Assembly (NCBI GenBank): GCA_017395365.1
Contig: JAFPUN010000020.1
Span: 1-64,000 of the forward strand
Source: Bacteroidales bacterium
Lineage (GTDB): Bacteria; Bacteroidota; Bacteroidia; Bacteroidales; F082
Length of the DNA stretch: 64,000 nucleotides
Direction of reading: 5' to 3'
Below are positions 1 through 64,000 of this stretch, piece after piece (within the stretch, counting starts at the first letter, position 1; each line of letters begins with the position of its first letter). A program made the position numbers and the translations under genes. The notes beneath the pieces are model-generated. The model saw only the letters and a list, made by a program, of their open reading frames with translations, ran no database searches and had not been told where the DNA came from.

Positions 1-457
<457 letters not shown>

Positions 458-519
458 CTCGAGTCGCGGTTGTCCCCTTGTGTCGGCTTTCCCCGTCCGG
501 TCGAGGCCGCAGAGATTGA

Positions 520-631
<112 letters not shown>

Positions 632-641
632 CGCAACGGAG

Positions 642-679
642 AGCCCGTCAGCATCAGCTGGCGGGCTTATCTGTTTTTA
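642..679 (+). terminator. Intrinsic terminator of the rRNA operon
   Basis: AGCCCGTCAGC and GCTGGCGGGCT form an 11-bp stem with a single G-T pair and a short ATCA loop, followed by the T-rich run TATCTGTTTTTA. It lies just after the 5S gene. The minus strand has no T run here, so it should act only on the rRNA transcript. Confidence 0.85.
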
Positions 680-695
680 TGATATCCTCAATCGG

Positions 696-2114
696 TTATT
701 CTCCAAAGAACTCGTCCTTGAAATTCACAAAATACACTCGCTCCTGTGCACGTGTCAATGCAGTGTAAAGCCAGCGTAGATCCTCCACTTCAAGTGTCTC
801 CTTAAGATTGAGCGACGAGTCAATGAAGACGGAGTTCCATTGCCCGCCTTGGGTCTTGTGACAGGTGAGAGCGTAAGCAAATTTTACTTGTAAGGCATTA
901 AACCATGGATTTTTCTTCATCTCCTTATAACGCTCCCTACGGTTCGGGATAACCATATAGTCCTCCTCAATGGCAGTAAAGAGTTGTTGGCTTTCTTCAT
1001 TCGTTAGTGAAGGGCTGTTGCTATTCAAGGTATCCAAAAGGATTTTTGCTTCTATATTGGGTGCATCTGGATAGTCGGTGAAACTCAACTCGACATCTGC
1101 AAAACGGAAACCGTACATATCTTCAAAATGTTTGATTTTCCTGATCTCTGCCATGTCGCCATTGGCAATGAAACTGATGGCGTTGTTCCCTTCCGCCCAA
1201 TAGTAGTTGTTTTTCACCACCATGAGTTTGTCACCTGTCGCAATCTCGCCTTCGATGTTGAGGATACGTCCGCGGATGGCTTGATTGAACATATTGGCAC
1301 GTTTGTTAGACTTGCATACGATGACTGCCTCATTGTCAGAAATGTTCGCGAATGCGTTGTGAAGCATCTCTTCAAAGGTCTCTGGCTCAATCTTTTGGAT
1401 ATCATCGAAACCTTGGAGATGGAAGATGGGAAGCGCGTATTCGTAAAGGTTTTGGCTTAACAATTCTCTGATGTCTGTGGCATTGTATAGGATGCCCGAT
1501 TCTAACGCCTGTCGTTTGACTTCGGTCAGTTCGTAGGTGGCTGCAGTGATGGGGAATTGGGATTTCAAGTAGTCACAATTCAAGGCTGGACTTTCATTGC
1601 TCTCGACAGGTGGCAACTGGGCCGTGTCGCCGATTAGTAGAAGACGGCAATCCTCGCCACTGAAGACATAACTCAACAGATCATCAAGAAGGCTTGAACT
1701 GCCAAATTCCTTTTGCTCGCCAATCATGGAAGCCTCATCGACGATAAAGAGTGTGTGTTTGTATTTGTTTTCGGCTCTTGCAATGCGTATGCTTCCGTCA
1801 GGATAGGTCATGGCTTGATAGATCTTCCTATGGATGGTGCTGGCATTTTGTCCTGTATAGTTGCTGAGTACCTTGGCCGCTCTTCCCGTTGGGGCCATCA
1901 GCACATATCGCATTCCTATGGCTGGCAAGGTGCGAACCAAGGTCTTGACCAACGAGGTCTTTCCCGTTCCAGCATAGCCTCTTAGAACATAGGTGGGGTT
2001 CTCTTTTTGTGAGAGTAGAAAGGCGGCCAAGTGATATAGTACAACGGATTGTCCTTCAGTAGGTTCAAATCCGAAGGATTGGGTAAGGCGGCCGTATAAT
2101 TCATGTCTTTCCAT
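696..2114 (-). CDS. RecD-like / UvrD_C_2 ATP-dependent DNA helicase
   Basis: A 472-residue superfamily 1 helicase. Seen in the sequence: Walker A GYAGTGKT at residues 46-53, Walker B with DEAS at 126-129, the motif III-like GDTAQLPPV near 162-170, and in the last 60 residues the UvrD_C_2 signature TCHKTQGGQW followed by YTALTRAQ (motif VI). This layout matches the stand-alone RecD/AAA_30 helicases common in Bacteroidota (often annotated as exodeoxyribonuclease V alpha-like). No RecB or RecC partner is nearby, so a stand-alone role in DNA unwinding or repair is likely but inferred. It is the last gene of a minus-strand run, 10 bases after tamL, and converges on the rRNA operon. Confidence 0.9.
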   Translation of the reverse strand: MERHELYGRLTQSFGFEPTEGQSVVLYHLAAFLLSQKENPTYVLRGYAGTGKTSLVKTLVRTLPAIGMRYVLMAPTGRAAKVLSNYTGQNASTIHRKIYQAMTYPDGSIRIARAENKYKHTLFIVDEASMIGEQKEFGSSSLLDDLLSYVFSGEDCRLLLIGDTAQLPPVESNESPALNCDYLKSQFPITAATYELTEVKRQALESGILYNATDIRELLSQNLYEYALPIFHLQGFDDIQKIEPETFEEMLHNAFANISDNEAVIVCKSNKRANMFNQAIRGRILNIEGEIATGDKLMVVKNNYYWAEGNNAISFIANGDMAEIRKIKHFEDMYGFRFADVELSFTDYPDAPNIEAKILLDTLNSNSPSLTNEESQQLFTAIEEDYMVIPNRRERYKEMKKNPWFNALQVKFAYALTCHKTQGGQWNSVFIDSSLNLKETLEVEDLRWLYTALTRAQERVYFVNFKDEFFGE

Positions 2115-2124
2115 GACTTTCTCA

Positions 2125-4440
2125 TCAGAAGGGATAGCCGATGCCCATCTGCAGTCTTATGTTGTCGCCTTTGCCGAAACGCCAGTAGTTACCGTTATCG
2201 TCTGGGTACGGGTTTCGCATGGCGTAGGCGAGATCGAGGCGTAAAATGAGGAAGGAGACGTCAAGACGGAGGCCCAAACCTGCGTCGATGGCCAGTTGAT
2301 CATAGAATGTCCTGAAGTTAAACTCACTATTGGGCATGGATTCGTTAGGATGGAAGGTCCATACATTGCCCGCATCGACGAATACGGCTCCGTTGAATAT
2401 GTTGTAGATGGGAAATCTATATTCAGCGTTGAGTTCCAACTGAAGGTCGCCTGTCCGTTCAACATCGTCGGTGTTGGCAACATAGCCACCGGGTCCAACG
2501 GTGCGATAGAGCCATCCACGTAAACCGTTGGCACCACCACCGTAGAAGCTGCGTTCGAAGGGTAGGTCTTGTGAGTTGCCGTATGGAATACCTATGCCTG
2601 CAAACTCACGGAACACCAACCAAGAGTCTTCTCCGATTTGTAGATGCTGTCTCACATCGAAGCTGCCTCTCACATATTGCGCATAGCGTATGCCCAATAA
2701 CTCATGGTGTCCGTTTTCTGTTGTGATGAGTTTCGTGTTGTTGAACAAGGAGAGCAAGTTGCCGCTTGATTCAAAGTCGGCTTTTAGGTAGAAAAAGCTG
2801 CCTGTTTTGTTGATGTTCTGTGTATTATATACCAGCGAATAGCGTGTGCCCAAGAGGAGATGGCTAGTGTATTGGGCTTTTTTACGTTGGCTGGTCTCGG
2901 CATCAAGATACTCTTGGAAAGTTGGATTGATGTTTGCGATTTTCACGCTGTTAAGGAAGATAGGCGAGAAGGTCTGTCCCAGCCTAAAGTTGGTCTTCCA
3001 GTCGTAACTATATGAGGCTGTAGAGATGTAACGTGAGTAATAATAGCGGATTTGCGAGTTGAAACCCAATGAGATGGTTGTAGTTGGTTGGTAGTCTCTG
3101 GCAAATTGGAGGAAAGAAATGGGCGAAAGGAATTTCGGAAAGATGACGCTTGCTGTTATGCCTAATTCCCAGGTGTTGAACACATGTTTGCCGCTTTCTG
3201 TGACTTCGTTGCCTATGAGTTTTTGGGCTTCCAATCCACCTTTCAGACTGAGTTGGAAGGTCTCAGCACCATGGAATATGTTTTTGTTGTTGTATGACAA
3301 ACTTCCCTTGACACCCAAGTCTCCGTCGGAGTTGGTGCCTTCAGTTTGTATGGTAAAGGAGTGCTTGTCGCTTTGTTGCATGGTGATGCGACAATCCAGC
3401 AGGTTGAGAGAATCGTTGGGGTTGCTTATACTGTCGAACTCAATGTTGACATTGCGGAACAGGCTATAGTTGCTTAAGGCCTTGTAGGTGTTGGTGACGC
3501 TCCGTTGGTTATAAGGGAGTCCCTCAATGATGTTGATGGCTTGCGAAAAGGTTTGGGGCTTTACCTGTGGTTTGTCGTAATAATAGAAATCCCAAGTGTT
3601 GGTTCTTTTAAGACGCCCGAACTCTACGGTGAGCGTGGCCGAGTCGGTGGGGCGCTCATTCATTCGGAATATGGAGAAATCGGGGTAAATCTTGATGTTG
3701 CGGATTCTGTATTGTTTATAGGCCAAAGGAGTGTCTTTCAGCTTCATCGAAAGTTTCAATGTGTGGTTCATGAAGTTGCTGTCGACTTCATAGTACACAT
3801 TGTCGTGTGTGAAATAGTAATATCCCGAGTTACGCATCCTGTCGGTGATGAGCTCACGCTCGTCCTTCAAAGCATACGCGTTGTAGATGTCGCCTTCTTT
3901 GAGTGGGAATTTGGCGCTGTCGCGCATGATTAGCTTATTGATTAGGCTGTCTTCAATGACATAGTCAATCTCATTGACGGTGTAAGGCTGGGCAGGAAAG
4001 ACATGATAGGTGACTTTGGCTTTCTTCCTCCATTCTCTCTTTTTTACAGTGTGTGTCACTTTGGAGTTGAAATAGCCCACATTGTCGAGATAGCGCATCA
4101 TCTGTTTGGATGAATTGTTGGCCTCTGATTTGTCGTAATATACAGGAGGGTTGCCAAATTTCTTGTTCATCCACTTCCAAAACGAGCTGTTGGGCCGGCG
4201 TTCGCTCTTGTAGTAGATCCAAGTTGGAATGTTGGTTTGTAATGTGTTTTTGTAAGGCTTGAGTGAGATGTATTGTGAGATGCCCGACTTGCTAATTTCG
4301 GTGCCTTTTTCCTCTATGACGACTTTGTTGCTCTGAACCAGGTATTTCCCTTCGGGGACGAAACGGCGAAGGGAACACGACGACATGAAAATAGCGACGA
4401 GTAGGCCAATGAAGAGAATATGGTACTTTTTGCCGAACAT
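2125..4440 (-). CDS. tamL: BamA/TamA-family outer-membrane lipoprotein, TamL type
   Basis: A 771-residue Omp85-family protein. Its N terminus is a lipoprotein signal, with the lipobox ending at Cys22 (MSSC), so it should be lipid-anchored, which is the feature that separates TamL from TamA/BamA. A periplasmic POTRA-like part follows to about residue 380. The C-terminal half is a 16-strand-type Omp85 barrel with the typical RGW and LRLDLAYAMRNP-like strands and an aromatic last residue (GIGYPF). TamL is thought to work with TamB in outer-membrane protein insertion. No tamB gene is adjacent here. folC lies 39 bases upstream and the helicase 10 bases downstream, so the three are probably co-transcribed. 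Confidence 0.85.
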   Translation of the reverse strand: MFGKKYHILFIGLLVAIFMSSCSLRRFVPEGKYLVQSNKVVIEEKGTEISKSGISQYISLKPYKNTLQTNIPTWIYYKSERRPNSSFWKWMNKKFGNPPVYYDKSEANNSSKQMMRYLDNVGYFNSKVTHTVKKREWRKKAKVTYHVFPAQPYTVNEIDYVIEDSLINKLIMRDSAKFPLKEGDIYNAYALKDERELITDRMRNSGYYYFTHDNVYYEVDSNFMNHTLKLSMKLKDTPLAYKQYRIRNIKIYPDFSIFRMNERPTDSATLTVEFGRLKRTNTWDFYYYDKPQVKPQTFSQAINIIEGLPYNQRSVTNTYKALSNYSLFRNVNIEFDSISNPNDSLNLLDCRITMQQSDKHSFTIQTEGTNSDGDLGVKGSLSYNNKNIFHGAETFQLSLKGGLEAQKLIGNEVTESGKHVFNTWELGITASVIFPKFLSPISFLQFARDYQPTTTISLGFNSQIRYYYSRYISTASYSYDWKTNFRLGQTFSPIFLNSVKIANINPTFQEYLDAETSQRKKAQYTSHLLLGTRYSLVYNTQNINKTGSFFYLKADFESSGNLLSLFNNTKLITTENGHHELLGIRYAQYVRGSFDVRQHLQIGEDSWLVFREFAGIGIPYGNSQDLPFERSFYGGGANGLRGWLYRTVGPGGYVANTDDVERTGDLQLELNAEYRFPIYNIFNGAVFVDAGNVWTFHPNESMPNSEFNFRTFYDQLAIDAGLGLRLDVSFLILRLDLAYAMRNPYPDDNGNYWRFGKGDNIRLQMGIGYPF

Positions 4441-4479
4441 TGGGAAGGCATATTTGGCGCAAAGTTAAGAATATTTCCT

Positions 4480-5766
4480 TTACACCACTTCGGCCACGGT
4501 GAAATTGCTTCCGCCGACGAAGACGATGTCACCAAAATGGGCGTTGTTGACCGCCGAACGGAAGGCGTGGCTGACCGATTCGTACACCTGTCCGCGCAAA
4601 CCCATGTCAAAAGCCTTTTGGGCTAATATGTTGGCATCCAAACCTCTCGGGATATCTGCCTTGCAGAAATAGTATTCGGCGCCATGGGGCAATAGCTGGA
4701 GTACGCTGTCGACATCTTTGTCATTGACCATACCGAGAACGAAATGAAGTCTCTCGTAATTCATCTCGGCGAGTTGCAACACCACTTCCTTGATGCCTGC
4801 CACATTGTGGCCCGTGTCGGCGATGGTCAACGGGTCGTTGTTCAATATCTGCCAACGGCCCATGAGGTGCGTGTTACGGATCACCCGACCGATGCCGTCG
4901 CGAATGATGTCATCCGTGAGGTTGAACTTGCTGCGTAACAGGTCGAGGGCGCACATCACGGTGGTGAGGTTCTTCTGCTGATAGTTGCCCAACAGAGGAA
5001 GTTCGAGGGCTTCCATATAGAGCTCGCTGTTTTTCCAAACATCGAACTGCTGCACATAGTTGGATTCGATATGGATTTTGTCGCAGTCGAAGATTTGGTC
5101 GGCGAAGCAAATGAAACTGTTGCACTCTTTGGCTTTGTCAATGAAAACTTGTTCGGTTTCGGGATGGGTTTCGCCAATGACGACAGGGATGTCTGGCTTG
5201 ATGATACCTGCCTTTTCGTAAGCGATTTTGGCCCGCGTGTCACCCAAGAACTTCATGTGGTCGAAATCAATGTTGGTGATGACGCTCAATTCAGGGGTGA
5301 TAAGGTTGGTGGAATCCAATCGTCCGCCCATGCCCACCTCGACGATGGCTATATCGATTTTTTCTTTCGAGAAGTAATCGAAAGCCATGCCCACGGTCAT
5401 CTCAAAGAAGGAGAGTTCCATTGCCTCAAACTTCTCCTTGTAGGTGTCAATGAATTGTACCACATTCTCTTCGGGAATCATCTCGCCGTTGATGCGGATG
5501 CGTTCGCGGAAATCGCGCAAGTGGGGCGAGGTGTAAAGGCCAGTCTTGAAGCCAGCTTCCTGAAATACGGAAGCCAGCATGTGGGAGACGGAGCCTTTGC
5601 CATTGGTGCCGGCCACATGCACAGACTTGAAGTTGTTTTGCGGATTGTCGAGAAGGTTGAGAAGTTGGATGGTGTTGTTGAGGTCGGCCTTGTAGGCTGC
5701 TGCTCCGATGCGTTGATACATCGGGAGTTTGTTGAACATCCATTCGAGGGTATCGGTATAATTCAT
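4480..5766 (-). CDS. folC: Dihydrofolate synthase / folylpolyglutamate synthase
   Basis: A Mur-ligase-family enzyme of 428 residues that adds glutamate to dihydropteroate or folate using ATP. The P-loop GTNGKGSVSHML (starting near residue 53), the folC signature YTSPHLRDFRERIR and the C-terminal VADTGHN-like motif (IADTGHNVAGIKE) are visible. I start it at MNYTDTLEWM, which aligns with the family's usual N terminus. A start 11 codons upstream is possible but would run into a palindromic repeat. It shares the minus-strand run with the TonB module upstream and tamL downstream. Confidence 0.95.
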   Translation of the reverse strand: MNYTDTLEWMFNKLPMYQRIGAAAYKADLNNTIQLLNLLDNPQNNFKSVHVAGTNGKGSVSHMLASVFQEAGFKTGLYTSPHLRDFRERIRINGEMIPEENVVQFIDTYKEKFEAMELSFFEMTVGMAFDYFSKEKIDIAIVEVGMGGRLDSTNLITPELSVITNIDFDHMKFLGDTRAKIAYEKAGIIKPDIPVVIGETHPETEQVFIDKAKECNSFICFADQIFDCDKIHIESNYVQQFDVWKNSELYMEALELPLLGNYQQKNLTTVMCALDLLRSKFNLTDDIIRDGIGRVIRNTHLMGRWQILNNDPLTIADTGHNVAGIKEVVLQLAEMNYERLHFVLGMVNDKDVDSVLQLLPHGAEYYFCKADIPRGLDANILAQKAFDMGLRGQVYESVSHAFRSAVNNAHFGDIVFVGGSNFTVAEVV

Positions 5767-5780
5767 AGGCGGTGTTTTAA

Positions 5781-5866
5781 TTCGGAATGAGGAATGCAAA
5801 ATGCGGAATGATGCAAAGTGATGCTAAGCTCCATTCCGCATTCCACATTCATAATTCTGCATTTAG
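5781..5866. repeat. GGAATG-rich imperfect palindrome between tonB-like gene and folC
   Basis: ATGCGGAATG (5801-5810) is perfectly repeated in inverted orientation as CATTCCGCAT (5832-5841). The outer flanks also consist of further GGAATG/ATGCA copies. It fills the roughly 100-base gap between the two genes and could fold into a long hairpin in the transcript. Confidence 0.7.
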
Positions 5867-5867
5867 T

Positions 5868-6626
5868 TTATTGGTTGATGACAAAAGTGTAAGTGATGGT
5901 GCCATGTTGCTCTTCAGGAGCATCTGGATCGGATTGGAAGGTGGAACGCAATGCAGCTTGTTTGGCTTTTTGACGCATCTCGCTGTTGATTATGGTGGTG
6001 CCTTTTTGGGCCACTTCGGCGCGTACCACTTGCCCTGCCCGGTTCACCCAGATATCAACAACGACATTGCCTTCTTCGCTGAAATCGTCATTGGGACGGT
6101 GCAGACTCTTGGCGCCACGGCCTCCGAGGTCATAGCCTGTTCCATTGCCTTTGCCGCCATTTCCGTCATACTTTCTGACGCCAGCAAGCCCATTGGGTTT
6201 GCCTTGGTCGCCAGGCTGACCGGTGATACCTTCCGAACCGCCCGCTTGCGGGTTGTTGCTGCCCTTGTATATAGCCCTGCTGTTGACTTGTGGCTTGGGC
6301 TCTTCAGCAGGCTTTTCCTGTTTAGGCTTTGTGGTCTTGGGTTTCTCAATGGCAGGGGCTTCTTCGTCGTTTTGGGTGACGATGTCCTCTTTGGTCTGGC
6401 TCTGCTCCTGTTTGGGTTGGGCAGCCATGGGGATGGCGGGCTTCTCGGGTTGAATGTTGCCCATGCCTTGGTCCATCATGCCCAAGTCGACCTCTACGCC
6501 TTCCTCTCCTGGTAATGGCAAGGGAGTCCTGAAGGCCATCAGGAACAGAACGAGCAACACCAACGCGTGTACCGCAATGGTACCCACGATGGCTATGCCT
6601 TTGTCCGCCTTTTCTTTCTTGTCCAT
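5868..6626 (-). CDS. TonB-family energy-transducer protein
   Basis: A 252-residue protein with a single N-terminal membrane anchor (residues about 11-31), a Pro/Lys/Glu-rich periplasmic spacer (about 60-125), a Gly-rich stretch (about 130-175) and a C-terminal TonB/TolA-like domain (about 180-252, NVVVDIWVNRAGQVVRAEV... ending TITYTFVINQ). It follows exbD by 6 bases, so it completes an ExbB-ExbD-TonB module that passes the inner-membrane proton gradient to outer-membrane receptors. No receptor gene is adjacent, so its client is unknown. A TolA-like role is the alternative. Confidence 0.88.
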   Translation of the reverse strand: MDKKEKADKGIAIVGTIAVHALVLLVLFLMAFRTPLPLPGEEGVEVDLGMMDQGMGNIQPEKPAIPMAAQPKQEQSQTKEDIVTQNDEEAPAIEKPKTTKPKQEKPAEEPKPQVNSRAIYKGSNNPQAGGSEGITGQPGDQGKPNGLAGVRKYDGNGGKGNGTGYDLGGRGAKSLHRPNDDFSEEGNVVVDIWVNRAGQVVRAEVAQKGTTIINSEMRQKAKQAALRSTFQSDPDAPEEQHGTITYTFVINQ

Positions 6627-6632
6627 GTTGTG

Positions 6633-7049
6633 TTATTTTTTCGGTGAGGTGGCTAAAATGACTTTGTGGTTGTTGCCCGTGGCATTGTTGATTTCGTTGA
6701 CGGCATCAATCACGTTCACGATGTATTGCACGGGGACGGTCTTGTCGGAACGGAGCACCACTGTGGCTTGCGGGTCATTGCCAATCTGCGTGTTGATGAG
6801 GTCCATGAGTTGACTCTCGTCGAAAACCTTGATGTCGTTGACTTGATATTGGTAGTTCTCGTCCACATAGACGGTGACGGTCTGCTTGGCCATAGTCTTG
6901 CTGGTGCTCGATGGCAGCATGAGCTTGATGGCATTGGGAGCCACCAAGGTCGAGGTGAGCATGAAGAAGATCAGCAGCAGGAACACCAGGTCCGACATGG
7001 ACGAGGAGTTGAAAGTGGGTTCGACCTTATTTCTTGATTTGATGGCCAT
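6633..7049 (-). CDS. exbD: ExbD/TolR-family proton-channel subunit
   Basis: A 138-residue protein with one membrane helix (about 19-36) that carries the conserved Asp20 in SMSDLVFLLLIFFM, the residue that binds protons in ExbD/TolR. A small periplasmic domain follows (about 58-138). It lies 12 bases after exbB and 6 bases before the TonB-like gene, so the three should form one complex in the inner membrane. Confidence 0.93.
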   Translation of the reverse strand: MAIKSRNKVEPTFNSSSMSDLVFLLLIFFMLTSTLVAPNAIKLMLPSSTSKTMAKQTVTVYVDENYQYQVNDIKVFDESQLMDLINTQIGNDPQATVVLRSDKTVPVQYIVNVIDAVNEINNATGNNHKVILATSPKK

Positions 7050-7061
7050 AATGCACTGGTT

Positions 7062-7760
7062 TTATGCGGGTTCGTTCAAGACATCCATGAATTCTGTTGC
7101 CTTGCCTTCCAGCAGGTTGACAACTTTCTGGATCTTGTTGGTGATGATGGCGTGGAAGAAGTATGCGATGATGCCGACGATAAGACCGCCGACCGTGGTC
7201 ACCATGGCTTCGTAGATGCCCGATGAGAGCAACTCGATATCAATGTTGTTGCCGGCCATCGACATGTTATAGAATGCGCGAATCATACCCGTTACCGTGC
7301 CCAAGAAACCAATCATCGGGGCGGCACTGGCAATCATTGAGAGGATGCTGACGCCACGCTCCAGTTTCGCAACTTCCAAATTACCAACATTTTCAATGGC
7401 CGAGTTGATGTCGCCCAAAGGTCTGCCAAGGCGGGAGAGACCTTTCTCAATCATACGCGAGATAGGAGTGGAGTTGCCTCTGCACAAGGCTTTTGCCGAA
7501 TCAATCTTGCCTTCTTTCATGTATTCGCGGATGCGGTCCATGAAGCTTTTGTCGTATTTCGTGGCTCGCGAAACGGCAATGAATCTTTCGATGAAGATGT
7601 AGACCGCTATGATCGACAAAACGGCCAATAAAATCATAATCCATCCGCCCTTGGTGGCAAGTTCGAGGATGGAGAGTTTGAATTCCGTGGGCTGGGCGAC
7701 AGCTTCAGCAGCCGCTGTACCTAAATCATTGGTGGTTTGTTGAATTTGAAGAAGATTCAT
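7062..7760 (-). CDS. exbB: ExbB/TolQ/MotA-family proton-channel subunit
   Basis: A 232-residue protein with the ExbB layout: a first membrane helix near residues 38-57, a cytoplasmic loop, and two more helices near 135-155 and 185-205. The conserved signature AAPMIGFLGTVTGMI lines the proton path. It is the first gene of the exbB-exbD-tonB unit. A 28-bp palindrome separates it from the lolA-like gene upstream. Confidence 0.93.
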   Translation of the reverse strand: MNLLQIQQTTNDLGTAAAEAVAQPTEFKLSILELATKGGWIMILLAVLSIIAVYIFIERFIAVSRATKYDKSFMDRIREYMKEGKIDSAKALCRGNSTPISRMIEKGLSRLGRPLGDINSAIENVGNLEVAKLERGVSILSMIASAAPMIGFLGTVTGMIRAFYNMSMAGNNIDIELLSSGIYEAMVTTVGGLIVGIIAYFFHAIITNKIQKVVNLLEGKATEFMDVLNEPA

Positions 7761-7808
7761 ATTGTTGCAGAATTGTTGTATTGACTATGTGTAATTTGAT
7801 TTGTGTTT

Positions 7809-7836
7809 GTAGAGACGCGGCGCGCCACGTCTCTAC
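7809..7836. repeat. 28-bp GTAGAGACG palindrome, copy 1
   Basis: Arms GTAGAGACG and CGTCTCTAC enclose a GC-rich self-complementary core (CGGCGCGCCA). It lies 31 bases past the stop of the lolA-like gene. It is one of five equal-length copies in this window (also 31523, 44305, 50954, 57643). Confidence 0.9.
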
Positions 7837-7867
7837 ATAATAACAATTATCGTTTTGTTTTATTGCG

Positions 7868-8491
7868 TTACCGCATATCTATCACATCCACATTGGGGTG
7901 TTTTTTCGTGTCGAAGGTGAAGAATTTATCGTCCAGTTTTTGGTCGAATTTCATTTCTTCCACATTGATGACGGCCTTGCTGCCGTCTTCCATGTAGATG
8001 TCAGCGCTTTTCAGTTCGGTTTTCTTCGTGTTGATTTTCAAGGTCACTCGCTTGTATTGTCCCTTGGGGTTGGCAAGTTCGATGGTGGCGATACCTTGCG
8101 CGTCAATGCCCGACAAGGTGGCTACATAACTCTCGTCTAATGAGGTGAGGAGTTTCAGTGGCGTGTTGTCAGTGCCGTCGCTGGCTTTGCTAACCATGAC
8201 CTCTTCGTCGTCGACGAGATACGACCAGATGGTCTTGCCGTCGCTGATGGTCTGTTGGTCAGCCATCTCGATTCTGTATGCCTCGCCTTGCAGCCAGGCA
8301 TGGCCTTTCTCGCTGTCGCTATAATTTTTCCCGTCAGGACTGATTTGATAGTTGAAGGCCATCTCCATGTTTTTGTGGCTCTTCACCTGGTTGACCATGA
8401 GACGGATGATGGCCTCTGCGTTGTTTTGGGCTGTAACTACTTGTGTTGCAAACAATAACACAAGGCAAGCGATAATGTTTCTAGTTTTCAT
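7868..8491 (-). CDS. LolA-like outer-membrane lipoprotein carrier protein
   Basis: A 207-residue secreted protein with a signal peptide (residues 1-22, ending VVTAQ). The body matches the LolA/LolB-type half-barrel fold: TISDGKTIWSYLVDDEEVMV and DIYMEDGSKAVINVEEMKFDQKLDDKFFTF are typical LolA strands. LolA ferries lipoproteins across the periplasm. In Bacteroidota this gene commonly follows ftsK, and here it starts 2 bases after ftsK ends, so the two are translated from one message. The assignment rests on pattern and context. Confidence 0.85.
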   Translation of the reverse strand: MKTRNIIACLVLLFATQVVTAQNNAEAIIRLMVNQVKSHKNMEMAFNYQISPDGKNYSDSEKGHAWLQGEAYRIEMADQQTISDGKTIWSYLVDDEEVMVSKASDGTDNTPLKLLTSLDESYVATLSGIDAQGIATIELANPKGQYKRVTLKINTKKTELKSADIYMEDGSKAVINVEEMKFDQKLDDKFFTFDTKKHPNVDVIDMR

Positions 8492-8493
8492 TT

Positions 8494-11196
8494 TCAGATT
8501 CCGTTGTCTTTATTGTAAAGATCCCTCAAAATCTGTTCCAAAGCGGCTTCGGAAGTCACTTTCACTTCGCGCGATTTGCTGCCAGAGAACGGTCCGACAA
8601 TGCCAGCGGCCTCCAACTGGTCGATGATACGTCCTGCCCGGTTGTAACCGAGTTTTAGTTTGCGCTGGATCATGGAAGTGGAGCCTTGTCCTGTCTGAAC
8701 CACGATGCGAGCCGCTTCTTCAAAGAGGCTGTCGCGCTCACCTTCGTCGTCGATGTCGGCGCCTTCGCCCTCTTCTTCGGGTACTTCAGGCAACAAGAAC
8801 GGCTCGGGATAGCCGTGTTGGTTGCCGATGAATTCGGTGACGGCTTCCACCTCGGGCGTGTCGATAAAGGCGCATTGCAGACGAACGAGGTCATTACCCG
8901 TCGAGAGCAGCATGTCGCCACGACCAATGAGTTGGTTGGCACCGCTTTGGTCGAGGATGGTCTTGGAGTCGACTTGCGAGATAACGCGGAAGGCGATACG
9001 TGCGGGGAAGTTGGCCTTGATGGAACCCGTGATGATATTGACGGAAGGACGTTGGGTAGCGATGATGAGGTGGATGCCGATGGCACGGGCTAATTGAGCC
9101 AGACGTGCAATGGGCGCTTCAACTTCGCGGCCAGCCGTCATGATAAGGTCGGCAAACTCATCAACGACCAAGACGATGTAAGGCAGGAAGCGGTGTCCTT
9201 CGGTCGGCAGTAGCTTGCGCGCTTTGAATTTCTCATTGTATTCGATGATGTTGCGGCATTCGGCCTGCTTCAGCAGGTCATAGCGTTGGTCCATCTCGAT
9301 GCACAACGAGTTGAGTGTGCGCACCACTTTCTTGACATCGGTGATGATGGCGTCTTCCGAATCGGGGAGTTTGGCCAGATAATGGCGCTCGATGCGGTTG
9401 TAGAGTGTCAGCTCCACCTTCTTCGGGTCGACCATGACGAACTTCAACTCTGAAGGGTGTTTGCAATAGAGTAATGAAGCCACAATAGCGTTGAGTCCCA
9501 CCGATTTACCTTGACCAGTGGCACCGGCCATGAGGATATGTGGCATCTTGGCCAAGTCGAAGACATAGGTCTCGTTGGAGATGGTTTTTCCGATAGCGCA
9601 GGGCAGTGCGTATTTGGATTTTTGGAACTTCTCGGAGCTGAGCACGCTACGCATCGAGACAGTCTCGGGTTTGCTATTGGGCACTTCGATGCCGATGGTG
9701 CCTTTGCCCGGGATGGGGGCGATGATACGGATGCCCAAAGCGGCAAGGCTCAAGGCAATATCGTCCTCAAGGTTCTTGATTTTTGAGATACGGACACCTG
9801 CAGCAGGTACGATTTCATACAAAGTAACCGTAGGGCCGATGGTCGCCTTGATCTTATCGATGGCGATGCCATAGTTGCCCAAGGTCTCGACAATCTTGTT
9901 CTTGTTGGCGTTCAGTTCTTCCTCGTCGATTTCCGATTTTCCACCGCCGTAGTCGTTAAGCATGTCCAAGGTGGGGAACTTGAAATCGCGCAATTCATAG
10001 TGCGGGTCGAAAGGCGTGTCAATGGTGTGATGCTCCATGTTTTTGCCTTCGTCCACGGTCTTCTCGGCCTCCGTGTTCTCGATGACCAACTCCACTTTTT
10101 CCGCTTCATTGTCATTCTTCTCGGCTGTGTTGTCCGATTTGTTTTCGGTTTCATTCGTCAGCGAAGGTGGGGTGATTTCGGGCTCTTGAGGGTTCTCCTC
10201 TTTTTTAGGAATGATGGTGTTCTCTTTGTGCTCAGTCTTCTCGGTGTTGGAATCGGGATTGACGATGACGAAGGTCGGGTCTTTTGTGAACGAGGTGACG
10301 GGGGGCAAAGCGGTTCCGTTGTTGCCTTCATTTTCTTCTTCCTCATCGTCGATGAAATCGGGGTCAATGTCCTCGCCACCGTCGGTCATGTTGTGGTTTT
10401 CTTTTTCCCATTGTTCCCTGATGCGTTGCTCGGCGAGGATGGCAGCTTGTTTGCGCGCTTCTTCCTCTTTCTGCTCCCGTCTGCGCTTGAAATAGTTGAG
10501 CGTCAAGTTGAACTGGTAGACGAGGAAGACCAGCAGCAAGAAGGCGAGGATGATGATGACACCCGCGTTGCCGATGTAGTTGGTCAGCAGGTCGTTGAGC
10601 CATTTGCCGACCGCACCGCCGAAGATGGCACATTGAGGAGCGAATTGGGAGAGGAACCCGAAAAATAGCGGCATCCAAACCAAACAGAGGAGTGCCCATT
10701 TCCAAACATTCCACATCTTGAATTTGGCTGTCTCCGTCAGCCGCAGACCAATAAGGGTCAAAAGGTAGACGAAGAAAAACGCTCCGATGCCGAACGACTC
10801 TTTGATGAGCGTTTGGGCCAAGAACACGCCACCGCTTCCTGTCCAGTTGTCAATCTCTCCTTTGTGGCTGAAAATCTGGTAGCCCAGTTCCTGGTAGTGT
10901 CCGCTGAAGAAGCTCACTAGATACGAAATCATGGAAAGTCCAAGGAAGACGGCCAGGCAGACGAACAGGATGCCTATGATTTTTTGAATCCTACCGGCTT
11001 CTTTCGGTTCTTTCGGTTCCTTCTTGGGCTTAGGTTCCTTGGCTTTCGGTGCCTTCTTTTCCTTATCTGTGATTTCTTTTTTCTTGCCTTTCTTTTCTTC
11101 GGTTTCTTCAGCAATGACCGCCGGAGTCTCTACCAATTCAAGCTCGGTCGGTTTCTTTTTGAAAGTGTTCTCTCTACGGTTGTTCTTGTCGCTCAT
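8494..11196 (-). CDS. ftsK: DNA translocase FtsK/SpoIIIE
   Basis: A 900-residue protein that pumps chromosome ends across the division septum. In order: a Lys/Glu-rich cytoplasmic N terminus (to about 62), four membrane helices (about 70-235), an acidic low-complexity linker (about 250-400), the motor with Walker A GATGQGKS (about 557-565) and Walker B VLVVDEFADLI (about 672-683), and a C-terminal winged-helix gamma domain (about 820-885, TGQGSTSMIQRKLKLGYNRA) that reads KOPS-like sites. The length is normal for the family. A TATTTTTG -7 element lies 24 bases upstream of the start. Confidence 0.96.
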   Translation of the reverse strand: MSDKNNRRENTFKKKPTELELVETPAVIAEETEEKKGKKKEITDKEKKAPKAKEPKPKKEPKEPKEAGRIQKIIGILFVCLAVFLGLSMISYLVSFFSGHYQELGYQIFSHKGEIDNWTGSGGVFLAQTLIKESFGIGAFFFVYLLTLIGLRLTETAKFKMWNVWKWALLCLVWMPLFFGFLSQFAPQCAIFGGAVGKWLNDLLTNYIGNAGVIIILAFLLLVFLVYQFNLTLNYFKRRREQKEEEARKQAAILAEQRIREQWEKENHNMTDGGEDIDPDFIDDEEEENEGNNGTALPPVTSFTKDPTFVIVNPDSNTEKTEHKENTIIPKKEENPQEPEITPPSLTNETENKSDNTAEKNDNEAEKVELVIENTEAEKTVDEGKNMEHHTIDTPFDPHYELRDFKFPTLDMLNDYGGGKSEIDEEELNANKNKIVETLGNYGIAIDKIKATIGPTVTLYEIVPAAGVRISKIKNLEDDIALSLAALGIRIIAPIPGKGTIGIEVPNSKPETVSMRSVLSSEKFQKSKYALPCAIGKTISNETYVFDLAKMPHILMAGATGQGKSVGLNAIVASLLYCKHPSELKFVMVDPKKVELTLYNRIERHYLAKLPDSEDAIITDVKKVVRTLNSLCIEMDQRYDLLKQAECRNIIEYNEKFKARKLLPTEGHRFLPYIVLVVDEFADLIMTAGREVEAPIARLAQLARAIGIHLIIATQRPSVNIITGSIKANFPARIAFRVISQVDSKTILDQSGANQLIGRGDMLLSTGNDLVRLQCAFIDTPEVEAVTEFIGNQHGYPEPFLLPEVPEEEGEGADIDDEGERDSLFEEAARIVVQTGQGSTSMIQRKLKLGYNRAGRIIDQLEAAGIVGPFSGSKSREVKVTSEAALEQILRDLYNKDNGI

Positions 11197-11219
11197 TTTC
11201 TGACGTCGTTATAGGCTTG

Positions 11220-11227
11220 CAAAAATA
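11220..11227 (-). promoter_or_regulatory. Promoter -7 element of ftsK-lolA
   Basis: TATTTTTG on the minus strand matches the Bacteroidota -7 consensus TAnnTTTG. No TTTG is present at the usual 19-21 bases upstream, so only the -7 part is supported. Confidence 0.6.
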
Positions 11228-11273
11228 AACAAAATAGTTGGTTTGGGCATGGCGCAAAAAGGGAATTTTGGGC

Positions 11274-11307
11274 AAAAAAACAGGCTGCCATTTTTTTGAC
11301 AGCCTGT
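11274..11307 (-). terminator. Intrinsic terminator after lepB
   Basis: On the minus strand ACAGGCTG and CAGCCTGT form a stem around a T-rich loop, followed at once by seven T. It begins 10 bases past the lepB stop codon. Confidence 0.8.
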
Positions 11308-11316
11308 AATGAGGAG

Positions 11317-12855
11317 TTATTTCGGAATCTTGAACATTCGCTTCCATCGGATGCCGCCATTTTCCTTGTCTCTTGAGAGCCAAACGAGGATGGGCTTTCC
11401 AACGATGTGGTTTTCGGGGACAAAGCCCCAATAGCGCGAATCGGCGGAATTGTGGCGGTTGTCGCCCATCATCCAATAGTAGTCCATCTCGAAGGTGTAG
11501 CTGTCCGCAGGCTTCCCGTCGATGTAGATTTGGCTACCTTCCACTTTCAGATCGTGGAGTTCGTAGGCATGGATGACACGCTCATAAAGTGGCAGTGTGG
11601 TGAGGTCCAGCTTCACTGTTTCGCCTTTCTTCGGGATGTAAATGGGACCGTAGTTGTCAACATTCCATGGGTAGAGGTCGGGACGATGGGGGAAGATGCT
11701 GGTGTTGGTGCCTTGGCCCGGGGCTTCCACATTGCGCATCACCGAGGTAATGTAAGGCAGCTTGATGAGTTCGTCGGCCACTTTCGCGCTGATGTTAAGG
11801 ACAAAGGTGTTTTCATCAATGGGGTAGCCTTCGGTGATGTCGTATTTTTCCACGGTCTGCTTGTTGATGCCGCCAGTGGTAGTCACCACGGTGTAGTTAT
11901 GCTGCATGTTCTCGGGCTCGTAGGCCTTTTCTCCATCGATATAGACCACGCCGTCAACGATTTTCAGGTTGTCGCCAGGCATTCCGATGAGGCGTTTCAC
12001 ATAGTTCTCGCGCTTGTCGACAGGATGGGCGATGACTTTGCCGCTCGGGGTCGGTTGACCGTTGAGGCCTAAAGTCACCTTACCGTTCCAAACGGCTTCG
12101 CGCCCGTATTCGCGAACAAGGTCATAATAGCTGACGCTGCTTTGATAGTTCTCGCACACAGTGTCGCCAGCGGGGTAGTTGAACACGATGGGATCGTAAC
12201 GCTTCATCGTTGTCACACCAGGATAGCGGTGATAAGGCATCTTGATCCATTCCACATATGATTTTTTGCTCTTGCTCCACGGCAGGGTGTTGTGCACGAA
12301 GGGGAATGAGAGTGGCGTGTTAGGGCCTTTGGGTCCATAATGTATCTTGCTGACAACCAGATAATCACCAACGCAAAGGGATTTCTCCATACTCGATGTA
12401 GGGATGGTGAACATCTCGAAGACATAGGTCCTGATAATCAATGCAGCGACTACGGCGAAGACAATGGCGTCGAACCACTCGCGGGCGGTTGATTTCTTGG
12501 GGCGTTTGGTCGTGAGCGGGTCTTGGTATTTATCGTCTTTGGCGATGATGGGGAAGAAAATGAAGGGCAGAATGGCGGCCATGCCTTCCTCCCAGACCTT
12601 GAATCGGCCAAAGCACTTGCCTAGCTCGACGAGCATGAGCAGCAGCATGAAGATGTTGATGTAGGGGAAGACGATGAAGAACCACCACCAGAACTTCTTC
12701 TGTTTGCCGATGATTTTCAGCATGACATAGATGTTGTAGTAGGGGATGAGGCTATAATAGCCTTTTTGTCCGGCTTTCTCGAATTGCTTCCAGCAGAAGG
12801 CAATCGGGATGGTAAACAGTGCCGGGACGATAAGAATGAAAAGTATGAGTGACAT
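11317..12855 (-). CDS. lepB: Signal peptidase I with N-terminal membrane extension
   Basis: A 512-residue inner-membrane serine protease that removes signal peptides. The catalytic Ser155 sits in IPTSSMEKSL and the general-base Lys287 in YVKRLIGMPGD. The late conserved box GDNRHNSADSRYWGFVPE is intact. The first about 110 residues are extra compared with E. coli LepB and form several membrane segments with the DUF5684-like motif AGQKGYYSLIPYYN, an arrangement I know from other Bacteroidales. A further anchor lies near 128-146. The family's usual length is 200-330 residues. It has its own -7 element and terminator. Confidence 0.95.
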   Translation of the reverse strand: MSLILFILIVPALFTIPIAFCWKQFEKAGQKGYYSLIPYYNIYVMLKIIGKQKKFWWWFFIVFPYINIFMLLLMLVELGKCFGRFKVWEEGMAAILPFIFFPIIAKDDKYQDPLTTKRPKKSTAREWFDAIVFAVVAALIIRTYVFEMFTIPTSSMEKSLCVGDYLVVSKIHYGPKGPNTPLSFPFVHNTLPWSKSKKSYVEWIKMPYHRYPGVTTMKRYDPIVFNYPAGDTVCENYQSSVSYYDLVREYGREAVWNGKVTLGLNGQPTPSGKVIAHPVDKRENYVKRLIGMPGDNLKIVDGVVYIDGEKAYEPENMQHNYTVVTTTGGINKQTVEKYDITEGYPIDENTFVLNISAKVADELIKLPYITSVMRNVEAPGQGTNTSIFPHRPDLYPWNVDNYGPIYIPKKGETVKLDLTTLPLYERVIHAYELHDLKVEGSQIYIDGKPADSYTFEMDYYWMMGDNRHNSADSRYWGFVPENHIVGKPILVWLSRDKENGGIRWKRMFKIPK

Positions 12856-12911
12856 TTTTATTTGTGATTTCTTGATTAACGAATGAATAAATGAAATAGT
12901 ATTTTCGGCTG

Positions 12912-12919
12912 CAAAAGTA
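12912..12919 (-). promoter_or_regulatory. Promoter -7 element of lepB
   Basis: TACTTTTG on the minus strand matches TAnnTTTG. It lies about 57 bases upstream of the lepB start, giving a leader of roughly 45-50 bases. Confidence 0.6.
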
Positions 12920-12964
12920 GGGAGAAATTCTTAATTTATTGAGGCTTGCATGATTTTTTATTCT

Positions 12965-13003
12965 TTGGTACACAATTTTGTGGACCACAAGTTTGTGTAC
13001 TAA
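12965..13003. repeat. 39-bp palindrome, upstream copy flanking the AAA ATPase gene
   Basis: Two 19-base arms are centred on A12984. The inner TTGTGG-A-CCACAA and the outer GTACACAA/TTGTGTAC are perfectly self-complementary, with three mismatched pairs elsewhere. A closely related copy lies at 14207-14245, just past the ATPase gene, in the same relative orientation. The -33 box of the ATPase promoter lies within the right arm, so this copy may also be an operator. Confidence 0.85.
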
Positions 13004-13023
13004 AAGAAAAATGTTTATTTTTG
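12992..13023 (+). promoter_or_regulatory. Promoter of the AAA ATPase gene, overlapping the palindrome
   Basis: TTTG (12992-12995), a 20-base spacer, then TATTTTTG (13016-13023): a full match to the Bacteroidota -33/-7 consensus. The start codon is 20 bases after the -7 element. Because the -33 box is inside the palindrome, anything binding the palindrome should control this promoter. Confidence 0.75.
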
Positions 13024-13043
13024 CACCAAAATTTAATGGAATC

Positions 13044-14171
13044 ATGAAGAAATCTTTCATTTATGGGGTGGCCGTAAAAGGCGACAACTTTACAGATCGT
13101 GTAAAGGAGACCAGGCGTCTGAAACAAGACTTCGAAAATGGGCAGAACATGATACTTATTTCTCCTCGAAGAATGGGTAAGACTTCTCTCGTGAGGAAAG
13201 TCCAGACGCTTGTGGACGCACAATCCATTGTGACTGTATATATGGATATCTATGACTGCCGCAATGAATATGAGTTCTATAACAAGTTTGCTGCAGCATT
13301 GATGAAGCAAACTGCAGGCAAAGCCGAGGCCGTCATGAAGAACATCAAGGAGTTTTTGGTTCGCTTGTCGCCGACTATCTCGTTTGGTCCCGACCCTAAC
13401 AACGAGTTGTCTATCTCTCTAGGCATCACGCCAAAAGACTATTCTCCGGAGGAGATTCTGCAACTGCCTGAACGCATGGCGGCCAAGATGGGTAAGCACA
13501 TTGTTGTTTGCATCGACGAATTCCAACAGATTGGGGAGTTTCCTGATTCGCTTACAGTGCAGAAGAAAATGCGCGGCGTTTGGCAGTTGCAAAGCAATGC
13601 CTCTTATTGCTTGTTTGGAAGCAAAAAGCACTTGCTTGCCAATCTTTTCCAAAACAAGAGAATGCCTTTTTACCAGTTTGGCGACATCATGTTCCTTCAA
13701 CCAATCCCTACGGAAGACTGGATTCCCTTTATCCGCCAGAAGTTTGAGGAAAAGGGCATGAGCATTTCAGATGCCATTATCGAAAAGATATGTTCGATAG
13801 TGGAAAACCAGTCCTCGTATGTGCAACAACTGGCTTGGAACGTCATGCTCAACACCACTAAAAAGGCTGACGAGGCTGCTTTGGAAACCGCCATTGAGGA
13901 CCTTCTGAACCAAAACTCGTTGCTGTTTTTGCAGCAAATAGAGAACCTGACTGCCTATCAAATGAACTTTCTGAAAGCCGTTGCCAAAGGCGTACACACG
14001 GATTTCACTTCCAAAGAGGTGTTATCCAACTATGACTTGGGTTCGAAGTCCAATGTCACAAGAATCAAGACCGTATTGACACAAAAAGAACTGATAGAGC
14101 AAACACCTAACGGAATCGTGCTTACAGACCCCGTTTTTGAATTGTGGTTTGTTAGGGAATGGTGTAATTAA
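13044..14171 (+). CDS. Accessory AAA-family ATPase with C-terminal winged helix
   Basis: A 375-residue P-loop ATPase of the 'ATP-binding protein' type that occurs in many copies in Bacteroidales. Walker A is PRRMGKTSL (residues 41-49) and Walker B IVVCIDEF (153-160). The last about 70 residues (from about 305) look like a winged-helix domain ending LTDPVFELWFVREW, a tail typical of the archaeal-type ATPase/DUF234 group. I start it at MKKSFIYG, 20 bases after a strong promoter. It is on the plus strand between two minus-strand genes (lepB, dapB) and is bounded by two copies of a palindrome. Its biological function is unknown: nothing here identifies a partner protein. Confidence 0.85.
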   Translation: MKKSFIYGVAVKGDNFTDRVKETRRLKQDFENGQNMILISPRRMGKTSLVRKVQTLVDAQSIVTVYMDIYDCRNEYEFYNKFAAALMKQTAGKAEAVMKNIKEFLVRLSPTISFGPDPNNELSISLGITPKDYSPEEILQLPERMAAKMGKHIVVCIDEFQQIGEFPDSLTVQKKMRGVWQLQSNASYCLFGSKKHLLANLFQNKRMPFYQFGDIMFLQPIPTEDWIPFIRQKFEEKGMSISDAIIEKICSIVENQSSYVQQLAWNVMLNTTKKADEAALETAIEDLLNQNSLLFLQQIENLTAYQMNFLKAVAKGVHTDFTSKEVLSNYDLGSKSNVTRIKTVLTQKELIEQTPNGIVLTDPVFELWFVREWCN

Positions 14172-14206
14172 TTTAATGATTTTAAATTAGTTACAATGAT
14201 ATAATA

Positions 14207-14245
14207 ACGGTTCACAACTTTGTGGACCACAATTCTATGTACCAA
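14207..14245. repeat. 39-bp palindrome, downstream copy flanking the AAA ATPase gene
   Basis: Centred on A14226 with the same core TTTGTGGACCACAA as the upstream copy; GGT-CACAA and TGTAC-AA in the arms are shared as well. The arms are less symmetrical than in the upstream copy. It overlaps the last three codons and the stop (TAG, 14235-14237) of dapB. Confidence 0.8.
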
Positions 14246-14945
14246 ACAAATCTTCCATCCCAAACACCCCCGTTTTTCCGATAAGGAACTCGGCAGCGGC
14301 GATAGCGCCCATGGCGAAGCCTTGGCGGTTGAAAGCCTCATGGGTGAGGGTGATTTTGTCGGCAGGCGACTCGGCCATCACGCTGTGGATGCCGTTTACC
14401 TCGCCTTCGCGGGTCACTTTAATAAATAAGGTATGATCAGCTGGAGCGTCGATGCTCCAACGCTCGTAATCGTGGTCGATGGCGAGGATGTCGTTGGCCA
14501 GTTTGACGGCGGTTCCGCTGGGCTTGTCGAGTTTGTGGATGTGGTGCGTCTCGGCCATGGAGAGTTGGTAACCATACTTTTCCGCGAACTTGGCCAGTTG
14601 CTTGTTGAGCAGGAACATGATGTTCATCCCAATGCTGAAGTTGGGTGCGGTGAAGAGGCTTTGCTTTTCTGCCATACAGCGTTGTTTGATTTCCTCGAAA
14701 TGGTTCTGCCAGGCTGTGGTGCCCACTACGACAGGCTTGTGCATATCAAAGCAGCGGTGGATGTTGTTCACCACTTGGTCGGGCTGGCTGAAATCGATGG
14801 CGACATCGGCTTGTTTGACAAGTTCAAGTCGTTCTTCCCATTCTTGAGGATTATCGACAGTAACGACGATGCTATGTTGGCGGGCGAGGGCGGCTTTTTC
14901 CACCTCGTGGCCCATCTTTCCGTATCCGATTATTGCGATTTTCAT
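14235..14945 (-). CDS. dapB: 4-hydroxy-tetrahydrodipicolinate reductase
   Basis: A 236-residue enzyme of the lysine/diaminopimelate pathway that reduces hydroxy-tetrahydrodipicolinate with NAD(P)H. The N-terminal nucleotide-binding motif IIGYGKMGHEVE (residues 4-15), VVGTTAW, the APNFSIGMN motif and the catalytic ETHHIHKLDKPSGTA box are all present. It is a little shorter than the 270-residue proteobacterial form, as usual in Bacteroidota. It follows the DUF5683 gene by 3 bases, in the run parA-parB-DUF5683-dapB. Its stop codon is inside the palindrome that borders the accessory ATPase. Confidence 0.95.
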   Translation of the reverse strand: MKIAIIGYGKMGHEVEKAALARQHSIVVTVDNPQEWEERLELVKQADVAIDFSQPDQVVNNIHRCFDMHKPVVVGTTAWQNHFEEIKQRCMAEKQSLFTAPNFSIGMNIMFLLNKQLAKFAEKYGYQLSMAETHHIHKLDKPSGTAVKLANDILAIDHDYERWSIDAPADHTLFIKVTREGEVNGIHSVMAESPADKITLTHEAFNRQGFAMGAIAAAEFLIGKTGVFGMEDLFGT

Positions 14946-14948
14946 GGT

Positions 14949-15587
14949 TTAGAAATTGAGTTGAAAGGATAACCCCACTTGTGCGTATTGTGGTATCATT
15001 ATTGGCTGTTCAAAAGGCCGATAGGGGTCGATGCTGAAAGAGAGGTCGTCGCTGATGTCGTAGTCGTAGAGATGCCCGTCGACGCAGGCGTCCAAGATGT
15101 TGAGGCCGTACCAAGCGATGGTGAGGATGGTGTAGAACTCAAAGTCGCGGCGGTATGACTCCTTATAAGTCTGCAGTTGGCTTTCGGCATAGCGGTTGGC
15201 GAGTTCGGTTTCATGGTCATTCAAGGTCGTGCCTTCTGGAAGGTCTCCGGTCTTGTATTCATAGGCGTGCAGGTAGGAACGATATTCGTAATTGTTGTTG
15301 TAGACCAGATAACCCAAGCCGCCCAATCCGGCATAGACGATGGGCACCTTCCACCATTTGCCGTTGTAAACTTGTCCCAATCCGGGCAGGCATGCCGACA
15401 TGATGGTGGCTTTTTTCGGGCTGTGAGGCTTCTTGGTTTTGGCTTTTGGAGTCTTCGTCTCTTTAACGATGGTGTCGGCGGTGAGTATGGTGTTGCCGAT
15501 GGTGTCAAACACAATGTTTTGCGCTTCCGTTTTTTGAAAGGCGATGAGAATCAGGATGCCCAAAAGAAACAGGAAACGGCGCGGCAT
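14949..15587 (-). CDS. DUF5683 domain protein
   Basis: A 212-residue protein with a signal peptide (1-22, ending KTEAQ), a short basic linker (about 45-60) and the DUF5683 core, recognisable from ATIMSACLPGLGQVYNGKWWKVPIVYAGLGGLGYLVY, which includes a hydrophobic segment near 80-97, and a second hydrophobic segment near 150-165. It sits tightly between parB (5 bases) and dapB (3 bases), a linkage I know from other Bacteroidales. Its function is not established; an envelope location is likely. Confidence 0.85.
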   Translation of the reverse strand: MPRRFLFLLGILILIAFQKTEAQNIVFDTIGNTILTADTIVKETKTPKAKTKKPHSPKKATIMSACLPGLGQVYNGKWWKVPIVYAGLGGLGYLVYNNNYEYRSYLHAYEYKTGDLPEGTTLNDHETELANRYAESQLQTYKESYRRDFEFYTILTIAWYGLNILDACVDGHLYDYDISDDLSFSIDPYRPFEQPIMIPQYAQVGLSFQLNF

Positions 15588-15592
15588 GGCGT

Positions 15593-16483
15593 TTATTGCT
15601 GGTTGAAGAGTTCCATGATGCGGTCAAACTCGGCCTCGTCCCTGAAGTCGATGACCACGCTGCCTTGGCCTTTCACATTGCGTTTCACCTTCACCTTGGT
15701 GTTGAGGGTCTGCGACAACTTCTTGATTTTGCTCTTGAAATGTTCGGGGATGAAGTTGGTCTGTCTGTGCTCCCGCTCGGCCTTGCCTTTGGCTTTGTCG
15801 GCCAGCTCCTCGGTTTGTCGCACGGTCATCTCATCCATGATGATCTGTTGGAGCAGTTTCAGTTGCTCTTCCTTGTCGCTGATGTTGATGAGGGCGCGGG
15901 CGTGGCCCATGGTGATGTGGCCGTCGCGGATGGCGAGTTGTACTTCGGGTGGCAGCTTCAATAGCCTCAAGAAGTTGGCCACTGCACTGCGGCTCTTACC
16001 CACTTTTTCGCTCACTTCCTCTTGCGTGAGGTTGCACTCGTCGATGAGGCGCTGGTAGGAGATGGCCACTTCGATGGCATTGAGGTTCTCGCGATGGATG
16101 TTCTCGATGAGGGCGAGTTCGAGCATCTGCTCGTCGTTGGCCACGCGGATAAAAGCCGGGATCTTCGTGAGTCCAGCCATCTTGGAGGCCCTCAAGCGGC
16201 GCTCGCCTGATATGAGTTGGTATTTGTTATAGCCGAGTTTTCTTACCGTCACAGGTTGGATGACGCCTTGTTCTTTAATGGACTGGGCCAATTCTCTCAA
16301 TGCGGTCTCGTCGAATTCGGTGCGGGGTTGGAAGGGGTTGGTCTCGATAAGGTCGATGTCGATTTCGGCGACGGCGCCGGCCACGAAATCGCCGCTGATG
16401 TCGCGGCTGGTGATGTCGGTTTCAGGGCTTTGCAGGATGCTGTCGAGGCCGCGTCCCAATGATTTTCTGGTTTTGTCGGGCAT
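15593..16483 (-). CDS. parB: Chromosome-partitioning protein ParB
   Basis: A 296-residue CTP-dependent DNA clamp that loads at parS sites. The N-terminal ParB domain carries NPFQPRTEFDE and the GERRLRA motif (about residue 92-99) followed by ALIENIHRENLN. The helix-turn-helix is QEEVSEKVGKSRSAVANFLRLLKLP (about 150-175). A C-terminal dimerisation segment ends the protein. It follows parA by 6 bases. I did not find a perfect parS (TGTTTCACGTGAAACA-like) in the window. Confidence 0.95.
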   Translation of the reverse strand: MPDKTRKSLGRGLDSILQSPETDITSRDISGDFVAGAVAEIDIDLIETNPFQPRTEFDETALRELAQSIKEQGVIQPVTVRKLGYNKYQLISGERRLRASKMAGLTKIPAFIRVANDEQMLELALIENIHRENLNAIEVAISYQRLIDECNLTQEEVSEKVGKSRSAVANFLRLLKLPPEVQLAIRDGHITMGHARALINISDKEEQLKLLQQIIMDEMTVRQTEELADKAKGKAEREHRQTNFIPEHFKSKIKKLSQTLNTKVKVKRNVKGQGSVVIDFRDEAEFDRIMELFNQQ

Positions 16484-16489
16484 GGTATG

Positions 16490-17269
16490 TTAGGCTTTGG
16501 TGGATAGGTTGTTCTTTTCGAGGATCTCGCGGGCAAGGTTGAGGTAGTTGATGGCGCCTGTGCTGTTGGCGTCGTACATGACGATGGTCTTGCCGAAGCT
16601 CGGGGCCTCACTCAAGCGCGTGTTACGGTTGATGATGGTGTTGAACACCATATCCTGGAAGTGCATCTTGACCTCTTCCACGACTTGTTTCGACAGACGC
16701 AAGCGTGTGTCGAACATGGTGAGCAGGATGCCCTCGATGTCTAGGTTGGGGTTGAGTCGCGTCTGCACGATCTTAATGGTGTTCAATAGCTTGCCAAGAC
16801 CTTCAAGGGCGAAATACTCGCATTGCACGGGGATGATGACCGAGTCGGCTGCAGTGAGGGAGTTGACGGTCACCAGTCCTAACGAAGGCGAGCAGTCGAT
16901 GATGATGAAGTCGTAGTCGTCCTTGATAGGTGCGAGTAGCTTCTTCATCATCAGCTCACGCTCGGGCAGGTTGATCATCTCGATTTCGGCTCCCACGAGG
17001 TCGATATGGGCGGGAAGGAGGAAGAGGTTGGGCGTCTCTGTCTCGGTGATGACCGTCTTCGGGTCCACCTGGTCGATGATGCATTCGTACACGCTCGTCT
17101 CCACGGTCCTTGGGTCGATGCCCACACCCGAGGTCGCGTTGGCCTGCGGGTCGGCATCGATGAGGAGGGTCTTATATTCCAGAACGGCCAGGCTGGCCGC
17201 GAGGTTGATGGCGGAAGTGGTCTTGCCCACGCCGCCTTTTTGGTTGGCTATCGCTATTGTCTTACCCAT
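16490..17269 (-). CDS. parA: Chromosome-partitioning ATPase ParA/Soj
   Basis: A 259-residue deviant Walker ATPase. The motif [12 protein letters not shown] near residues 10-21, DADPQAN near 38-44 and [14 protein letters not shown] in the middle mark the ParA/MinD group. I start it at ATG 17269 ([10 protein letters not shown]); a TTG two codons upstream is less likely. It works with ParB to segregate the origin region. A TATTTTTG -7 element lies 24 bases upstream of the start. Confidence 0.95.
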
Positions 17270-17292
17270 TTTCAATCAAAAATTTTTCGCTA

Positions 17293-17300
17293 CAAAAATA
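17293..17300 (-). promoter_or_regulatory. Promoter -7 element of parA operon
   Basis: TATTTTTG on the minus strand matches TAnnTTTG. No TTTG at the expected upstream distance. Confidence 0.55.
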
Positions 17301-17339
17301 CGATTTTTGGCGCGAAATATTGCCGTGCAAAGGGGAAAG

Positions 17340-17368
17340 TTATCAACAAAGAGACGATTTGTTGATAA
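17340..17368. repeat. Perfect 11-bp inverted repeat upstream of parA
   Basis: TTATCAACAAA and TTTGTTGATAA are separated by 7 bases. It lies about 40-70 bases upstream of the parA -7 element and just beyond the terminator of the convergent side. The arm resembles a DnaA box (TTATCCACA) with mismatches. An operator or a replication-linked site are both possible. Confidence 0.6.
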
Positions 17369-17389
17369 GTTTTTGTCGCTCATGGAAAA

Positions 17390-17422
17390 GGCAACAAAAA
17401 AGGCCGCAAAAACCTGCGGCCT
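17390..17422 (-). terminator. Intrinsic terminator after the PUR-like gene
   Basis: AGGCCGCA and TGCGGCCT form an 8-bp GC-rich stem (17401-17422). Read on the minus strand it is followed by TTTTTGTTGCC. It begins about 24 bases past the stop of the gene at 17447. Confidence 0.75.
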
Positions 17423-17446
17423 CGTGTTTCTGACTTTTTGTGTTGT

Positions 17447-17824
17447 TTATTTGTCCAGGCTGTCGAACCATTTGTCGATGGCGCTGTCGATCTCACTGTG
17501 GCTTTCGCCCTCTGTGTGCTCGAAGTGACGCGGCTCGGGCTGGTCGTAATAGTCGGCAGGATATTCGCCGGTTTCGATGTATTTGATGGCATCGGCGAGG
17601 CCTTTCGATACCTTCTCAAAGTCTTCCTTGTAGAGGAAAATCTTGTGCTTCTCATAGAAGAAGCGTTGCAGGCCTTCATCGAAACGGCGCTTGCTCTCGG
17701 TTATCGTAATGTACTTCTCGTCGTTTTTGGTTGACTTCACATCGAAGAAGTAAGTTCTCTTTCCTGCTTTCACTGCCTTCGAGAACAGATCTTCTCTCTC
17801 TTTCATTTCATTTTCTTCCATCAT
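17447..17824 (-). CDS. DUF3276 / PUR-family nucleic-acid-binding protein
   Basis: A protein of about 125 residues. The segment AVKAGKRTYFFDVKSTKNDEKYITITESKRRF is the hallmark of DUF3276, a family related to PurA-type single-stranded nucleic-acid-binding proteins; the rest is an acidic tail. I start at MMEENEMKE because homologues begin there and a -7 element lies 56 bases upstream; longer in-frame reading would run into the divergent exonuclease gene. In vivo targets are unknown. The gene is monocistronic, with its own promoter and terminator. Confidence 0.85.
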   Translation of the reverse strand: MMEENEMKEREDLFSKAVKAGKRTYFFDVKSTKNDEKYITITESKRRFDEGLQRFFYEKHKIFLYKEDFEKVSKGLADAIKYIETGEYPADYYDQPEPRHFEHTEGESHSEIDSAIDKWFDSLDK

Positions 17825-17879
17825 GTCTTTCAATAATTTGATACTTTCTAATCGTTCTAGTTTAGTTTGAAAAGTGGGG

Positions 17880-17887
17880 CAAAAGTA
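17880..17887 (-). promoter_or_regulatory. Promoter -7 element of the PUR-like gene
   Basis: TACTTTTG on the minus strand matches TAnnTTTG. It is back to back with the -7 element of the divergent exonuclease gene at 17920. Confidence 0.6.
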
Positions 17888-17919
17888 GGAAAAAAATAAA
17901 TATCGGAGCGTTTTATCGT

Positions 17920-17927
17920 TATTTTTG
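17920..17927 (+). promoter_or_regulatory. Promoter -7 element of the exonuclease gene
   Basis: TATTTTTG matches TAnnTTTG; the start codon follows 20 bases later. No clear -33 TTTG. Confidence 0.6.
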
Positions 17928-17947
17928 CACTCAAAATCTATTATCCT

Positions 17948-18763
17948 ATGCAACTGAATCTGAAACGACCTATAGCTTTTTTTGACTTGGAGACGACGGG
18001 CCTTAACCCATCTCACGACCGTATCGTGGAGATGAGTGTTCTGAAAATCAATGTGAACGGCGACGAAGAGCAACGCGTTTGGCTGCTCAACCCCGAAATG
18101 CCTATTTCACCCGAATCCACTTCTGTGCATGGCTATACCGATGCCATGGTGGCCGACAAGCCCACTTTCCGCGAAAAGGCCAAGGAGATAGCCCTGTTCA
18201 TCGGCAATGCCGACTTGGCTGGCTATAATATCCTGAAGTTTGACCTGCCCATGTTGGTTGAGGAGTTTCTCCGCGTAGACTACGACTTCGACCTCAAGGA
18301 CCGTGACTTCATCGATGTGATGAACATATATATGAAGATGGAGCCGCGCAACCTGAAGAGCGCCTATCGCTATTTCTGTCATGCCGAATTGGAAGGGGCG
18401 CATGGCGCCATGGCCGATACCAAGGCCACTTACGATGTGCTGTGTGCCATGCTCGATAAATACCAAGGTGTTGACTATGAAGATGGTAAGGGAAACAAGT
18501 CACAAGGACCCATTAACGACATGAGACAGCTTTCAGAGTTCTCGGCGCACCATAAAAACGCCGACCTTTCGGGACAAATCATCTTTGACGATGAGGGCAA
18601 GGAGGTCTTCATGTTTGGCAAGCATAAGGGCAAAAGGGTGGAGGATGTGTTCCGCATGGAGCCGCCATATTATTCATGGATCATGAACAACGACTTCCCG
18701 CGCTATACGAAGAAGGTGGTGACCGCCATCAAGTTGCGCATGGGTGGTAAAAATGTAAAATAA
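17948..18763 (+). CDS. DnaQ-like 3'-5' exonuclease
   Basis: A 271-residue DEDDh exonuclease. Exo I is FFDLETTGL with Asp13 and Glu15, Exo II includes Asp99 (NILKFDLPM) and Exo III is HGAMAD with His152 and Asp157, so the active site is complete. The last about 60 residues (GKEVFMFGKHKGKRVEDVF...YYSWIMNNDFP) form a second small domain often seen fused to such exonucleases in Bacteroidota (DUF3820-like). It is annotated in relatives as a DNA polymerase III epsilon-like protein, but whether it proofreads or works in repair cannot be told. The next gene follows after 9 bases. Confidence 0.92.
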   Translation: MQLNLKRPIAFFDLETTGLNPSHDRIVEMSVLKINVNGDEEQRVWLLNPEMPISPESTSVHGYTDAMVADKPTFREKAKEIALFIGNADLAGYNILKFDLPMLVEEFLRVDYDFDLKDRDFIDVMNIYMKMEPRNLKSAYRYFCHAELEGAHGAMADTKATYDVLCAMLDKYQGVDYEDGKGNKSQGPINDMRQLSEFSAHHKNADLSGQIIFDDEGKEVFMFGKHKGKRVEDVFRMEPPYYSWIMNNDFPRYTKKVVTAIKLRMGGKNVK

Positions 18764-18772
18764 TGTAAAATA

Positions 18773-19387
18773 ATGAAAATCATTTGTATAGGGCGAAACT
18801 ATCTGGCACATGTCAAGGAGTTGGACAATGCCTTGCCGACCGAACCCATGTTTTTCATGAAGCCCGACACGGCCTTGTTGCCTGCTGGGGAGCCTTTCCC
18901 GTATCCTGACTTCAGTAAGAAGGTGCATTATGAGACTGAATTGGTGCTGCGCATTTGCAAAACAGGGAAGTCGATAGACAAGGAAACCGCCTCGGAGTAT
19001 TACGATGCTATCACTGTAGGCATCGATTTCACCGCCCGCGACTTGCAAAGCGAGTGCAAGGCCAAAGGCCATCCTTGGGAAATCGCCAAATCATTTGATT
19101 ATTCTGCTCCCACTGGGGAGTTCAAGGCAATCTGCACTTTGAAGCACCCCGAGGACATCTCCTTTGGCATGAAACTCAATGGCAGTTGGGTGCAGCAAGG
19201 CCACAGCCGCGACATGATTTTCGATTTCAATACGATTGTCTCCTATGTCTCGCGTTTCGTCACGCTGAATCCGGGCGATTACATCTTCACGGGAACTCCG
19301 CAAGGGGTAGGCGAGGTGCATATTGGCGACAAGTTGCAGTTGCTCTTGGAAGATGAGCCTATGTTTGAATTTGAAATAAAAAAATGA
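18773..19387 (+). CDS. Fumarylacetoacetate hydrolase family protein
   Basis: A 204-residue FAH-fold enzyme. The opening IICIGRNYLAHVKEL, the metal-binding HYETELVLRI region (Glu residues near 62-64), GIDFTARDLQ and the late box GDYIFTGTPQGVGEV are typical. Members hydrolyse or decarboxylate acylpyruvate-like compounds (acylpyruvase, oxaloacetate decarboxylase or isomerase); the substrate cannot be fixed from sequence. It lies 9 bases after the exonuclease and 19 bases before the tricorn-like peptidase, so it may be co-transcribed with both. Confidence 0.92.
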   Translation: MKIICIGRNYLAHVKELDNALPTEPMFFMKPDTALLPAGEPFPYPDFSKKVHYETELVLRICKTGKSIDKETASEYYDAITVGIDFTARDLQSECKAKGHPWEIAKSFDYSAPTGEFKAICTLKHPEDISFGMKLNGSWVQQGHSRDMIFDFNTIVSYVSRFVTLNPGDYIFTGTPQGVGEVHIGDKLQLLLEDEPMFEFEIKK

Positions 19388-19406
19388 TAATCAATAGAAT
19401 AAAACT

Positions 19407-22400
19407 ATGAAAAAGCTTTTCCTTATCGCCCTGCTTGCAGTGGCATTCCAACTTTCAGCACAGCCTTTATGGATGCGTCACAATGTGATTTCGCCTCAAG
19501 GCGACAAGATTGCTTTTTGTTATAAAGGCGATGTGTATGTGGTGAACGCCCAAGGTGGCAAAGCCTTGCAAATCACGACCAACGCCGCTTACGATGGCGA
19601 CCCGATTTGGTCACCTGACGGCAAACAGATTGCCTTTTCCACCGACCGAAATGGTAACTTCGATGTGTATCTTGTTTCGGCAGAAGGCGGTGTGGCCAAA
19701 CGTATTACAACGAACTCAGCCACAGAGATTCCGTTGGCTTTCTCGCCTGATGGCAAGGAGATCTATTTCTCTGCGCAAATCCAAAAAGCGGCAGAGAATG
19801 TGCAGTTTGCATCGGGATGGATTACCGAGTTATATAAGGTGAGCATCGAAGGTGGTCGCCCTGAACAGGTGGTGGCCGTGCCCGTGAGCAGCATGTCGTT
19901 CGACAAGGATGGTAAGTCCTTCCTTTACTACGATCGCAAAGGCAGCGAGAACATTTGGCGCAAACACCACACTTCTTCTGTGGCCCGCGATGTGGTGTAC
20001 TACAACGCCAAGAAGAAGACCCACACGATTCTGACCACCAATGTGGGTGAAGATAGGGATCCGAGATATTTGCCTGGATATAAGGATGTTGTGTTCTTGA
20101 GCGAACGCAATAATGGCAGTTTCAATGTCTATAAGGCTCCCGCTGACAACCTTGAACAGGTGGAGGCGGTGACCCACTTCAAGACACATCCTGTCCGCTT
20201 TTTGAGTGTGGCCAACAACGGTCTACTGTGCTACGGCTACATGGGTGAGATCTACACACAACGCATTGGCGGTGAACCGCAAAAGGTGAACATTGAAATC
20301 GTCAACGACCAAGCAGAGGAACAGCTGGTGAAGCAGGACTTCAAGGGTGCGGGTAGCTTTGCGTTGAGCGGCGACGGCAAGTTGATTGCCTTTGTCTCGC
20401 GTGGTGAGGTCTTCGTCACGGGTGTGGATGAATACGCCACCACGAAGCAGATCACGCATACCCCGCAGGCCGAGCGCAGCCCTTCGTTCTCGAAGGACGG
20501 CCGCACCTTGGTCTATGCCTCGGAACGCCATGGCTATTGGAACCTCTACCAAGCAACCATCGCGCGCAAAGAGGACTACAACTTTGCCTACGCCACTTTG
20601 ATTGACGAGAAACCCCTATTCGACAACGACGGTATCGAGCGCAGCAATCCCGACTATTCACCCGATGGCAAGGAAATTGCTTTTATTGAGAATCGTAATA
20701 TCTTGAAAGTCTATAACATAGAATCAAAGAAAGTGCGTCAAATCACCGATGGCACACAACATTACGGTAGCATTGGCTATGTATGGTCGCCCGACGGCAA
20801 ATGGTTTGCCATAACCTTGATTACCCATATGCGCGACCCTTATTCCGATGTCGCTATTGTGTCGGCCAGCGGTGATAAGAAGGTATACAACATCACCGAG
20901 AGCGCCTACTTCGACGATGATCCGCAGTGGGTGTTGGATGGCAATGCCATTCTCTACAATTCGGACCGTTATGGTATGCGTTCTCATGCCTCGTGGGGCA
21001 GCCAAAGGGATGTCTTCATCGCCTTCTTGAACCAGGAGGCCTTCGACAAGTTCCGCCTCAATAAGGAAGAATACGCGTTGTTGAAGGAGCAGGAGAAGGG
21101 CAAGAAGGATGATAAGAAAGACGAGCCGAAAAAGGAGGAGAAGAGCGACAAGAAGAAAGACAAGAAAGACGGCCCTTCGACGGGCTCAGGGACCGAAAAA
21201 GACGATAAACCAAAGGAATCCAAGATAATAGAAGTTGACTTGGAGCATTTGCAGGACCGTGTCATCCGCCTGACGCCAATGTCGTCCAATTTGAGTGGTA
21301 TGGCCTTGTCGAAGGACGGCGAGAAGCTCTATTTCATGACCTCGTTTGAGAAAGGCTACGACCTCTGGGAGATGGACGTCCGCGAGAAGTCGATGAAGAT
21401 CACGAAGAAGATGGGGCAGGGTGGTGCCCATTTGGTCGTGAAGGACGACAACATCTTCCTGCTTTCGGGTGGCAACCTGCAAAAGGTGGACAAGGGTGGC
21501 AAGTCGACGCCGATTAAATTTGATGCCACCATGGAACTCGACCTCGCCGCCGAACGTGAGTACATGTTCAACCACGTCTTCCTGCAAACCGAGAAGCGTT
21601 TCTTCATGAAAGACCATCACGGTGTGGACCTCGACATGATGAAGGAGGCCTACCAGCCGTTCTTGGCGCATATCAACAACAACTACGACTTTTCCGAGAT
21701 GTTGAGCGAAATTTTGGGCGAGCTGAATGTGTCGCATACGGGCTCGGGTTATCGTCCTTCAAGTCGAGGCGGCGACGCCACGGCAGAGTTCGGCGTGCTT
21801 CTCGATCTCGACTACAAAGGCGACGGCTTGAAGATTGCCGAGGTGGTGGAAGGCGGTCCCTTCGACAAGAAGAACTCCAAAGTGAAAGCGGGCTCTATCA
21901 TCCAAAAGATTGATGGCGTGGAGATTACGAAAGGCATGGACTACTATCCTTTGCTTAACAACAAACGCGACAAGACCGTTTTGGTGACCGTCTCCGATGG
22001 CGGCAAGACTTGGGATGAGACCGTGAAGCCCATCAGTCACGGCGCGATGAATGAACTGCTTTACAACCGTTGGGTGAAGCACAACGAAGAGACCGTGGAG
22101 AAACTCTCCAACGGCCGCCTTGGTTACGTCCACATCCGCAGCATGGGTGATGCCAGCTATCGTGACGTGTATTCACAAATCCTCGGCAAATACAACCTCT
22201 GTGACGGCATTGTTATTGACACGCGCTTCAATGGTGGCGGTCGCCTGCATGAGGACATCGAAATCCTGTTCAGCGGTGAGAAATACTTGGAACAAGTCGT
22301 CAATGACAGCGTGGCCTGCGTAATGCCTTCGCGACGCTACAACAAGCCTTCGGTGATGATTATCGGCGAGGCCAATTACAGCAACGCACACGGTACGCCT

Positions 22401-22688
22401 TGGGTTTATAAATACAAGAAGATGGGCAGCCTTGTCGGTATGCCCGTACCTGGCACCATGTCGAGCGTGACTTGGGAGACCTTGCAAGACCCTTCGTTGT
22501 ATTTCGGTTTGCCCGTGGTAGGTTACCGCACTGAACAAGGCAACTGGTTGGAAAATACGCAATTGGAGCCTGATGTCAAAGTGCGCAACACACCTGAGAA
22601 GATGGCTGCTGGCGTCGATGAACAGCTGGAAGCTGCCGTGAAGGAATTGTTGAAAGAGGTGAAGGAATTCCATTATTGGGGAAAATAA
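19407..22688 (+). CDS. Secreted tricorn-like S41 peptidase with PDZ domain
   Basis: A 1093-residue protein with a signal peptide (1-18, ending QLSAQ). N-terminal WD40-like PD40 repeats (SPDGKQIAFSTDRNG, SPDGKEIYFS, SPDGKEIAFI, SPDGKWFAI) form a beta-propeller up to about residue 540. A Lys/Asp/Glu-rich linker (about 555-610) contains a dispersed DNA repeat read in frame (residues 589-597). A second propeller-like part, a PDZ domain (about 780-870) and an S41/C-terminal protease domain follow, with DTRFNGGG and the likely catalytic Ser in EANYSNAHGTP. The order matches tricorn-type peptidases, which trim peptides. A periplasmic location follows from the signal. Confidence 0.9.
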   Translation: MKKLFLIALLAVAFQLSAQPLWMRHNVISPQGDKIAFCYKGDVYVVNAQGGKALQITTNAAYDGDPIWSPDGKQIAFSTDRNGNFDVYLVSAEGGVAKRITTNSATEIPLAFSPDGKEIYFSAQIQKAAENVQFASGWITELYKVSIEGGRPEQVVAVPVSSMSFDKDGKSFLYYDRKGSENIWRKHHTSSVARDVVYYNAKKKTHTILTTNVGEDRDPRYLPGYKDVVFLSERNNGSFNVYKAPADNLEQVEAVTHFKTHPVRFLSVANNGLLCYGYMGEIYTQRIGGEPQKVNIEIVNDQAEEQLVKQDFKGAGSFALSGDGKLIAFVSRGEVFVTGVDEYATTKQITHTPQAERSPSFSKDGRTLVYASERHGYWNLYQATIARKEDYNFAYATLIDEKPLFDNDGIERSNPDYSPDGKEIAFIENRNILKVYNIESKKVRQITDGTQHYGSIGYVWSPDGKWFAITLITHMRDPYSDVAIVSASGDKKVYNITESAYFDDDPQWVLDGNAILYNSDRYGMRSHASWGSQRDVFIAFLNQEAFDKFRLNKEEYALLKEQEKGKKDDKKDEPKKEEKSDKKKDKKDGPSTGSGTEKDDKPKESKIIEVDLEHLQDRVIRLTPMSSNLSGMALSKDGEKLYFMTSFEKGYDLWEMDVREKSMKITKKMGQGGAHLVVKDDNIFLLSGGNLQKVDKGGKSTPIKFDATMELDLAAEREYMFNHVFLQTEKRFFMKDHHGVDLDMMKEAYQPFLAHINNNYDFSEMLSEILGELNVSHTGSGYRPSSRGGDATAEFGVLLDLDYKGDGLKIAEVVEGGPFDKKNSKVKAGSIIQKIDGVEITKGMDYYPLLNNKRDKTVLVTVSDGGKTWDETVKPISHGAMNELLYNRWVKHNEETVEKLSNGRLGYVHIRSMGDASYRDVYSQILGKYNLCDGIVIDTRFNGGGRLHEDIEILFSGEKYLEQVVNDSVACVMPSRRYNKPSVMIIGEANYSNAHGTPWVYKYKKMGSLVGMPVPGTMSSVTWETLQDPSLYFGLPVVGYRTEQGNWLENTQLEPDVKVRNTPEKMAAGVDEQLEAAVKELLKEVKEFHYWGK
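21171..21195. repeat. Dispersed 25-bp repeat inside the peptidase coding sequence
   Basis: Contains CCCTTCGACGGGCTCAGG. Its reverse complement matches 28232-28256 in the beta-mannosidase gene at 21 of 25 positions. It is read in frame as GPSTGSGTE within a charged linker. Confidence 0.8.
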
Positions 22689-22691
22689 GGC

Positions 22692-22764
22692 TGTAGGGCT
22701 GTCACATCGTGGCAGCCGCTAATAAACCATTTTAGCGCGGTTGCCGTAATACGACAGCCCTACA
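22692..22764. repeat. Long inverted repeat after the tricorn-like gene
   Basis: TGTAGGGCTGTC (22692-22703) and GACAGCCCTACA (22753-22764) are perfect 12-base arms. The interior has further partly complementary stretches (GGCAGCCGCTAA and TTAGCGCGGTTGCC). It starts 3 bases after the stop codon, so it could act as a 3' hairpin. I see only one copy in the window. Confidence 0.75.
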
Positions 22765-22800
22765 ACCCGTTCACAATTTTTGCACGGTTTTTGCGTTAAC

Positions 22801-23853
22801 ATGGGAAATACAGCACGTCCCATGCGTTTCCGTTTGCACCTTATCATATTATTGTTGGTTAGTTTCAGCTTCACCACCTTGGCTCATTCGGTGGAGGAGT
22901 GTGATGACTATTATGAGGTGGAACATTCCTGGAAATACAAGGGTAAGGAGTGCTCTATTACATTGAATATTAGTAAGAATCTGTATAATTATTACCGAAA
23001 CGACCGCGAGCATTTGGCCTATGTCTATCAATTCAACGATGGTGAGCTGCCACCCAATTACTACAGTTTCATGCTGTCGGAGCACGACCGCCCTGTGATG
23101 CAATCCATTGCGCAAGAATTTAGTCGGTATGCGCTGACCGAGAAGGACCGTATCGAACTGGCACTCACTTTCGTCCAATCATTGCGATATGCCTTCGATG
23201 CTGACTCAAAAGGCAAGGATGAGTATGTGCGTTATCCCGTTGAGACGCTGGTGGATGGCTGCGGTGACTGTGAAGACAAGGTGGCTTTGCTAGTGGCTTT
23301 GCTCTACGAGATGGACATCGACTTTGTTCTTTTGGTCTTGCCCGAGCACATGGCCTTGGGCGTACATTGCGACGAGGTGGAGGCCAACCGTTATCTGCTG
23401 TTCCAGGACAATAAATACTATTACATGGAGACGACAATGCCCAATTGGCAAATCGGGCAGATTCCTGACGATTATTTGAAGGCTGAAATGGAGGTCGTTC
23501 CTGTGGACGATACGCCAAGTGTTCTGGTCAAAGGAGTGAGTTTCGAGTCGAAGGCGGCATTGGCTTACCAGAAGGCTTCCTGCATTTTGAAAGTCGATTT
23601 ACACAATCTCGGACCTGGTAAGGTGACGAATGTGCGGCTTCATGTGAGGGTTATTGAAAGGGGGAAGCATAATCGCCTGTTGGCTGAAGAATACTATTCG
23701 CTCCGCAATCTGCAGGAAGGCGAACAACGCACGGAGACGCTCTCATTGAAGAGCCTCATCAAGGCGAATAGCGTTTTGGAAGTTGAACTGACAGGCACGG
23801 AGATTACTCCGCAAGTTTCGACGCTGGAAATGCAGTACAGAAAAACACGATAG
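22801..23853 (+). CDS. Secreted transglutaminase-like protein
   Basis: About 350 residues. The hydrophobic segment MRFRLHLIILLLVSFSFTTL is a signal peptide; translation could start at 22801 or at that methionine (22822). The middle contains a transglutaminase/protease core: DGCGDCEDKVALLVALL with the candidate catalytic Cys, then LPEHMALGV with the His, then YYYMETT. The C-terminal about 100 residues look like an Ig-like beta domain. Its reaction is unknown. It converges on the GH20 gene with only 4 bases between stop codons and no visible terminator. Confidence 0.8.
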   Translation: MGNTARPMRFRLHLIILLLVSFSFTTLAHSVEECDDYYEVEHSWKYKGKECSITLNISKNLYNYYRNDREHLAYVYQFNDGELPPNYYSFMLSEHDRPVMQSIAQEFSRYALTEKDRIELALTFVQSLRYAFDADSKGKDEYVRYPVETLVDGCGDCEDKVALLVALLYEMDIDFVLLVLPEHMALGVHCDEVEANRYLLFQDNKYYYMETTMPNWQIGQIPDDYLKAEMEVVPVDDTPSVLVKGVSFESKAALAYQKASCILKVDLHNLGPGKVTNVRLHVRVIERGKHNRLLAEEYYSLRNLQEGEQRTETLSLKSLIKANSVLEVELTGTEITPQVSTLEMQYRKTR

Positions 23854-23857
23854 GCAA

Positions 23858-26470
23858 TTATTCCACCATCATTTCGTCCATAAAGATCCATGAGTCATAT
23901 CCAGCTCCGGGCAGGCCTTCGGGCAATAGTCCGGGATTCTTTACCACGACGCGTAGGTAACGCGTTGCAAGATTAGGCAATTCGAAACGTTCGCGGAAGG
24001 TGTGGTTGCCTGTCATAGGTATCTTCGTTTTCAGGCAGAAGGTCTTGAAGGGTTTATAGTTCTTGCCGTCATTAGAAGTGTAGACTTCAACTTCATTGGG
24101 GCGAAGGATCCAATCGTGGGCGTTGACCAAGAATCCGATATTCAAAGTGTTGATTCTTTGTACTTTGCCGAAGTCAAGCTCAAGGTCAGCATCGATGCCG
24201 TAGAAGCCTTGCCAATGTCCATCTGTATAGTTGTCACTTCCGAGGTTGCCATCAAGTAGGGCATTGTCGCCGCCGCCCGAGTATTCAGGGCGGTAGTTGC
24301 CTGCTGGGCTGTTGAGTTGCTTCAGCTTGCCCATGCCTTTGTGGTAGCAGAAATAGCGCTCGGCGCAAACTGGTTCGCCCAATGCGTTGAAACAAGCTGC
24401 TTTCAAGAGGCAAGGCCGCTCCAAAACGATGGGTTTGCTATAGATGGAATCGTTTGGCAAAACCTCTTTTCCGTCAATGGTAAAATGAATGCTCTTGTCA
24501 TTGAAAACGGTCTTCAGCTCCACGGCAGCATTGCCTTTGTCGTCGTTGACGGTTTCAATAAATGGCAGATATTCAAGTTGCTGTAATTCTTCGGCAATGT
24601 CATCATAATTTCCCATGTTGACATCCAACCAATAGGGACGGCTCTCAAGGTTCCAAACATGGACATACTCGTTTTTTAGGCTGTGGAGCGAGGTTATCAG
24701 CTCTTGGATCTGTTTTTTGCTTTCTGCGATATTGGCTTTCGTTGGGTCGTTGTAAGTGCGATAGAGTTGTATTCGGGTCGCGTTGCGTTTGGCGCACCAC
24801 TGCATGCGGTGCACGGCATAGAGTGCGTTGTCGAAGAGGTCGGCATTCCGCTTCACTTTGTTTTTGTCGTTTTTCAGGTCCTTCTCTAACGCAGACAGCG
24901 CCACGGAGGCTCTTTGGTTCAAGGCTTTGATGGAGTCGTTGACAAGGACAGGGTAGAAGGGTGCTATGGGCTCCGTCATGGCAGTGAACTTGCCGATGCC
25001 GTCGATTTTCGTCCACTCTGAAAGCGCGTCGAGATGCTCGATGATGTCGCTGGCGAGGCTGCCCATGAAATGGATGGTGAAGTTGGTTTCGGTGCTGCGT
25101 TCTTGTTGTGAAGCGGCGTTCCAACTCGTCTCGGCACCCAATGCCAAGCCATATAGGGCACAGTTGGTCAGCGATTCGCCGAAGTCATCCCAACAGGTGT
25201 TGATGACACCGAACGCACCGTTTTTGTAACCGTCGCGGCAGAGGTTGGTGATGTTTTTTCTGAATTCATAATGCTTGGGCCAGACGCGTTCCGAAAGGCT
25301 TACACCAGGGGCGACAAAGAAGTTGCGCCCCGATTTGACATAGGGTTGAAGGAATTCGTCAAAGCTGTCGATGCCCACATAGCTCCATGCGATAAGGATG
25401 ATGTCATCATCCAAATTGTCAAGGATTTCGGGATGCTGGTCGGCAATGTCGCCCCACATCATCACGCGCTTGCGGTAGGGCCGGAGCATGCGGTTGACGC
25501 GATTGACATGCTGATAGTAAACGGTTTCTGCTCCCAACGAATCGACATAGGAATTGGCTGCGCCTTGACCTAAACTCTCCGTCTCGTCGCAGTTGATGTT
25601 GAAATATGGTGACTTGTAGGCACTAGCCACCTCGCGCAAGTGGTCTTCAAGGAATTTGTAGGTCTCCTCTTTGGCGGGGTTGAGGTTCCATTTCGTGTCG
25701 GCCAAGTCGCTGTAGAACGGGTTGCACAGTATTTCCTCAAAATGCCCAAAACATTGCTGGTTTCCAATGATTTGGATGTGGTAGGGCTTACAGAAATCCT
25801 CGAGTTCCTTGATTTCCTCGGCGGTGAAGGCATCGGTTGGTGCGATGTCGGGGTGACATTGGGTCTTGAAGGTGTGCTCGGTATAGAGTGAGAAGGCGTT
25901 GAGTTTACATTCAGCCAATTGGGGAATGAGGCGTTTCAGGTAGTCCATGTTGACGATGGGGCCGCGGCTGATGTCGTCTTGCCAGGCGCGAATCTTGAAG
26001 TTGGGCCAGTCGGTGATGGTCATGCATGGGATGACGATTTCGCCTTTGTTGCTTAAAATAGAGTAGCGGAAGAGTTGTTTCAGGCTTTGCGTGGCATAGA
26101 AAAGCCCCGTGTTGGTAGTGGCCTCCATGCGGATGAAGTTGTTGTTGACCGTCAGACGGTAGGCCTGGTCCTCGTTTTCGCTGACGCCGAGGTGGTCCGT
26201 CTTGATGAGTTCGATGAATTTCTTGCCTTTGATGACGCCACGCGAAAACTGCACTTTTTTCCCGCTGATTTGGTCCAAATCGTTACGGAATAAAGTGACC
26301 ATCTGGTTGATTCCGTTGTCGGAGGCATCATAAGTGAGGACAACCTCATCGTCCCATACAAAGTGGCCTTCGGTGGTTTCGACTTGTTGAGGAGTGGGGA
26401 GGATATGAGTGTTCTGTGCGAAGGCGCATAGACTGAAAAGGCATAGGATAATCAGGAATCGGGCTCTCAT
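23858..26470 (-). CDS. Glycoside hydrolase family 20 beta-N-acetylhexosaminidase
   Basis: An 870-residue secreted enzyme (signal peptide 1-18, ending CAFAQ). An N-terminal GH20 accessory alpha/beta domain (about 20-150) precedes the TIM barrel (about 155-480), which has the catalytic Asp295-Glu296 pair in NCDET and the barrel strands RAWQDDISRGP and MMWGDIADQHPE. A helical region follows, and the C terminus (about 740-870) is an F5/8 type C-like carbohydrate-binding domain (VEVYTSNDGKNYKPFKTF). It releases terminal GlcNAc or GalNAc from glycans. With the nearby beta-mannosidase this suggests use of host or plant glycan chains, which is inference. Confidence 0.93.
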   Translation of the reverse strand: MRARFLIILCLFSLCAFAQNTHILPTPQQVETTEGHFVWDDEVVLTYDASDNGINQMVTLFRNDLDQISGKKVQFSRGVIKGKKFIELIKTDHLGVSENEDQAYRLTVNNNFIRMEATTNTGLFYATQSLKQLFRYSILSNKGEIVIPCMTITDWPNFKIRAWQDDISRGPIVNMDYLKRLIPQLAECKLNAFSLYTEHTFKTQCHPDIAPTDAFTAEEIKELEDFCKPYHIQIIGNQQCFGHFEEILCNPFYSDLADTKWNLNPAKEETYKFLEDHLREVASAYKSPYFNINCDETESLGQGAANSYVDSLGAETVYYQHVNRVNRMLRPYRKRVMMWGDIADQHPEILDNLDDDIILIAWSYVGIDSFDEFLQPYVKSGRNFFVAPGVSLSERVWPKHYEFRKNITNLCRDGYKNGAFGVINTCWDDFGESLTNCALYGLALGAETSWNAASQQERSTETNFTIHFMGSLASDIIEHLDALSEWTKIDGIGKFTAMTEPIAPFYPVLVNDSIKALNQRASVALSALEKDLKNDKNKVKRNADLFDNALYAVHRMQWCAKRNATRIQLYRTYNDPTKANIAESKKQIQELITSLHSLKNEYVHVWNLESRPYWLDVNMGNYDDIAEELQQLEYLPFIETVNDDKGNAAVELKTVFNDKSIHFTIDGKEVLPNDSIYSKPIVLERPCLLKAACFNALGEPVCAERYFCYHKGMGKLKQLNSPAGNYRPEYSGGGDNALLDGNLGSDNYTDGHWQGFYGIDADLELDFGKVQRINTLNIGFLVNAHDWILRPNEVEVYTSNDGKNYKPFKTFCLKTKIPMTGNHTFRERFELPNLATRYLRVVVKNPGLLPEGLPGAGYDSWIFMDEMMVE

Positions 26471-26486
26471 AGTTGGAAAATTTCTG

Positions 26487-26494
26487 CAAAGATA
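26487..26494 (-). promoter_or_regulatory. Promoter -7 element of the GH20 gene
   Basis: TATCTTTG on the minus strand matches TAnnTTTG, 16 bases upstream of the start codon. Confidence 0.55.
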
Positions 26495-26507
26495 ACAACA
26501 AAACTGC

Positions 26508-26515
26508 TATATTTG
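26508..26515 (+). promoter_or_regulatory. Promoter -7 element of cutC
   Basis: TATATTTG matches TAnnTTTG, 34 bases upstream of the start. It is only 13 bases from the divergent GH20 -7 element, so the two promoters overlap. Confidence 0.55.
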
Positions 26516-26549
26516 CCACAAAATTAACTTTGTTGAATTAGACATTTCT

Positions 26550-27290
26550 ATGACTATGATTAGATTGGAAATCTGTGCCAACGGCATCAAGTCGTTGCAG
26601 AACGCGATGGATGGCTGCGCCCAGTGCGTGGAGTTGTGCGAATGCCTCGAAGTGGGCGGTGTCACGCCATCGTTTGGAACTTTGGCGAAGGCCATCGATA
26701 TTTCTTTTATTCCCATGCGCGTGCTCATCCGTCCGCGACCGGGCAACTACATCTACGACGAGGAAGAAGTCGAGATGATGAAGACCGACATCATGCTTTG
26801 CAAGAAACTCGGCTTTGAGGGCGTGGTCATTGGTGCCTTGAACGACAAGGGAGAACTCGACCATGAGACGATTAAGGCCTTGATGGGAGCTGGTGAAGGC
26901 CTGAAGTTCACCTTCCACCGCGCCATCGATGCTTGTGTGAAGCCTTTCGAGGCAGTGGAGCAACTGATTGAACTCGGCTTCGACAAAATCCTCACTTCTG
27001 GCGGCAAGCCCACAGCATTGGAAGGCGTTCCGATGATAGCGGAGATGCAACTGCGTTACGGCGACAAGATCGGCATCATGCCAGGTGGCGGCATCAACCT
27101 CGGCAATGTGAAGGAGATCCTTGACATGACGGGTGTGGTGCATTGCCACGCCTCGCTGGCGCATTGGGTGCCGCGCTTCAACGAGAAACTCTATCCTAAC
27201 CAAAAGGATGCGACTGGCGCAACGATGGTTTGGACCGAGTCGAACAAGGACTTGATTTACGAGATGGAAAAGATATTGAATCCGTTTTGA
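26550..27290 (+). CDS. cutC: CutC-family protein
   Basis: A 246-residue TIM-barrel protein. The start IRLEICANGIKSLQNAMDGCAQCVELCECLEVGGVTPS and the motifs RVLIRPRPGNYIYDEEE, TFHRAIDACVKPFEAVEQL, ILTSGGKPTA and MPGGGI are those of CutC. The family is called 'copper homeostasis protein' from an old E. coli phenotype; the biochemical activity is not settled. It has no metal-transport neighbours here. A B-type repeat follows 34 bases after the stop. Confidence 0.94.
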   Translation: MTMIRLEICANGIKSLQNAMDGCAQCVELCECLEVGGVTPSFGTLAKAIDISFIPMRVLIRPRPGNYIYDEEEVEMMKTDIMLCKKLGFEGVVIGALNDKGELDHETIKALMGAGEGLKFTFHRAIDACVKPFEAVEQLIELGFDKILTSGGKPTALEGVPMIAEMQLRYGDKIGIMPGGGINLGNVKEILDMTGVVHCHASLAHWVPRFNEKLYPNQKDATGATMVWTESNKDLIYEMEKILNPF

Positions 27291-27324
27291 CGCTATTGCA
27301 TGGGAATACGAACATAACCCTTTT

Positions 27325-27414
27325 ACCGTCATGGCGGAGGAACATCCGCCATCTCCTGCGCTCGAAGACGAACTATTAAGCGTTGGAGATTACGGATCAA
27401 GTCCGGAATGACGT
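27325..27414. repeat. GGAGAT-type dispersed repeat, copy B1
   Basis: Bounded by ACCGTCATGGCGG and CCGGAATGACG, with inner GGCGGA/TCCGCC pairs and GGAGATTACGGATCAAGTCC. It belongs to the same family as 29849, 33031, 39362 and 52340. It lies between cutC and the beta-mannosidase gene. Confidence 0.7.
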
Positions 27415-27472
27415 TTTGGGTTGGGTTCTGTTGTTCGCAATGACGACTCCTTTTGATTAAACTTGTACATAT

Positions 27473-29773
27473 ATGAAAAAGACCTTTCCATTATTATTGC
27501 TGCTGTTTGCTTTAATGGGCTGCCAAAAGGCGGAAAGCCAAAATGTCACCGAGCAAAGCCTCAACCAAGGCTGGACGCTCACGGGAGACACCTTATCTAT
27601 AAAGATGCAGGTTGATGTGCCCTCGGTGGTGCAGCAGAGCCTATACGAAAACGGAGTGATTCCCCATCCCTATCTCGGCACGGTGGAGAACGAATTGCTC
27701 TGGATTTCCGACCATGTGTGGGATTACGCTTTGCGTTTTGATGTAGATGAGGGACTGCTCGAAAAAGAGTTTGTCGAACTGGTTTTTGAAGGCCTTGACA
27801 CTTATGCCGATATCTCTTTGAATGGCTATGAGTTGATCTCCACCGACAACCAATTCCGTGAATGGAAAGTGGATGTCAAACGCTATTTGAAGGAGAAAGA
27901 CAACCTGCTTGAAGTGCATTTCACTGGATACGACAGCGTCATGACGGATTTATACGAACAGGTCCTGCCTGTTTTGCCGGAGAAGTATGCTGTCAGCCGC
28001 AAAGCCCCCTATCAACATGGTTGGGACTGGGCACCGAAATACAAGAATGTGGGCATCTGGAAACCCGTGAAGTTGATGGGCTGGAACGAGGTGCGTTTGG
28101 AAGACGCCTATGCCGTCACACAAATCGCTGATTCGGTACATGCCATGTTGACGCTGCATTTGGATGTTGAGAATGCAACGGACGGGGAATATGAAGTTAT
28201 CGTCTCAACAGGTTCAACGACTTTAGCCAACAGGTCCTTGAGCCTGTCGAAAGGCCGTCATCATAAGGTGTTTCCTGTTTTTATACAAGACCCTCAACTT
28301 TGGTGGCCCAACGAGATGGGCGAGCAACCGCTGTATGACTTTGAAGTGGTGTTGAAAAAAGACGATAGGGTGCTGGACACCAAAAAGTTCAAGACGGGTA
28401 TCCGTACCTTCGAGATGGTCGATGAGCCCGACAGCATCGGTCGCGCCTTCTATTTCAAGGTGAATGGCGTGCCATTGTATGCCAAAGGCGCGAATTATGT
28501 CCCCGAAGAGATGATAGAAACTTGGATTAACGCCGACAACACGCTGAAATTGCTCCAAATGGCCAAGGATGCCCATTTCAATATGCTGCGTGTGTGGGGC
28601 GGCGGCATCTATCCCTCGGATGATTTCTTCAATATCTGCGACTCGTTGGGCATCTTGGTATGGCAGGACTTCATGTATGCAGGTTCGATGTATCCTTTCG
28701 ACGAGACTTTCCTAGAAAACGCTCGGATTGAAGCGGAGGAGCAGGTGAGACGCTTGGCTTCGCATCCATCGCTGGCCTTGTGGTGCGGTGGCAACGAAAT
28801 CTCGGAAGGCTACTATAACTGGGGTTGGCAACAGTCCTTGGGTTGGAGCGAGGAAGACGACCAAGCCATCAAGGAGGGCTACAACCAACTCTTTAAATAC
28901 ATCTTGCCCTGGTCCGTCGAGATCTACGACGGTTCGCGGCCCTATTGGCCCAGTTCACCCTCGAAAGGCTGGGGCCGACCCGAGAGTTTGACGGAAGGCG
29001 ATGTGCATTATTGGGGCGTTTGGTGGGGCGAGCAGCCTTACGAGATGTATCGCGAGAAGGTGGGTCGTTTCAACAGCGAGTACGGTTACCAGAGTTATCC
29101 TGACTATTCTACCTTGCAGAAAATCGCGCAGGGTAAGGCGTTGAGTAAGGATGCCAAAGTCATTGCGGCACATCAGAAACACCCGCGTGGCACGCGGCAA
29201 ATCGATGACTTCATCAAACGGTATTTCCCTAATGTTAAGCCCAAGGACTTTGAGGAATATGTGCATTTGAGCCAACTCTCACAGGCCTACGGCATGGAAG
29301 TCGCGATTGAGGCACACCGCACGGCGAAACCTTACAACATGGGCACGCTCTATTGGCAACTCAACGATGCCTGGCCTGTGACTTCGTGGTCGTCCATCGA
29401 TTATTATGGCAATCCCAAAGTGTTTTACGAAAGGCTCAAGACACTTTATGCGCCAGTGCTTTTGAGTCTCGACCGGAAAGACTATGGCGTTTTCGTCACA
29501 TCCGACTTGCTCCGCGACATTGATGGCACGCTGACCGTTGCGGTGTGCGACCTTGAAGACCTCAAACTTGATAGGCTCAAAGACCACCCAAAGTTTGAGC
29601 AAAAAGTGAAGGTGGAGATGGATGCGAACGAAAACCGGAAATACAATGTAGAAGGTTTAAGCGAGTATTTGCGCAATGCCGACTTGCAAAAGGTTTATGT
29701 GAAGTTGCAATTGACCGAAGGCGACACCCTCACCGCAGAGCGCAAATGCTATTTTTCCGCTTTTTTTGAGTGA
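27473..29773 (+). CDS. GH2 beta-mannosidase, lipoprotein
   Basis: A 766-residue glycoside hydrolase of family 2. The N terminus is a lipoprotein signal with Cys17 in LMGC. A sugar-binding jelly-roll domain (about 30-190, HGWDWAPKYKNVGIWKPV), an immunoglobulin-like domain (about 195-310) and a TIM barrel follow. The acid/base is Glu442 in WCGGNEIS and the nucleophile Glu536 in NSEYGYQS. The motif order matches beta-mannosidases rather than beta-galactosidases. It trims terminal beta-mannose, probably from the cell surface or periplasm. A dispersed DNA repeat is read in frame at residues 254-261, in the Ig-like domain. Confidence 0.92.
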   Translation: MKKTFPLLLLLFALMGCQKAESQNVTEQSLNQGWTLTGDTLSIKMQVDVPSVVQQSLYENGVIPHPYLGTVENELLWISDHVWDYALRFDVDEGLLEKEFVELVFEGLDTYADISLNGYELISTDNQFREWKVDVKRYLKEKDNLLEVHFTGYDSVMTDLYEQVLPVLPEKYAVSRKAPYQHGWDWAPKYKNVGIWKPVKLMGWNEVRLEDAYAVTQIADSVHAMLTLHLDVENATDGEYEVIVSTGSTTLANRSLSLSKGRHHKVFPVFIQDPQLWWPNEMGEQPLYDFEVVLKKDDRVLDTKKFKTGIRTFEMVDEPDSIGRAFYFKVNGVPLYAKGANYVPEEMIETWINADNTLKLLQMAKDAHFNMLRVWGGGIYPSDDFFNICDSLGILVWQDFMYAGSMYPFDETFLENARIEAEEQVRRLASHPSLALWCGGNEISEGYYNWGWQQSLGWSEEDDQAIKEGYNQLFKYILPWSVEIYDGSRPYWPSSPSKGWGRPESLTEGDVHYWGVWWGEQPYEMYREKVGRFNSEYGYQSYPDYSTLQKIAQGKALSKDAKVIAAHQKHPRGTRQIDDFIKRYFPNVKPKDFEEYVHLSQLSQAYGMEVAIEAHRTAKPYNMGTLYWQLNDAWPVTSWSSIDYYGNPKVFYERLKTLYAPVLLSLDRKDYGVFVTSDLLRDIDGTLTVAVCDLEDLKLDRLKDHPKFEQKVKVEMDANENRKYNVEGLSEYLRNADLQKVYVKLQLTEGDTLTAERKCYFSAFFE
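28232..28256. repeat. Dispersed 25-bp repeat inside the beta-mannosidase coding sequence
   Basis: Contains GGTCCTTGAGCCTGTCGAAA and is the inverse of the copy at 21171-21195 (21 of 25 bases alike). It is read in frame as RSLSLSKG. Confidence 0.8.
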
Positions 29774-29848
29774 AGGCTGTAACTTTTTAGTTGTTTCTCC
29801 GTATTACCTGTGATGACACAAAAAAGGGAAGTACTTTATTCAACCCTT

Positions 29849-29960
29849 TACCGTCATTGCAGGCTTTGACCCGCGATCTCCTGAGCACAAGGGTGTCCTT
29901 CGCGCATAGGAGATGGCGTTCCGCTTTCGCGGAATGACGGTCCCTCCGCCATGACGGTAA
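29849..29960. repeat. GGAGAT-type dispersed repeat, copy B2
   Basis: Opens with ACCGTCATTGCAGGC and contains GACCCGCGATCTCCTGAG, later GGAGATGGCG and GGAATGACGG, then CCGCCATGACGGTAA. It is a compound palindrome about 75 bases past the beta-mannosidase stop. It takes up most of the 263-base gap before the next gene; I see nothing else in that gap. Confidence 0.65.
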
Positions 29961-30036
29961 GGACTCTAAAGTAGTGGTTCCCAGTGAAGTGTCAATAGTG
30001 CTGGAAGAACAACAAACCTAAAAAACACCAATAAAA

Positions 30037-31464
30037 ATGAAAACAAGATTATTTTTCGCAGCCTTGCTGCTGCTTGCCTTCGGAACAGTGAAGGCGCAAG
30101 ACACCGTGACCGCTTCACAAAAACAGCAAGATCCGGCAATTATAATGAGGAATATGCCTGACATGTCGCGACTCCCCGAGTTGATGCGCGAACTGGGAGT
30201 GAACCTTCAAATGCTTACCGACTCGGTCGATTGGCAATCGTTTGAGAAAGACATGGAGAAGTGGGGCGAAGAAATGGAAGAATGGGGCTGCAAGATGGAG
30301 CAATGGGGTGCAGAATTTGAGAAAAAGTATGATATGCCGGACAACTATCGTCCTGCTAAAAAAGACGATTCCCCAGTTAGCGTCATTCGAGTAACGGGCT
30401 CGGGCGATGTCGTTATCAGCCAGACTCCAGGACAGTTTTCGTTGAAGAAAGAGGGCAAGATAGTCTCCGACAACCGTACGGAGTCGGGGATGCTCCTTCT
30501 TTCCAGTTCAGACGACTATGAAGTTGAAGTCTCACAACTTGAAAACATCCAATTGCTTTCGTCTGGCGATGTCATCTGCAGGAACACTATAACAGGTGAT
30601 TATATCAATGTATATAATGGTGGATCGGGTGACATGGTTATGAAGTTGGATTACGATACCGTACATGTTGTCCTCAATGGTTCGGGTGATATCATTCTTC
30701 AAGGTAGATGCAATGTGTTGGAAACCATACTGCTTGGAAGTGGTGACTTGAATGTCGACGGTTTGAATGTTGTGAAATCGAATGTTGTGGAAAACACATC
30801 GTCAAAGGAAGGCAAATTCAAGGGCAGTCGTTCCAGAAAAAAGGACCTCCTTTTCGATGCCCATTGGAATGGCTTCGAGGCTGGCCTGAATATGCTCCTT
30901 GACCCGTCTGAAATGAATGTGTATACTGGTCCCAATGAGTCAATGGCCATTCGTCCTCTGCGTAGTTGGTATTTTGGTTTCAATATCGCTGATGTAGGCG
31001 TCGCTTTTGACCGCAAGCATAAAGTGGGAATGTTTACTGGCATCGGTCTTGGCTGGAACAACTATAGTTGGAAAAACTATATCAGGATGACGGTCCAAGA
31101 CGGAGAATTGGTCAACACCCTGATTCCTGACGATCGCCCCGTGAAAAACAGCAAGTTTGGGCTGCTCTATCTTCAGGCTCCCTTGATGGTGGAAGTGAGA
31201 CCAGCGCGCCATCTCTATATCGACCTGGGTGTAACAGGAGGCATCCGTCTTGCCGCATGGAATCGTATCAAATATAGTGATGGTGAAAACAACAAGACCT
31301 ACTCAAACTATCTGACGAATCTATTCAAATGCGATGCCTCGCTGCGCGTTGGCGGTGATAATCTGGGTTTCTTTGTCAACTATGCACTTGTGCCCACTTT
31401 CGTTAAAGGACGTGATGCAGCCAAGGCACACCCGCTCATGCTTGGGTTTAGCGTCAATTTCTGA
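30037..31464 (+). CDS. GIN-domain (DUF2807-like) protein with C-terminal outer-membrane beta-barrel
   Basis: A 475-residue secreted protein (signal peptide 1-20, ending TVKAQ). A Met/Glu/Trp-rich helical stretch (about 60-105, EEMEEWGCKMEQWGAEFEKK) comes next. Residues about 118-255 form a right-handed beta-solenoid with the repeated turn GSGD (VTGSGDV, GGSGDMV, NGSGDII, LGSGDLN), the mark of the putative auto-transporter adhesin head GIN domain. From about 280 to the end, strands and an aromatic C terminus (LGFSVNF) suggest a PorT-like 8-stranded outer-membrane barrel. The combination is unusual; the function is unknown. Confidence 0.75.
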   Translation: MKTRLFFAALLLLAFGTVKAQDTVTASQKQQDPAIIMRNMPDMSRLPELMRELGVNLQMLTDSVDWQSFEKDMEKWGEEMEEWGCKMEQWGAEFEKKYDMPDNYRPAKKDDSPVSVIRVTGSGDVVISQTPGQFSLKKEGKIVSDNRTESGMLLLSSSDDYEVEVSQLENIQLLSSGDVICRNTITGDYINVYNGGSGDMVMKLDYDTVHVVLNGSGDIILQGRCNVLETILLGSGDLNVDGLNVVKSNVVENTSSKEGKFKGSRSRKKDLLFDAHWNGFEAGLNMLLDPSEMNVYTGPNESMAIRPLRSWYFGFNIADVGVAFDRKHKVGMFTGIGLGWNNYSWKNYIRMTVQDGELVNTLIPDDRPVKNSKFGLLYLQAPLMVEVRPARHLYIDLGVTGGIRLAAWNRIKYSDGENNKTYSNYLTNLFKCDASLRVGGDNLGFFVNYALVPTFVKGRDAAKAHPLMLGFSVNF

Positions 31465-31494
31465 TTAGTTTCACGCAGGATATAGTTTTTCTTT

Positions 31495-31579
31495 TCACGC
31501 AGAAATCGTAGATTATATGAATGTAGAGACGTAGCGCGCTACGTCTCTACTTGTTTTTAATCCGTCAAATTCTGCGTGA
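31495..31579. repeat. Inverted repeat with nested 28-bp palindrome (copy 2)
   Basis: TCACGCAGAA (31495-31504) and TTCTGCGTGA (31570-31579) are perfect 10-base arms. Between them, at 31523-31550, lies a perfect 28-bp palindrome of the GTAGAGACG family, whose sequence is identical to the copy at 57643. The whole structure lies between two convergent genes and may serve as a two-way 3' hairpin. Confidence 0.85.
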
Positions 31580-31584
31580 TTTAT

Positions 31585-32445
31585 TCATTCTTCCCGTTTG
31601 TCCTGCCAGTTCTCTTTCACTTCCTCAAAGTGTTCGTCGGCGCGGTAGTAGGCTGTCAAGGCAGCATCGGTGGCGGCGAGGCTAATCTCCTTCTTGGCAG
31701 TGCTTAAACCCGTGGAGATGATGCTGGCAAAACTGTCGTGGCGACCGTTGGTTAGGCGGTATATGCCTCGGCCGATGAGCGAAAGTCCTTGCTCGTTTTC
31801 GGCATCATCGGAAACAGTGTTTTTGTTGAGTTGCGTTATGGCCAACTCGTTGTTCATGCGATAGGCAATCATGTCGAAGTAGGGCTCATCGAAGTCGGTC
31901 CAAGGCAGGTTGGCTTCTATAGCGGTAGCGGTTCTTACCGGTAATTGAGCCAACAAAGGCGTTGTCTCTCTTGCAGGAACACTGTGCCCTATTGCGTTAG
32001 TCGCATGACGCATAGTTGCTTTGTTGTGCATCGTCCTTTGTTCGGAAAGTGTGTTTTCTGAGGCCCGTCTCGGCAACAAGGTTGTGGACTCGTTAGTGTT
32101 GATGCGGCTGACTTCAATGGGTTTTAGGGTGGCGATAGGTTCCACTTTCGGCATCGATTTGTCGGGCCAAAGGGTGACGGTGAGCAGCAATCCGGCAGCA
32201 GCGGCAGCCGAGGCAATCTTGACATAGAGGGGCACGAGGGCGCCTTTTTTCTTCAAGCGCTCTTTGTCCTCGAACTCAATTTGAGGTGCCTCCAAATGCG
32301 GGAGTTCCTCGGTGAGCTCATTCCAGTCCAGACCTTGTGCCGCGACGAAGGCTTTCAGCTGCTCTGCTTCGTCGGGACCGAGGTTGCCCTCCATATAATC
32401 CAGGAGGTAGGCCTCGTAGTTGTCGATGGTGATGTTTGTCTTCAT
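31585..32445 (-). CDS. Probable anti-sigma factor (membrane protein)
   Basis: A 286-residue protein of no strong family match. The first about 65 residues (NYEAYLLDYMEGNLGPDEAEQLKAFV) look like the zinc-less anti-sigma N terminus common in Bacteroidota. One membrane helix lies near residues 70-93 and the remainder is likely periplasmic. The start codon overlaps the stop of the upstream ECF sigma gene by 4 bases (ATGA), the usual arrangement for sigma/anti-sigma pairs. The role is inferred from this overlap and topology. Confidence 0.75.
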   Translation of the reverse strand: MKTNITIDNYEAYLLDYMEGNLGPDEAEQLKAFVAAQGLDWNELTEELPHLEAPQIEFEDKERLKKKGALVPLYVKIASAAAAAGLLLTVTLWPDKSMPKVEPIATLKPIEVSRINTNESTTLLPRRASENTLSEQRTMHNKATMRHATNAIGHSVPARETTPLLAQLPVRTATAIEANLPWTDFDEPYFDMIAYRMNNELAITQLNKNTVSDDAENEQGLSLIGRGIYRLTNGRHDSFASIISTGLSTAKKEISLAATDAALTAYYRADEHFEEVKENWQDKREE

Positions 32446-32942
32446 GGCTCTATGTCGATAAGGTTGTCGATGCTTTTCAGTTTGTTTTTCAGCGCGGTGC
32501 GGGCGCGGAAGATGTTGACCTTGACTTGTGCCTCGGTCATCCCCGTGATGTCGCCGATTTCTTGGTAGCTGTATCCCTCATAATCGCGCAAAAGCAAGGC
32601 GTTGCGTTGTGCTTCGGGCAGGGTGGTCAAGGCCTTGTGTAGGATGTCGTTGACATCAGGGTAGGGGACTGCTTGGGTTTTCTCTTCGGCGGGTGCGTGG
32701 TCTTCGGCACTCACAAAACGTTGTCGCAGACGGGCTTCGTCAATCATGGCGTGGTGGGCGGTGGTGAAGAGGTAGGATTTCGCCTTGGCGAAGTCCACCG
32801 TCTTGGCCTTCTCCCAAACGCGTGCAAAGCTTTCCTGCACCACGTCCTCGGCCTGCTCGCGGTTGCGGAGGCTTGCGAACGCGAAGCGGAAAAGCCGGTC
32901 GGCATATTGCTCCACGCACTGGTTGAATTGACTTCTGTCCAT
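32442..32942 (-). CDS. ECF-type RNA polymerase sigma factor
   Basis: A 166-residue sigma-70 family protein of the small extracytoplasmic type. Region 2 is RLFRFAFASLRNREQAEDVVQESFARVWEK (about residues 16-45). Region 4 is LTTLPEAQRNALLLRDYEGYSYQEIGDITGMTEAQVKVNIFRAR (about 107-152) with a clear helix-turn-helix. It should direct transcription of a small regulon when released by the anti-sigma protein encoded next to it. No TonB-dependent receptor or SusCD pair is adjacent, so it is not a polysaccharide-locus regulator by context. Confidence 0.92.
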   Translation of the reverse strand: MDRSQFNQCVEQYADRLFRFAFASLRNREQAEDVVQESFARVWEKAKTVDFAKAKSYLFTTAHHAMIDEARLRQRFVSAEDHAPAEEKTQAVPYPDVNDILHKALTTLPEAQRNALLLRDYEGYSYQEIGDITGMTEAQVKVNIFRARTALKNKLKSIDNLIDIEP

Positions 32943-33000
32943 CTTTTACGAATGTATTACGGAGAAATGCTTAAAAAGTTACATTTTGAAGAAAGTTTTT

Positions 33001-33132
33001 TTGCTGTTGGCCTCTGGCTTCTGGCTGCCCCATTAGGAGATTGCGGGTCGCCTCATTTCGCGGAGGCGGAACCGCAATGACAACGGTGGGGAAGAAGCTG
33101 CCAGTAGCCAGTGGCCGATAGCCAGCAGCCAA
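33001..33132. repeat. Composite repeat: TGGCTTCTGGC-type outer arms with GGAGATTGCGGGTC-type insert
   Basis: Outer imperfect inverted arms GCTGTTGGCCTCTGGC and GCCAGTGGCCGATAGCC. The inner block at 33031-33090 has GGAGATTGCGGGTCGCC, GGAGGCGGAACCGCAATGAC and self-complementary GCGGGT/CCGC pairs. The same nested layout occurs at 52302-52444, while 39961-40050 has the outer arms without this insert. It occupies much of the 257-base gap between the sigma gene and lgt; AACAATTCAAC direct repeats follow. Confidence 0.75.
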
Positions 33133-33174
33133 ACAATTAAACAATTCAACAACAAACAATTCAACAATTATCCT

Positions 33175-33182
33175 TACTTTTG
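33175..33182 (+). promoter_or_regulatory. Promoter -7 element of lgt
   Basis: TACTTTTG matches TAnnTTTG, 17 bases before the start codon, so the leader is very short. Confidence 0.6.
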
Positions 33183-33199
33183 CGGCAAATTACTAAACT

Positions 33200-34102
33200 A
33201 TGATTCTAAACTACATCACCTGGAACGTCGACCCCGTTCTGTTCTCCATCGGCAACATCCATGTCCGTTGGTACGGTCTTTTGTGGGCTTTGGGCTTTTT
33301 TATCGGCTATTTTGTCATGCGTCGCATCTACCGTCGCGAGAAGATGGCTGCCGATTCGTTGGACAAACTGCTGTTCATCATGCTCATCTTCACTATCGTG
33401 GGTGCTCGGTTGGGTCATTGCCTGTTTTATGAACCCGACTATTATCTCTCCAACCCGTTGAAGATGTTGGCCGTGTGGGAAGGCGGTCTCGCCAGCCATG
33501 GTGGCGCCATCGGCATCTTGCTGGGGCTATGGTTCTATGTGCGGAGCTACAACAAGTCGACGAAGAAAGAGAAGACCGACCTGCAGCGCATCAACTATAT
33601 CTGGATCCTTGACCGCATCGTGGTACCCGTCTGTCTCGTGGGCGCCTTGATTCGCTGCGGCAATGTGATGAACCATGAGATCTACGGCACGCCCACCTCG
33701 TTGCCATGGGGTTTCGTCTTCCTGCGCGGACAGGAACAATTCTGCGGCACGGTGGACAATTACACGGCTTGCTCCACAGGCAACTGCTGCCCTCAAAGCG
33801 AGTGGCTGCCATGTCACCCCACGGGTCTTTATGAGGCCTTCTTCTGCCTCGTTGCCATGGGCATCCTGTTGTGGATGTACTACAAGCGCGACCTCGGCCA
33901 CAAACAGCCTGGCCTGATGTTTGGCACCTTCCTCATCATCATCTTTGGCTCGCGCATCGCTATCGAGTTCCTGAAGAACGTTCAAGTCGACTTTGAGCGC
34001 AACATGACCTTTGACATGGGGCAATGGTTGAGCGTTCCCTTCGTGGTCATTGGCGTTGTGATGATTGTTTGGAGTTTTTTGCATCGGCGAAAGCTCAAAT
34101 GA
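33200..34102 (+). CDS. lgt: Prolipoprotein diacylglyceryl transferase
   Basis: A 300-residue inner-membrane enzyme with about seven membrane helices. It transfers diacylglycerol from phosphatidylglycerol to the lipobox Cys of prolipoproteins. The motifs VRWYGLLWALGF, VGARLGHCLFYEP (with the conserved Arg), the Lgt signature WEGGLASHGGAIG and VPVCLVGALIRCGNVMNHEIYGTPT are intact. The lipoproteins predicted in this window (TamL, beta-mannosidase, the 49618 protein) are its expected substrates. Its stop codon overlaps the ATG of the short type IX tail remnant. Confidence 0.96.
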   Translation: MILNYITWNVDPVLFSIGNIHVRWYGLLWALGFFIGYFVMRRIYRREKMAADSLDKLLFIMLIFTIVGARLGHCLFYEPDYYLSNPLKMLAVWEGGLASHGGAIGILLGLWFYVRSYNKSTKKEKTDLQRINYIWILDRIVVPVCLVGALIRCGNVMNHEIYGTPTSLPWGFVFLRGQEQFCGTVDNYTACSTGNCCPQSEWLPCHPTGLYEAFFCLVAMGILLWMYYKRDLGHKQPGLMFGTFLIIIFGSRIAIEFLKNVQVDFERNMTFDMGQWLSVPFVVIGVVMIVWSFLHRRKLK

Positions 34103-34263
34103 GAATAAAGAATGCTTTAGGGTTAACTATGGTTACCTGTGACTTGCTAGGAAACAAGGGACAGAAAGTGCTTGATATACGTTCTTTGCCTTCGGGAGTT
34201 TATACCTACACGGTTTGTTGCGGGAAGCATTGTCAAACAGGTAAATTTGTTGTTGTAAAATGA
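34099..34263 (+). pseudogene. Remnant of a type IX secretion C-terminal sorting domain
   Basis: An open frame of 54 codons whose last about 40 residues (CDLLGNKGQKVLDIRSLP, then SGVYTYTV and TGKFVVVK) match the end of a type IX secretion (T9SS) type A sorting domain. There is no signal peptide and no cargo domain. The frame begins with an ATG overlapping the lgt stop. I read it as the 3' end of a lost gene. Its last bases carry the -33 box of the promoter for the following, intact T9SS gene. Confidence 0.65.
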
Positions 34264-34276
34264 AACATTACTTTTG
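34246..34276 (+). promoter_or_regulatory. Promoter of the T9SS substrate gene
   Basis: TTTG (34246-34249), 19 bases, TACTTTTG (34269-34276): a full match to the Bacteroidota consensus. The start codon is 21 bases further on. Confidence 0.7.
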
Positions 34277-34297
34277 TTAATAAAACAAACTACGAAA

Positions 34298-35830
34298 ATG
34301 GAAACAATCATTAAGCACGCGAAATGTGGTTTTGGAATAGCGATGGCTGTTCTATCCACACTTATCCCTTTTTGGTCTTTCGCCCAAGTCCGCATCGACT
34401 GGCAACAGTGTTATGGAAATGAAGGCAGTTCTGACTATGCAGTCAGCATTGCCCCAGCCAATGACGGGTTCGTGGTACTGGGCAGGATAGAGAAATGCCA
34501 TAATCCCGGTTTGTGTAATTGTGATGAAGGCAACGATACGACACCATGGCTAATCAAAATAGACAGCGTTGGGATGATGGCGTGGCAGCAATGCTGGCAA
34601 CCATGGGATGGTACAGACGAATATGACAACACCGTCATGATTCGAAAAGCAGTTTCTCCAGAAGGAATGGAAGAATACTATACGACGGCCAATTCTTTCG
34701 GTACTTATTTTGTCATCAACAAGGTGGACGGGGATGGCGAGGTTTTGTGGAGACGCTTTGTTGGAATCACTGGGTTTTGGATGTGTCCGACTGCCGACGG
34801 TGGCGTGATTCTGGGCGGTACCGATGGAGATGGTGGAGGAGGGAAAGGTATCGACACTGACGATATTATCAAATTAGATTGTCAAGGGGAGAAGGAGTGG
34901 GGGCTTTCGTTACAGCTTAGCGAGAACGTTATTGGATTGTCGGTTTATCAATCTAATGATGAAGACTTTTATGCATTGGCACATTCTTCTTCTGGAGCAC
35001 ATTTTTATAAAATCAGCCGAGATGGTCAAATAGAATGGAGACGCAATTTTGGCGAGGGTTTTTATGACAGACTGTATAATATTGTGGAACTTGATGATGG
35101 TTTTCTTTTGGCAGGTCAAAGCGTTTCGGGGATGAATGGGCATCATGGCGGTTCGGATGTGTGGCTGGTGCGTACCAACAAGGATGGCGAGGTGCTGTGG
35201 ACATATTGCTACGGAGGGTCTTCTGCTGAATACTCTAGCGATGTCTTTGTGAATGCCAAAGGTGGGTTCACTGTGTTCGCTAATACCCAATCTGTTGATG
35301 GAGACGTGCAAAGCAATAGCCAAGGAGAGACGAATGTCCAAAAAATCTGGATGTTCCATATCAACGATATGGGCGCATTGGAGTGGGAACTGAGCATCGG
35401 CGCCATCCAGCATTCCGTGCGATGCAACGATGTGATACAGACTTGCGATTATAGGTATGTACTTGCTGGTTGGATGTGGAATGAAGATACGCCTTCAGGC
35501 GATGTCAACTGTTCCAATAGTCAACTCTTGCCCAGTTCCGAATATAATTATTGGGTTCTTCAAGTTACTGACACAATTAACAGTGCAGGTGTCTCCGAGC
35601 CTGTGTTGCAAAACGAAATGCGGGTTTTTCCTAATCCAACCAATGAATTGTTCTATATTGCAGGGTTAGAACCCGTCGAAGTGCAGGTGCTTGATGATTT
35701 GGGACAGAGGTTGAAGACCTTCCATTGTACCAATGAAATCCATTTGGGAGGCCTTCCAAGAGGACTGTACTTTATAAAAGCGATTATGGAAGACGGCAAG
35801 GTCTATCTGGATAAAGTGGTGAAGGAATAA
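34298..35830 (+). CDS. T9SS type A sorting domain protein with propeller-like repeats
   Basis: A 510-residue exported protein (signal peptide about 1-30, ending WSFAQ), started at METIIKHAK because the promoter lies just upstream. The body repeats blocks such as DDGFLLAGQSVSGMNG...SDVWLVRTNKDGEVLWTYCYGGS, resembling the beta-propeller of 'lipoprotein/T9SS' surface proteins. The last about 70 residues, MRVFPNPTNELFYIAGLEPV to GLPRGLYFIKAI...VYLDKVVKE, are a complete type A sorting tail that directs secretion through the outer membrane. Its ligand or reaction is unknown. Confidence 0.88.
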   Translation: METIIKHAKCGFGIAMAVLSTLIPFWSFAQVRIDWQQCYGNEGSSDYAVSIAPANDGFVVLGRIEKCHNPGLCNCDEGNDTTPWLIKIDSVGMMAWQQCWQPWDGTDEYDNTVMIRKAVSPEGMEEYYTTANSFGTYFVINKVDGDGEVLWRRFVGITGFWMCPTADGGVILGGTDGDGGGGKGIDTDDIIKLDCQGEKEWGLSLQLSENVIGLSVYQSNDEDFYALAHSSSGAHFYKISRDGQIEWRRNFGEGFYDRLYNIVELDDGFLLAGQSVSGMNGHHGGSDVWLVRTNKDGEVLWTYCYGGSSAEYSSDVFVNAKGGFTVFANTQSVDGDVQSNSQGETNVQKIWMFHINDMGALEWELSIGAIQHSVRCNDVIQTCDYRYVLAGWMWNEDTPSGDVNCSNSQLLPSSEYNYWVLQVTDTINSAGVSEPVLQNEMRVFPNPTNELFYIAGLEPVEVQVLDDLGQRLKTFHCTNEIHLGGLPRGLYFIKAIMEDGKVYLDKVVKE

Positions 35831-35852
35831 AGGCTATTGTCGTTTCTATACA

Positions 35853-35882
35853 GAAAATGCCGCCAATTGGCGGCATTTTCAT
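35853..35882. terminator. Bidirectional terminator between convergent genes
   Basis: AAAATGCCGCC, AATT, GGCGGCATTTT is a perfect 11-bp stem whose ends are A-rich and T-rich, so it can stop transcription from both the T9SS gene and the DUF2723 gene. Confidence 0.85.
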
Positions 35883-35903
35883 ACATTTACTTGGATTGGC
35901 TTA

Positions 35904-38900
35904 TTATTCGTCGTAATACAGAGTGAAGTACTCCATCATGCGGTCTTCGATGTCTTGTGCCAGTTCGTTGCGGTTGTACTTCTTGGCTACGCCGTTGAAG
36001 TGCTTGAGCAGGCTCATGGCCTCGTCGATGTCTTCCTGGTAGTATTTCCTGAACTTGGGCTTCATACCGCCATAATACCGCACCTTGTCACTGTAGTTGT
36101 CGACCAAGTTCCTCATGTAGGTGTCGCCTTTGTCGATGGCACCGCAGATGTAGTACATCTCTGGGAACTGGTAGGTGTGGATCTCTACGGGGAACTTCTC
36201 GTTGGGGAAGAACTCTTGGAACTTGTCCATCACGATGACGGCGGAATCCAGCTGGTTGTGGTTGACCAAGGCTTGTGCCAGACGCGAGTATGCCAGTTGT
36301 GCATAGCTCATGTTACGCACACTCTCACGGTCGGGCACTACACCGTCCTGGTTCAGGCTGCCCCATTTGACGATGCCTTCGTTGGCCTTGTTGACCAACA
36401 GGTCGTAGCTGCCTTCGCGATACACGCCACCCCGATAGGCTTTCACGTAGTCTTCAGCTTCGACGGGGATGAACCTATAGGCTAAGCCTTCCATGTGCAG
36501 ATACTTGTCGATTCCCAAAGTGTTCGACATGTCGCTGAACGAGGTGAAATACACCGGGCGCTCCCAGTTGTTGGTGGCAAAGAAGTCGAGCAGCATCAGG
36601 CCACTCTTGTAGATGGCGCGGCTGTCCTTGATTTCCCAGTCGATTTCGTCGACGATGCGGTCGGCCATGCTCTCGGGCACGATGCCGTTGCGCAGACAGG
36701 CTTCCTTGTCGACGGTGAGCTTCACGCTGCGGCAGGGGATGTAGTTGTAGGAGCCGCCGGGATAGCGTTTCACGGCCTTCGGGTTGTGGATGAAGTCGAT
36801 GATTTGCTTCAGCTCCACACGCTTGTCTTTGAAGTAGTCTTCTTCTTCAATCAGAACGGATTCGTTGACTCCGTTGTCATATTCCTTTGCGGTCAGCGTG
36901 AGCGGCAATGGGTCGGAATCATACACCTTGCGGCCCATCTGGTGGACGTACCAATAGCCGCCCGACAGCATGTAGTTGCACACACGCACGTCGGTGCGGA
37001 AGCCTTCCACCTCTTGCACGTACCACAAGGGGAAGGTGTCGTTGTCGCCACGGGTGAAGATGACCGAGTTGGGCGGCAGCTGGGCAAGGTAGTTGCGCGC
37101 CCAGTCGCGGGCCGAGGTCTTGCCCGAGCGGTTGTGTTCTTCCCAGCCATTGGCGGCCAAAACACATGGCACGGCGAGGAAACAAATCAATCCGATGGCG
37201 GCCACTGTGACCATGCTTTCCTTCTTCAGCAGCTTGTTGACCCAGTCGATGAGGGCGATCACGCCGAAGCCGATCCAGATGGCGAAGGCATAGAACGAGC
37301 CAGCATAGCTGTAGTCGCGCTCACGAGGTTGGTTGGGCGTTTGGTTCAGGTAGATGACGATGGCCAAACCCGTCATGAAGAACAGCAGGAAGATGATCCA
37401 GCTCTGTTTCCAGTCTTTCTTGAGCAGCCAGAAGAGGCCGATGAGACCGAGGATGAGGGGCAGGAAATAATAGGTGGTTCGGCCGGGGTTCTTTAGGCTG
37501 GCAGGGATGTTACTCTGGTCACCGAGGCGGGCGCTGTCGATGGCGTTGATGCCGCTGATCCAGTTGCCATGACTGAGCTCTCCTTGGCTTTCAATGTCGT
37601 TTTGACGGCCCACGAAGTTCCACATGAAATAGCGCCAATACATCCAGTTGCATTGGTAGTCGATGAAGAACTTCATGTTTTGCCCGAAGGTGGGCTTGCT
37701 GACGTTGACGGTCTCGCCAAGGTAGTTCCTGACGCGCACGTTCTCGCCAGTGATGCTGCCATTCTTGTTCTTGCGATAGTTCTCGTACATCTGTTGGTGC
37801 GAGCCTCTTTGCGTGCTCCACATGCGCGGGAAGAAGGTCTTCATCTCGGAAGCCAGCTCGGGTTTGCCGCGCTTGTTGTCGTCGGTGATGACGTATTTCC
37901 CAGCCTCTTTGTCTTTGACGTAGGTTGGGTTACCGTCCACCCAGTCGCTGACGGGGGCGTTGTAGTAAGGCCCATAGAGCAAAGGCCAGCTGCCGTATTG
38001 GTCGCGGTTGATGTAAGCCAGCATCGAAAGGGCTTCTTTGGGCTCGTTCTCGTTGATGGGCGTGTTGGTGTTGGCACGGATGATCAGCATGAAGAACGAG
38101 GAATAGCCGATGAGAATGAACATCAGCGAGAGGATGGCCGTGTTGGCGATCACATGTTTCTTCTTAGCCGAGAACCACAGCCCGAAGATGATAAGGGCGA
38201 TGACAACGGTGAAGAACACGATGGCACCTACATTGAACGGGGCGCCGAGTGAGTTCACGAAGAACAGCTCTGTCTTGCCTGCCAAGTTGATAACTTGCGG
38301 CACGAGGAACATGTTCAAGAACCACAGCAGGACCACCGAAACCAGACCTGCTACAACGAAGCCTCCAAACGAAGTCTTCTTCCATTTCTTGAAATATACC
38401 ACATACACGAAGGCGGGTACGCACAGCAAGTTGAGCAGGTGTACGCCGATGGACAAGCCGATGAGGAATGCGATGAAGATGATCCAGCGGGTGCTCTTCG
38501 GGTCGTCGGCCACCTGTTCCCATTTCAAGATGGCCCAGAAGGTGACGGCGGTGAAGAACGACGACATGGCGTAGACCTCGCCTTCCACGGCGTTGAACCA
38601 GAACGACTCGGTGAAGGTATAGGCCACCGCGCCGACGAAGCCGGCCAGCAACACACCTATTTTATTTACCCAAGGAGCGTCTTCTCCCTCTTTCATCCAA
38701 ACCTTGCGGGCCATCATCGTGATGGTCCAGAAAAGGAAGGCGATGGTGAGGGCGCTGCAAATGGCCGACATCACATTGACCATCATGGCCACCTTGGTGA
38801 CGTCACCGCCTGCAAAGAGCGAGAAGAAACGTCCGAGCATCTGGAACAGAGGTGCCCCAGGCGGGTGACCCACTTGCAGTTTATAAGCCGTTGAGATGTA

Positions 38901-39011
38901 CTCGCCGCAGTCCCACCAACTCACGGTAGGTTCAAGCGTGAGAAAATACACGACGGCGGCAATAATAGCTACCAGCCATCCTGTAATCGTGTTTAACCTT
39001 TTGAATGTCAT
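35904..39011 (-). CDS. DUF2723-family multispanning membrane protein
   Basis: A 1035-residue protein with about 12 membrane helices in its first 640 residues and a large soluble C-terminal part. The opening LEPTVSWWDCGEYISTAYKLQVGHPPGAPLFQMLGR is the DUF2723 signature, which resembles the PMT/ArnT glycosyltransferase N terminus with an acidic pair (Asp-Glu in WDCGE). The family is annotated as 'protein O-mannosyl-transferase family', and in Bacteroidota it is a candidate for periplasmic O-glycosylation, but this is unproven here. The C terminus may hold TPR-like helices. It is a single-gene unit. Confidence 0.9.
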   Translation of the reverse strand: MTFKRLNTITGWLVAIIAAVVYFLTLEPTVSWWDCGEYISTAYKLQVGHPPGAPLFQMLGRFFSLFAGGDVTKVAMMVNVMSAICSALTIAFLFWTITMMARKVWMKEGEDAPWVNKIGVLLAGFVGAVAYTFTESFWFNAVEGEVYAMSSFFTAVTFWAILKWEQVADDPKSTRWIIFIAFLIGLSIGVHLLNLLCVPAFVYVVYFKKWKKTSFGGFVVAGLVSVVLLWFLNMFLVPQVINLAGKTELFFVNSLGAPFNVGAIVFFTVVIALIIFGLWFSAKKKHVIANTAILSLMFILIGYSSFFMLIIRANTNTPINENEPKEALSMLAYINRDQYGSWPLLYGPYYNAPVSDWVDGNPTYVKDKEAGKYVITDDNKRGKPELASEMKTFFPRMWSTQRGSHQQMYENYRKNKNGSITGENVRVRNYLGETVNVSKPTFGQNMKFFIDYQCNWMYWRYFMWNFVGRQNDIESQGELSHGNWISGINAIDSARLGDQSNIPASLKNPGRTTYYFLPLILGLIGLFWLLKKDWKQSWIIFLLFFMTGLAIVIYLNQTPNQPRERDYSYAGSFYAFAIWIGFGVIALIDWVNKLLKKESMVTVAAIGLICFLAVPCVLAANGWEEHNRSGKTSARDWARNYLAQLPPNSVIFTRGDNDTFPLWYVQEVEGFRTDVRVCNYMLSGGYWYVHQMGRKVYDSDPLPLTLTAKEYDNGVNESVLIEEEDYFKDKRVELKQIIDFIHNPKAVKRYPGGSYNYIPCRSVKLTVDKEACLRNGIVPESMADRIVDEIDWEIKDSRAIYKSGLMLLDFFATNNWERPVYFTSFSDMSNTLGIDKYLHMEGLAYRFIPVEAEDYVKAYRGGVYREGSYDLLVNKANEGIVKWGSLNQDGVVPDRESVRNMSYAQLAYSRLAQALVNHNQLDSAVIVMDKFQEFFPNEKFPVEIHTYQFPEMYYICGAIDKGDTYMRNLVDNYSDKVRYYGGMKPKFRKYYQEDIDEAMSLLKHFNGVAKKYNRNELAQDIEDRMMEYFTLYYDE

Positions 39012-39068
39012 GATGATATAATAACAATTTGTTGATTATTCTTCGAAATTTGGCTATTTGCCAAACTG

Positions 39069-39076
39069 CAAAGATA
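39069..39076 (-). promoter_or_regulatory. Promoter -7 element of the DUF2723 gene
   Basis: TATCTTTG on the minus strand matches TAnnTTTG, about 58 bases upstream of the start codon. Confidence 0.55.
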
Positions 39077-39169
39077 CGGCTTTTTTGTTTTGCCCCTAAC
39101 CGAAAAACACCAAAAACGCGCTTTGTATTGTCGAAATGCAACTTTTTTTCCAAAAAAATGAAAAAAATA

Positions 39170-39200
39170 CTTGCGCGTAAAGAAATTAGTTGTACTTTTG
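39170..39200 (+). promoter_or_regulatory. Promoter of tRNA-Gln
   Basis: CTTG (39170-39173, one mismatch to TTTG), 19 bases, TACTTTTG (39193-39200). The mature tRNA starts 24 bases downstream. Confidence 0.6.
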
Positions 39201-39223
39201 CAGCCGCATTCGGGAACGAATGA

Positions 39224-39294
39224 TGTCGAGTGGTGTAATGGCAGCACTGCAGATTTTGGTTCTGCCTGTCAAGGTTCGAATCCTTGCTCGACAA
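39224..39294 (+). tRNA. tRNA-Gln (anticodon TTG)
   Basis: The acceptor TGTCGAG (39224-39230) pairs with CTCGACA (39287-39293). The anticodon stem GCAGA/TCTGC encloses the loop TTTTGGT, giving anticodon TTG at 39256-39258. The T arm is CAAGGTTCGAATCCTTG. The terminal CCA is not encoded. It is a stand-alone tRNA with its own promoter and terminator. Confidence 0.96.
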
Positions 39295-39311
39295 CTTAAG
39301 GTGGAAGAAAA

Positions 39312-39342
39312 GACCTGCTACTTTGAGTAACAGGTTTTTTTA
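39312..39342 (+). terminator. Intrinsic terminator of tRNA-Gln
   Basis: ACCTGCTACT and AGTAACAGGT form a near-perfect stem around TTG, followed by seven T. It lies 18 bases after the tRNA. Confidence 0.85.
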
Positions 39343-39361
39343 TTGTTGAGAAGAAAGACAG

Positions 39362-39476
39362 GTTTGCCTTCTTGGCCTCATTGCGGGCTTGACCCGCAAT
39401 CTCCTGAACAAAAGGCAAATCCTAAGGTTCAAGAGATGGCGGATGTGCCTCCGCCATGAGGCCAAGAGGAAGGCAA
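39362..39476. repeat. GGAGAT-type dispersed repeat, copy B3, with long outer arms
   Basis: TTGCCTTCTTGGCCTCA and TGAGGCCAAGAGGAAGGCAA are inverted outer arms with small differences. Inside are GCGGGCTTGACCCGCAATCTC and GAGATGGCGGATGTGCCTCCGCC, each a small hairpin. It lies between the tRNA terminator and rimP. Confidence 0.75.
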
Positions 39477-39496
39477 AAAGACAAACAAAGAGAAAT

Positions 39497-39952
39497 ATGA
39501 TTAACAAAGAACAAGTAGCAACCCTCTGTGAAGAAGCCCTCGCCAATACCGACCGCTTCCTCGTGGAAGTGAAGGTGAAGCCCAACAACGTGATTGAGGT
39601 CTATGTCGACTCCGACACGGCCGTCAATATCGACCATTGCGCTGAGTTGAGCCGATATGTCAACGAGAAACTCGACCGCGATGTGGAAGACTACGAACTG
39701 ACCGTGTTCTCATGGGGCCTTTCGGGTGCCTTGAAGATGGACCGTCAGCTGCAGAAATATGTGGGCAAGGATGTGGAGGTGAAGACGAAGGAGACGGGTA
39801 AGATGCAAGGCAAGCTGGTGAGTTTTGATGCCGAGAAGGTGGAGTTTGCCCCCGCCCCCAAGAAAGCCTCGAAGAAGAAACCCGTGGAGGAACCTGCCAA
39901 CTTGTTCTTCGAACGCAATAAAGTGGAAATCAAACCCGCCATAATCTTTTAG
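39497..39952 (+). CDS. rimP: Ribosome maturation factor RimP
   Basis: A 151-residue protein for 30S subunit maturation. The conserved stretch IEVYVDSDTAVNIDHCAELSRYV and the second domain WGLSGALKMDRQLQKYVGKDVEVKTKE (Sm-like) are recognisable. The start at MINKEQVATL fits the family N terminus; reading further upstream would enter the repeat. It opens the classical rimP-nusA-infB unit, although a palindromic repeat separates it from nusA. Confidence 0.92.
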   Translation: MINKEQVATLCEEALANTDRFLVEVKVKPNNVIEVYVDSDTAVNIDHCAELSRYVNEKLDRDVEDYELTVFSWGLSGALKMDRQLQKYVGKDVEVKTKETGKMQGKLVSFDAEKVEFAPAPKKASKKKPVEEPANLFFERNKVEIKPAIIF

Positions 39953-39960
39953 CCTTTTAG

Positions 39961-40050
39961 GCTGTTGGCTTTTGGCAACTGGCTTCTGGCCGCTTGGACG
40001 GAAGTGAAAGTTGAGCTGCCAGAAGCCAAAAGCTAGAGGCCAGAAGCTAA
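39961..40050. repeat. TGGCTTCTGGC-type palindrome without insert
   Basis: GCTGTTGGCTTTTGGCAAC with CTGGCTTCTGGC on the left is mirrored by GCCAGAAGCCAAAAGC and GGCCAGAAGC on the right. The loop is a unique 30-base stretch. It has the same outer arms as 33001 and 52302, which hold a second repeat inside. Confidence 0.75.
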
Positions 40051-40082
40051 ACAAGAAAAACAATAAACAATCAACATAAAAA

Positions 40083-41339
40083 ATGGACAACTACAAATTA
40101 GTAGAGACTTTCTCGGAATTCAAGGAATTCAAGAACATCGACCGCGAAGCCATGATGCGCATCATTGAGGATGTGTTCCGTGGTATGCTGAACAAGAAGT
40201 TTGACTGCGACACCACTGATTTCATCGACATCATCGTGAATGTCGACAAGGGCGACTTCGAGATCTATCACAACCGCACTGTGGTTGAGGACGATGCACT
40301 GACTGACCCGCTCCGCGAGATCAGGCTGTCAGACGCCATCAAGATTGAGCCCGACTTCGAGGTGGGCGAGGAGGTGAACGAGGAACTCCGCATCGAGAGC
40401 TTCGGTCGCCGCGATATCCTTGCACTGCGCCAGAACCTCCAAACCAAAGTGTCGGAGTATGAGAAGGAGAACATCTTCCAGAAATACAAGGACAAGGTGG
40501 GTGAGATCATCACCGCCGAGGTGGCCCATGTATGGAAGCGCGAGATTGTCGTCATCGATGATGAAGGCATAGAACTGCTTATGCCCAAGATGGAGCAGAT
40601 TCCGAGCGACATCTATAAGAAAGGTGATACCATCCGCGCTATCGTGAAGAGCGTCGAGAGCGTCAATGGCTCGCCGGTGGTTACGCTGTCGCGTACCTCC
40701 GAAGTGTTCCTGCAGCGTCTGCTCGAAGCCGAAGTGCCTGAGATTTATGACGGCCTCATCACCATCAAGAAGATTGTTCGTGAACCTGGCCAGCGTGCCA
40801 AGGTGGCAGTGGAGTCGTATGACGACCGCATCGACCCTGTTGGCGCCTGCGTCGGCATGAAGGGCACCCGTATCCACGGCATCGTGCGTGAGCTGCGCAA
40901 CGAGAACATCGACATCATCAACTGGACCAACAACCCGAAACTCTTCATCCAGCGCGCACTCAGCCCCGCCAAGATTACCGAGATTCGCTTCAGCGACGAC
41001 AATACCATGGCGAATGTGTATATGGAGAACGACCAGATCAGTCTCGCCATCGGTAAAGGCGGTTATAACATCAAGTTGGCCGGTAAGCTGACTGGCTACG
41101 AGATTGACGTCTACCGCAACAGCGAGGTCGACAATGTCGAAGAAGACGTCGACCTGCCCGAGTTCGCCGACGAAATCGACCAGTGGATCCTCGATGCCCT
41201 CAAGGGTATGGGCTGCAACACCGCCAAGGATGTGTTGAAACACACGCCTGAAGATGTGGCCGCGCGTGCCGACCTGGAGATGGAAACCGTCAACGAAGTG
41301 TTTGAGATCCTCAAGGCTGAATTTGAAGACGCCGAATAA
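40083..41339 (+). CDS. nusA: Transcription termination/antitermination factor NusA
   Basis: A 418-residue protein that binds RNA polymerase and nascent RNA. In order: the N-terminal polymerase-binding domain (about 1-130), an S1 domain (about 135-200, [18 protein letters not shown]), and two KH domains (about 205-350, [28 protein letters not shown] and [25 protein letters not shown]). A short helix-hairpin-helix-like C terminus ends it. The length is usual for Bacteroidota, which lack the long acidic repeats of E. coli NusA. It precedes infB by 41 bases. Confidence 0.96.
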
Positions 41340-41380
41340 GCAATTGCAATAACCAACTAACGAGAAACAAAGAAGAAACT

Positions 41381-44281
41381 ATGTCCGAAGAAACTAATTT
41401 TACGATTCGATTGTCGAAAGCGGCAAAAGAATTCAACGTGGGAAAGGACACCATTGTGGAGTTCCTCGCCAAGAAGGGCTTCAAGGTGGATCCTTCACCC
41501 AACACAAAGCTCACGGCAGAGATGTATGCCCTGCTTGTGAAGGAATATCAGGGCGAGAAGGAAGTGAAGAACGAGGCCATGAAGTTGGGCAACCTCTCTT
41601 ATAAAGGTGGTAGTGTTTCCGTTGATTCGGCATTGCAATCGGCAAAACCCGTCGAAGAGGATGACCACGAAGAGGTGATTATCCGAACGAATACTATAGC
41701 GTCGCCTACCAAAAAGGCTACCAAGGCAGCTGCAACTGAACCTAAGAAGGAGGAAAAAACAGAAGAGGTCAAGGAAGAAACGCCTCAAAAGGAGACTCCT
41801 GCCGTCACGGAAAAGGCTGAACCCGAGAAGGCTGCGGCAGAAGAGAAGCCTAAGACTTCTGATAGCCCGCTGAAGATTCTCGGCAAGATTGACCTTGAGC
41901 CTAAACCGCGCGAGAAGAAGGAGAAAAAGAAAGCCGAGAAACCTGAGAAGCCCCAGGAGAAGAAACCCGTGGAACCCAAGCAAGAGAAGCCTGTGGAGAA
42001 GAAGCAGGAAGAGCCTCAGAAGGAAGAACCTGCCAAGGCCGAGGAAAAACCTGTCGAGCCCAGGGTGATCAAACTGGAAGCCCCCAAACTGACGGGCCCC
42101 ACGGTGCTCGGCACCTTGGAACTGCCTGTCGAGAAGAAAGGCGGCAAGGGTGATGCAAAGAAGAGAAAACGCAAGCGTATCGCGGGCGGCAAACCCGAAG
42201 GCTCGTCGGAGAATCCGACAGGCTCCGGCGTGAATGCTGGCGGTAAGAAACAGGAGGGCGGCAAGCCTGGCAAGGGCCAGAAGCCTGGCGACCAAGCTGG
42301 CAAGAAAGGCCCGAAGGATAGCACGAAACCTGGCAAGAAAGACAAGAGATCGAAACGTGAGGAAAAGCCAGAACTGAGCGAAGAGGAGATCTCGAAGCAG
42401 ATTAAGGATACCTTGGCACGTCTCGCCCCCATGGGCAAGTCGAAGACCTCCAAGCACCGCCGTGAGAAGCGTCAGCAGGTGGCTGGCAGCATGATGGAGG
42501 AGATGATGCGTCAGGAAGAGGACAAGAAGGTCTTGAAGGTGACCGAGTTCGTCACCGCCAACGAGTTGGCGACGATGATGAACGTGCCAGTGGTGAAGGT
42601 CATCGGCACCTGCATGAGCCTTGGTATGCCTGTCTCCATCAACCAACGTCTTGATGCTGAAGCCTTGTCTGTGGTAGCGGAGGAGTTTGGCTTCCAAGTC
42701 GACTTCGTCAGCGCCGATGTGCAGGAAGCCATAGCAGAGACAGAAGAGAAAGACCGCGAGGAAGACCTCGTCCCTCGTGCTCCCGTTGTCACCGTCATGG
42801 GTCATGTCGACCATGGTAAGACCAAACTCTTGGACTATATCCGTAACACCAATGTGGTGGCCGGTGAGGCAGGTGGTATCACCCAGCACATCGGTGCCTA
42901 TGAGGTGACCACCGAGAGTGGTAAGAAAATCACCTTCTTGGATACCCCTGGTCACGAAGCCTTCACGGCCATGCGTGCCCGTGGCGCCAAGATTACCGAC
43001 GTCGCCATCATCGTCATCGCTACCGACGACAGTGTGATGCCGCAGACCGTCGAAGCCATCAACCACGCCCAAGCCGCTGGCGTGCCGATCGTCTTTGCCC
43101 TGAATAAGATCGATAAGCCTACTGCCAACCCCGACAAGATCCGTGAGCAACTGGCCAATATGAACATCCTCGTCGAGAGCTGGGGTGGTAAGTACCAAGA
43201 CCAGGAAATCGCCGCTAAGATCGGTCTTAACGTCGATGCCCTGCTTGAAAAGGTGTTGCTCGAGGCCGAGTTCCTCGACCTGAAGGCCAACCCCAACCGT
43301 TTGGCCAAGGGCACCGTCATTGAGTCAGCTTTGGACAAAGGCCGTGGCTATGTGGCCAAGATTCTGGTGCAGAACGGCACCTTGAAGATTGGCGACATGG
43401 TGCTGGCTGGCACCACTTATGGCAAGGTGAAGGCCATGTTCGACGACCACAACCGTCCCGTCAAGGAGGCTGGTCCTTCCACTCCGGTGCTGTTGCTTGG
43501 CCTGAATGGCGCTCCCATGCCAGGCGACGCCTTCAATGTGATGACTGACGAGCGCGAGGTGAAAGCCATCGCCAACCGTCGTGAGCAGCTGCAGCGCGAA
43601 CAGACGCGCCGCACCAGCCCGCACATCACCTTGGACGAGATTGGCCGTCGTATCGCCATCGGCGACTTCAAGGAACTGAACATCATCGTCAAGGCCGACG
43701 TGGACGGCTCCGTGGAGGCTTTGTCAGACAGCTTGCTGAAACTCTCCACCGAGGAGGTGCAGGTCAATGTCATCCACAAGTCGGTGGGTGCCATCAGCGA
43801 GTCAGACGTCATGCTGGCTTCGGCATCTAATGCCGTCATCGTGGGCTTCAACGTGCGTCCTACCGCGCAAGCGCGTAAGATGGCCGAGAATGAGAAGATC
43901 GACATCCGTCTCTACTCCATCATCTACACCGCCATCGAAGAGATTAAGGCTGCTATCGAAGGCATGTTGGCTCCCGACATCGAGGAGGTGGTCACTTGCA
44001 ACCTCGAGATCCGTGAGACCTTCAAGATCAGCAAGGTCGGCACCATCGCCGGTTGTATGGTCTTGGACGGCAAGATCACGCGCAACACCAAGATCCGTGT
44101 CATCCGCGACGGCATCGTCATCTACACGGGCATGCTGGGCTCCTTGAAGCGTTACAAGGACGACGTCAAGGAAGTCAGTGCCGGCATGGATTGCGGCTTG
44201 AACATCGAGAACTTCAACGACATCAAGGTCGGCGACATCATCGAGGGTTACACTGAGAAGGAAGTCGCGAGGAAACTGTAA
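41381..44281 (+). CDS. infB: Translation initiation factor IF-2
   Basis: A 966-residue GTPase that places initiator tRNA on the 30S subunit. The N-terminal IF2_N domain (1-60) is followed by a long Lys/Glu/Pro-rich disordered linker (about 100-340), a second N-domain (about 385-440), and the G domain starting near residue 473 with [20 protein letters not shown] and NKID. Domains II-IV complete the factor (final [16 protein letters not shown]). A GTAGAGACG palindrome follows 23 bases after the stop and, with its T run, may end the rimP-nusA-infB transcript. Confidence 0.97.
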
Positions 44282-44304
44282 TTCAGATTAAATGCAAAAA
44301 CTTT

Positions 44305-44340
44305 GTAGAGACGCGATTTATCGCGTCTCTACTGTTTTTA
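44305..44340 (+). terminator. 28-bp GTAGAGACG palindrome, copy 3, possible infB terminator
   Basis: Arms GTAGAGACGCGA and TCGCGTCTCTAC enclose TTTA (44305-44332), followed by TGTTTTTA. It is the one copy of the five that resembles a standard terminator on the plus strand; termination is inferred. Confidence 0.65.
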
Positions 44341-44649
44341 TTGCGAGGTCAATTCGCAAAGCCCATCTTTGTTGCCTACCACAAAAGCCACGGGCGGATT
44401 GTCACCCTGCACTAGGTCGTTCAGGTAAAGCGGCTCGCCGAGGATGAATAGTGCACAACGGAAGGTGTTGCCCACCTTCAGTTTGGAGTTTTCGGATTGC
44501 TCAACGATGAAACGGTAGTCGCCAAGGTAGCGAAATGTGCAGTGGCGATTGGGTTTCCATGACACGGAGATATGGTCGCCTTCCTTCAAGTCGTCCGTCT
44601 TGACAGAAATGATAGTGAACTTGACCTTAGTGTTGAAATGGATAGCCAA
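44338..44649 (-). CDS. Conserved hypothetical protein, possibly 5'-truncated
   Basis: About 103 residues of no known function; the run FTIISVKTDDLKEGDHISVSWKPNRHCTF reads like a small beta-rich domain. There is no ATG in the frame: the only candidate starts are a TTG at 44649 or none, and the frame continues upstream to a stop at 44698-44700 without an ATG. Its 5' end meets the equally start-poor gene of the opposite strand. Either it uses the TTG or the true start was lost in a rearrangement at this junction. Confidence 0.5.
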   Translation of the reverse strand: MAIHFNTKVKFTIISVKTDDLKEGDHISVSWKPNRHCTFRYLGDYRFIVEQSENSKLKVGNTFRCALFILGEPLYLNDLVQGDNPPVAFVVGNKDGLCELTSQ

Positions 44650-45117
44650 GACCTTATATCCGTTTTGAAATCGGAAGAGATGATAACGAAGGACATTTCA
44701 ATCAAGGAGCATAGTTATGGAAATAAGTCATATAAGAAACAAAAGGCCTATTTTGACATGATTGATGGGGCCAAATTGACGGTTGATTTGTCTTGGGCAC
44801 AAAAAGCCAACACTTCTGACAGCAATCTGTCATCTTCGTCAACTAGCGGCTCGACCTCTTCGTCCAGCCAAAATTGGGACAAATTGCTTGATGAATACGA
44901 AAAATATGTGAACGAATACATCACGTATGTCAAGAAACTTAGCAATGGCGACAAGAGTGTCGAATCTACAGTTGACAAATACTTTTGGGCGGCTGACGAT
45001 TTAGAGAATGAATTGGATAAGGCATATGAGTCGGGCAAGATGACCTCTGCTCAAAAGAAGCGTTTTGAAAAGATTGTAGAGAAGTTTACAGATGCGGTCT
45101 TAGATTATGACGAATAG
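44638..45117 (+). CDS. DUF6591-like protein, possibly missing its N terminus
   Basis: About 159 residues from the ATG at 44638. The Ser-rich spacer (about 70-90) and the helical C terminus WDKLLDEYEKYVNEYITYVKKL...MTSAQKKRFEKIVEKF resemble the DUF6591 family of Bacteroidota, whose members normally begin with a signal peptide and a longer domain. None is present here. The 5' end overlaps the opposite-strand gene at 44338. I consider it a truncated gene; whether it is expressed is uncertain. Confidence 0.5.
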   Translation: MDSQDLISVLKSEEMITKDISIKEHSYGNKSYKKQKAYFDMIDGAKLTVDLSWAQKANTSDSNLSSSSTSGSTSSSSQNWDKLLDEYEKYVNEYITYVKKLSNGDKSVESTVDKYFWAADDLENELDKAYESGKMTSAQKKRFEKIVEKFTDAVLDYDE

Positions 45118-45149
45118 GGATGACTTGAAGTTCGAATAGCACACCCTTG

Positions 45150-45186
45150 AGCGGCACTGTCGATTTACCGATAGTGCCGCTTTTTA
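45150..45186 (+). terminator. Intrinsic terminator after the DUF6591-like gene
   Basis: AGCGGCACTGTCG and CGATAGTGCCGCT form a 13-base near-perfect stem with an ATTTAC-like loop, followed by TTTTTA. Confidence 0.85.
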
Positions 45187-45215
45187 TGATTTTATTATAA
45201 GTAGCTATTCTATTC

Positions 45216-45312
45216 TTATTTCTCTAAACAATAGATATTTTTGCTTTTTTAGATAAATAAAATGCTTTATTTCTCTGAAAGTGATATTTTTTATACCTTT
45301 GCAGAGAAATAA
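45216..45312 (+). promoter_or_regulatory. Promoter with TTATTTCTCT boxes in front of the broken ATPase
   Basis: TTATTTCTCT occurs at 45216-45225 and 45267-45276, and inverted as AGAGAAATAA at 45303-45312. A promoter-like pair TTTC (45270-45273) and TACCTTTG (45294-45301), 20 bases apart, lies between the second and third boxes, so the inverted pair brackets it. It precedes the remnant at 45325. Confidence 0.6.
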
Positions 45313-45324
45313 ATGCAAATAAGT

Positions 45325-45446
45325 ATGGCAAATATCATTGGAAGAAAGAGATTAGCGAATTAGAACGGCTGTATCGGTCAGATAATTCGGAGTTTGTGGC
45401 TGTCTATGGCAGAAGACGGGTGGGTAAAACCTTTCTGGTAAAGTGA
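45325..45446 (+). pseudogene. Remnant of an AAA-family ATPase gene (frameshifted, truncated)
   Basis: ATG at 45325 opens MANIIGRKR, after which the frame is lost. A neighbouring frame then continues ISELERLYRSDNSEFVAVYG and RRRVGKTFLVK up to TGA at 45444, that is, the N terminus and Walker A of an 'ATP-binding protein' of the same broad group as the ATPase at 13044. Everything after the P-loop is missing. It retains its upstream promoter and repeat boxes. Confidence 0.75.
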
Positions 45447-45447
45447 C

Positions 45448-45633
45448 CTTCTTTTCCTGCAATTCCTTGATGGCTTGCTTACCGATGCCGAAGAACTGAA
45501 AGCCATCAACAAGCAAATCAACGCCTTGCAGAAAGAAATCGGGAGACTGAAAAGCGATATCCGTCTTTATGCAAGCCTAAACAGGGACTCCATCCGTGAT
45601 TATCATGAGATGGTCCTTGGGGATTTGGAGTGA
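45448..45633 (+). pseudogene. Isolated 3' end of an unidentified coiled-coil protein
   Basis: A frame without a start codon encodes FLDGLLTDAEELKAINKQ, INALQKEIGRLKSDIRLY and ends RDYHEMVLGDLE before TGA at 45631. The heptad pattern suggests a coiled coil. It is joined directly to the broken ATPase, so it is probably the tail of a gene left by a deletion or insertion. I do not recognise the family. Confidence 0.5.
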
Positions 45634-45640
45634 TTGTTTT

Positions 45641-45708
45641 TACCGCAAAAAACAAAAGTCAAATACCGCAAAAAACAAAAGTCAAATACCGCAAAAATCA
45701 AAAATAGT
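45641..45708. repeat. 23-bp tandem repeat array upstream of the AAA_14 ATPase
   Basis: Two identical 23-base units (45641-45663, 45664-45686), each beginning TACCGCAAAAAACAAAAG, and a third diverged partial unit beginning TACCGCAAAAATCAAAAA. The array ends exactly where the -33 box of the ATPase promoter begins, so it is placed like a set of regulator-binding sites. Confidence 0.85.
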
Positions 45709-45739
45709 TTTGTTAATCCATTTATTATTAGTAACTTTG
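45709..45739 (+). promoter_or_regulatory. Promoter of the AAA_14/DUF4143 ATPase
   Basis: TTTG (45709-45712), 19 bases, TAACTTTG (45732-45739): a full consensus match. The start codon follows 25 bases later. Confidence 0.7.
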
Positions 45740-45764
45740 TCGCGTAATTCAAAAGTGATATAAT

Positions 45765-47057
45765 ATGGGTTATTTGAAACGAACTGCTGATGTCGTCCTT
45801 CGTGAACATCTTGAGGCTTTTGGCGCCGTATTGATTGAAGGACCGAAGTGGTGTGGAAAGACGACTACCGCCGAGCAGGTGGCCAAGAGTGTCATTAAGT
45901 TGCAAGACACCGATATGCGCGATGAGTATCTCGCCACCGCTGCAACGAAACCTTCCCTGTTGTTGAATGGTGCTACGCCACGTCTGATTGATGAATGGCA
46001 GGATGCTCCTGTGTTGTGGGATGCCGTACGAACCATGGTTGATAAAAGGGTGGAACCGGGGCAGTTCATTCTGACTGGATCGAATGCGGTGGACAAGTCA
46101 CAAATTCACCACTCTGGCACTGGCCGCATTTCCAAGTTAACCATGTTGCCGATGAGTTTGTGGGAATCTGGTGACTCAAATGGCAAGATTTCATTGTTGG
46201 AGTTGTTCGATAATCCCGAGTTGGATATTGATGGCGTTGAGTCCGATATGTCGGTTGAAGAATTAGTTTTTTGCGGATGTCGTGGAGGATGGCCTGCAAC
46301 GATGAATGTTAAAAGTGACAAAGCAAAGCTGCTGGTGGCGCGTAACTATGTTAAGACAATGTGCTCAGATGATATCAGCCGTGTGGACGGAGTGTCGCGC
46401 GATGAACTGCTCACAAGGATGATTCTACGCGCTTACGCACGCAACATCTCCACATTGTCAAAGAAGTCTACACTGATTGCGGATGTCGCAGCCTCTGGTG
46501 AGGTGTCGTGTTCTGAGCCCACGTTTGATGACTATGTCGGAGCATTGAGGAAACTCTTTGTGGTTTGCGACATTGGCGCTTGGTGCCCAGCCATTCGTAG
46601 CAAGACCGCTATTCGCACAGGTCTGAAGCGCTCTTTTGTCGACCCGTCCATTGCAGTAGCGGCATTGGGTCTTACACCTGAGGTGTTGCTGAATCAACTG
46701 AAAACTTTCGGCTTCATCTTTGAGCAGATGTGCATTCGTGACTTTAAGGCATATACGCTTGATTTTGACTCGCATATTTCACATTACAGAGACCGTTACG
46801 GGTTGGAGTCCGACCTCGTATTGCATCTTGGTGATGGCCGTTATGCACTGATTGAATGCAAGTTGGGCAGTAAAGAGATTGAAGATGGCGCATCACATCT
46901 TTTGGAGCTGAAACGCCTTATCCGCGAATACAATAAAAAGGAGAAACAAATGCCCCTGCGCGAACCTGACCTACTGATAGTGATTACAGGCGGCAAGATG
47001 GCCTACACTCGTCCGGATGGTGTGAAGATTATTCCTCTAGCATGCATTAAGGAATGA
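45765..47057 (+). CDS. AAA_14 / DUF4143 ATPase with nuclease-like C-terminal domain
   Basis: A 430-residue protein. The N-terminal P-loop domain has Walker A GPKWCGKTT (residues 26-34) and the Walker B-like PRLIDEWQDAPVLWD (about 72-86). The DUF4143 part has the marker YVKTMCSDDISRVDGV (about 198-213). Near the C terminus, ESDLVLHLGDGRYALIECKLG keeps Asp350, Glu364 and Lys366 in the spacing of a PD-(D/E)XK nuclease fold. Such genes are abundant and scattered in Bacteroidota, with no proven function. It has its own promoter and repeat array and converges on the next gene with 8 bases between. Confidence 0.9.
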   Translation: MGYLKRTADVVLREHLEAFGAVLIEGPKWCGKTTTAEQVAKSVIKLQDTDMRDEYLATAATKPSLLLNGATPRLIDEWQDAPVLWDAVRTMVDKRVEPGQFILTGSNAVDKSQIHHSGTGRISKLTMLPMSLWESGDSNGKISLLELFDNPELDIDGVESDMSVEELVFCGCRGGWPATMNVKSDKAKLLVARNYVKTMCSDDISRVDGVSRDELLTRMILRAYARNISTLSKKSTLIADVAASGEVSCSEPTFDDYVGALRKLFVVCDIGAWCPAIRSKTAIRTGLKRSFVDPSIAVAALGLTPEVLLNQLKTFGFIFEQMCIRDFKAYTLDFDSHISHYRDRYGLESDLVLHLGDGRYALIECKLGSKEIEDGASHLLELKRLIREYNKKEKQMPLREPDLLIVITGGKMAYTRPDGVKIIPLACIKE

Positions 47058-47065
47058 GACTATTC

Positions 47066-49618
47066 CTATAACTTCGCCATCACCTTCAGCAACTGTTCGC
47101 CCAAACCAATGGTGTAGCCCTGCTTTACAAACACCACCTCGCTGTTGGCATTGGCGATGAGGAAGATGGGGCGACTCTCGGTGTTAAGGTGGAGCCCGGC
47201 GGCGATGTCGTCACGGATGGAGCCGTCGTCGATGCCGTAGACGATGCCTTCGGGCAGCTCGTTGAAGTTCTTTAGCTTGAACTTGTCGTATTCCTCTTTG
47301 CTGGTGAAGACAAAGATCATCGGCAGGTTGCTGGCCTCAAAGTCCTTGCGGAAGGCGGCGATGTCCTGCATGGCATGGGTGGTGGGCTCGCTGCCCTGGT
47401 CCAAGAGGCCGAGGATGAAATACTCGTCTTGGATGAGTTGCTTGGCATTGGCCACTTCGCCTGTCTCTGGGTCGGTGAACTTGCTGTCGGCATAGAAGCT
47501 GCCGACGACTTGGAGCTCGTCGTTAGGCTGACGCAAAACGAGGTTCACTTGCGTGGTCTTGTCAGCCTCGATGCTGAAGAATTGGCTGTGGGTCAGGGCG
47601 GTGCCGTCGTCCAAGCGGGTGCCAGCCGTGAGGATGTAATAACCCTCGTCCAAAGGCGTGGGATGCTCGAAAGAGGAGAGCATCATGCCGTCGTCGATGC
47701 CTGGGTCTTTGGCGTCGTAGGCCAAGAGGCGGAAACTCTGTCCGTCAAACTTTTTTATGCTGAAGTGCGTGTAGTATTTCGGGTCGGACACAGAAGCGAT
47801 GGGATGGTATTGGATGTCCAAGTATCCCTCGGCAGCATTGGTGGGTTCAGCGGCTTCAAAGTCCACATTGGTCCATTCCTTGCCGAAGTATTGCACATTG
47901 CCATTCACCGGGTTGATTTGTGCGGCGACACCTAAACTTCTTGCCATGCTGACAAAGAAGATGTCGCGCGAATGGCAGTCGGCCTTGCGGGCTTTCAATA
48001 CGCCTAGGGGTGAAATCGGGATGCGTTGCAAAGCCAAATTGTCGTCGGTGTGTATGCTCTTTTTCACCCAATCGACCAATAATGCGGGATTGTCATGGTA
48101 TTGTCTCCTTTCTGCTTCGGGGAAGAACTCGGCGAGGGTCTTGCGGTAAGGCATAATCATTTCATTGCTCACTCTAGGACTGAGGATGTATTGTGCATAG
48201 AGCTCAGGCGGCATGGAGATGATGGATTGTTCGAGACCAGGCGTGTTGTCGAGATGGTCTTTCAGCACTTCAAGGCTGACATCGCGCAGGTCCTTGTCGG
48301 AAATGTTGCTGAGCAGCTCCACGGCCTTGATCTCTTGGTTCTTGTCTTGGGCGTATTTCACGAAATCGGCGATGGTCTGGTAGTTGCCCCAGGTCTTTTC
48401 AAGAATGCTGCAGAGCTTTTTGTTGCCTGTATTCATGATGACATTCATCTGGGCTTTCTTGCAGTCGGCGATGTAGGCATTGCGCAACGAGTCCTCAATG
48501 GCTATGCGGCGGTCGTTCTCGGCACGCATTTCGGCCGTCACCTCGGGCAAAACGCTGGTCGGGACAGGCGGCACCATGTCGAATTCAAAGACTTCTTCAG
48601 CGCCTTCCTCATGGTTGAGGGTGATGGTGACATTCTCCTGTTCGCCCGACTTGAACACTTGGAAGCCGAACTTGCCGTCTTTGGCGGCGTAGGCCATCAT
48701 GCAGCCCAAGCCGGATGTGAGCCAGGTCTGGCCATTCTCGTCGGTAGCCTTCGTGACCACGGTGCAGAACTCGGCATAGTTGTAGATCTTGAACTCCACG
48801 GGCAGGTTAGCTTGAGGTTTGCCGTCGCTGTCCACCACGGTGAAGGTAGTCTTGGCGGTCTTGCCGTAGTTGTCCACCACATTGATTTCCGTGTAGTTGG
48901 CGCTACGACTGATGACTTCCTCGGGACCGTCGTAGTCGCCGAAGACGCGGGTATGTAATAACAAGGTGCGCGAGGCGGGCTCGTTGAACCATCCCAAGTC
49001 AAGCACAGGTTCTGGCTCGCAGGCGCCAAGGAAGTGCCATTGTCCGTCCACCCAGGCTTCCACCCAAGCGTGGTTGTCGTCGCAGTGGGCCCAACGGGGC
49101 GTGTAGACCTGTCGGGCCGGGATGCCCACGGTGCGTAAGGCGGTCACCAGCAGTGTCGACTCCTCGCCGCAACGACCCCACGAGGTCTTGATGGTGGCCA
49201 TCGGGGCGCTGGTACGGCTGTCACTGCCCTTGTAGTTGACATGCTCGTGGCACCAGTGGTTCACTTCGAGGACGGCGTCGTATAAAGAGAGGTCTTTCAC
49301 ACGCGCTTTCAGCTCCTCATAATAGGTGGCACGGAAACGGTCGAGGTTCTCGTTGTTGACGCGCACGGGCACCACGAAATGCTTGAACTCGCGCTCGGGG
49401 ATGCTGTCGCCCCAAGGCATTTCCTGTTTGGCGAGGAAGGCATAGTGCACGCACTCGCGGTAATAGTCCTCGGTGTAGTCTACGCTGTCGCCGAGCGGCA
49501 TGTATTGGTAAAGGAATTCCAAGGCTTCTTTCTCGCCGAAGGTCATTTTCTTTTCTGATGAACAGGCGGAAACGAAGAGGGCGGAAAGAGCAAATAAAGT
49601 AAGGAAGAGGTTTTTCAT
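47066..49618 (-). CDS. Transglutaminase-domain lipoprotein with thioredoxin-like C terminus
   Basis: An 850-residue lipoprotein, started at MKNLFLTLFALSALFVSAC, where Cys19 is the lipidated residue. A transglutaminase-like core contains Cys150 (WGRCGEES) and His183 (DDNHAWVEAW), so the catalytic pair is present. An Ig/carboxypeptidase-regulatory-like beta domain follows (about 240-330), then a helical region, a second transglutaminase-like block (about 545-600, KARKADCHSRDIFFVSMARSLGV) and a thioredoxin-like C terminus (about 735-850). The double-core design is known in Bacteroidota, but the substrate is not. A -7 element lies 18 bases upstream of the start. Confidence 0.85.
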   Translation of the reverse strand: MKNLFLTLFALSALFVSACSSEKKMTFGEKEALEFLYQYMPLGDSVDYTEDYYRECVHYAFLAKQEMPWGDSIPEREFKHFVVPVRVNNENLDRFRATYYEELKARVKDLSLYDAVLEVNHWCHEHVNYKGSDSRTSAPMATIKTSWGRCGEESTLLVTALRTVGIPARQVYTPRWAHCDDNHAWVEAWVDGQWHFLGACEPEPVLDLGWFNEPASRTLLLHTRVFGDYDGPEEVISRSANYTEINVVDNYGKTAKTTFTVVDSDGKPQANLPVEFKIYNYAEFCTVVTKATDENGQTWLTSGLGCMMAYAAKDGKFGFQVFKSGEQENVTITLNHEEGAEEVFEFDMVPPVPTSVLPEVTAEMRAENDRRIAIEDSLRNAYIADCKKAQMNVIMNTGNKKLCSILEKTWGNYQTIADFVKYAQDKNQEIKAVELLSNISDKDLRDVSLEVLKDHLDNTPGLEQSIISMPPELYAQYILSPRVSNEMIMPYRKTLAEFFPEAERRQYHDNPALLVDWVKKSIHTDDNLALQRIPISPLGVLKARKADCHSRDIFFVSMARSLGVAAQINPVNGNVQYFGKEWTNVDFEAAEPTNAAEGYLDIQYHPIASVSDPKYYTHFSIKKFDGQSFRLLAYDAKDPGIDDGMMLSSFEHPTPLDEGYYILTAGTRLDDGTALTHSQFFSIEADKTTQVNLVLRQPNDELQVVGSFYADSKFTDPETGEVANAKQLIQDEYFILGLLDQGSEPTTHAMQDIAAFRKDFEASNLPMIFVFTSKEEYDKFKLKNFNELPEGIVYGIDDGSIRDDIAAGLHLNTESRPIFLIANANSEVVFVKQGYTIGLGEQLLKVMAKL

Positions 49619-49635
49619 AGATAGATTATTTTGTG

Positions 49636-49643
49636 CAAAGGTA
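49636..49643 (-). promoter_or_regulatory. Promoter -7 element of the transglutaminase lipoprotein gene
   Basis: TACCTTTG on the minus strand matches TAnnTTTG. It lies just downstream of the terminator of the preceding ATP-grasp gene. Confidence 0.55.
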
Positions 49644-49652
49644 GTAATTAAT

Positions 49653-49685
49653 GCAAAAAAGGTGGTAAACCAACCACCTTTTTGA
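49653..49685 (-). terminator. Intrinsic terminator after the ATP-grasp gene
   Basis: AAAAAGGTGGTT-type arms (AAAAAGGTGG and CCACCTTTTT) form a perfect stem with an A-rich tail on one side and a T-rich tail on the other, so it works on the minus-strand transcript coming from 49778. Confidence 0.8.
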
Positions 49686-49700
49686 CAACAATTCTTCTGA

Positions 49701-49767
49701 GTCGCTTCGTGCCTTTGAATCCCCCGCCCTACGGGCACCCCCTTAGAAGGGGGAGGCGCGAAGCGAC
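49701..49767. repeat. Nested inverted repeat with GTCGCTTCG arms
   Basis: GTCGCTTCG (49701-49709) and CGAAGCGAC (49759-49767) are perfect arms. Inside, CCCCCTTAGAAGGGGG (49738-49753) is a second hairpin. It starts 10 bases after the ATP-grasp stop codon in the minus direction. Confidence 0.75.
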
Positions 49768-49777
49768 GACAAGTATA

Positions 49778-50929
49778 CTATACCATAAACTCTTCCAAAG
49801 AGGAGAACAGAATCTCTTTTAGTTCCTCTTTGTGCTCGGGCGTGGTCTGCGTAAATAGGAAGCCCCACACGCTCATGGCGGGGTTCATGATGTCGCGGGT
49901 CTCCAGCACGCCGTGGAAATGCCGCTTGATGCGCTCGAAGTCCAAGGCGCGATTGGTGTCGTAAGGCTTGTCCAGGACGATGAAGCTGAACACATCGTTC
50001 TCGATGCCATTCCACATGGTGGCATAGTCGGGACGAATGCCCTCGAAATAGCACTGCACGGGCAACAGATGGCAGGTGTGACGCGTCAGGTCGTTGAGGC
50101 ACATGCCGGCGAAACGCAGCGGGTTGACCTCGATCGGGATGGCACGACCCGTGTGCTTGTCGACGCGGAACTCCACATGCATCGGGAAGTTCTTCAGTCC
50201 GAGCACGCCGTTTAAGTCGATGCAGAACTGGTTGAAAGCCGGATAGTTGTCCTCGAAGATTTGCTTGCTCATGCAATAGAGGCGGTCGCTGACGTCAGTC
50301 TCGTTCTTGAAGATGTGGTGGAAGATGTTGATGATGTTGGGTTTGCCCTCGGCATCATAGTATGCATCTACGGCATATTCCTCGCCTTCAATGAATTGCT
50401 CAAGCACGAACTTTTCGCTGCGTACCACGGTCTCGGGGAACACGGCGCATTGCTTGGCGAAGTTTTGGTCGATGTCGTCCAAAGCAGCTTGCCATTCGGC
50501 CTTGTTGCGGACGATATACACGCCCACGCTGAGGAAGCCCACAGCGGGTTTCAGCACCAAAGGCAACGGCAGCTCATCGGGGTTGAGACTGCGCAAGGCT
50601 TTCATCTCCACCTCTTTGTAATAGAAGTCGGGATAGATTTGCTGGCAGATGCGGCGGAAAGCGGCCTTGTCTTTCAGGATCTTGACCTTTTTCACCAGTT
50701 CCGACTCGGGCAGCTGGGCATAGAGCCACACCAAGGCATTCTCGGAGACGGCATACAACTGATGGCTTTGCTCGTATTTCTCGACGAAAGCCTTGTCGTC
50801 CAAAAGGTTAAGGTGATGGCCTTGTTGCTTCAGCACCTCGGCCATGTCGTTGTGTAAAACGGGGACTTGTTTCTCTTCCAAATACGCCACCAACGGGGCG
50901 GAAACGTATGGTTTTTCTAAAATGATCAT
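49778..50929 (-). CDS. ATP-grasp domain protein
   Basis: A 383-residue probable carboxylate-amine or carboxylate-thiol ligase. The ATP-grasp pattern is seen in LPLVLKPAVGFLSVGVYIV (nucleotide-binding Lys), EKFVLEQFIEGEEYAVDAYYDAEG, and the metal-binding HVEFRVDKHTGRAIPIEVNPLRFAG with its Glu and Asn. It resembles the 'ATP-grasp domain-containing protein' set of Bacteroidota. Substrates are unknown. It lies downstream of purA, separated by a GTAGAGACG palindrome. Confidence 0.85.
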   Translation of the reverse strand: MIILEKPYVSAPLVAYLEEKQVPVLHNDMAEVLKQQGHHLNLLDDKAFVEKYEQSHQLYAVSENALVWLYAQLPESELVKKVKILKDKAAFRRICQQIYPDFYYKEVEMKALRSLNPDELPLPLVLKPAVGFLSVGVYIVRNKAEWQAALDDIDQNFAKQCAVFPETVVRSEKFVLEQFIEGEEYAVDAYYDAEGKPNIINIFHHIFKNETDVSDRLYCMSKQIFEDNYPAFNQFCIDLNGVLGLKNFPMHVEFRVDKHTGRAIPIEVNPLRFAGMCLNDLTRHTCHLLPVQCYFEGIRPDYATMWNGIENDVFSFIVLDKPYDTNRALDFERIKRHFHGVLETRDIMNPAMSVWGFLFTQTTPEHKEELKEILFSSLEEFMV

Positions 50930-50953
50930 TGTTTAATTGTTGTTGTGCGGTTT

Positions 50954-50981
50954 GTAGAGACGGTGTGCACACCGTCTCTAC
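50954..50981. repeat. 28-bp GTAGAGACG palindrome, copy 4
   Basis: Perfect palindrome, with core GTGTGCACAC between the shared arms. It starts 4 bases after the purA stop codon. Confidence 0.9.
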
Positions 50982-50985
50982 AGGG

Positions 50986-52263
50986 TTATCTATAAATATT
51001 CTGTGTCCTGTCGGGTCCGTACGAAACGAATTTGATTGGCACGCCGACATAATTTTCAATGAATTTGATGTAGTCTTCCAGCTTCTGAGGAATCTTGCCT
51101 TCTATCTTCTGTTGCCAGCCAGGGATTTCGGTGTAGACGGGTTCCATGGTCTCGGTGCAGGCGGCGAAAGGCAGGTGATTGGTCTCTTGTCCGTTGTAGC
51201 GGTAGGCCGTGGCGACTTTCAGGGTGGCGAAGTCATCCATGACATCAGATTTCATCATCATCAGGTCGGTGACACCGCTGAGCATGACGGCATATTTCAA
51301 TGCGGGCAGGTCGAGCCAGCCGCAACGGCGCGGACGACCCGTAGTGGCACCAAACTCGTGTCCATTTTGGCGGAGCATCTCACCGGTTTCATCGAACAGT
51401 TCGGTGGGGAAGGGACCTGTGCCCACGCGGGTACAGTAGGCCTTGAAGATGCCATACACCTTGCCGACTCTGCTTGGAGCAACACCCAAACCAGAGCAGA
51501 CACCAGCAGCGATGACATTGGATGAGGTCACGAAAGGATAGCTACCGAAGTCCACATCGAGCATGGAGCCTTGGGCACCTTCAGCCAGCACTTTCTTGTC
51601 GTTGTCAAGAGCTTCGTTGATGAAGTACTCGCCGTCGACGAACTGGTATTGTTTTAGGTATTCGATGCCTTCGAACCACAGTTTCTCATACTCATCGAAA
51701 GCGAGGCCGTCGAGTTGGAAGCCCTGCATCTCGAAACCGAGGCCTGCGATTTGTTGCAGATGGGCCTTCTTCAGGTTCTCGTATTTCTCGCGGAAGTCGT
51801 CGGAGTTGATGTCGCCAATGCGCAGGCCTCTGCGAGCGGTCTTGTCGGTATAGGTCGGGCCAATGCCTTTCAGCGTGGTGCCGACTTTCATCTTACCTAA
51901 TGCCTTTTCATTAGCGGCATCCATGGCGCGGTGCGTGGGCAGGATGAGATGGGCACGATTGGCGATCATCAAGGTTTTACGTAAGTCGAAGCCAGCCTCG
52001 CGCAGTCCTTCGATCTCACCTTTTAATATATGCGGCTCGATGATGACGCCGTTGCCGATGAGGTTGACGCAACCTGGGGTGAGTACACCCGAAGGGATGT
52101 TGTGCAACACGAATTTCTTGCCTTCAAACTCGATGGTGTGTCCGGCATTGGGACCGCCTTGGAAACGGCAGACGATGTCATAGTTCGGGGTGAGGGCATC
52201 GACCACCTTGCCTTTGCCTTCATCGCCCCATTGTAAGCCGAGTAAGATATCTAATTTGTTCAT
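50986..52263 (-). CDS. purA: Adenylosuccinate synthetase
   Basis: A 425-residue enzyme that makes adenylosuccinate from IMP, aspartate and GTP in AMP synthesis. The GTP loop GDEGKGK (residues 13-19) with catalytic Asp14, the His42 motif NAGHTI, QGSMLDVDFGSYPFVTSSN and GRPRRCGWLDLPALKYA are intact. I start at ATG 52263; a TTG two codons earlier is less likely. It follows fur after a composite repeat and precedes the ATP-grasp gene. Confidence 0.96.
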   Translation of the reverse strand: MNKLDILLGLQWGDEGKGKVVDALTPNYDIVCRFQGGPNAGHTIEFEGKKFVLHNIPSGVLTPGCVNLIGNGVIIEPHILKGEIEGLREAGFDLRKTLMIANRAHLILPTHRAMDAANEKALGKMKVGTTLKGIGPTYTDKTARRGLRIGDINSDDFREKYENLKKAHLQQIAGLGFEMQGFQLDGLAFDEYEKLWFEGIEYLKQYQFVDGEYFINEALDNDKKVLAEGAQGSMLDVDFGSYPFVTSSNVIAAGVCSGLGVAPSRVGKVYGIFKAYCTRVGTGPFPTELFDETGEMLRQNGHEFGATTGRPRRCGWLDLPALKYAVMLSGVTDLMMMKSDVMDDFATLKVATAYRYNGQETNHLPFAACTETMEPVYTEIPGWQQKIEGKIPQKLEDYIKFIENYVGVPIKFVSYGPDRTQNIYR

Positions 52264-52301
52264 TTTCAATTGTATTTCAGTGTTGTTTTCTTGTTTGTTA
52301 T

Positions 52302-52444
52302 TGCTTTTGGCTTTTGGCCTCTGGCTTCTGGTAGCTCCGTCTCATTTAGGAGATTGCGGGTCGCCTCATTCTGCGGAGGCGGAACCGCAATGACGTACTT
52401 GGATGAAGCTGCCAATAGCCAATAGCTAGAGACCAGTAGCCATC
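52302..52444. repeat. Composite repeat: TGGCTTCTGGC-type arms with GGAGATTGCGGGTC-type insert
   Basis: Left arm GCTTTTGGCTTTTGGCC and CTGGCTTCTGG; right arm GCCAATAGCCAATAGC and GACCAGTAGCC. The insert, about 52340-52394, holds GGAGATTGCGGGTCGCCTC and GGAGGCGGAACCGCAATGAC, nearly identical to the insert at 33031. It fills the gap between fur and purA and touches the last codons of fur. Confidence 0.75.
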
Positions 52445-52889
52445 AACCTTTCTTTTTATGTCCGTAAAATATCAACGAATGATGCGTAATCTCAACACCC
52501 AACTGTTCCTCAATAGATCTTTGGATCTCAAGCAAACGCGGGTCACAAAACTCCATGACAGTCTCCGTCTCCAAATCGATGAAATGGTCGTGTTGGCGGA
52601 ACTTGTAGGAGCGCTCGTATTGTGCGCAGTTGTGTCCAAACTGGTGCTTGATGACAAGCCCGCAGTCCAGAAGGAGGTCGATGGTGTTGTATAGTGTAGC
52701 CCTACTGACTCGGTACTTGTTGTCTTTCATCTGGTTATACAGCGAGTCGATGTCGAAGTGTCCGTTGGTCGAGTATATCTCTTTCAATATGGCGAAGCGC
52801 TCGGGAGTCTTGCGCAACTTCCTCCGTTGCAGGTAATCGATGAATAACTTCTTGACGGCCAGATAGGTATTGTCAAACGAATCTTTCAT
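52443..52889 (-). CDS. fur: Fur-family transcriptional regulator
   Basis: A 148-residue metalloregulator. The N-terminal winged helix is RRKLRKTPERFAILKEIYSTNGHFDIDSLYNQM...SRATLYNTIDLLLDCGLV (about 22-80). The dimerisation domain keeps RQHDHFIDLETETVMEFCDPRLLEI and THHSLIFYGH, with the metal-site His and Asp/Glu residues. The CxxC pair that binds structural zinc in many Fur proteins is absent. Iron is the likeliest signal, but peroxide or zinc sensing cannot be excluded. The gene has its own -7 element. Confidence 0.92.
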   Translation of the reverse strand: MKDSFDNTYLAVKKLFIDYLQRRKLRKTPERFAILKEIYSTNGHFDIDSLYNQMKDNKYRVSRATLYNTIDLLLDCGLVIKHQFGHNCAQYERSYKFRQHDHFIDLETETVMEFCDPRLLEIQRSIEEQLGVEITHHSLIFYGHKKKG

Positions 52890-52911
52890 TTTTTAACGTC
52901 GTGATGAGGCG

Positions 52912-52919
52912 CAAAGATA
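52912..52919 (-). promoter_or_regulatory. Promoter -7 element of fur
   Basis: TATCTTTG on the minus strand matches TAnnTTTG, 22 bases upstream of the start codon. Confidence 0.6.
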
Positions 52920-52960
52920 AGAATATTTTTCAGACAGATTCTAAATAACCGACATTATTT

Positions 52961-55162
52961 TTAATTGCTCTTGCGCACCACTTTCTGGATTTCCTTCAGC
53001 TGGTTGAGTTTGGCAATCAAGTCGTCAAGTTCCTTGGTGTTATGTACGTAGATGGAGATGGCGGCTTCCACCACATCTTGCTTGGCCTCCATGTGGAGCG
53101 AGTGTAGGTTGAGCTGCATCTCGTTGGAGAGCAGGTTGGTCATGCGATTGAGAAGTCCCTTGGTGTCCAAAGCCGTGATTTTCAGCTCGGCGAGGAAGGC
53201 AATCTCACTCTTGGGTTGCCATTTGGCCTTCACGATGTTGTTGCCGAAGCGCGAAGAGAGCTGAATGGCCTTGGGGCAATTGCTCCTGTGGATTTGTAGT
53301 GGTTCTCCGGGGAAGCTGAATGCGATGACATCGTCGCCGGGGATGGGGTTGCAGCAGGTCGACACGTTGAAGTCGAACTCGCCCGAGGTGGTGATAGACG
53401 GCATCTCATCTTTTTCCTTACTGCTGTTGCCCAAGAGACCGAAGGTGATGTAGCGCACGAAACTACTACTGCTCGATTGTGGCTTCAACACGCTTCGAAT
53501 AAGGCGTTCGTCGATTTTACCAGTAGCGACATTATAGTAGAAGTCGATGGAGCTGGTGAGCCCTTCGGCGTTCATCACGGTGCTGCGGTTGGCCTTCGAG
53601 GGTTCCATACCCAGTTTCTTCATGATGGCCTCAAATCTCTGCTCGCCCTCTTCGCGGAAGCCACGGCGGTATTCCTTGATGCCGCTCTTGAGACGCGACT
53701 TGGCTGTGGCCGTGGCGAGGAACTCGAACCATTTCTCCTGTGGGTGTTGCGACTCGGAGGTGATGATCTCCACTTGGTCACCCTTGGTGAGTTTGCGGTC
53801 GAGTTGTGACAGCTGGTTGTTGACATTGGCCGCGATGCTGTGGTCGCCGATTTCGCTGTGGATGTTATAGGCGAAGTCGAGTACAGTGGAACCTTTGGGT
53901 AGCGTGATCATCTTGCCCTGTGGGGTGAAGACATAGATTTCGTCGGAGAAGAGGTCGAGCTTGAAGTTGTCGACAAACTCGATGGCATTGTCCGATTCGC
54001 CGCTGATGAGGTCTTGGGCCTTTTTCAGCCATTCGTCGAAGCCGCTCTCAGTCGTGTCATTGTCGGTCTTGTATTTCCAATAGGCGGAGAAGCCCTTCTC
54101 GGCAATTTCTTCCATGCGTTCGCTGCGGATTTGCACCTCGACCCAGTTGCCCGTCTGACCCATTACCACGGCGTGCAGGCTCTCGTAACCGTTAGCTTTC
54201 GGGAACGAGATCCAGTCCTTCAGCTTCTTGGTGTAGGGACGGTAGCAGTTGGTGAGCACGGCATAGATCTTCCAACACTCCATGCGTTCCTGCTCTTTCG
54301 GGCAGTCGGTGATGAGGCGGACGATGAAGGAACCATAGAGGTCTTCGAAGGCCAATTCCTTGTCCATCATGCGTTTCCATACTGAGTTGACCGAGCGTTC
54401 CTTGATCTCAGCTCTTGCCTTGATGCCATTTTTCTCCAATTCTGCCTCGATGGGCGCGATGAAGCGGCGCAATTCGCCCATGCGTTTGCCCCGCACATCG
54501 TCCATGCGCTTGCGGATGTTGTTGTAGATGGTGGGGTTGGTGTATTTGAAGGACAAGTCTTCCAACTCGATTTCGATGGCATGGAGGCCGAGACGATAGG
54601 CGAGGGGTGCATAGATATAGGTGGTCTCCGAGGCGATCTTCAGCTGCTTGTGCTTGGGCATCGAGTCCAAGGTGCGCATGTTGTGGAGACGGTCGGAGAG
54701 CTTGATGAGCACCACGCGTATGTCGTACGACAGCGAGGAGATGACCTTCTTGAAGTTCTCGGCTTGAGCGCTCTCGGCGCCTTCGAGGTTGGCGAATTTG
54801 GTGAGGCCGTCCACCACACGCGACACCTTCTCGCCAAACATCTCACGGATGTCGTCGAGGGTGTATTTCGTGTCTTCCACCACATCGTGGAGCAGGGCGC
54901 AGATGATGGAGGTGCGGCCCAGCCCGATGTCGTGGGCGGCGATGGTGGCCACCTCGATGGGATGGTAGATATAGGGCTCGCCCGAGCGGCGGCGTTGGTC
55001 CTTATGGGCCTCTACGGCGAAGTAAAACGCCTTGTCGACTTCGGCCAAGTCTTGGGCTTCCTTGCGCGTCTGCCAGGCGTTGATGAGGCGCTGGTGTCGT
55101 CGCTCGATTTCTTCTTTTTCTTCTTTGGAATAGGTGTCGGGTAAAATGGGCGTCATAGGCAA
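52961..55162 (-). CDS. rel: Bifunctional (p)ppGpp synthetase/hydrolase (RelA/SpoT family)
   Basis: A 733-residue stringent-response enzyme. The HD hydrolase domain has His53 and the His92-Asp93 pair (LLHDVVEDTKY), so hydrolysis is likely active. The synthetase domain (about 235-365) includes EDLYGSFIVRLI and GYESLHAVV. TGS (about 395-455, EIYVFTPQGKMITLPKGSTVLDFAY) and ACT (last 75 residues) regulatory domains complete the family's standard long form. It controls growth through (p)ppGpp turnover in the cytoplasm. It lies upstream of fur on the same strand. Confidence 0.96.
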   Translation of the reverse strand: MPMTPILPDTYSKEEKEEIERRHQRLINAWQTRKEAQDLAEVDKAFYFAVEAHKDQRRRSGEPYIYHPIEVATIAAHDIGLGRTSIICALLHDVVEDTKYTLDDIREMFGEKVSRVVDGLTKFANLEGAESAQAENFKKVISSLSYDIRVVLIKLSDRLHNMRTLDSMPKHKQLKIASETTYIYAPLAYRLGLHAIEIELEDLSFKYTNPTIYNNIRKRMDDVRGKRMGELRRFIAPIEAELEKNGIKARAEIKERSVNSVWKRMMDKELAFEDLYGSFIVRLITDCPKEQERMECWKIYAVLTNCYRPYTKKLKDWISFPKANGYESLHAVVMGQTGNWVEVQIRSERMEEIAEKGFSAYWKYKTDNDTTESGFDEWLKKAQDLISGESDNAIEFVDNFKLDLFSDEIYVFTPQGKMITLPKGSTVLDFAYNIHSEIGDHSIAANVNNQLSQLDRKLTKGDQVEIITSESQHPQEKWFEFLATATAKSRLKSGIKEYRRGFREEGEQRFEAIMKKLGMEPSKANRSTVMNAEGLTSSIDFYYNVATGKIDERLIRSVLKPQSSSSSFVRYITFGLLGNSSKEKDEMPSITTSGEFDFNVSTCCNPIPGDDVIAFSFPGEPLQIHRSNCPKAIQLSSRFGNNIVKAKWQPKSEIAFLAELKITALDTKGLLNRMTNLLSNEMQLNLHSLHMEAKQDVVEAAISIYVHNTKELDDLIAKLNQLKEIQKVVRKSN

Positions 55163-55179
55163 TCTTCTTTTTCAGACTG

Positions 55180-55187
55180 CAAAATTA
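55180..55187 (-). promoter_or_regulatory. Promoter -7 element of rel
   Basis: TAATTTTG on the minus strand matches TAnnTTTG, 17 bases upstream of the start codon. Confidence 0.6.
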
Positions 55188-55262
55188 GGGATAATCCTTT
55201 GTATTGTGGGCATCTTGAACGGAATTTTTTGAAGGTTTAGGTGGGATTTTTGGAAAAAATTG

Positions 55263-55270
55263 TATCTTTG
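55263..55270 (+). promoter_or_regulatory. Promoter -7 element of the zinc-ribbon gene
   Basis: TATCTTTG matches TAnnTTTG, 23 bases before the start codon. Confidence 0.6.
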
Positions 55271-55293
55271 CCTTTTCATCAATCGTAAAAAAC

Positions 55294-55779
55294 ATGGAAG
55301 GATACAAAAAATGCCCCTATTGTGGCGAAGAAATTCCTGAGAGTGCCACGAAATGTATGTATTGCTCGGCTTGGCTAAAGGGACAAAACCCCGAACAACC
55401 CGCCAGAGAGGAGGTGCCGCCTCAACAACCCAGATACCAAAGCGCCACTCCGACAACCAACGTTTATGTCAATGCAACTCCAGCTCAAGCTGCTGCTTTC
55501 CACCCCCAACCCGTGAGACAGAAAAACGGACCAGGGGGCGCGGGACTTGTGTTGTCCATACTTGGTTTGGTGTTGTGCTGGGTGCCCGTTGCGAATCTCA
55601 TTTTATGGTTCCTCGGCTTCCTGTTTTCGTTTATCGGTATGTTCAAGCGTCCCAAAGGAAAGGCTATCGCCGGTCTGGTGATTTCTATTGTATGCCTGGT
55701 GACCCTCATCGTGCTGTTTTCTGTCTTGGGGCAGGCTCTTATCGAATCGGACGCGTTGGATAAGCTGTTTAATTATTAA
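55294..55779 (+). CDS. Zinc-ribbon and DUF4190-like membrane protein
   Basis: A 161-residue protein. The N terminus KCPYCGEEIPESATKCMYCSAWL (residues 6-28) is a two-CxxC zinc ribbon. A Pro/Gln-rich linker follows, then two membrane helices (about 83-112 and 125-148) in the DUF4190-like arrangement LSILGLVLCWVPVANLILWFLGFLFSFIGMFKRPKGKAIAGLVISIVCLV. The role is unknown. It is a single-gene unit with its own promoter. Confidence 0.85.
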   Translation: MEGYKKCPYCGEEIPESATKCMYCSAWLKGQNPEQPAREEVPPQQPRYQSATPTTNVYVNATPAQAAAFHPQPVRQKNGPGGAGLVLSILGLVLCWVPVANLILWFLGFLFSFIGMFKRPKGKAIAGLVISIVCLVTLIVLFSVLGQALIESDALDKLFNY

Positions 55780-55834
55780 ACAAACTGTCAGTGCTTTTCA
55801 TGCGTTTTTCTGAGGCTGCAAACGAAATTTTTCC

Positions 55835-55842
55835 TAATTTTG
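55835..55842 (+). promoter_or_regulatory. Promoter -7 element of lepA
   Basis: TAATTTTG matches TAnnTTTG and ends only 7 bases before the start codon, so the transcript should be almost leaderless. Confidence 0.6.
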
Positions 55843-55849
55843 CAGCCCA

Positions 55850-57637
55850 ATGAAAAACATCCGTAATTTTTGCATCATAGCCCATATCGACCATGGCAAA
55901 TCGACCTTGGCCGATAGGCTTTTGGAACTGACCCATACGCTCAACGACAAAGAACTCGTCGACCAAGTGCTCGATGACATGGATCTTGAGCGCGAGCGCG
56001 GCATCACCATCAAGAGCCACGCCATCCAAATGAAATATAACTACAAGGGCGAGGAATATACCCTTAATCTCATCGATACTCCCGGCCACGTCGACTTCTC
56101 GTATGAGGTGTCGCGCAGCATTGCTGCCTGCGAAGGCGCTTTGCTGGTGGTGGATGCCACACAAGGCATTCAGGCCCAGACCATTGCCAACCTCTATTCT
56201 GCCCTTGAACACGACCTCGAGATCATCCCTGTGATGAACAAGATCGATATGGACAGCGCCATGGTCGACATCGTGGAAGACCAGATGGTGGATCTTTTGG
56301 GCTGCGACCCTTCAGAAATCTTGAAGGTCAGCGCCCGTACGGGAGAAGGTGTACCCGCCGTGCTCGATGCCATCGTGGAACGCATCCCCTGTCCGAAAGG
56401 CGACCCCGAAGCTCCACTTCAAGCCCTCATCTTCGATTCAGTGTTCAACTCGTTCCGAGGCATCATCGCCTATTTCCGCATCATGAACGGCACCATGCAT
56501 ACTAATGACTTGGTGAAGTTCTTCGCCACGGGCAAGGAATACAACGCCGACGAAATCGGCGTGCTGCAGCTGAAGCAAGTGCCTAAGAAAGAGCTCTCTG
56601 CAGGCGACGTGGGATACATCATCTCGGGCATCAAGACCTCCAAGGAGGTCAAGGTGGGCGACACCATCACGCATGTCGAACGCCCCTGTGCTGAGCCGGT
56701 GGCAGGCTTCGAGAATGTGAAACCCATGCTGTTCGCCGGTATCTATCCCGTTGACGCGGATGACTACGAGGAGCTGCGTGCTTCGCTGGAGAAGCTGCAA
56801 CTCAACGACGCTTCCTTGGTTTGGGAACCAGAGTCGTCGGCAGCCTTGGGCTTCGGTTTCCGTTGTGGCTTCTTGGGTCTTTTGCACATGGAGATTGTGC
56901 AGGAACGCCTCGACCGTGAGTTCGACATGGATGTCATCACCACGGTGCCCAATGTCTCGTTCAAGTGCTTCAAGACCGATGGTGAGATGATCGAGGTGCA
57001 CAACCCTAGCGGATTGCCCGAGGTGACAAAGATCGACCACATCGAGGAGCCTTACATCATCGCGCAGATTATTTCGAAGAACGAGTTCACCGGACCCATC
57101 ATGACGCTCTGCATCGACCGTCGTGGCGTGCTGAAGAATCAGGTCTATCTCTCCACCGACCGCGTGGAGCTGACCTTCCAGATGCCGTTGAGCGAAATCG
57201 TCTTCGACTTCTACGACAAGTTGAAATCCATCTCGAAAGGCTATGCTTCCTTCGACTATCATATCGCTGGCTATCAAGATGCCGACTTGGTGAAACTCGA
57301 CATCATGCTCAACGGCGAGTCCGTTGACGCCTTGTCAACCTTGATCCACCGCGGCCATGCTTACGACTTCGGTCGTCGCATGTGCGAGAAGCTGAAGGAA
57401 CTGATACCTCGTCACCAGTTCGACATCGCCATCCAGGCGGCCATTGGCGCCAAGATCATCGCCCGCGAGACGGTGCGTCAGGTGCGTAAGGACGTGACGG
57501 CAAAGTGCTATGGTGGCGACGTCTCCCGTAAGCGCAAACTGTTGGAGAAACAAAAGGCAGGTAAGAAACGCATGCGTCAAATCGGCAATGTCGAGGTGCC
57601 ACAGTCGGCGTTTCTTGCAGTATTGAAATTGGATTAA
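55850..57637 (+). CDS. lepA: Elongation factor 4 (LepA)
   Basis: A 595-residue ribosome-associated GTPase. AHIDHGKST (residues 11-19), DTPGHVDF (76-83) and NKID (130-133) form the G domain. EF-G-like domains II, III and V follow. The unique LepA C-terminal domain ends [26 protein letters not shown]. The length is standard. It should act in translation under stress or in initiation. The start is placed right after the -7 element. A palindrome follows 5 bases after its stop. Confidence 0.97.
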
Positions 57638-57642
57638 TCTTT

Positions 57643-57670
57643 GTAGAGACGTAGCGCGCTACGTCTCTAC
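57643..57670. repeat. 28-bp GTAGAGACG palindrome, copy 5
   Basis: Perfect palindrome with core TAGCGCGCTA, identical to the copy at 31523. It begins 5 bases after the lepA stop codon and ends 15 bases before dprA. Confidence 0.9.
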
Positions 57671-57685
57671 CAACCTAGAATTGTT

Positions 57686-58783
57686 ATGACCGACCTCCAA
57701 TATCAAATAGCATTGACGTTACTCCCTGGTATCGGTGATATCAGCGGGAAGAAATTCGTGCAGTATTGCGGTAGCGCCGAGGCCATCTTCAAGGAGACGC
57801 GTAAGTCGCTGGAGAAGATTACGGGTATGCGCGAGGCTTCTATCGACGCCATCTGCAAACCCAAGGAATACCTGAAAAGGGCAGAGGAGGAGATCGCATT
57901 CGTTGAGAAGAATGGCATTCAGCCTTTGTTTTTCTTGGATTCGGACTATCCGCGCCGTCTCTCGCAGTGTGACGATGCGCCAATGATGCTGTATTACAAA
58001 GGCAAAGCTAACCTCAACGCCAACCGCGTGGTGGCCATCGTTGGCACACGTAACATCACGGAATACGGCAAGGAGAATTGCAATCAACTGGTGGAGGATT
58101 TGAAGGATGACAACGTTCTGATTGTAAGCGGATTGGCGTACGGTGTTGACACTTGCGCACACAAGGCTTCCGTGAAACAAGGCATCCCCACCATTGGTGT
58201 GATGGGAAGTGGTATGCAACAAATTTATCCTGCACCGAACAAAAAATTGGCTACCGATATGGTGGAACAGGGAGGCGGCATCCTGACGGAGTGCATGAGC
58301 GGCACCTTGCCTGATCGAGAGAACTTCCCGCGTCGCAACCGAATTATTGCGGGTATGGCGGATGCCGTGGTGGTCATCGAGTCGGCGATGAAAGGCGGCT
58401 CGTTGATTACGGCGGATTTGGCCAACTCCTACAGCCGCGATGTGTTTGCCTATCCCGGTCGTGTGATGGATATCTACAGCCAAGGTTGCAACTACCTTAT
58501 CCGCACTAACCGAGCCCACCTCATGGAGAGTGTGCTTAACCTGCGATACATCATGCGCTGGGACTCGGAGTCGAAGAGCGAGAAACAGACGGCTTTGTTC
58601 CGCGAGTTCACCGATGAGGAAAAACTCATCATGGACTGCTTCGGCAATAATGCCGTCATCAGTCTTGACGACATCATCGTGAAGTCGGAGTTGTCGACCA
58701 CAAAGATAGCAGCCTTATTGCTCACCTTGGAATTCGACGGCGTGCTAATGGCATTGCCGGGAAAAAGATACCAGAAATGTTAG
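57686..58783 (+). CDS. dprA: DNA-processing protein DprA
   Basis: A 365-residue protein that loads RecA on incoming single-stranded DNA. A helix-hairpin N terminus (about 1-75) precedes the Rossmann-like core: VVAIVGTRNITEYG, VSGLAYGVDTCAHKASV, VMGSGMQQIYPAPN, RIIAGMADAVVVIE and GGSLITADLA. A C-terminal winged helix is seen at about 300-360. The family length is normal. It overlaps rsgA by 7 bases, so the two are translationally coupled. Confidence 0.95.
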   Translation: MTDLQYQIALTLLPGIGDISGKKFVQYCGSAEAIFKETRKSLEKITGMREASIDAICKPKEYLKRAEEEIAFVEKNGIQPLFFLDSDYPRRLSQCDDAPMMLYYKGKANLNANRVVAIVGTRNITEYGKENCNQLVEDLKDDNVLIVSGLAYGVDTCAHKASVKQGIPTIGVMGSGMQQIYPAPNKKLATDMVEQGGGILTECMSGTLPDRENFPRRNRIIAGMADAVVVIESAMKGGSLITADLANSYSRDVFAYPGRVMDIYSQGCNYLIRTNRAHLMESVLNLRYIMRWDSESKSEKQTALFREFTDEEKLIMDCFGNNAVISLDDIIVKSELSTTKIAALLLTLEFDGVLMALPGKRYQKC

Positions 58784-59715
58784 GTAAGGTCATCAAATCG
58801 ACGGGCAGCTGGTACATCGTCCTCGACGAACAGGGACGACAGTGGGAGTGCCGCCTGCGCGGCAAGATCCGTTTGGATGGCATCCGCAGTACCAACCCGG
58901 TGGCCGTGGGCGACAATGTGGAGTTTGAACAGGAACCAGGCAAGGACACGGGCGTCATCAAGACGATTGAGCCTCGTGATAATGTGATTGTCCGCCAATC
59001 GGTCAACTTGAGCAAGGCTTCACACATCATCGCTGCCAATGTTGATTTGGCTATCGTGGTGGCCACCATTGCCCAGCCACGCACTTCAACGGGCTTCATC
59101 GACCGTTTTCTGGTCACCGCCGAAGCCTATCATATCCCTGCTGCCTTGGTTTTCAACAAGTGCGACCTCTACTCCGACGAGCAGATTGAGGAGATGTGCG
59201 TGTTGATGGAATATTACCAAGGCCTTGGCTATACCTCGTTCGGTGTATCTGCCAAGACGGGCTTCCAGATAGAGGAGTTGAAGGCCTTGATGCAAGATAA
59301 GATTTGCTTGTTCTCGGGCCATTCCGGCGTGGGCAAGTCGGCCCTTGTGAAAGCCCTCGCCCCTTCCTTGGATGTCCGCATCGGTGCCATATCCGACTAT
59401 CACGAAAAAGGCAAACATACCACTACCTTCGCCGAGATGCACCATCTCGATTTCGGCGCGTGGATTGTTGATACGCCTGGCATTAAGGAGTTTGTGTTGT
59501 ACGACCTTGAGAAGGAGACCTTGGCGCAGCGTTTCCCCGAGATGCGCGACCTGATGAGCGAGTGCCGCTTTGCCAATTGCACCCATACCCATGAGCCCGG
59601 TTGCGCTGTGAAGGCTGCCGTTGAAAACGGTGACATCGCCGACTGGCGTTATGTGAATTACATCCGCATGATGACCGATGAAAGCCATGATTCAGTAAAA
59701 GACGAAGGATATTAA
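58777..59715 (+). CDS. rsgA: Ribosome small-subunit GTPase RsgA
   Basis: A 312-residue circularly permuted GTPase for 30S maturation. An OB-fold N terminus is followed by the permuted G motifs: NKCD (G4) near 127-130, then GHSGVGKS (G1) at 181-188, then DTPGIKEF (G3). The C-terminal zinc knuckle is CRFANCTHTHEPGC. The start codon lies inside the end of dprA. A palindromic repeat separates it from nadK. Confidence 0.95.
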   Translation: MLGKVIKSTGSWYIVLDEQGRQWECRLRGKIRLDGIRSTNPVAVGDNVEFEQEPGKDTGVIKTIEPRDNVIVRQSVNLSKASHIIAANVDLAIVVATIAQPRTSTGFIDRFLVTAEAYHIPAALVFNKCDLYSDEQIEEMCVLMEYYQGLGYTSFGVSAKTGFQIEELKALMQDKICLFSGHSGVGKSALVKALAPSLDVRIGAISDYHEKGKHTTTFAEMHHLDFGAWIVDTPGIKEFVLYDLEKETLAQRFPEMRDLMSECRFANCTHTHEPGCAVKAAVENGDIADWRYVNYIRMMTDESHDSVKDEGY

Positions 59716-59725
59716 ACCATGACCA

Positions 59726-59779
59726 TTGACCCTGACCCTGACCAGCCGATTGGTCTGGGTCAGGGTCAGCGGTCAGGGT
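59726..59779. repeat. CCTGACC-rich imperfect palindrome between rsgA and nadK
   Basis: TGACCCTGACCCTGACCA is answered by TGGTCTGGGTCAGGGTCA after the loop GCCGAT, with one mismatch; a further GGTCAGGGT copy follows. It takes up most of the 80-base gap between the genes. Confidence 0.75.
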
Positions 59780-59795
59780 AAAAACAAAAAAGCTA

Positions 59796-60668
59796 ATGAA
59801 GATCGCCCTGTTTGGAAAAACCATCGCCCCAGAGAATGGGGAATATATGCGACAACTGTTCAAGAAGTTGGCCGACAATCACATTGAAATCGTTGTTTAT
59901 CAACCTTTTGCCGCTATTGTCACCGCTTACATCCCTGTAGACGTACAATACACGACCTTCCATTCCCATGAAGACCTGAAGGCAGACCTTTTGTTCTCCA
60001 TTGGAGGCGACGGCACCATCCTCGACACGGTGCCTTTTGTCCTCAATTCAGGCATTCCCGTGGTGGGCATCAACATGGGGCGTTTGGGTTTCCTTTCCAG
60101 CATCTCCAAAAACGAGATTGACATGGCGGTCAATAGCGTGCTCACGGGCGATTACTCCGTGGAGCAGCGCACCCTCCTGGAGTTGGTTTCGCCCGAGAAG
60201 GTTTTCGAAGATGTGAAATATGCCCTCAACGAGTTGAATGTCATCCGTAACCCAGAGCATAGCCTGCTGGCTATCAAGGTGTTCGTCGATGATGTATATC
60301 TTAACACCTATTGGGGTGATGGCATCCTTTTGGCCACCCCGACGGGTTCCACAGCCTATTCGTTGAGTGCCGGCGGACCTATCATTGCCCCGAACGCGAA
60401 GAACTTCGTTATCACACCCATTGCCACGCACAATTTAACGGTGCGACCCGTGGTCATCCCCGACGACAGCACCATCCGCATCCAGGTGGAGGGACGCGAA
60501 AAGAAATTCGTCTTCAGCATGGACTCAAGGAGCTGTACATTAGATACTTCCGTGCAATTGGAAGTGCGCAAGGCTAGCTTCTGCCTCAACCTGGTCAGGA
60601 TGCGTGGCGAAGACTTCTTCGGCACCATTCGTAACAAATTGATGTGGGGAAAAGACAATAGAAACTGA
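59796..60668 (+). CDS. nadK: NAD kinase
   Basis: A 290-residue enzyme that phosphorylates NAD to NADP. The diacylglycerol-kinase-like motif IGGDGTILDTV (residues 69-79), NMGRLGFLSS, NELNVIRNPEHSL (NE motif) and GDGILLATPTGSTAYSLSAGGPI are present in the family order. It belongs to the run dprA-rsgA-nadK. Confidence 0.96.
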   Translation: MKIALFGKTIAPENGEYMRQLFKKLADNHIEIVVYQPFAAIVTAYIPVDVQYTTFHSHEDLKADLLFSIGGDGTILDTVPFVLNSGIPVVGINMGRLGFLSSISKNEIDMAVNSVLTGDYSVEQRTLLELVSPEKVFEDVKYALNELNVIRNPEHSLLAIKVFVDDVYLNTYWGDGILLATPTGSTAYSLSAGGPIIAPNAKNFVITPIATHNLTVRPVVIPDDSTIRIQVEGREKKFVFSMDSRSCTLDTSVQLEVRKASFCLNLVRMRGEDFFGTIRNKLMWGKDNRN

Positions 60669-60672
60669 TTAA

Positions 60673-60704
60673 TTTCGTTTTCATTGGAAAAATTCCTAAT
60701 TTTG
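60673..60704 (+). promoter_or_regulatory. Promoter of the DUF6089-uppS-bamA unit
   Basis: TTTC (60673-60676, one mismatch to TTTG), 20 bases, TAATTTTG (60697-60704). The start codon is 13 bases further on. Confidence 0.6.
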
Positions 60705-60716
60705 CAGGCTTGAACT

Positions 60717-61562
60717 ATGTATAGAAAGATTCGTATTTTATTGATAATGAGTTGCTTGGCAATTTTTGTCCAAGCCAATGCCCAATTTGACGACCCCAAA
60801 ACGCTGGAAATCGGTCCTCATGGAGGCGCGAGTTACTATATGGGAGACCTCAACCCAGTCATTCCTTTTGCCATGGCCGACCTGCAATATGGTGGCCTGG
60901 TGAGGTTCAACTATAACAACCGCTGGACATTCCGTTTCGACTACAGCCGCGCCAAGGTGAAGGCTGACGACACCAAACTCAACTGGCGTCCCGAGCGTGG
61001 CTTGAACTTCACCTCCACGATTAACGACTTCAGCCTCGTGGCGGAGTTCAACTTCTTGGAATACTACACTGGCAACCCCAAAAAGAATGTGTCGCCTTAT
61101 ATCTTCGGTGGCATCTCTGTGTTTCAATATACGGCCTACGCCACTGTGGGTGATGTGCTGGTCGACTTGAGCGACCATGCTACGGAAGGTCCTGAAGACC
61201 CCAATGCCAAGTGGTACAACAAGATGTTTGGCAAGACCAGCCCCATCGGTGTGTCGATTCCCTTTGGCTTCGGCGTGAAGTTCTCGCTCTCACGCCACAT
61301 GGCCGCCACGATGGAATGGCGCATGCAGAAGACCTTCACAGACTACCTTGACGATGTGGCCACGGTTTATCCCGAGGAACACGCTTGGTACACCGACGAT
61401 GAAGGGAATAAATACGATTTGACCGATCCGACGGGCAAGTACCTTGCTGGCCAACAGCGTGGCAATGCCGCCTTCAACGATTGGTTCGGCATGGCGCGGG
61501 TGTCGTTGACCTGGAAATTCAACCTGCCTGATGGCAGAGGCTGTAACTTAAGCAAATTCTGA
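60717..61562 (+). CDS. DUF6089 outer-membrane beta-barrel protein
   Basis: A 281-residue exported protein (signal peptide 1-23, ending VQANAQ). It matches the DUF6089 family of Bacteroidota: EIGPHGGASYYMGDLNP near the N terminus, RFNYNNRWTFRFDYSRA, NVSPYIFGGISVFQY and the late FGVKFSLSRHMAATMEWRMQKTFTDYLDDV, read as alternating barrel strands. Its function is unknown. It lies 2 bases before uppS and is linked to bamA in related genomes. Confidence 0.85.
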   Translation: MYRKIRILLIMSCLAIFVQANAQFDDPKTLEIGPHGGASYYMGDLNPVIPFAMADLQYGGLVRFNYNNRWTFRFDYSRAKVKADDTKLNWRPERGLNFTSTINDFSLVAEFNFLEYYTGNPKKNVSPYIFGGISVFQYTAYATVGDVLVDLSDHATEGPEDPNAKWYNKMFGKTSPIGVSIPFGFGVKFSLSRHMAATMEWRMQKTFTDYLDDVATVYPEEHAWYTDDEGNKYDLTDPTGKYLAGQQRGNAAFNDWFGMARVSLTWKFNLPDGRGCNLSKF

Positions 61563-61564
61563 CC

Positions 61565-62323
61565 ATGGAACTGAAAGACCAACTGATGCAACAAATCGAC
61601 CGTGAGCGTCTGCCGCAGCACATCGCCATTATCATGGACGGCAACGGCCGTTGGGCCAAGGAACGCGGCAAACAACGCCTCTTTGGCCATCAGAGTGCCA
61701 TCCAGTCGGTGCGCGAGGTGAGCGAGGCTTCGGCTGAAATCGGGGTGAAGTACCTGACACTCTACGCTTTCTCCACCGAGAACTGGAACCGTCCCTTGGC
61801 AGAAGTCAGCGGTCTGATGTCATTGCTGGCCACCACCATCACGAAAGAGGTGGTCACGATGAACAAGAACAGCATCAAGTTGAACGCCATCGGTGACTTG
61901 AAGAGTCTGCCCAAAGCCAACTACGAACAACTCATGCAAGCCATTGACGACACAAGCCACAACACTCGTATGACGCTTACCTTGGCCTTGAGTTATTCGG
62001 GGCGTTGGGACCTCACCCAGGCCTCAAGACGCATGGCGGAGGATGTGAAGGCGGGGAAGTTGCAGCCCGAGGCGGTCGATGACCAATTGGTCTCGTCCTA
62101 TCTCTCCACGGCGGGCATGCCCGACCCCGAGTTGCTCATCCGCACCAGCGGCGAGGAACGCATCAGCAACTTTCTGTTGTGGCAACTGGCCTATTCCGAA
62201 CTCTATTTTACCTCTAAATATTGGCCCGACTTCCGCAAGGCCGACCTCTATGAGGCCATCCTCAACTACCAGCGTCGTGAACGCCGCTTCGGGAAGACGA
62301 GCGAACAAATAACCAACAAATGA
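61565..62323 (+). CDS. uppS: Isoprenyl transferase (undecaprenyl diphosphate synthase)
   Basis: A 252-residue cis-prenyltransferase that makes the lipid carrier for cell-wall and glycan synthesis. The catalytic Asp25 sits in IIMDGNGRWAKERGKQRLFGH, followed by YLTLYAFSTENWNRP and the diphosphate-binding LLIRTSGEERISNFLLWQLAYSE. It is 2 bases after the DUF6089 gene and 12 bases before bamA. Confidence 0.95.
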   Translation: MELKDQLMQQIDRERLPQHIAIIMDGNGRWAKERGKQRLFGHQSAIQSVREVSEASAEIGVKYLTLYAFSTENWNRPLAEVSGLMSLLATTITKEVVTMNKNSIKLNAIGDLKSLPKANYEQLMQAIDDTSHNTRMTLTLALSYSGRWDLTQASRRMAEDVKAGKLQPEAVDDQLVSSYLSTAGMPDPELLIRTSGEERISNFLLWQLAYSELYFTSKYWPDFRKADLYEAILNYQRRERRFGKTSEQITNK

Positions 62324-62335
62324 TTGATTGATAAT

Positions 62336-64000
62336 ATGATGCGATTGAGATATTTACCTATAACGCTGTTGCTGCTGGCTTTTCTTGGTTTCGGACACAG
62401 CGTCTTTGCCCAAATCCAAATCGGTGACGACCTCTCGGAAATCGACTATGCGCGTCCGCAGAAATATGAGATTGGCGGCGTCGTCGTCGAGGGCGCCAAA
62501 TATGTCGATGCTTCTATGTTGAGCATGATTGCTGGCTTGAGGGTAGGCGAGACCATCTCCATCCCCGGCGACGAAATCTCGAATGGCATCCGCAAGATTT
62601 GGGAGCAAGGCCTGTTTGAGGATGTGGCCATCAACGCCACCGATATCGTGGGTGGCAAGGTGTTTCTCCAAATCGTCATCAAAGAGCGACCGCGCGTGTC
62701 GAAATTCTCTTTCAAAGGCATCAAGAAAAGCGAGGCCGATGATATCCGCAACAAGATCAACCTTTCGCGCGGTGATATCGCCACCGACCACCTGCTGACT
62801 AAGACAACCCGCATCATTGAAAACTTCTATTATGAGAAGGGCTATCGCAAGGTCGACATCGACATCCAGCAAGTGGCCGACACTGCCCGCGATAACTACA
62901 TCGACATGGTCATCAACATCGATAAGGGCAACAAGGTGAAAATCGGGAAGATCAATGTGATGGGCAACGAAAACCTTACCGAGGGTCAGGTGCTTGCTGC
63001 CATGAAGGAGACCAAGCAGCGCGGCCATTTCGACCCGCTTAACCCGTTGGGGCCGCTGGTGGTGAATACCATTGCCGATGTGGTCACCCTGCATCCCTTG
63101 AGGGCTATCACCGGAGTTGAGGAGTATTTCTACGATAACTATCGCCCGCGCATCTTCAAGTCGTCGCGTTTCCTTGAAAGCAATTTTGAAGCCGACAAGA
63201 AACTCATCGTTGAGAAATACAACTCGAAAGGCTTCCGCGACGCCCGCATCGTCAGCGATTCGGTCTATATGATCGATGACAAGAATATGGGCATCGACAT
63301 CGTCATCGACGAAGGCAACAAATACCACTATCGCAACATCACTTGGACAGGCAACACGAAATACAGCGACGAGACCCTCAATTCTATTTTAGGTGTGCGT
63401 CCCGGCGATGTGTATAATAAGGAGTTGCTTGATAAAAACCTGAACTATAGCGAGACCAACCTCGACATCAGTTCGCTCTATATGGACGACGGTTATCTGT
63501 TCTTCCGCGTCGACCCCGTGGAGGTGGCGGTGGAGAATGACTCCATCGACCTCGAACTGCGTCTCACCGAAGGCAAGCAGGCCCGTATCAGCAATGTGAC
63601 GCTTGCTGGTAACACGAAGACATACGACCATGTGGTGCTGCGTGAGCTCTACACCCGTCCTGGCCAGCTCTACAGCCGCAGCGATGTGGTGCGCTCCATC
63701 CGTGAATTGGCTACATTGGGCTTCTTCAACCAAGAGATTGCCCCTCCCGATGTGCAGCCCAATATGGAGGACAACACTGTGGATATCGGCTATAGCGTTG
63801 AGGAAGCCGCTGCCGACCAGATCCGTTTCTCGGCAGGTTTCGCCGCCGGTTACCTGATGCTGGAAGCAGGTTTGCAGTTCTCCAACTTCTCGATGCGCAA
63901 CATCTTTAACAAGAAGGCATGGAAACCGTTGCCGATGGGTGATGGACAGAAACTATCGCTCAATGTGAGTACCTTGGGCCGCTATTACCTCTATTATGGC
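62336..64000 (+). CDS. bamA: Outer-membrane protein assembly factor BamA (partial, 3' end outside window)
   Basis: An open frame of 555 codons running off the window. The start is MMRLRYLPITLLLLAFLGFG, a signal peptide ending HSVFAQ. POTRA domains follow in series: EIGGVVVEGAKYVDASMLSMIAGLRVGE, PRVSKFSFKGIKKSEADDIRNKI, VKIGKINVMGNENLTEGQVLAAM, YRNITWTGNTKYSDETLNSIL and ARISNVTLAGNTKTYDHVVLRELYTRPG. The last segment (QIRFSAGFAAGYLMLEAGLQFSNFSMRNIF) begins the Omp85 barrel. It inserts beta-barrel proteins into the outer membrane. It is the second Omp85 protein of the window, beside TamL. Confidence 0.95.
   Translation, partial: MMRLRYLPITLLLLAFLGFGHSVFAQIQIGDDLSEIDYARPQKYEIGGVVVEGAKYVDASMLSMIAGLRVGETISIPGDEISNGIRKIWEQGLFEDVAINATDIVGGKVFLQIVIKERPRVSKFSFKGIKKSEADDIRNKINLSRGDIATDHLLTKTTRIIENFYYEKGYRKVDIDIQQVADTARDNYIDMVINIDKGNKVKIGKINVMGNENLTEGQVLAAMKETKQRGHFDPLNPLGPLVVNTIADVVTLHPLRAITGVEEYFYDNYRPRIFKSSRFLESNFEADKKLIVEKYNSKGFRDARIVSDSVYMIDDKNMGIDIVIDEGNKYHYRNITWTGNTKYSDETLNSILGVRPGDVYNKELLDKNLNYSETNLDISSLYMDDGYLFFRVDPVEVAVENDSIDLELRLTEGKQARISNVTLAGNTKTYDHVVLRELYTRPGQLYSRSDVVRSIRELATLGFFNQEIAPPDVQPNMEDNTVDIGYSVEEAAADQIRFSAGFAAGYLMLEAGLQFSNFSMRNIFNKKAWKPLPMGDGQKLSLNVSTLGRYYLYYG

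Follow-up and report, generated by a model that had tools for sequence, protein, structure and literature searches.

An AAA+ ATPase gene between lepB and dapB of a Bacteroidales genome, probably spread with its putative operator as a small self-repressing module

ATPases of the PF01637 type are numerous and, to our knowledge, mostly without an assigned function. Toxin-antitoxin operons and the C-protein genes of restriction-modification systems are self-repressing modules. The mycobacterial signal-transduction ATPase IniR is described as an 818-aa protein that binds a promoter and controls iniBAC; its AAA+ domain, compared there with SSO1545, is joined by a MalT-like domain and, for DNA binding, an SdiA-like one (PMC5760070). 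SSO1545 (2fna) itself and PABY2304 (2qen) are archaeal AAA+/STAND proteins with PF01637, to which the ATPase considered here is 17 and 16% identical, respectively, and for neither of them did we find a report of a private promoter array in open-licence literature. The gene for this ATPase lies in a stretch of 64,000 nucleotides of a Bacteroidales genome (contig JAFPUN010000020.1, hereafter the window), with the following surroundings:

11317..12855, minus strand: lepB, signal peptidase I (TIGR02227, above cut-off)
13044..14171, plus strand: ATPase gene, 375 aa, AAA+/STAND-type with C-terminal winged helix (Pfam ATPase_2, PF01637)
14172..14208, plus strand: 3' spacer, ATPase stop to right array, with counterparts in related units and in the remnant of G080 and, over about 10 bp, in G066
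14235..14945, minus strand: dapB, 4-hydroxy-tetrahydrodipicolinate reductase (TIGR00036, above cut-off), stop codon within the right array

The plus-strand ATPase gene stands between minus-strand lepB and dapB, convergent with the latter, and is flanked by two copies of a repeat (left 12967-13004, right 14209-14246; 84% identity over 38 nt), the right one of which includes the dapB stop codon (14235-14237). The initial annotation had described this arrangement correctly, including the lack of a transposase, since the ATPase gene is the only one between the two arrays. The C-terminus encoded by the window's dapB reads LFGT, that of the array-free dapB locus L118 LFGE. The gene neighbourhood thought to be interrupted is conserved only in part: lepB adjoins dapB in 13 of 29 other dapB loci (flank of up to 1.5 kb), at a distance of 61-114 bp in nine of the 13, but is absent there in 16.

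Both copies had been read as palindromes, and imperfect palindromes they are, with 14/16 arm positions paired in the left and 11/16 in the right copy, but the unit of the repeat proved to be a pair of 12-bp dyads, CACAANNTTGTG, offset by 15 bp from each other:

12967..13000, plus strand: left (upstream) array, GGTACACAA-TTTTGTG-GAC-CACAAGTTTGTG-TAC, predicted operator, 0 mismatches to the array model
12971-12982 and 12986-12997, plus strand: left-array dyads CACAANNTTGTG, period 15 bp
12992..12995, plus strand: TTTG in the second left dyad, predicted -33 element, 20 nt before the -7 box
13016..13023, plus strand: TATTTTTG, predicted -7 box (TAnnTTTG), 18 nt past the last dyad
14209..14244, plus strand: right (downstream) array, overlapping the dapB stop codon, 2 mismatches to the array model
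14213-14224 and 14228-14239: right-array dyads, CACAACTTTGTG and a degenerate second dyad, CACAATTCTATG

The degeneracy of the right copy might suggest that two AT-rich palindromes resemble each other by chance, a reading of vanishingly small probability that we rejected because the flanks agree at 26/30 positions in their best-matching 30-mer, compared with a maximum of 22 among 500 resampled sequences (dinucleotide Markov), and because a downstream copy recurs in 15 of the 16 relatives at ≥80% identity. The exact core TTGTGGACCACAA occurs twice in the window's own 2.1-Mb genome (72.6% complete), both times at this locus; the further repeat-ATPase-repeat units that had been anticipated are found elsewhere in the genus, at about five other sites. 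The spacing of TTTG and TATTTTTG fits the Bacteroidetes -33/-7 promoter consensus, and at the level of sequence the candidate binding site overlies the ATPase's own predicted promoter.

For the comparison of homologs we used 80 loci on named genome contigs, the best among 117, and upstream sequence is present in 79 of them (all but L101). An array, defined as any 5-bp arm with at most 2 mismatches in 20 within 160 bp before the gene, is found upstream of 71 of these 79 homologs and in 1 of 1580 shuffled upstream regions; three of the eight loci failing this rule (L081, L103 and L114) have an array 172-224 bp upstream. Among homologs with CACAA-type arrays, the distance from the last dyad to the start of the -7 box is 16-20 nt in 55 of 64, and in a clade at 61-64% identity the array lies downstream of the -7 box instead. 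Paralogs within the genus at 38-54% identity have AATAA, TATAA or CAAAT arms, mostly keep the 15-bp period and in some cases carry long arrays, and a homolog in IMG/VR has AAGAA arms. The array geometry is not seen at the two most distant paralogs of the window's own genome (28% identity), and it occurs, at ≤2 mismatches, at one of 14 distant paralogs in G383 (L336-L349). This last genome holds 14 homologs, several of them with other repeats or palindromes of varying design near the promoter.

The protein passes the Pfam cut-off for ATPase_2 (34.7 bits against 33.2; the homolog at L102 reaches 37.9) and keeps the P-loop and the Walker B acidic pair, with S40, R42, R43, G45, K46 and D158-E159 invariant in 61 sequences. 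An AlphaFold2 model (pLDDT 89.9) consists of an AAA+ domain plus a winged helix, in which the following parts are relevant here:

13953..14165, plus strand: predicted winged-helix domain, residues 304-374 (AlphaFold2 model)
14046-14084, plus strand: predicted recognition helix, residues 335-347 (AlphaFold2 model, covariation with arms)
14061-14063 and 14049-14051, plus strand: Arg340 and Ser336, within the predicted recognition helix

The best folds in a structure comparison were 2qen and 2fna, with the fold of SSO1545/PABY2304 shared over both AAA+ and winged helix, followed by the DNA-binding ORC/Cdc6 proteins; TnsC and MuB were also among the matches. From the STAND-like fold together with the patchy spread described below, a conflict (defence-type) role of the ATPase can be guessed. 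Membership in a known defence family was rejected: the anti-phage protein family DS41_1 of NCBIfam gave 20.6 bits against a cut-off of 370, and the PADLOC defence matches were weak (E 3e-5 or weaker over 71-74 residues), so that the ATPase is not a member.

The arms of the arrays vary together with the protein. Over 117 rows (10 of 127 were dropped for having another or no arm class; L101, L108, L110 and L111 were excluded, as they were from the -7 box count above), residues 340 and 336, both within helix 335-347, rank first and second of 369 columns for covariation with arm class. Arg340 accompanies CACAA arms in 66 of 67 cases. Lys340 accompanies all 14 CACCA arms, which occupy three distinct parts of the tip order when the tree is calculated with the winged helix omitted. 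Ile stands at position 340 with AATAA/TATAA arms in 20 of 22 and Asn with CAAAT arms in 11 of 11, while CACTA arms are mixed (2 Arg, 1 Lys). Fitch counts are 6 and 10 changes, and arm and residue change together on few branches only; the 117 rows therefore represent far fewer independent events. Ranks 3 to 7 fall to columns 135, 76, 250, 203 and 298, outside the winged helix, and their covariation probably stems from shared descent. Because the array stands at the promoter of homologs and its arms change with residues 340 and 336, the palindrome is, as far as sequence can indicate, most likely the ATPase's own operator.

A more far-reaching reading, which we regard as doubtful, would have a large family of mobile single-gene ATPase modules addressed to private arrays of 15-bp period by a one-residue code (Arg reading CACAA, Lys reading CACCA, and Ile or Asn reading A/T-rich arms), with the arrays as operator and as landing or exchange points at which modules come in, rearrange and are lost without a transposase, and with the ATPase guarding against duplicates of its own copy. 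The same array was shared by 0 of 24 same-genome pairs of homologs (shuffled mean 3.43, P 0.018), a weak result since array types were regrouped by hand: G075 was moved to CACCA, AACAA/GAC of G045 was placed with CACAA/GNC, and AAA, TTT, TTA, TAA and TGA centres were pooled. This test covered every genome with at least two matches except G014 (16 of 17), and three of the four genes of G084.

The initial annotation had further proposed that the repeat pair carries the gene, and it is here that our results depart from it. When CACAA, CACCA and CACTA arms were searched over 250 bp downstream (L108 and L084 have almost no sequence there), an array was found at 15 of 16 loci of the ≥80% clade and at 2 of 64 other homologs; the right copy is likely a derived addition that hardly occurs outside this clade. 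The sole locus of the 16 without a right array, L044 in G025, has Gly at position 340 and a mismatch in its left array, and is perhaps a decaying protein-site pair. The right copy could also be viewed as a transcription terminator or insulator, since it sits between the convergent ATPase and dapB genes and each copy, being a dyad, could form a hairpin; yet no T run follows it, it has operator sequence and most homologs do without a downstream copy, which makes such a function unlikely.

Among 99 genomes of the genus, 46 hold a homolog at E ≤ 1e-60 and 17 hold one at ≥80% identity (one of them partial), and the units at ≥80% occupy about six sites by their shared flanks, the window's own included. 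We compared the ATPase with three other genes, two of which adjoin sites A and B on the left, in all 120 pairs of 16 of these 17 genomes (the partial gene of G014 was excluded). ATPase identity is often far above that of the other genes, also between different sites: G075 (site B) and G065 (site C) share 97.2% of nucleotides in the ATPase and 80.0% in the three other genes, and G056 (site E) and G084 (site A) share 96.6 and 82.5%. The relation is reversed in G089 and G065, whose other genes are 96.1% identical and whose ATPases, at different sites, are 80.7% identical. For the window's unit against those of site A, site F and G056, the divergence of the ATPase is about that of the other genes (-0.03 to +0.03). 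Judging by the disagreement between ATPase and other-gene identities across sites, the gene moves separately from the surrounding chromosome in some of the clade, and it has likely moved between rumen bacteria and between chromosomal sites.

Such movement is not restricted to units with two arrays. Of 42 one-sided pairs at ≥80% nucleotide identity, 29 share no flank and 6 share both, and of 55 two-sided pairs 38 share none and 4 both (some flanks being short in either set). The one-sided pairs L050/L052 and L051/L059, 93% identical, have no common flank, and their homology begins at the array and ends about 20 bp or less from the stop codon. Since one-sided units also change sites, the array pair is not the transfer device; and as homology continues past the arrays on both sides in L049/L061 and on the right side in L037/L039, the array ends are not always the edges of the moved DNA. 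Of the initial annotation's mobile or repeat-linked cassette, the mobile unit thus stands, but the repeat is most likely first of all an operator. An insertion sequence or MITE with the arrays as its ends was rejected, given that the downstream array is rare outside the ≥80% clade, that the unit is free of a transposase and that one-sided units move.

A related alternative is a minimal mobile cassette that is bounded by the arrays and inserted and excised by an enzyme of the host or of another element. It would account for both arrays being present in the window and at 15 of 16 loci of the ≥80% clade, for the roughly six sites including the window's, for a left edge of homology at the array in L037/L039 and a right edge at the array in G084 against G086, for the existence of single-array sites and for the rearranged gene blocks of two Muribaculaceae genomes (see below), in which most breaks lie within about 10 bp of arrays. 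However, the movement of one-sided units with homology ending near the stop codon speaks against it, the promoter position of the array and its covariation with the protein require no role in mobility, single-array sites follow equally from simple deletion between direct repeats, and no clean short target-site duplication was seen at the sites examined by eye; we consider this cassette rather unlikely. Direct repeats outside the arrays do occur (L047-L049, L061, L069, L080, L086, L088-L091 and L095), but they share no common size, ranging between 16 and 115 bp, and those of 39-96 bp in L047-L049 and L061 may be host repeats. No phage or plasmid vehicle was found in IMG/VR or among GenBank phages and plasmids: the CACAANNTTGTGGNCCACAANNTTGTG array had 0 matches in IMG/VR, where seven contigs hold homologs at 29-51% identity (five with other arrays at ≤2 mismatches, two without), and the GenBank homologs (2 phage records, 22 plasmids) are all below 60% identity.

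The insertion at the window's own site is not recent, as relatives show. In G053 an ATPase unit follows the left flank known from the window, another insert lies between the unit and dapB, and G080 retains a remnant at this site consisting of the last ATPase codons, the spacer and the right array. A less clear remnant in G066, an array plus about 10 bp matching the spacer, lies beside a DUF2442 gene and lepB, 2.8 kb from dapB of that genome. As had been expected, other relatives lack the ATPase and some relatives retain a single repeat; in nine, dapB and lepB are separated by an array-free gap of only 61-114 bp. Other relatives have an ATPase of the AAA_14/DUF4143 type (family checked in L121) at the end of dapB, with 33-bp tandem repeats of its own that reach the end of dapB as the window's array does; lepB is outside the examined flank at these loci, so that only the dapB side is shown. 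Different cassettes, namely this ATPase, the AAA_14/DUF4143 ATPase or a DUF2442 gene, are thus found between the same conserved genes. With one relative occupied, remnants in two, and others array-free or holding another cassette, dapB-lepB is a site of turnover, and the insertion predates the species to which the window belongs.

Some of these neighbouring cassettes deserve a description of their own. In L121 the AAA_14/DUF4143 ATPase (43-1329) has 3.7 copies of the 33-bp tandem repeat just upstream (1377-1499), the same combination was seen by eye in L119, L125-L127, L130 and L131, and G057 (L120) apparently has one 33-bp repeat without the gene; this is the same pattern of a gene plus private repeat in a different ATPase family. 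Between dapB and lepB of G066 (L260:1630-2284) lie a DUF2442/HTH gene and a likely small partner gene, with a similar arrangement by eye in L118, which possibly form a toxin-antitoxin-type module at the turnover site.

The exact core has 49 matches in 24 of the 99 genus genomes, against 7 for its reversed control, and 7 of the matches, a number equal to chance expectation, lack array geometry and lie inside open frames of 274-1003 aa. At seven loci (L146, L155, L156, L159, L162, L166 and L167; one match in G084 was left out) an array stands alone, with no ATPase gene. Sites, scars and array-free loci, here and at dapB-lepB, were assigned by eye. At site A, array-ATPase-array is or was present in G068, G084, G086, G069 and G014, where it is split by contig ends; a single array remains in G071, G065 and G089, shorter scars are seen in G019, G060 and G020, and 18 of the 30 loci examined have no array. 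Site B is occupied in G089 and G075, while G088 has one array there whose halves match the outer halves of the two arrays of G089, and in G007, where the right flank is the same, there is likewise a single array. A dispersed segment of about 300 bp beside site B (L166:1193-1490) has matches of about 70-93% at many places in many genomes of the genus.

A scan across 393 genomes of the order yielded CACAA arrays (≤1 mismatch) in 10 genomes at 12 places (control 0). Five of these places adjoin an intact homolog, one adjoins a fragment, and the other six have no homolog within 1.5 kb. The array-bearing genomes G423 and G324 have no homolog anywhere at E ≤ 1e-20, and G330, G478, G490, G383 and G066 have homologs elsewhere in the genome. 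Among 13 genomes picked for holding a homolog, 10 have an array (≤2 mismatches), at 16 places, and 12 of the 15 places examined adjoin the homolog. Solo arrays may be scars, or targets in trans.

In the Muribaculaceae locus L102, five copies of one array within about 6.5 kb (5922-12431) bound unrelated genes, including a PF09820/PDDEXK_9 gene with arrays on both sides. The block order differs between L102 and L109, and most breaks fall at or within about 10 bp of arrays, with one (L102:8042) away from them. At a second locus in the genome of L102, a single array stands between the left flank of array 1 and the initial 37 bp of the sequence to the right of array 3. One might conceive of the arrays as attachment sites at which the ATPase, with its fold resembling ORC/Cdc6 and also TnsC and MuB, promotes insertion and exchange, and the single-array scars and array-bounded rearrangements would agree with this. 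We consider it very unlikely, as a profile search detected no recombinase or nuclease domain in the ATPase and a fold alone is no proof of function. The single arrays and rearrangements, as read from the sequences, are consistent with deletion or exchange in which the arrays serve as direct repeats, and because relatives keep one array where others have array-ATPase-array, units have likely been lost by such exchange.

Taken together, we consider it probable that the unit consists of the ATPase gene and its promoter array, represses itself through the winged helix and has spread as a small module between species and sites. The winged helix would bind the dyad array in the gene's own promoter and thereby repress it, and units would enter by homologous or illegitimate recombination of incoming DNA, with no enzyme supplied by the unit itself. 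Within the ≥80% clade, duplication likely placed a second array behind the gene; exchange between the two direct copies would then delete the gene and leave one array as a scar. A second operator copy on the far side of the gene would thus create a deletable unit, a route to a transposase-free 'palindrome cassette', and such cassettes would leave solo operators that resemble unexplained palindromic repeats.

The fold family and self-repression are of known kinds. Like toxin-antitoxin and C-protein modules, the unit would combine a regulator gene with a palindromic operator over its own promoter, and it is mobile and patchy in distribution, but its regulator is a P-loop ATPase and has no partner gene in the unit. 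With archaeal Orc1/Cdc6 initiators (11-14% identity) it has in common a fold match only, and its array belongs to the promoter region of one gene and not to an origin. IniR likewise joins AAA+ to a DNA-binding domain, but its 818-aa length and its MalT-like and SdiA-like domains are its own. Searches of open-licence literature gave no description of an array that is private to each lineage and matched by one residue; such a match between one residue and one arm could make the DNA targets of an orphan ATPase family readable from sequence. The minimal mobile elements of Neisseria (PMC3082526) resemble dapB-lepB in that different cassettes are hosted at one place in different relatives; unlike them, near-identical ATPase units stand also at unrelated sites, and exchange through conserved flanks alone therefore fails to explain their spread.
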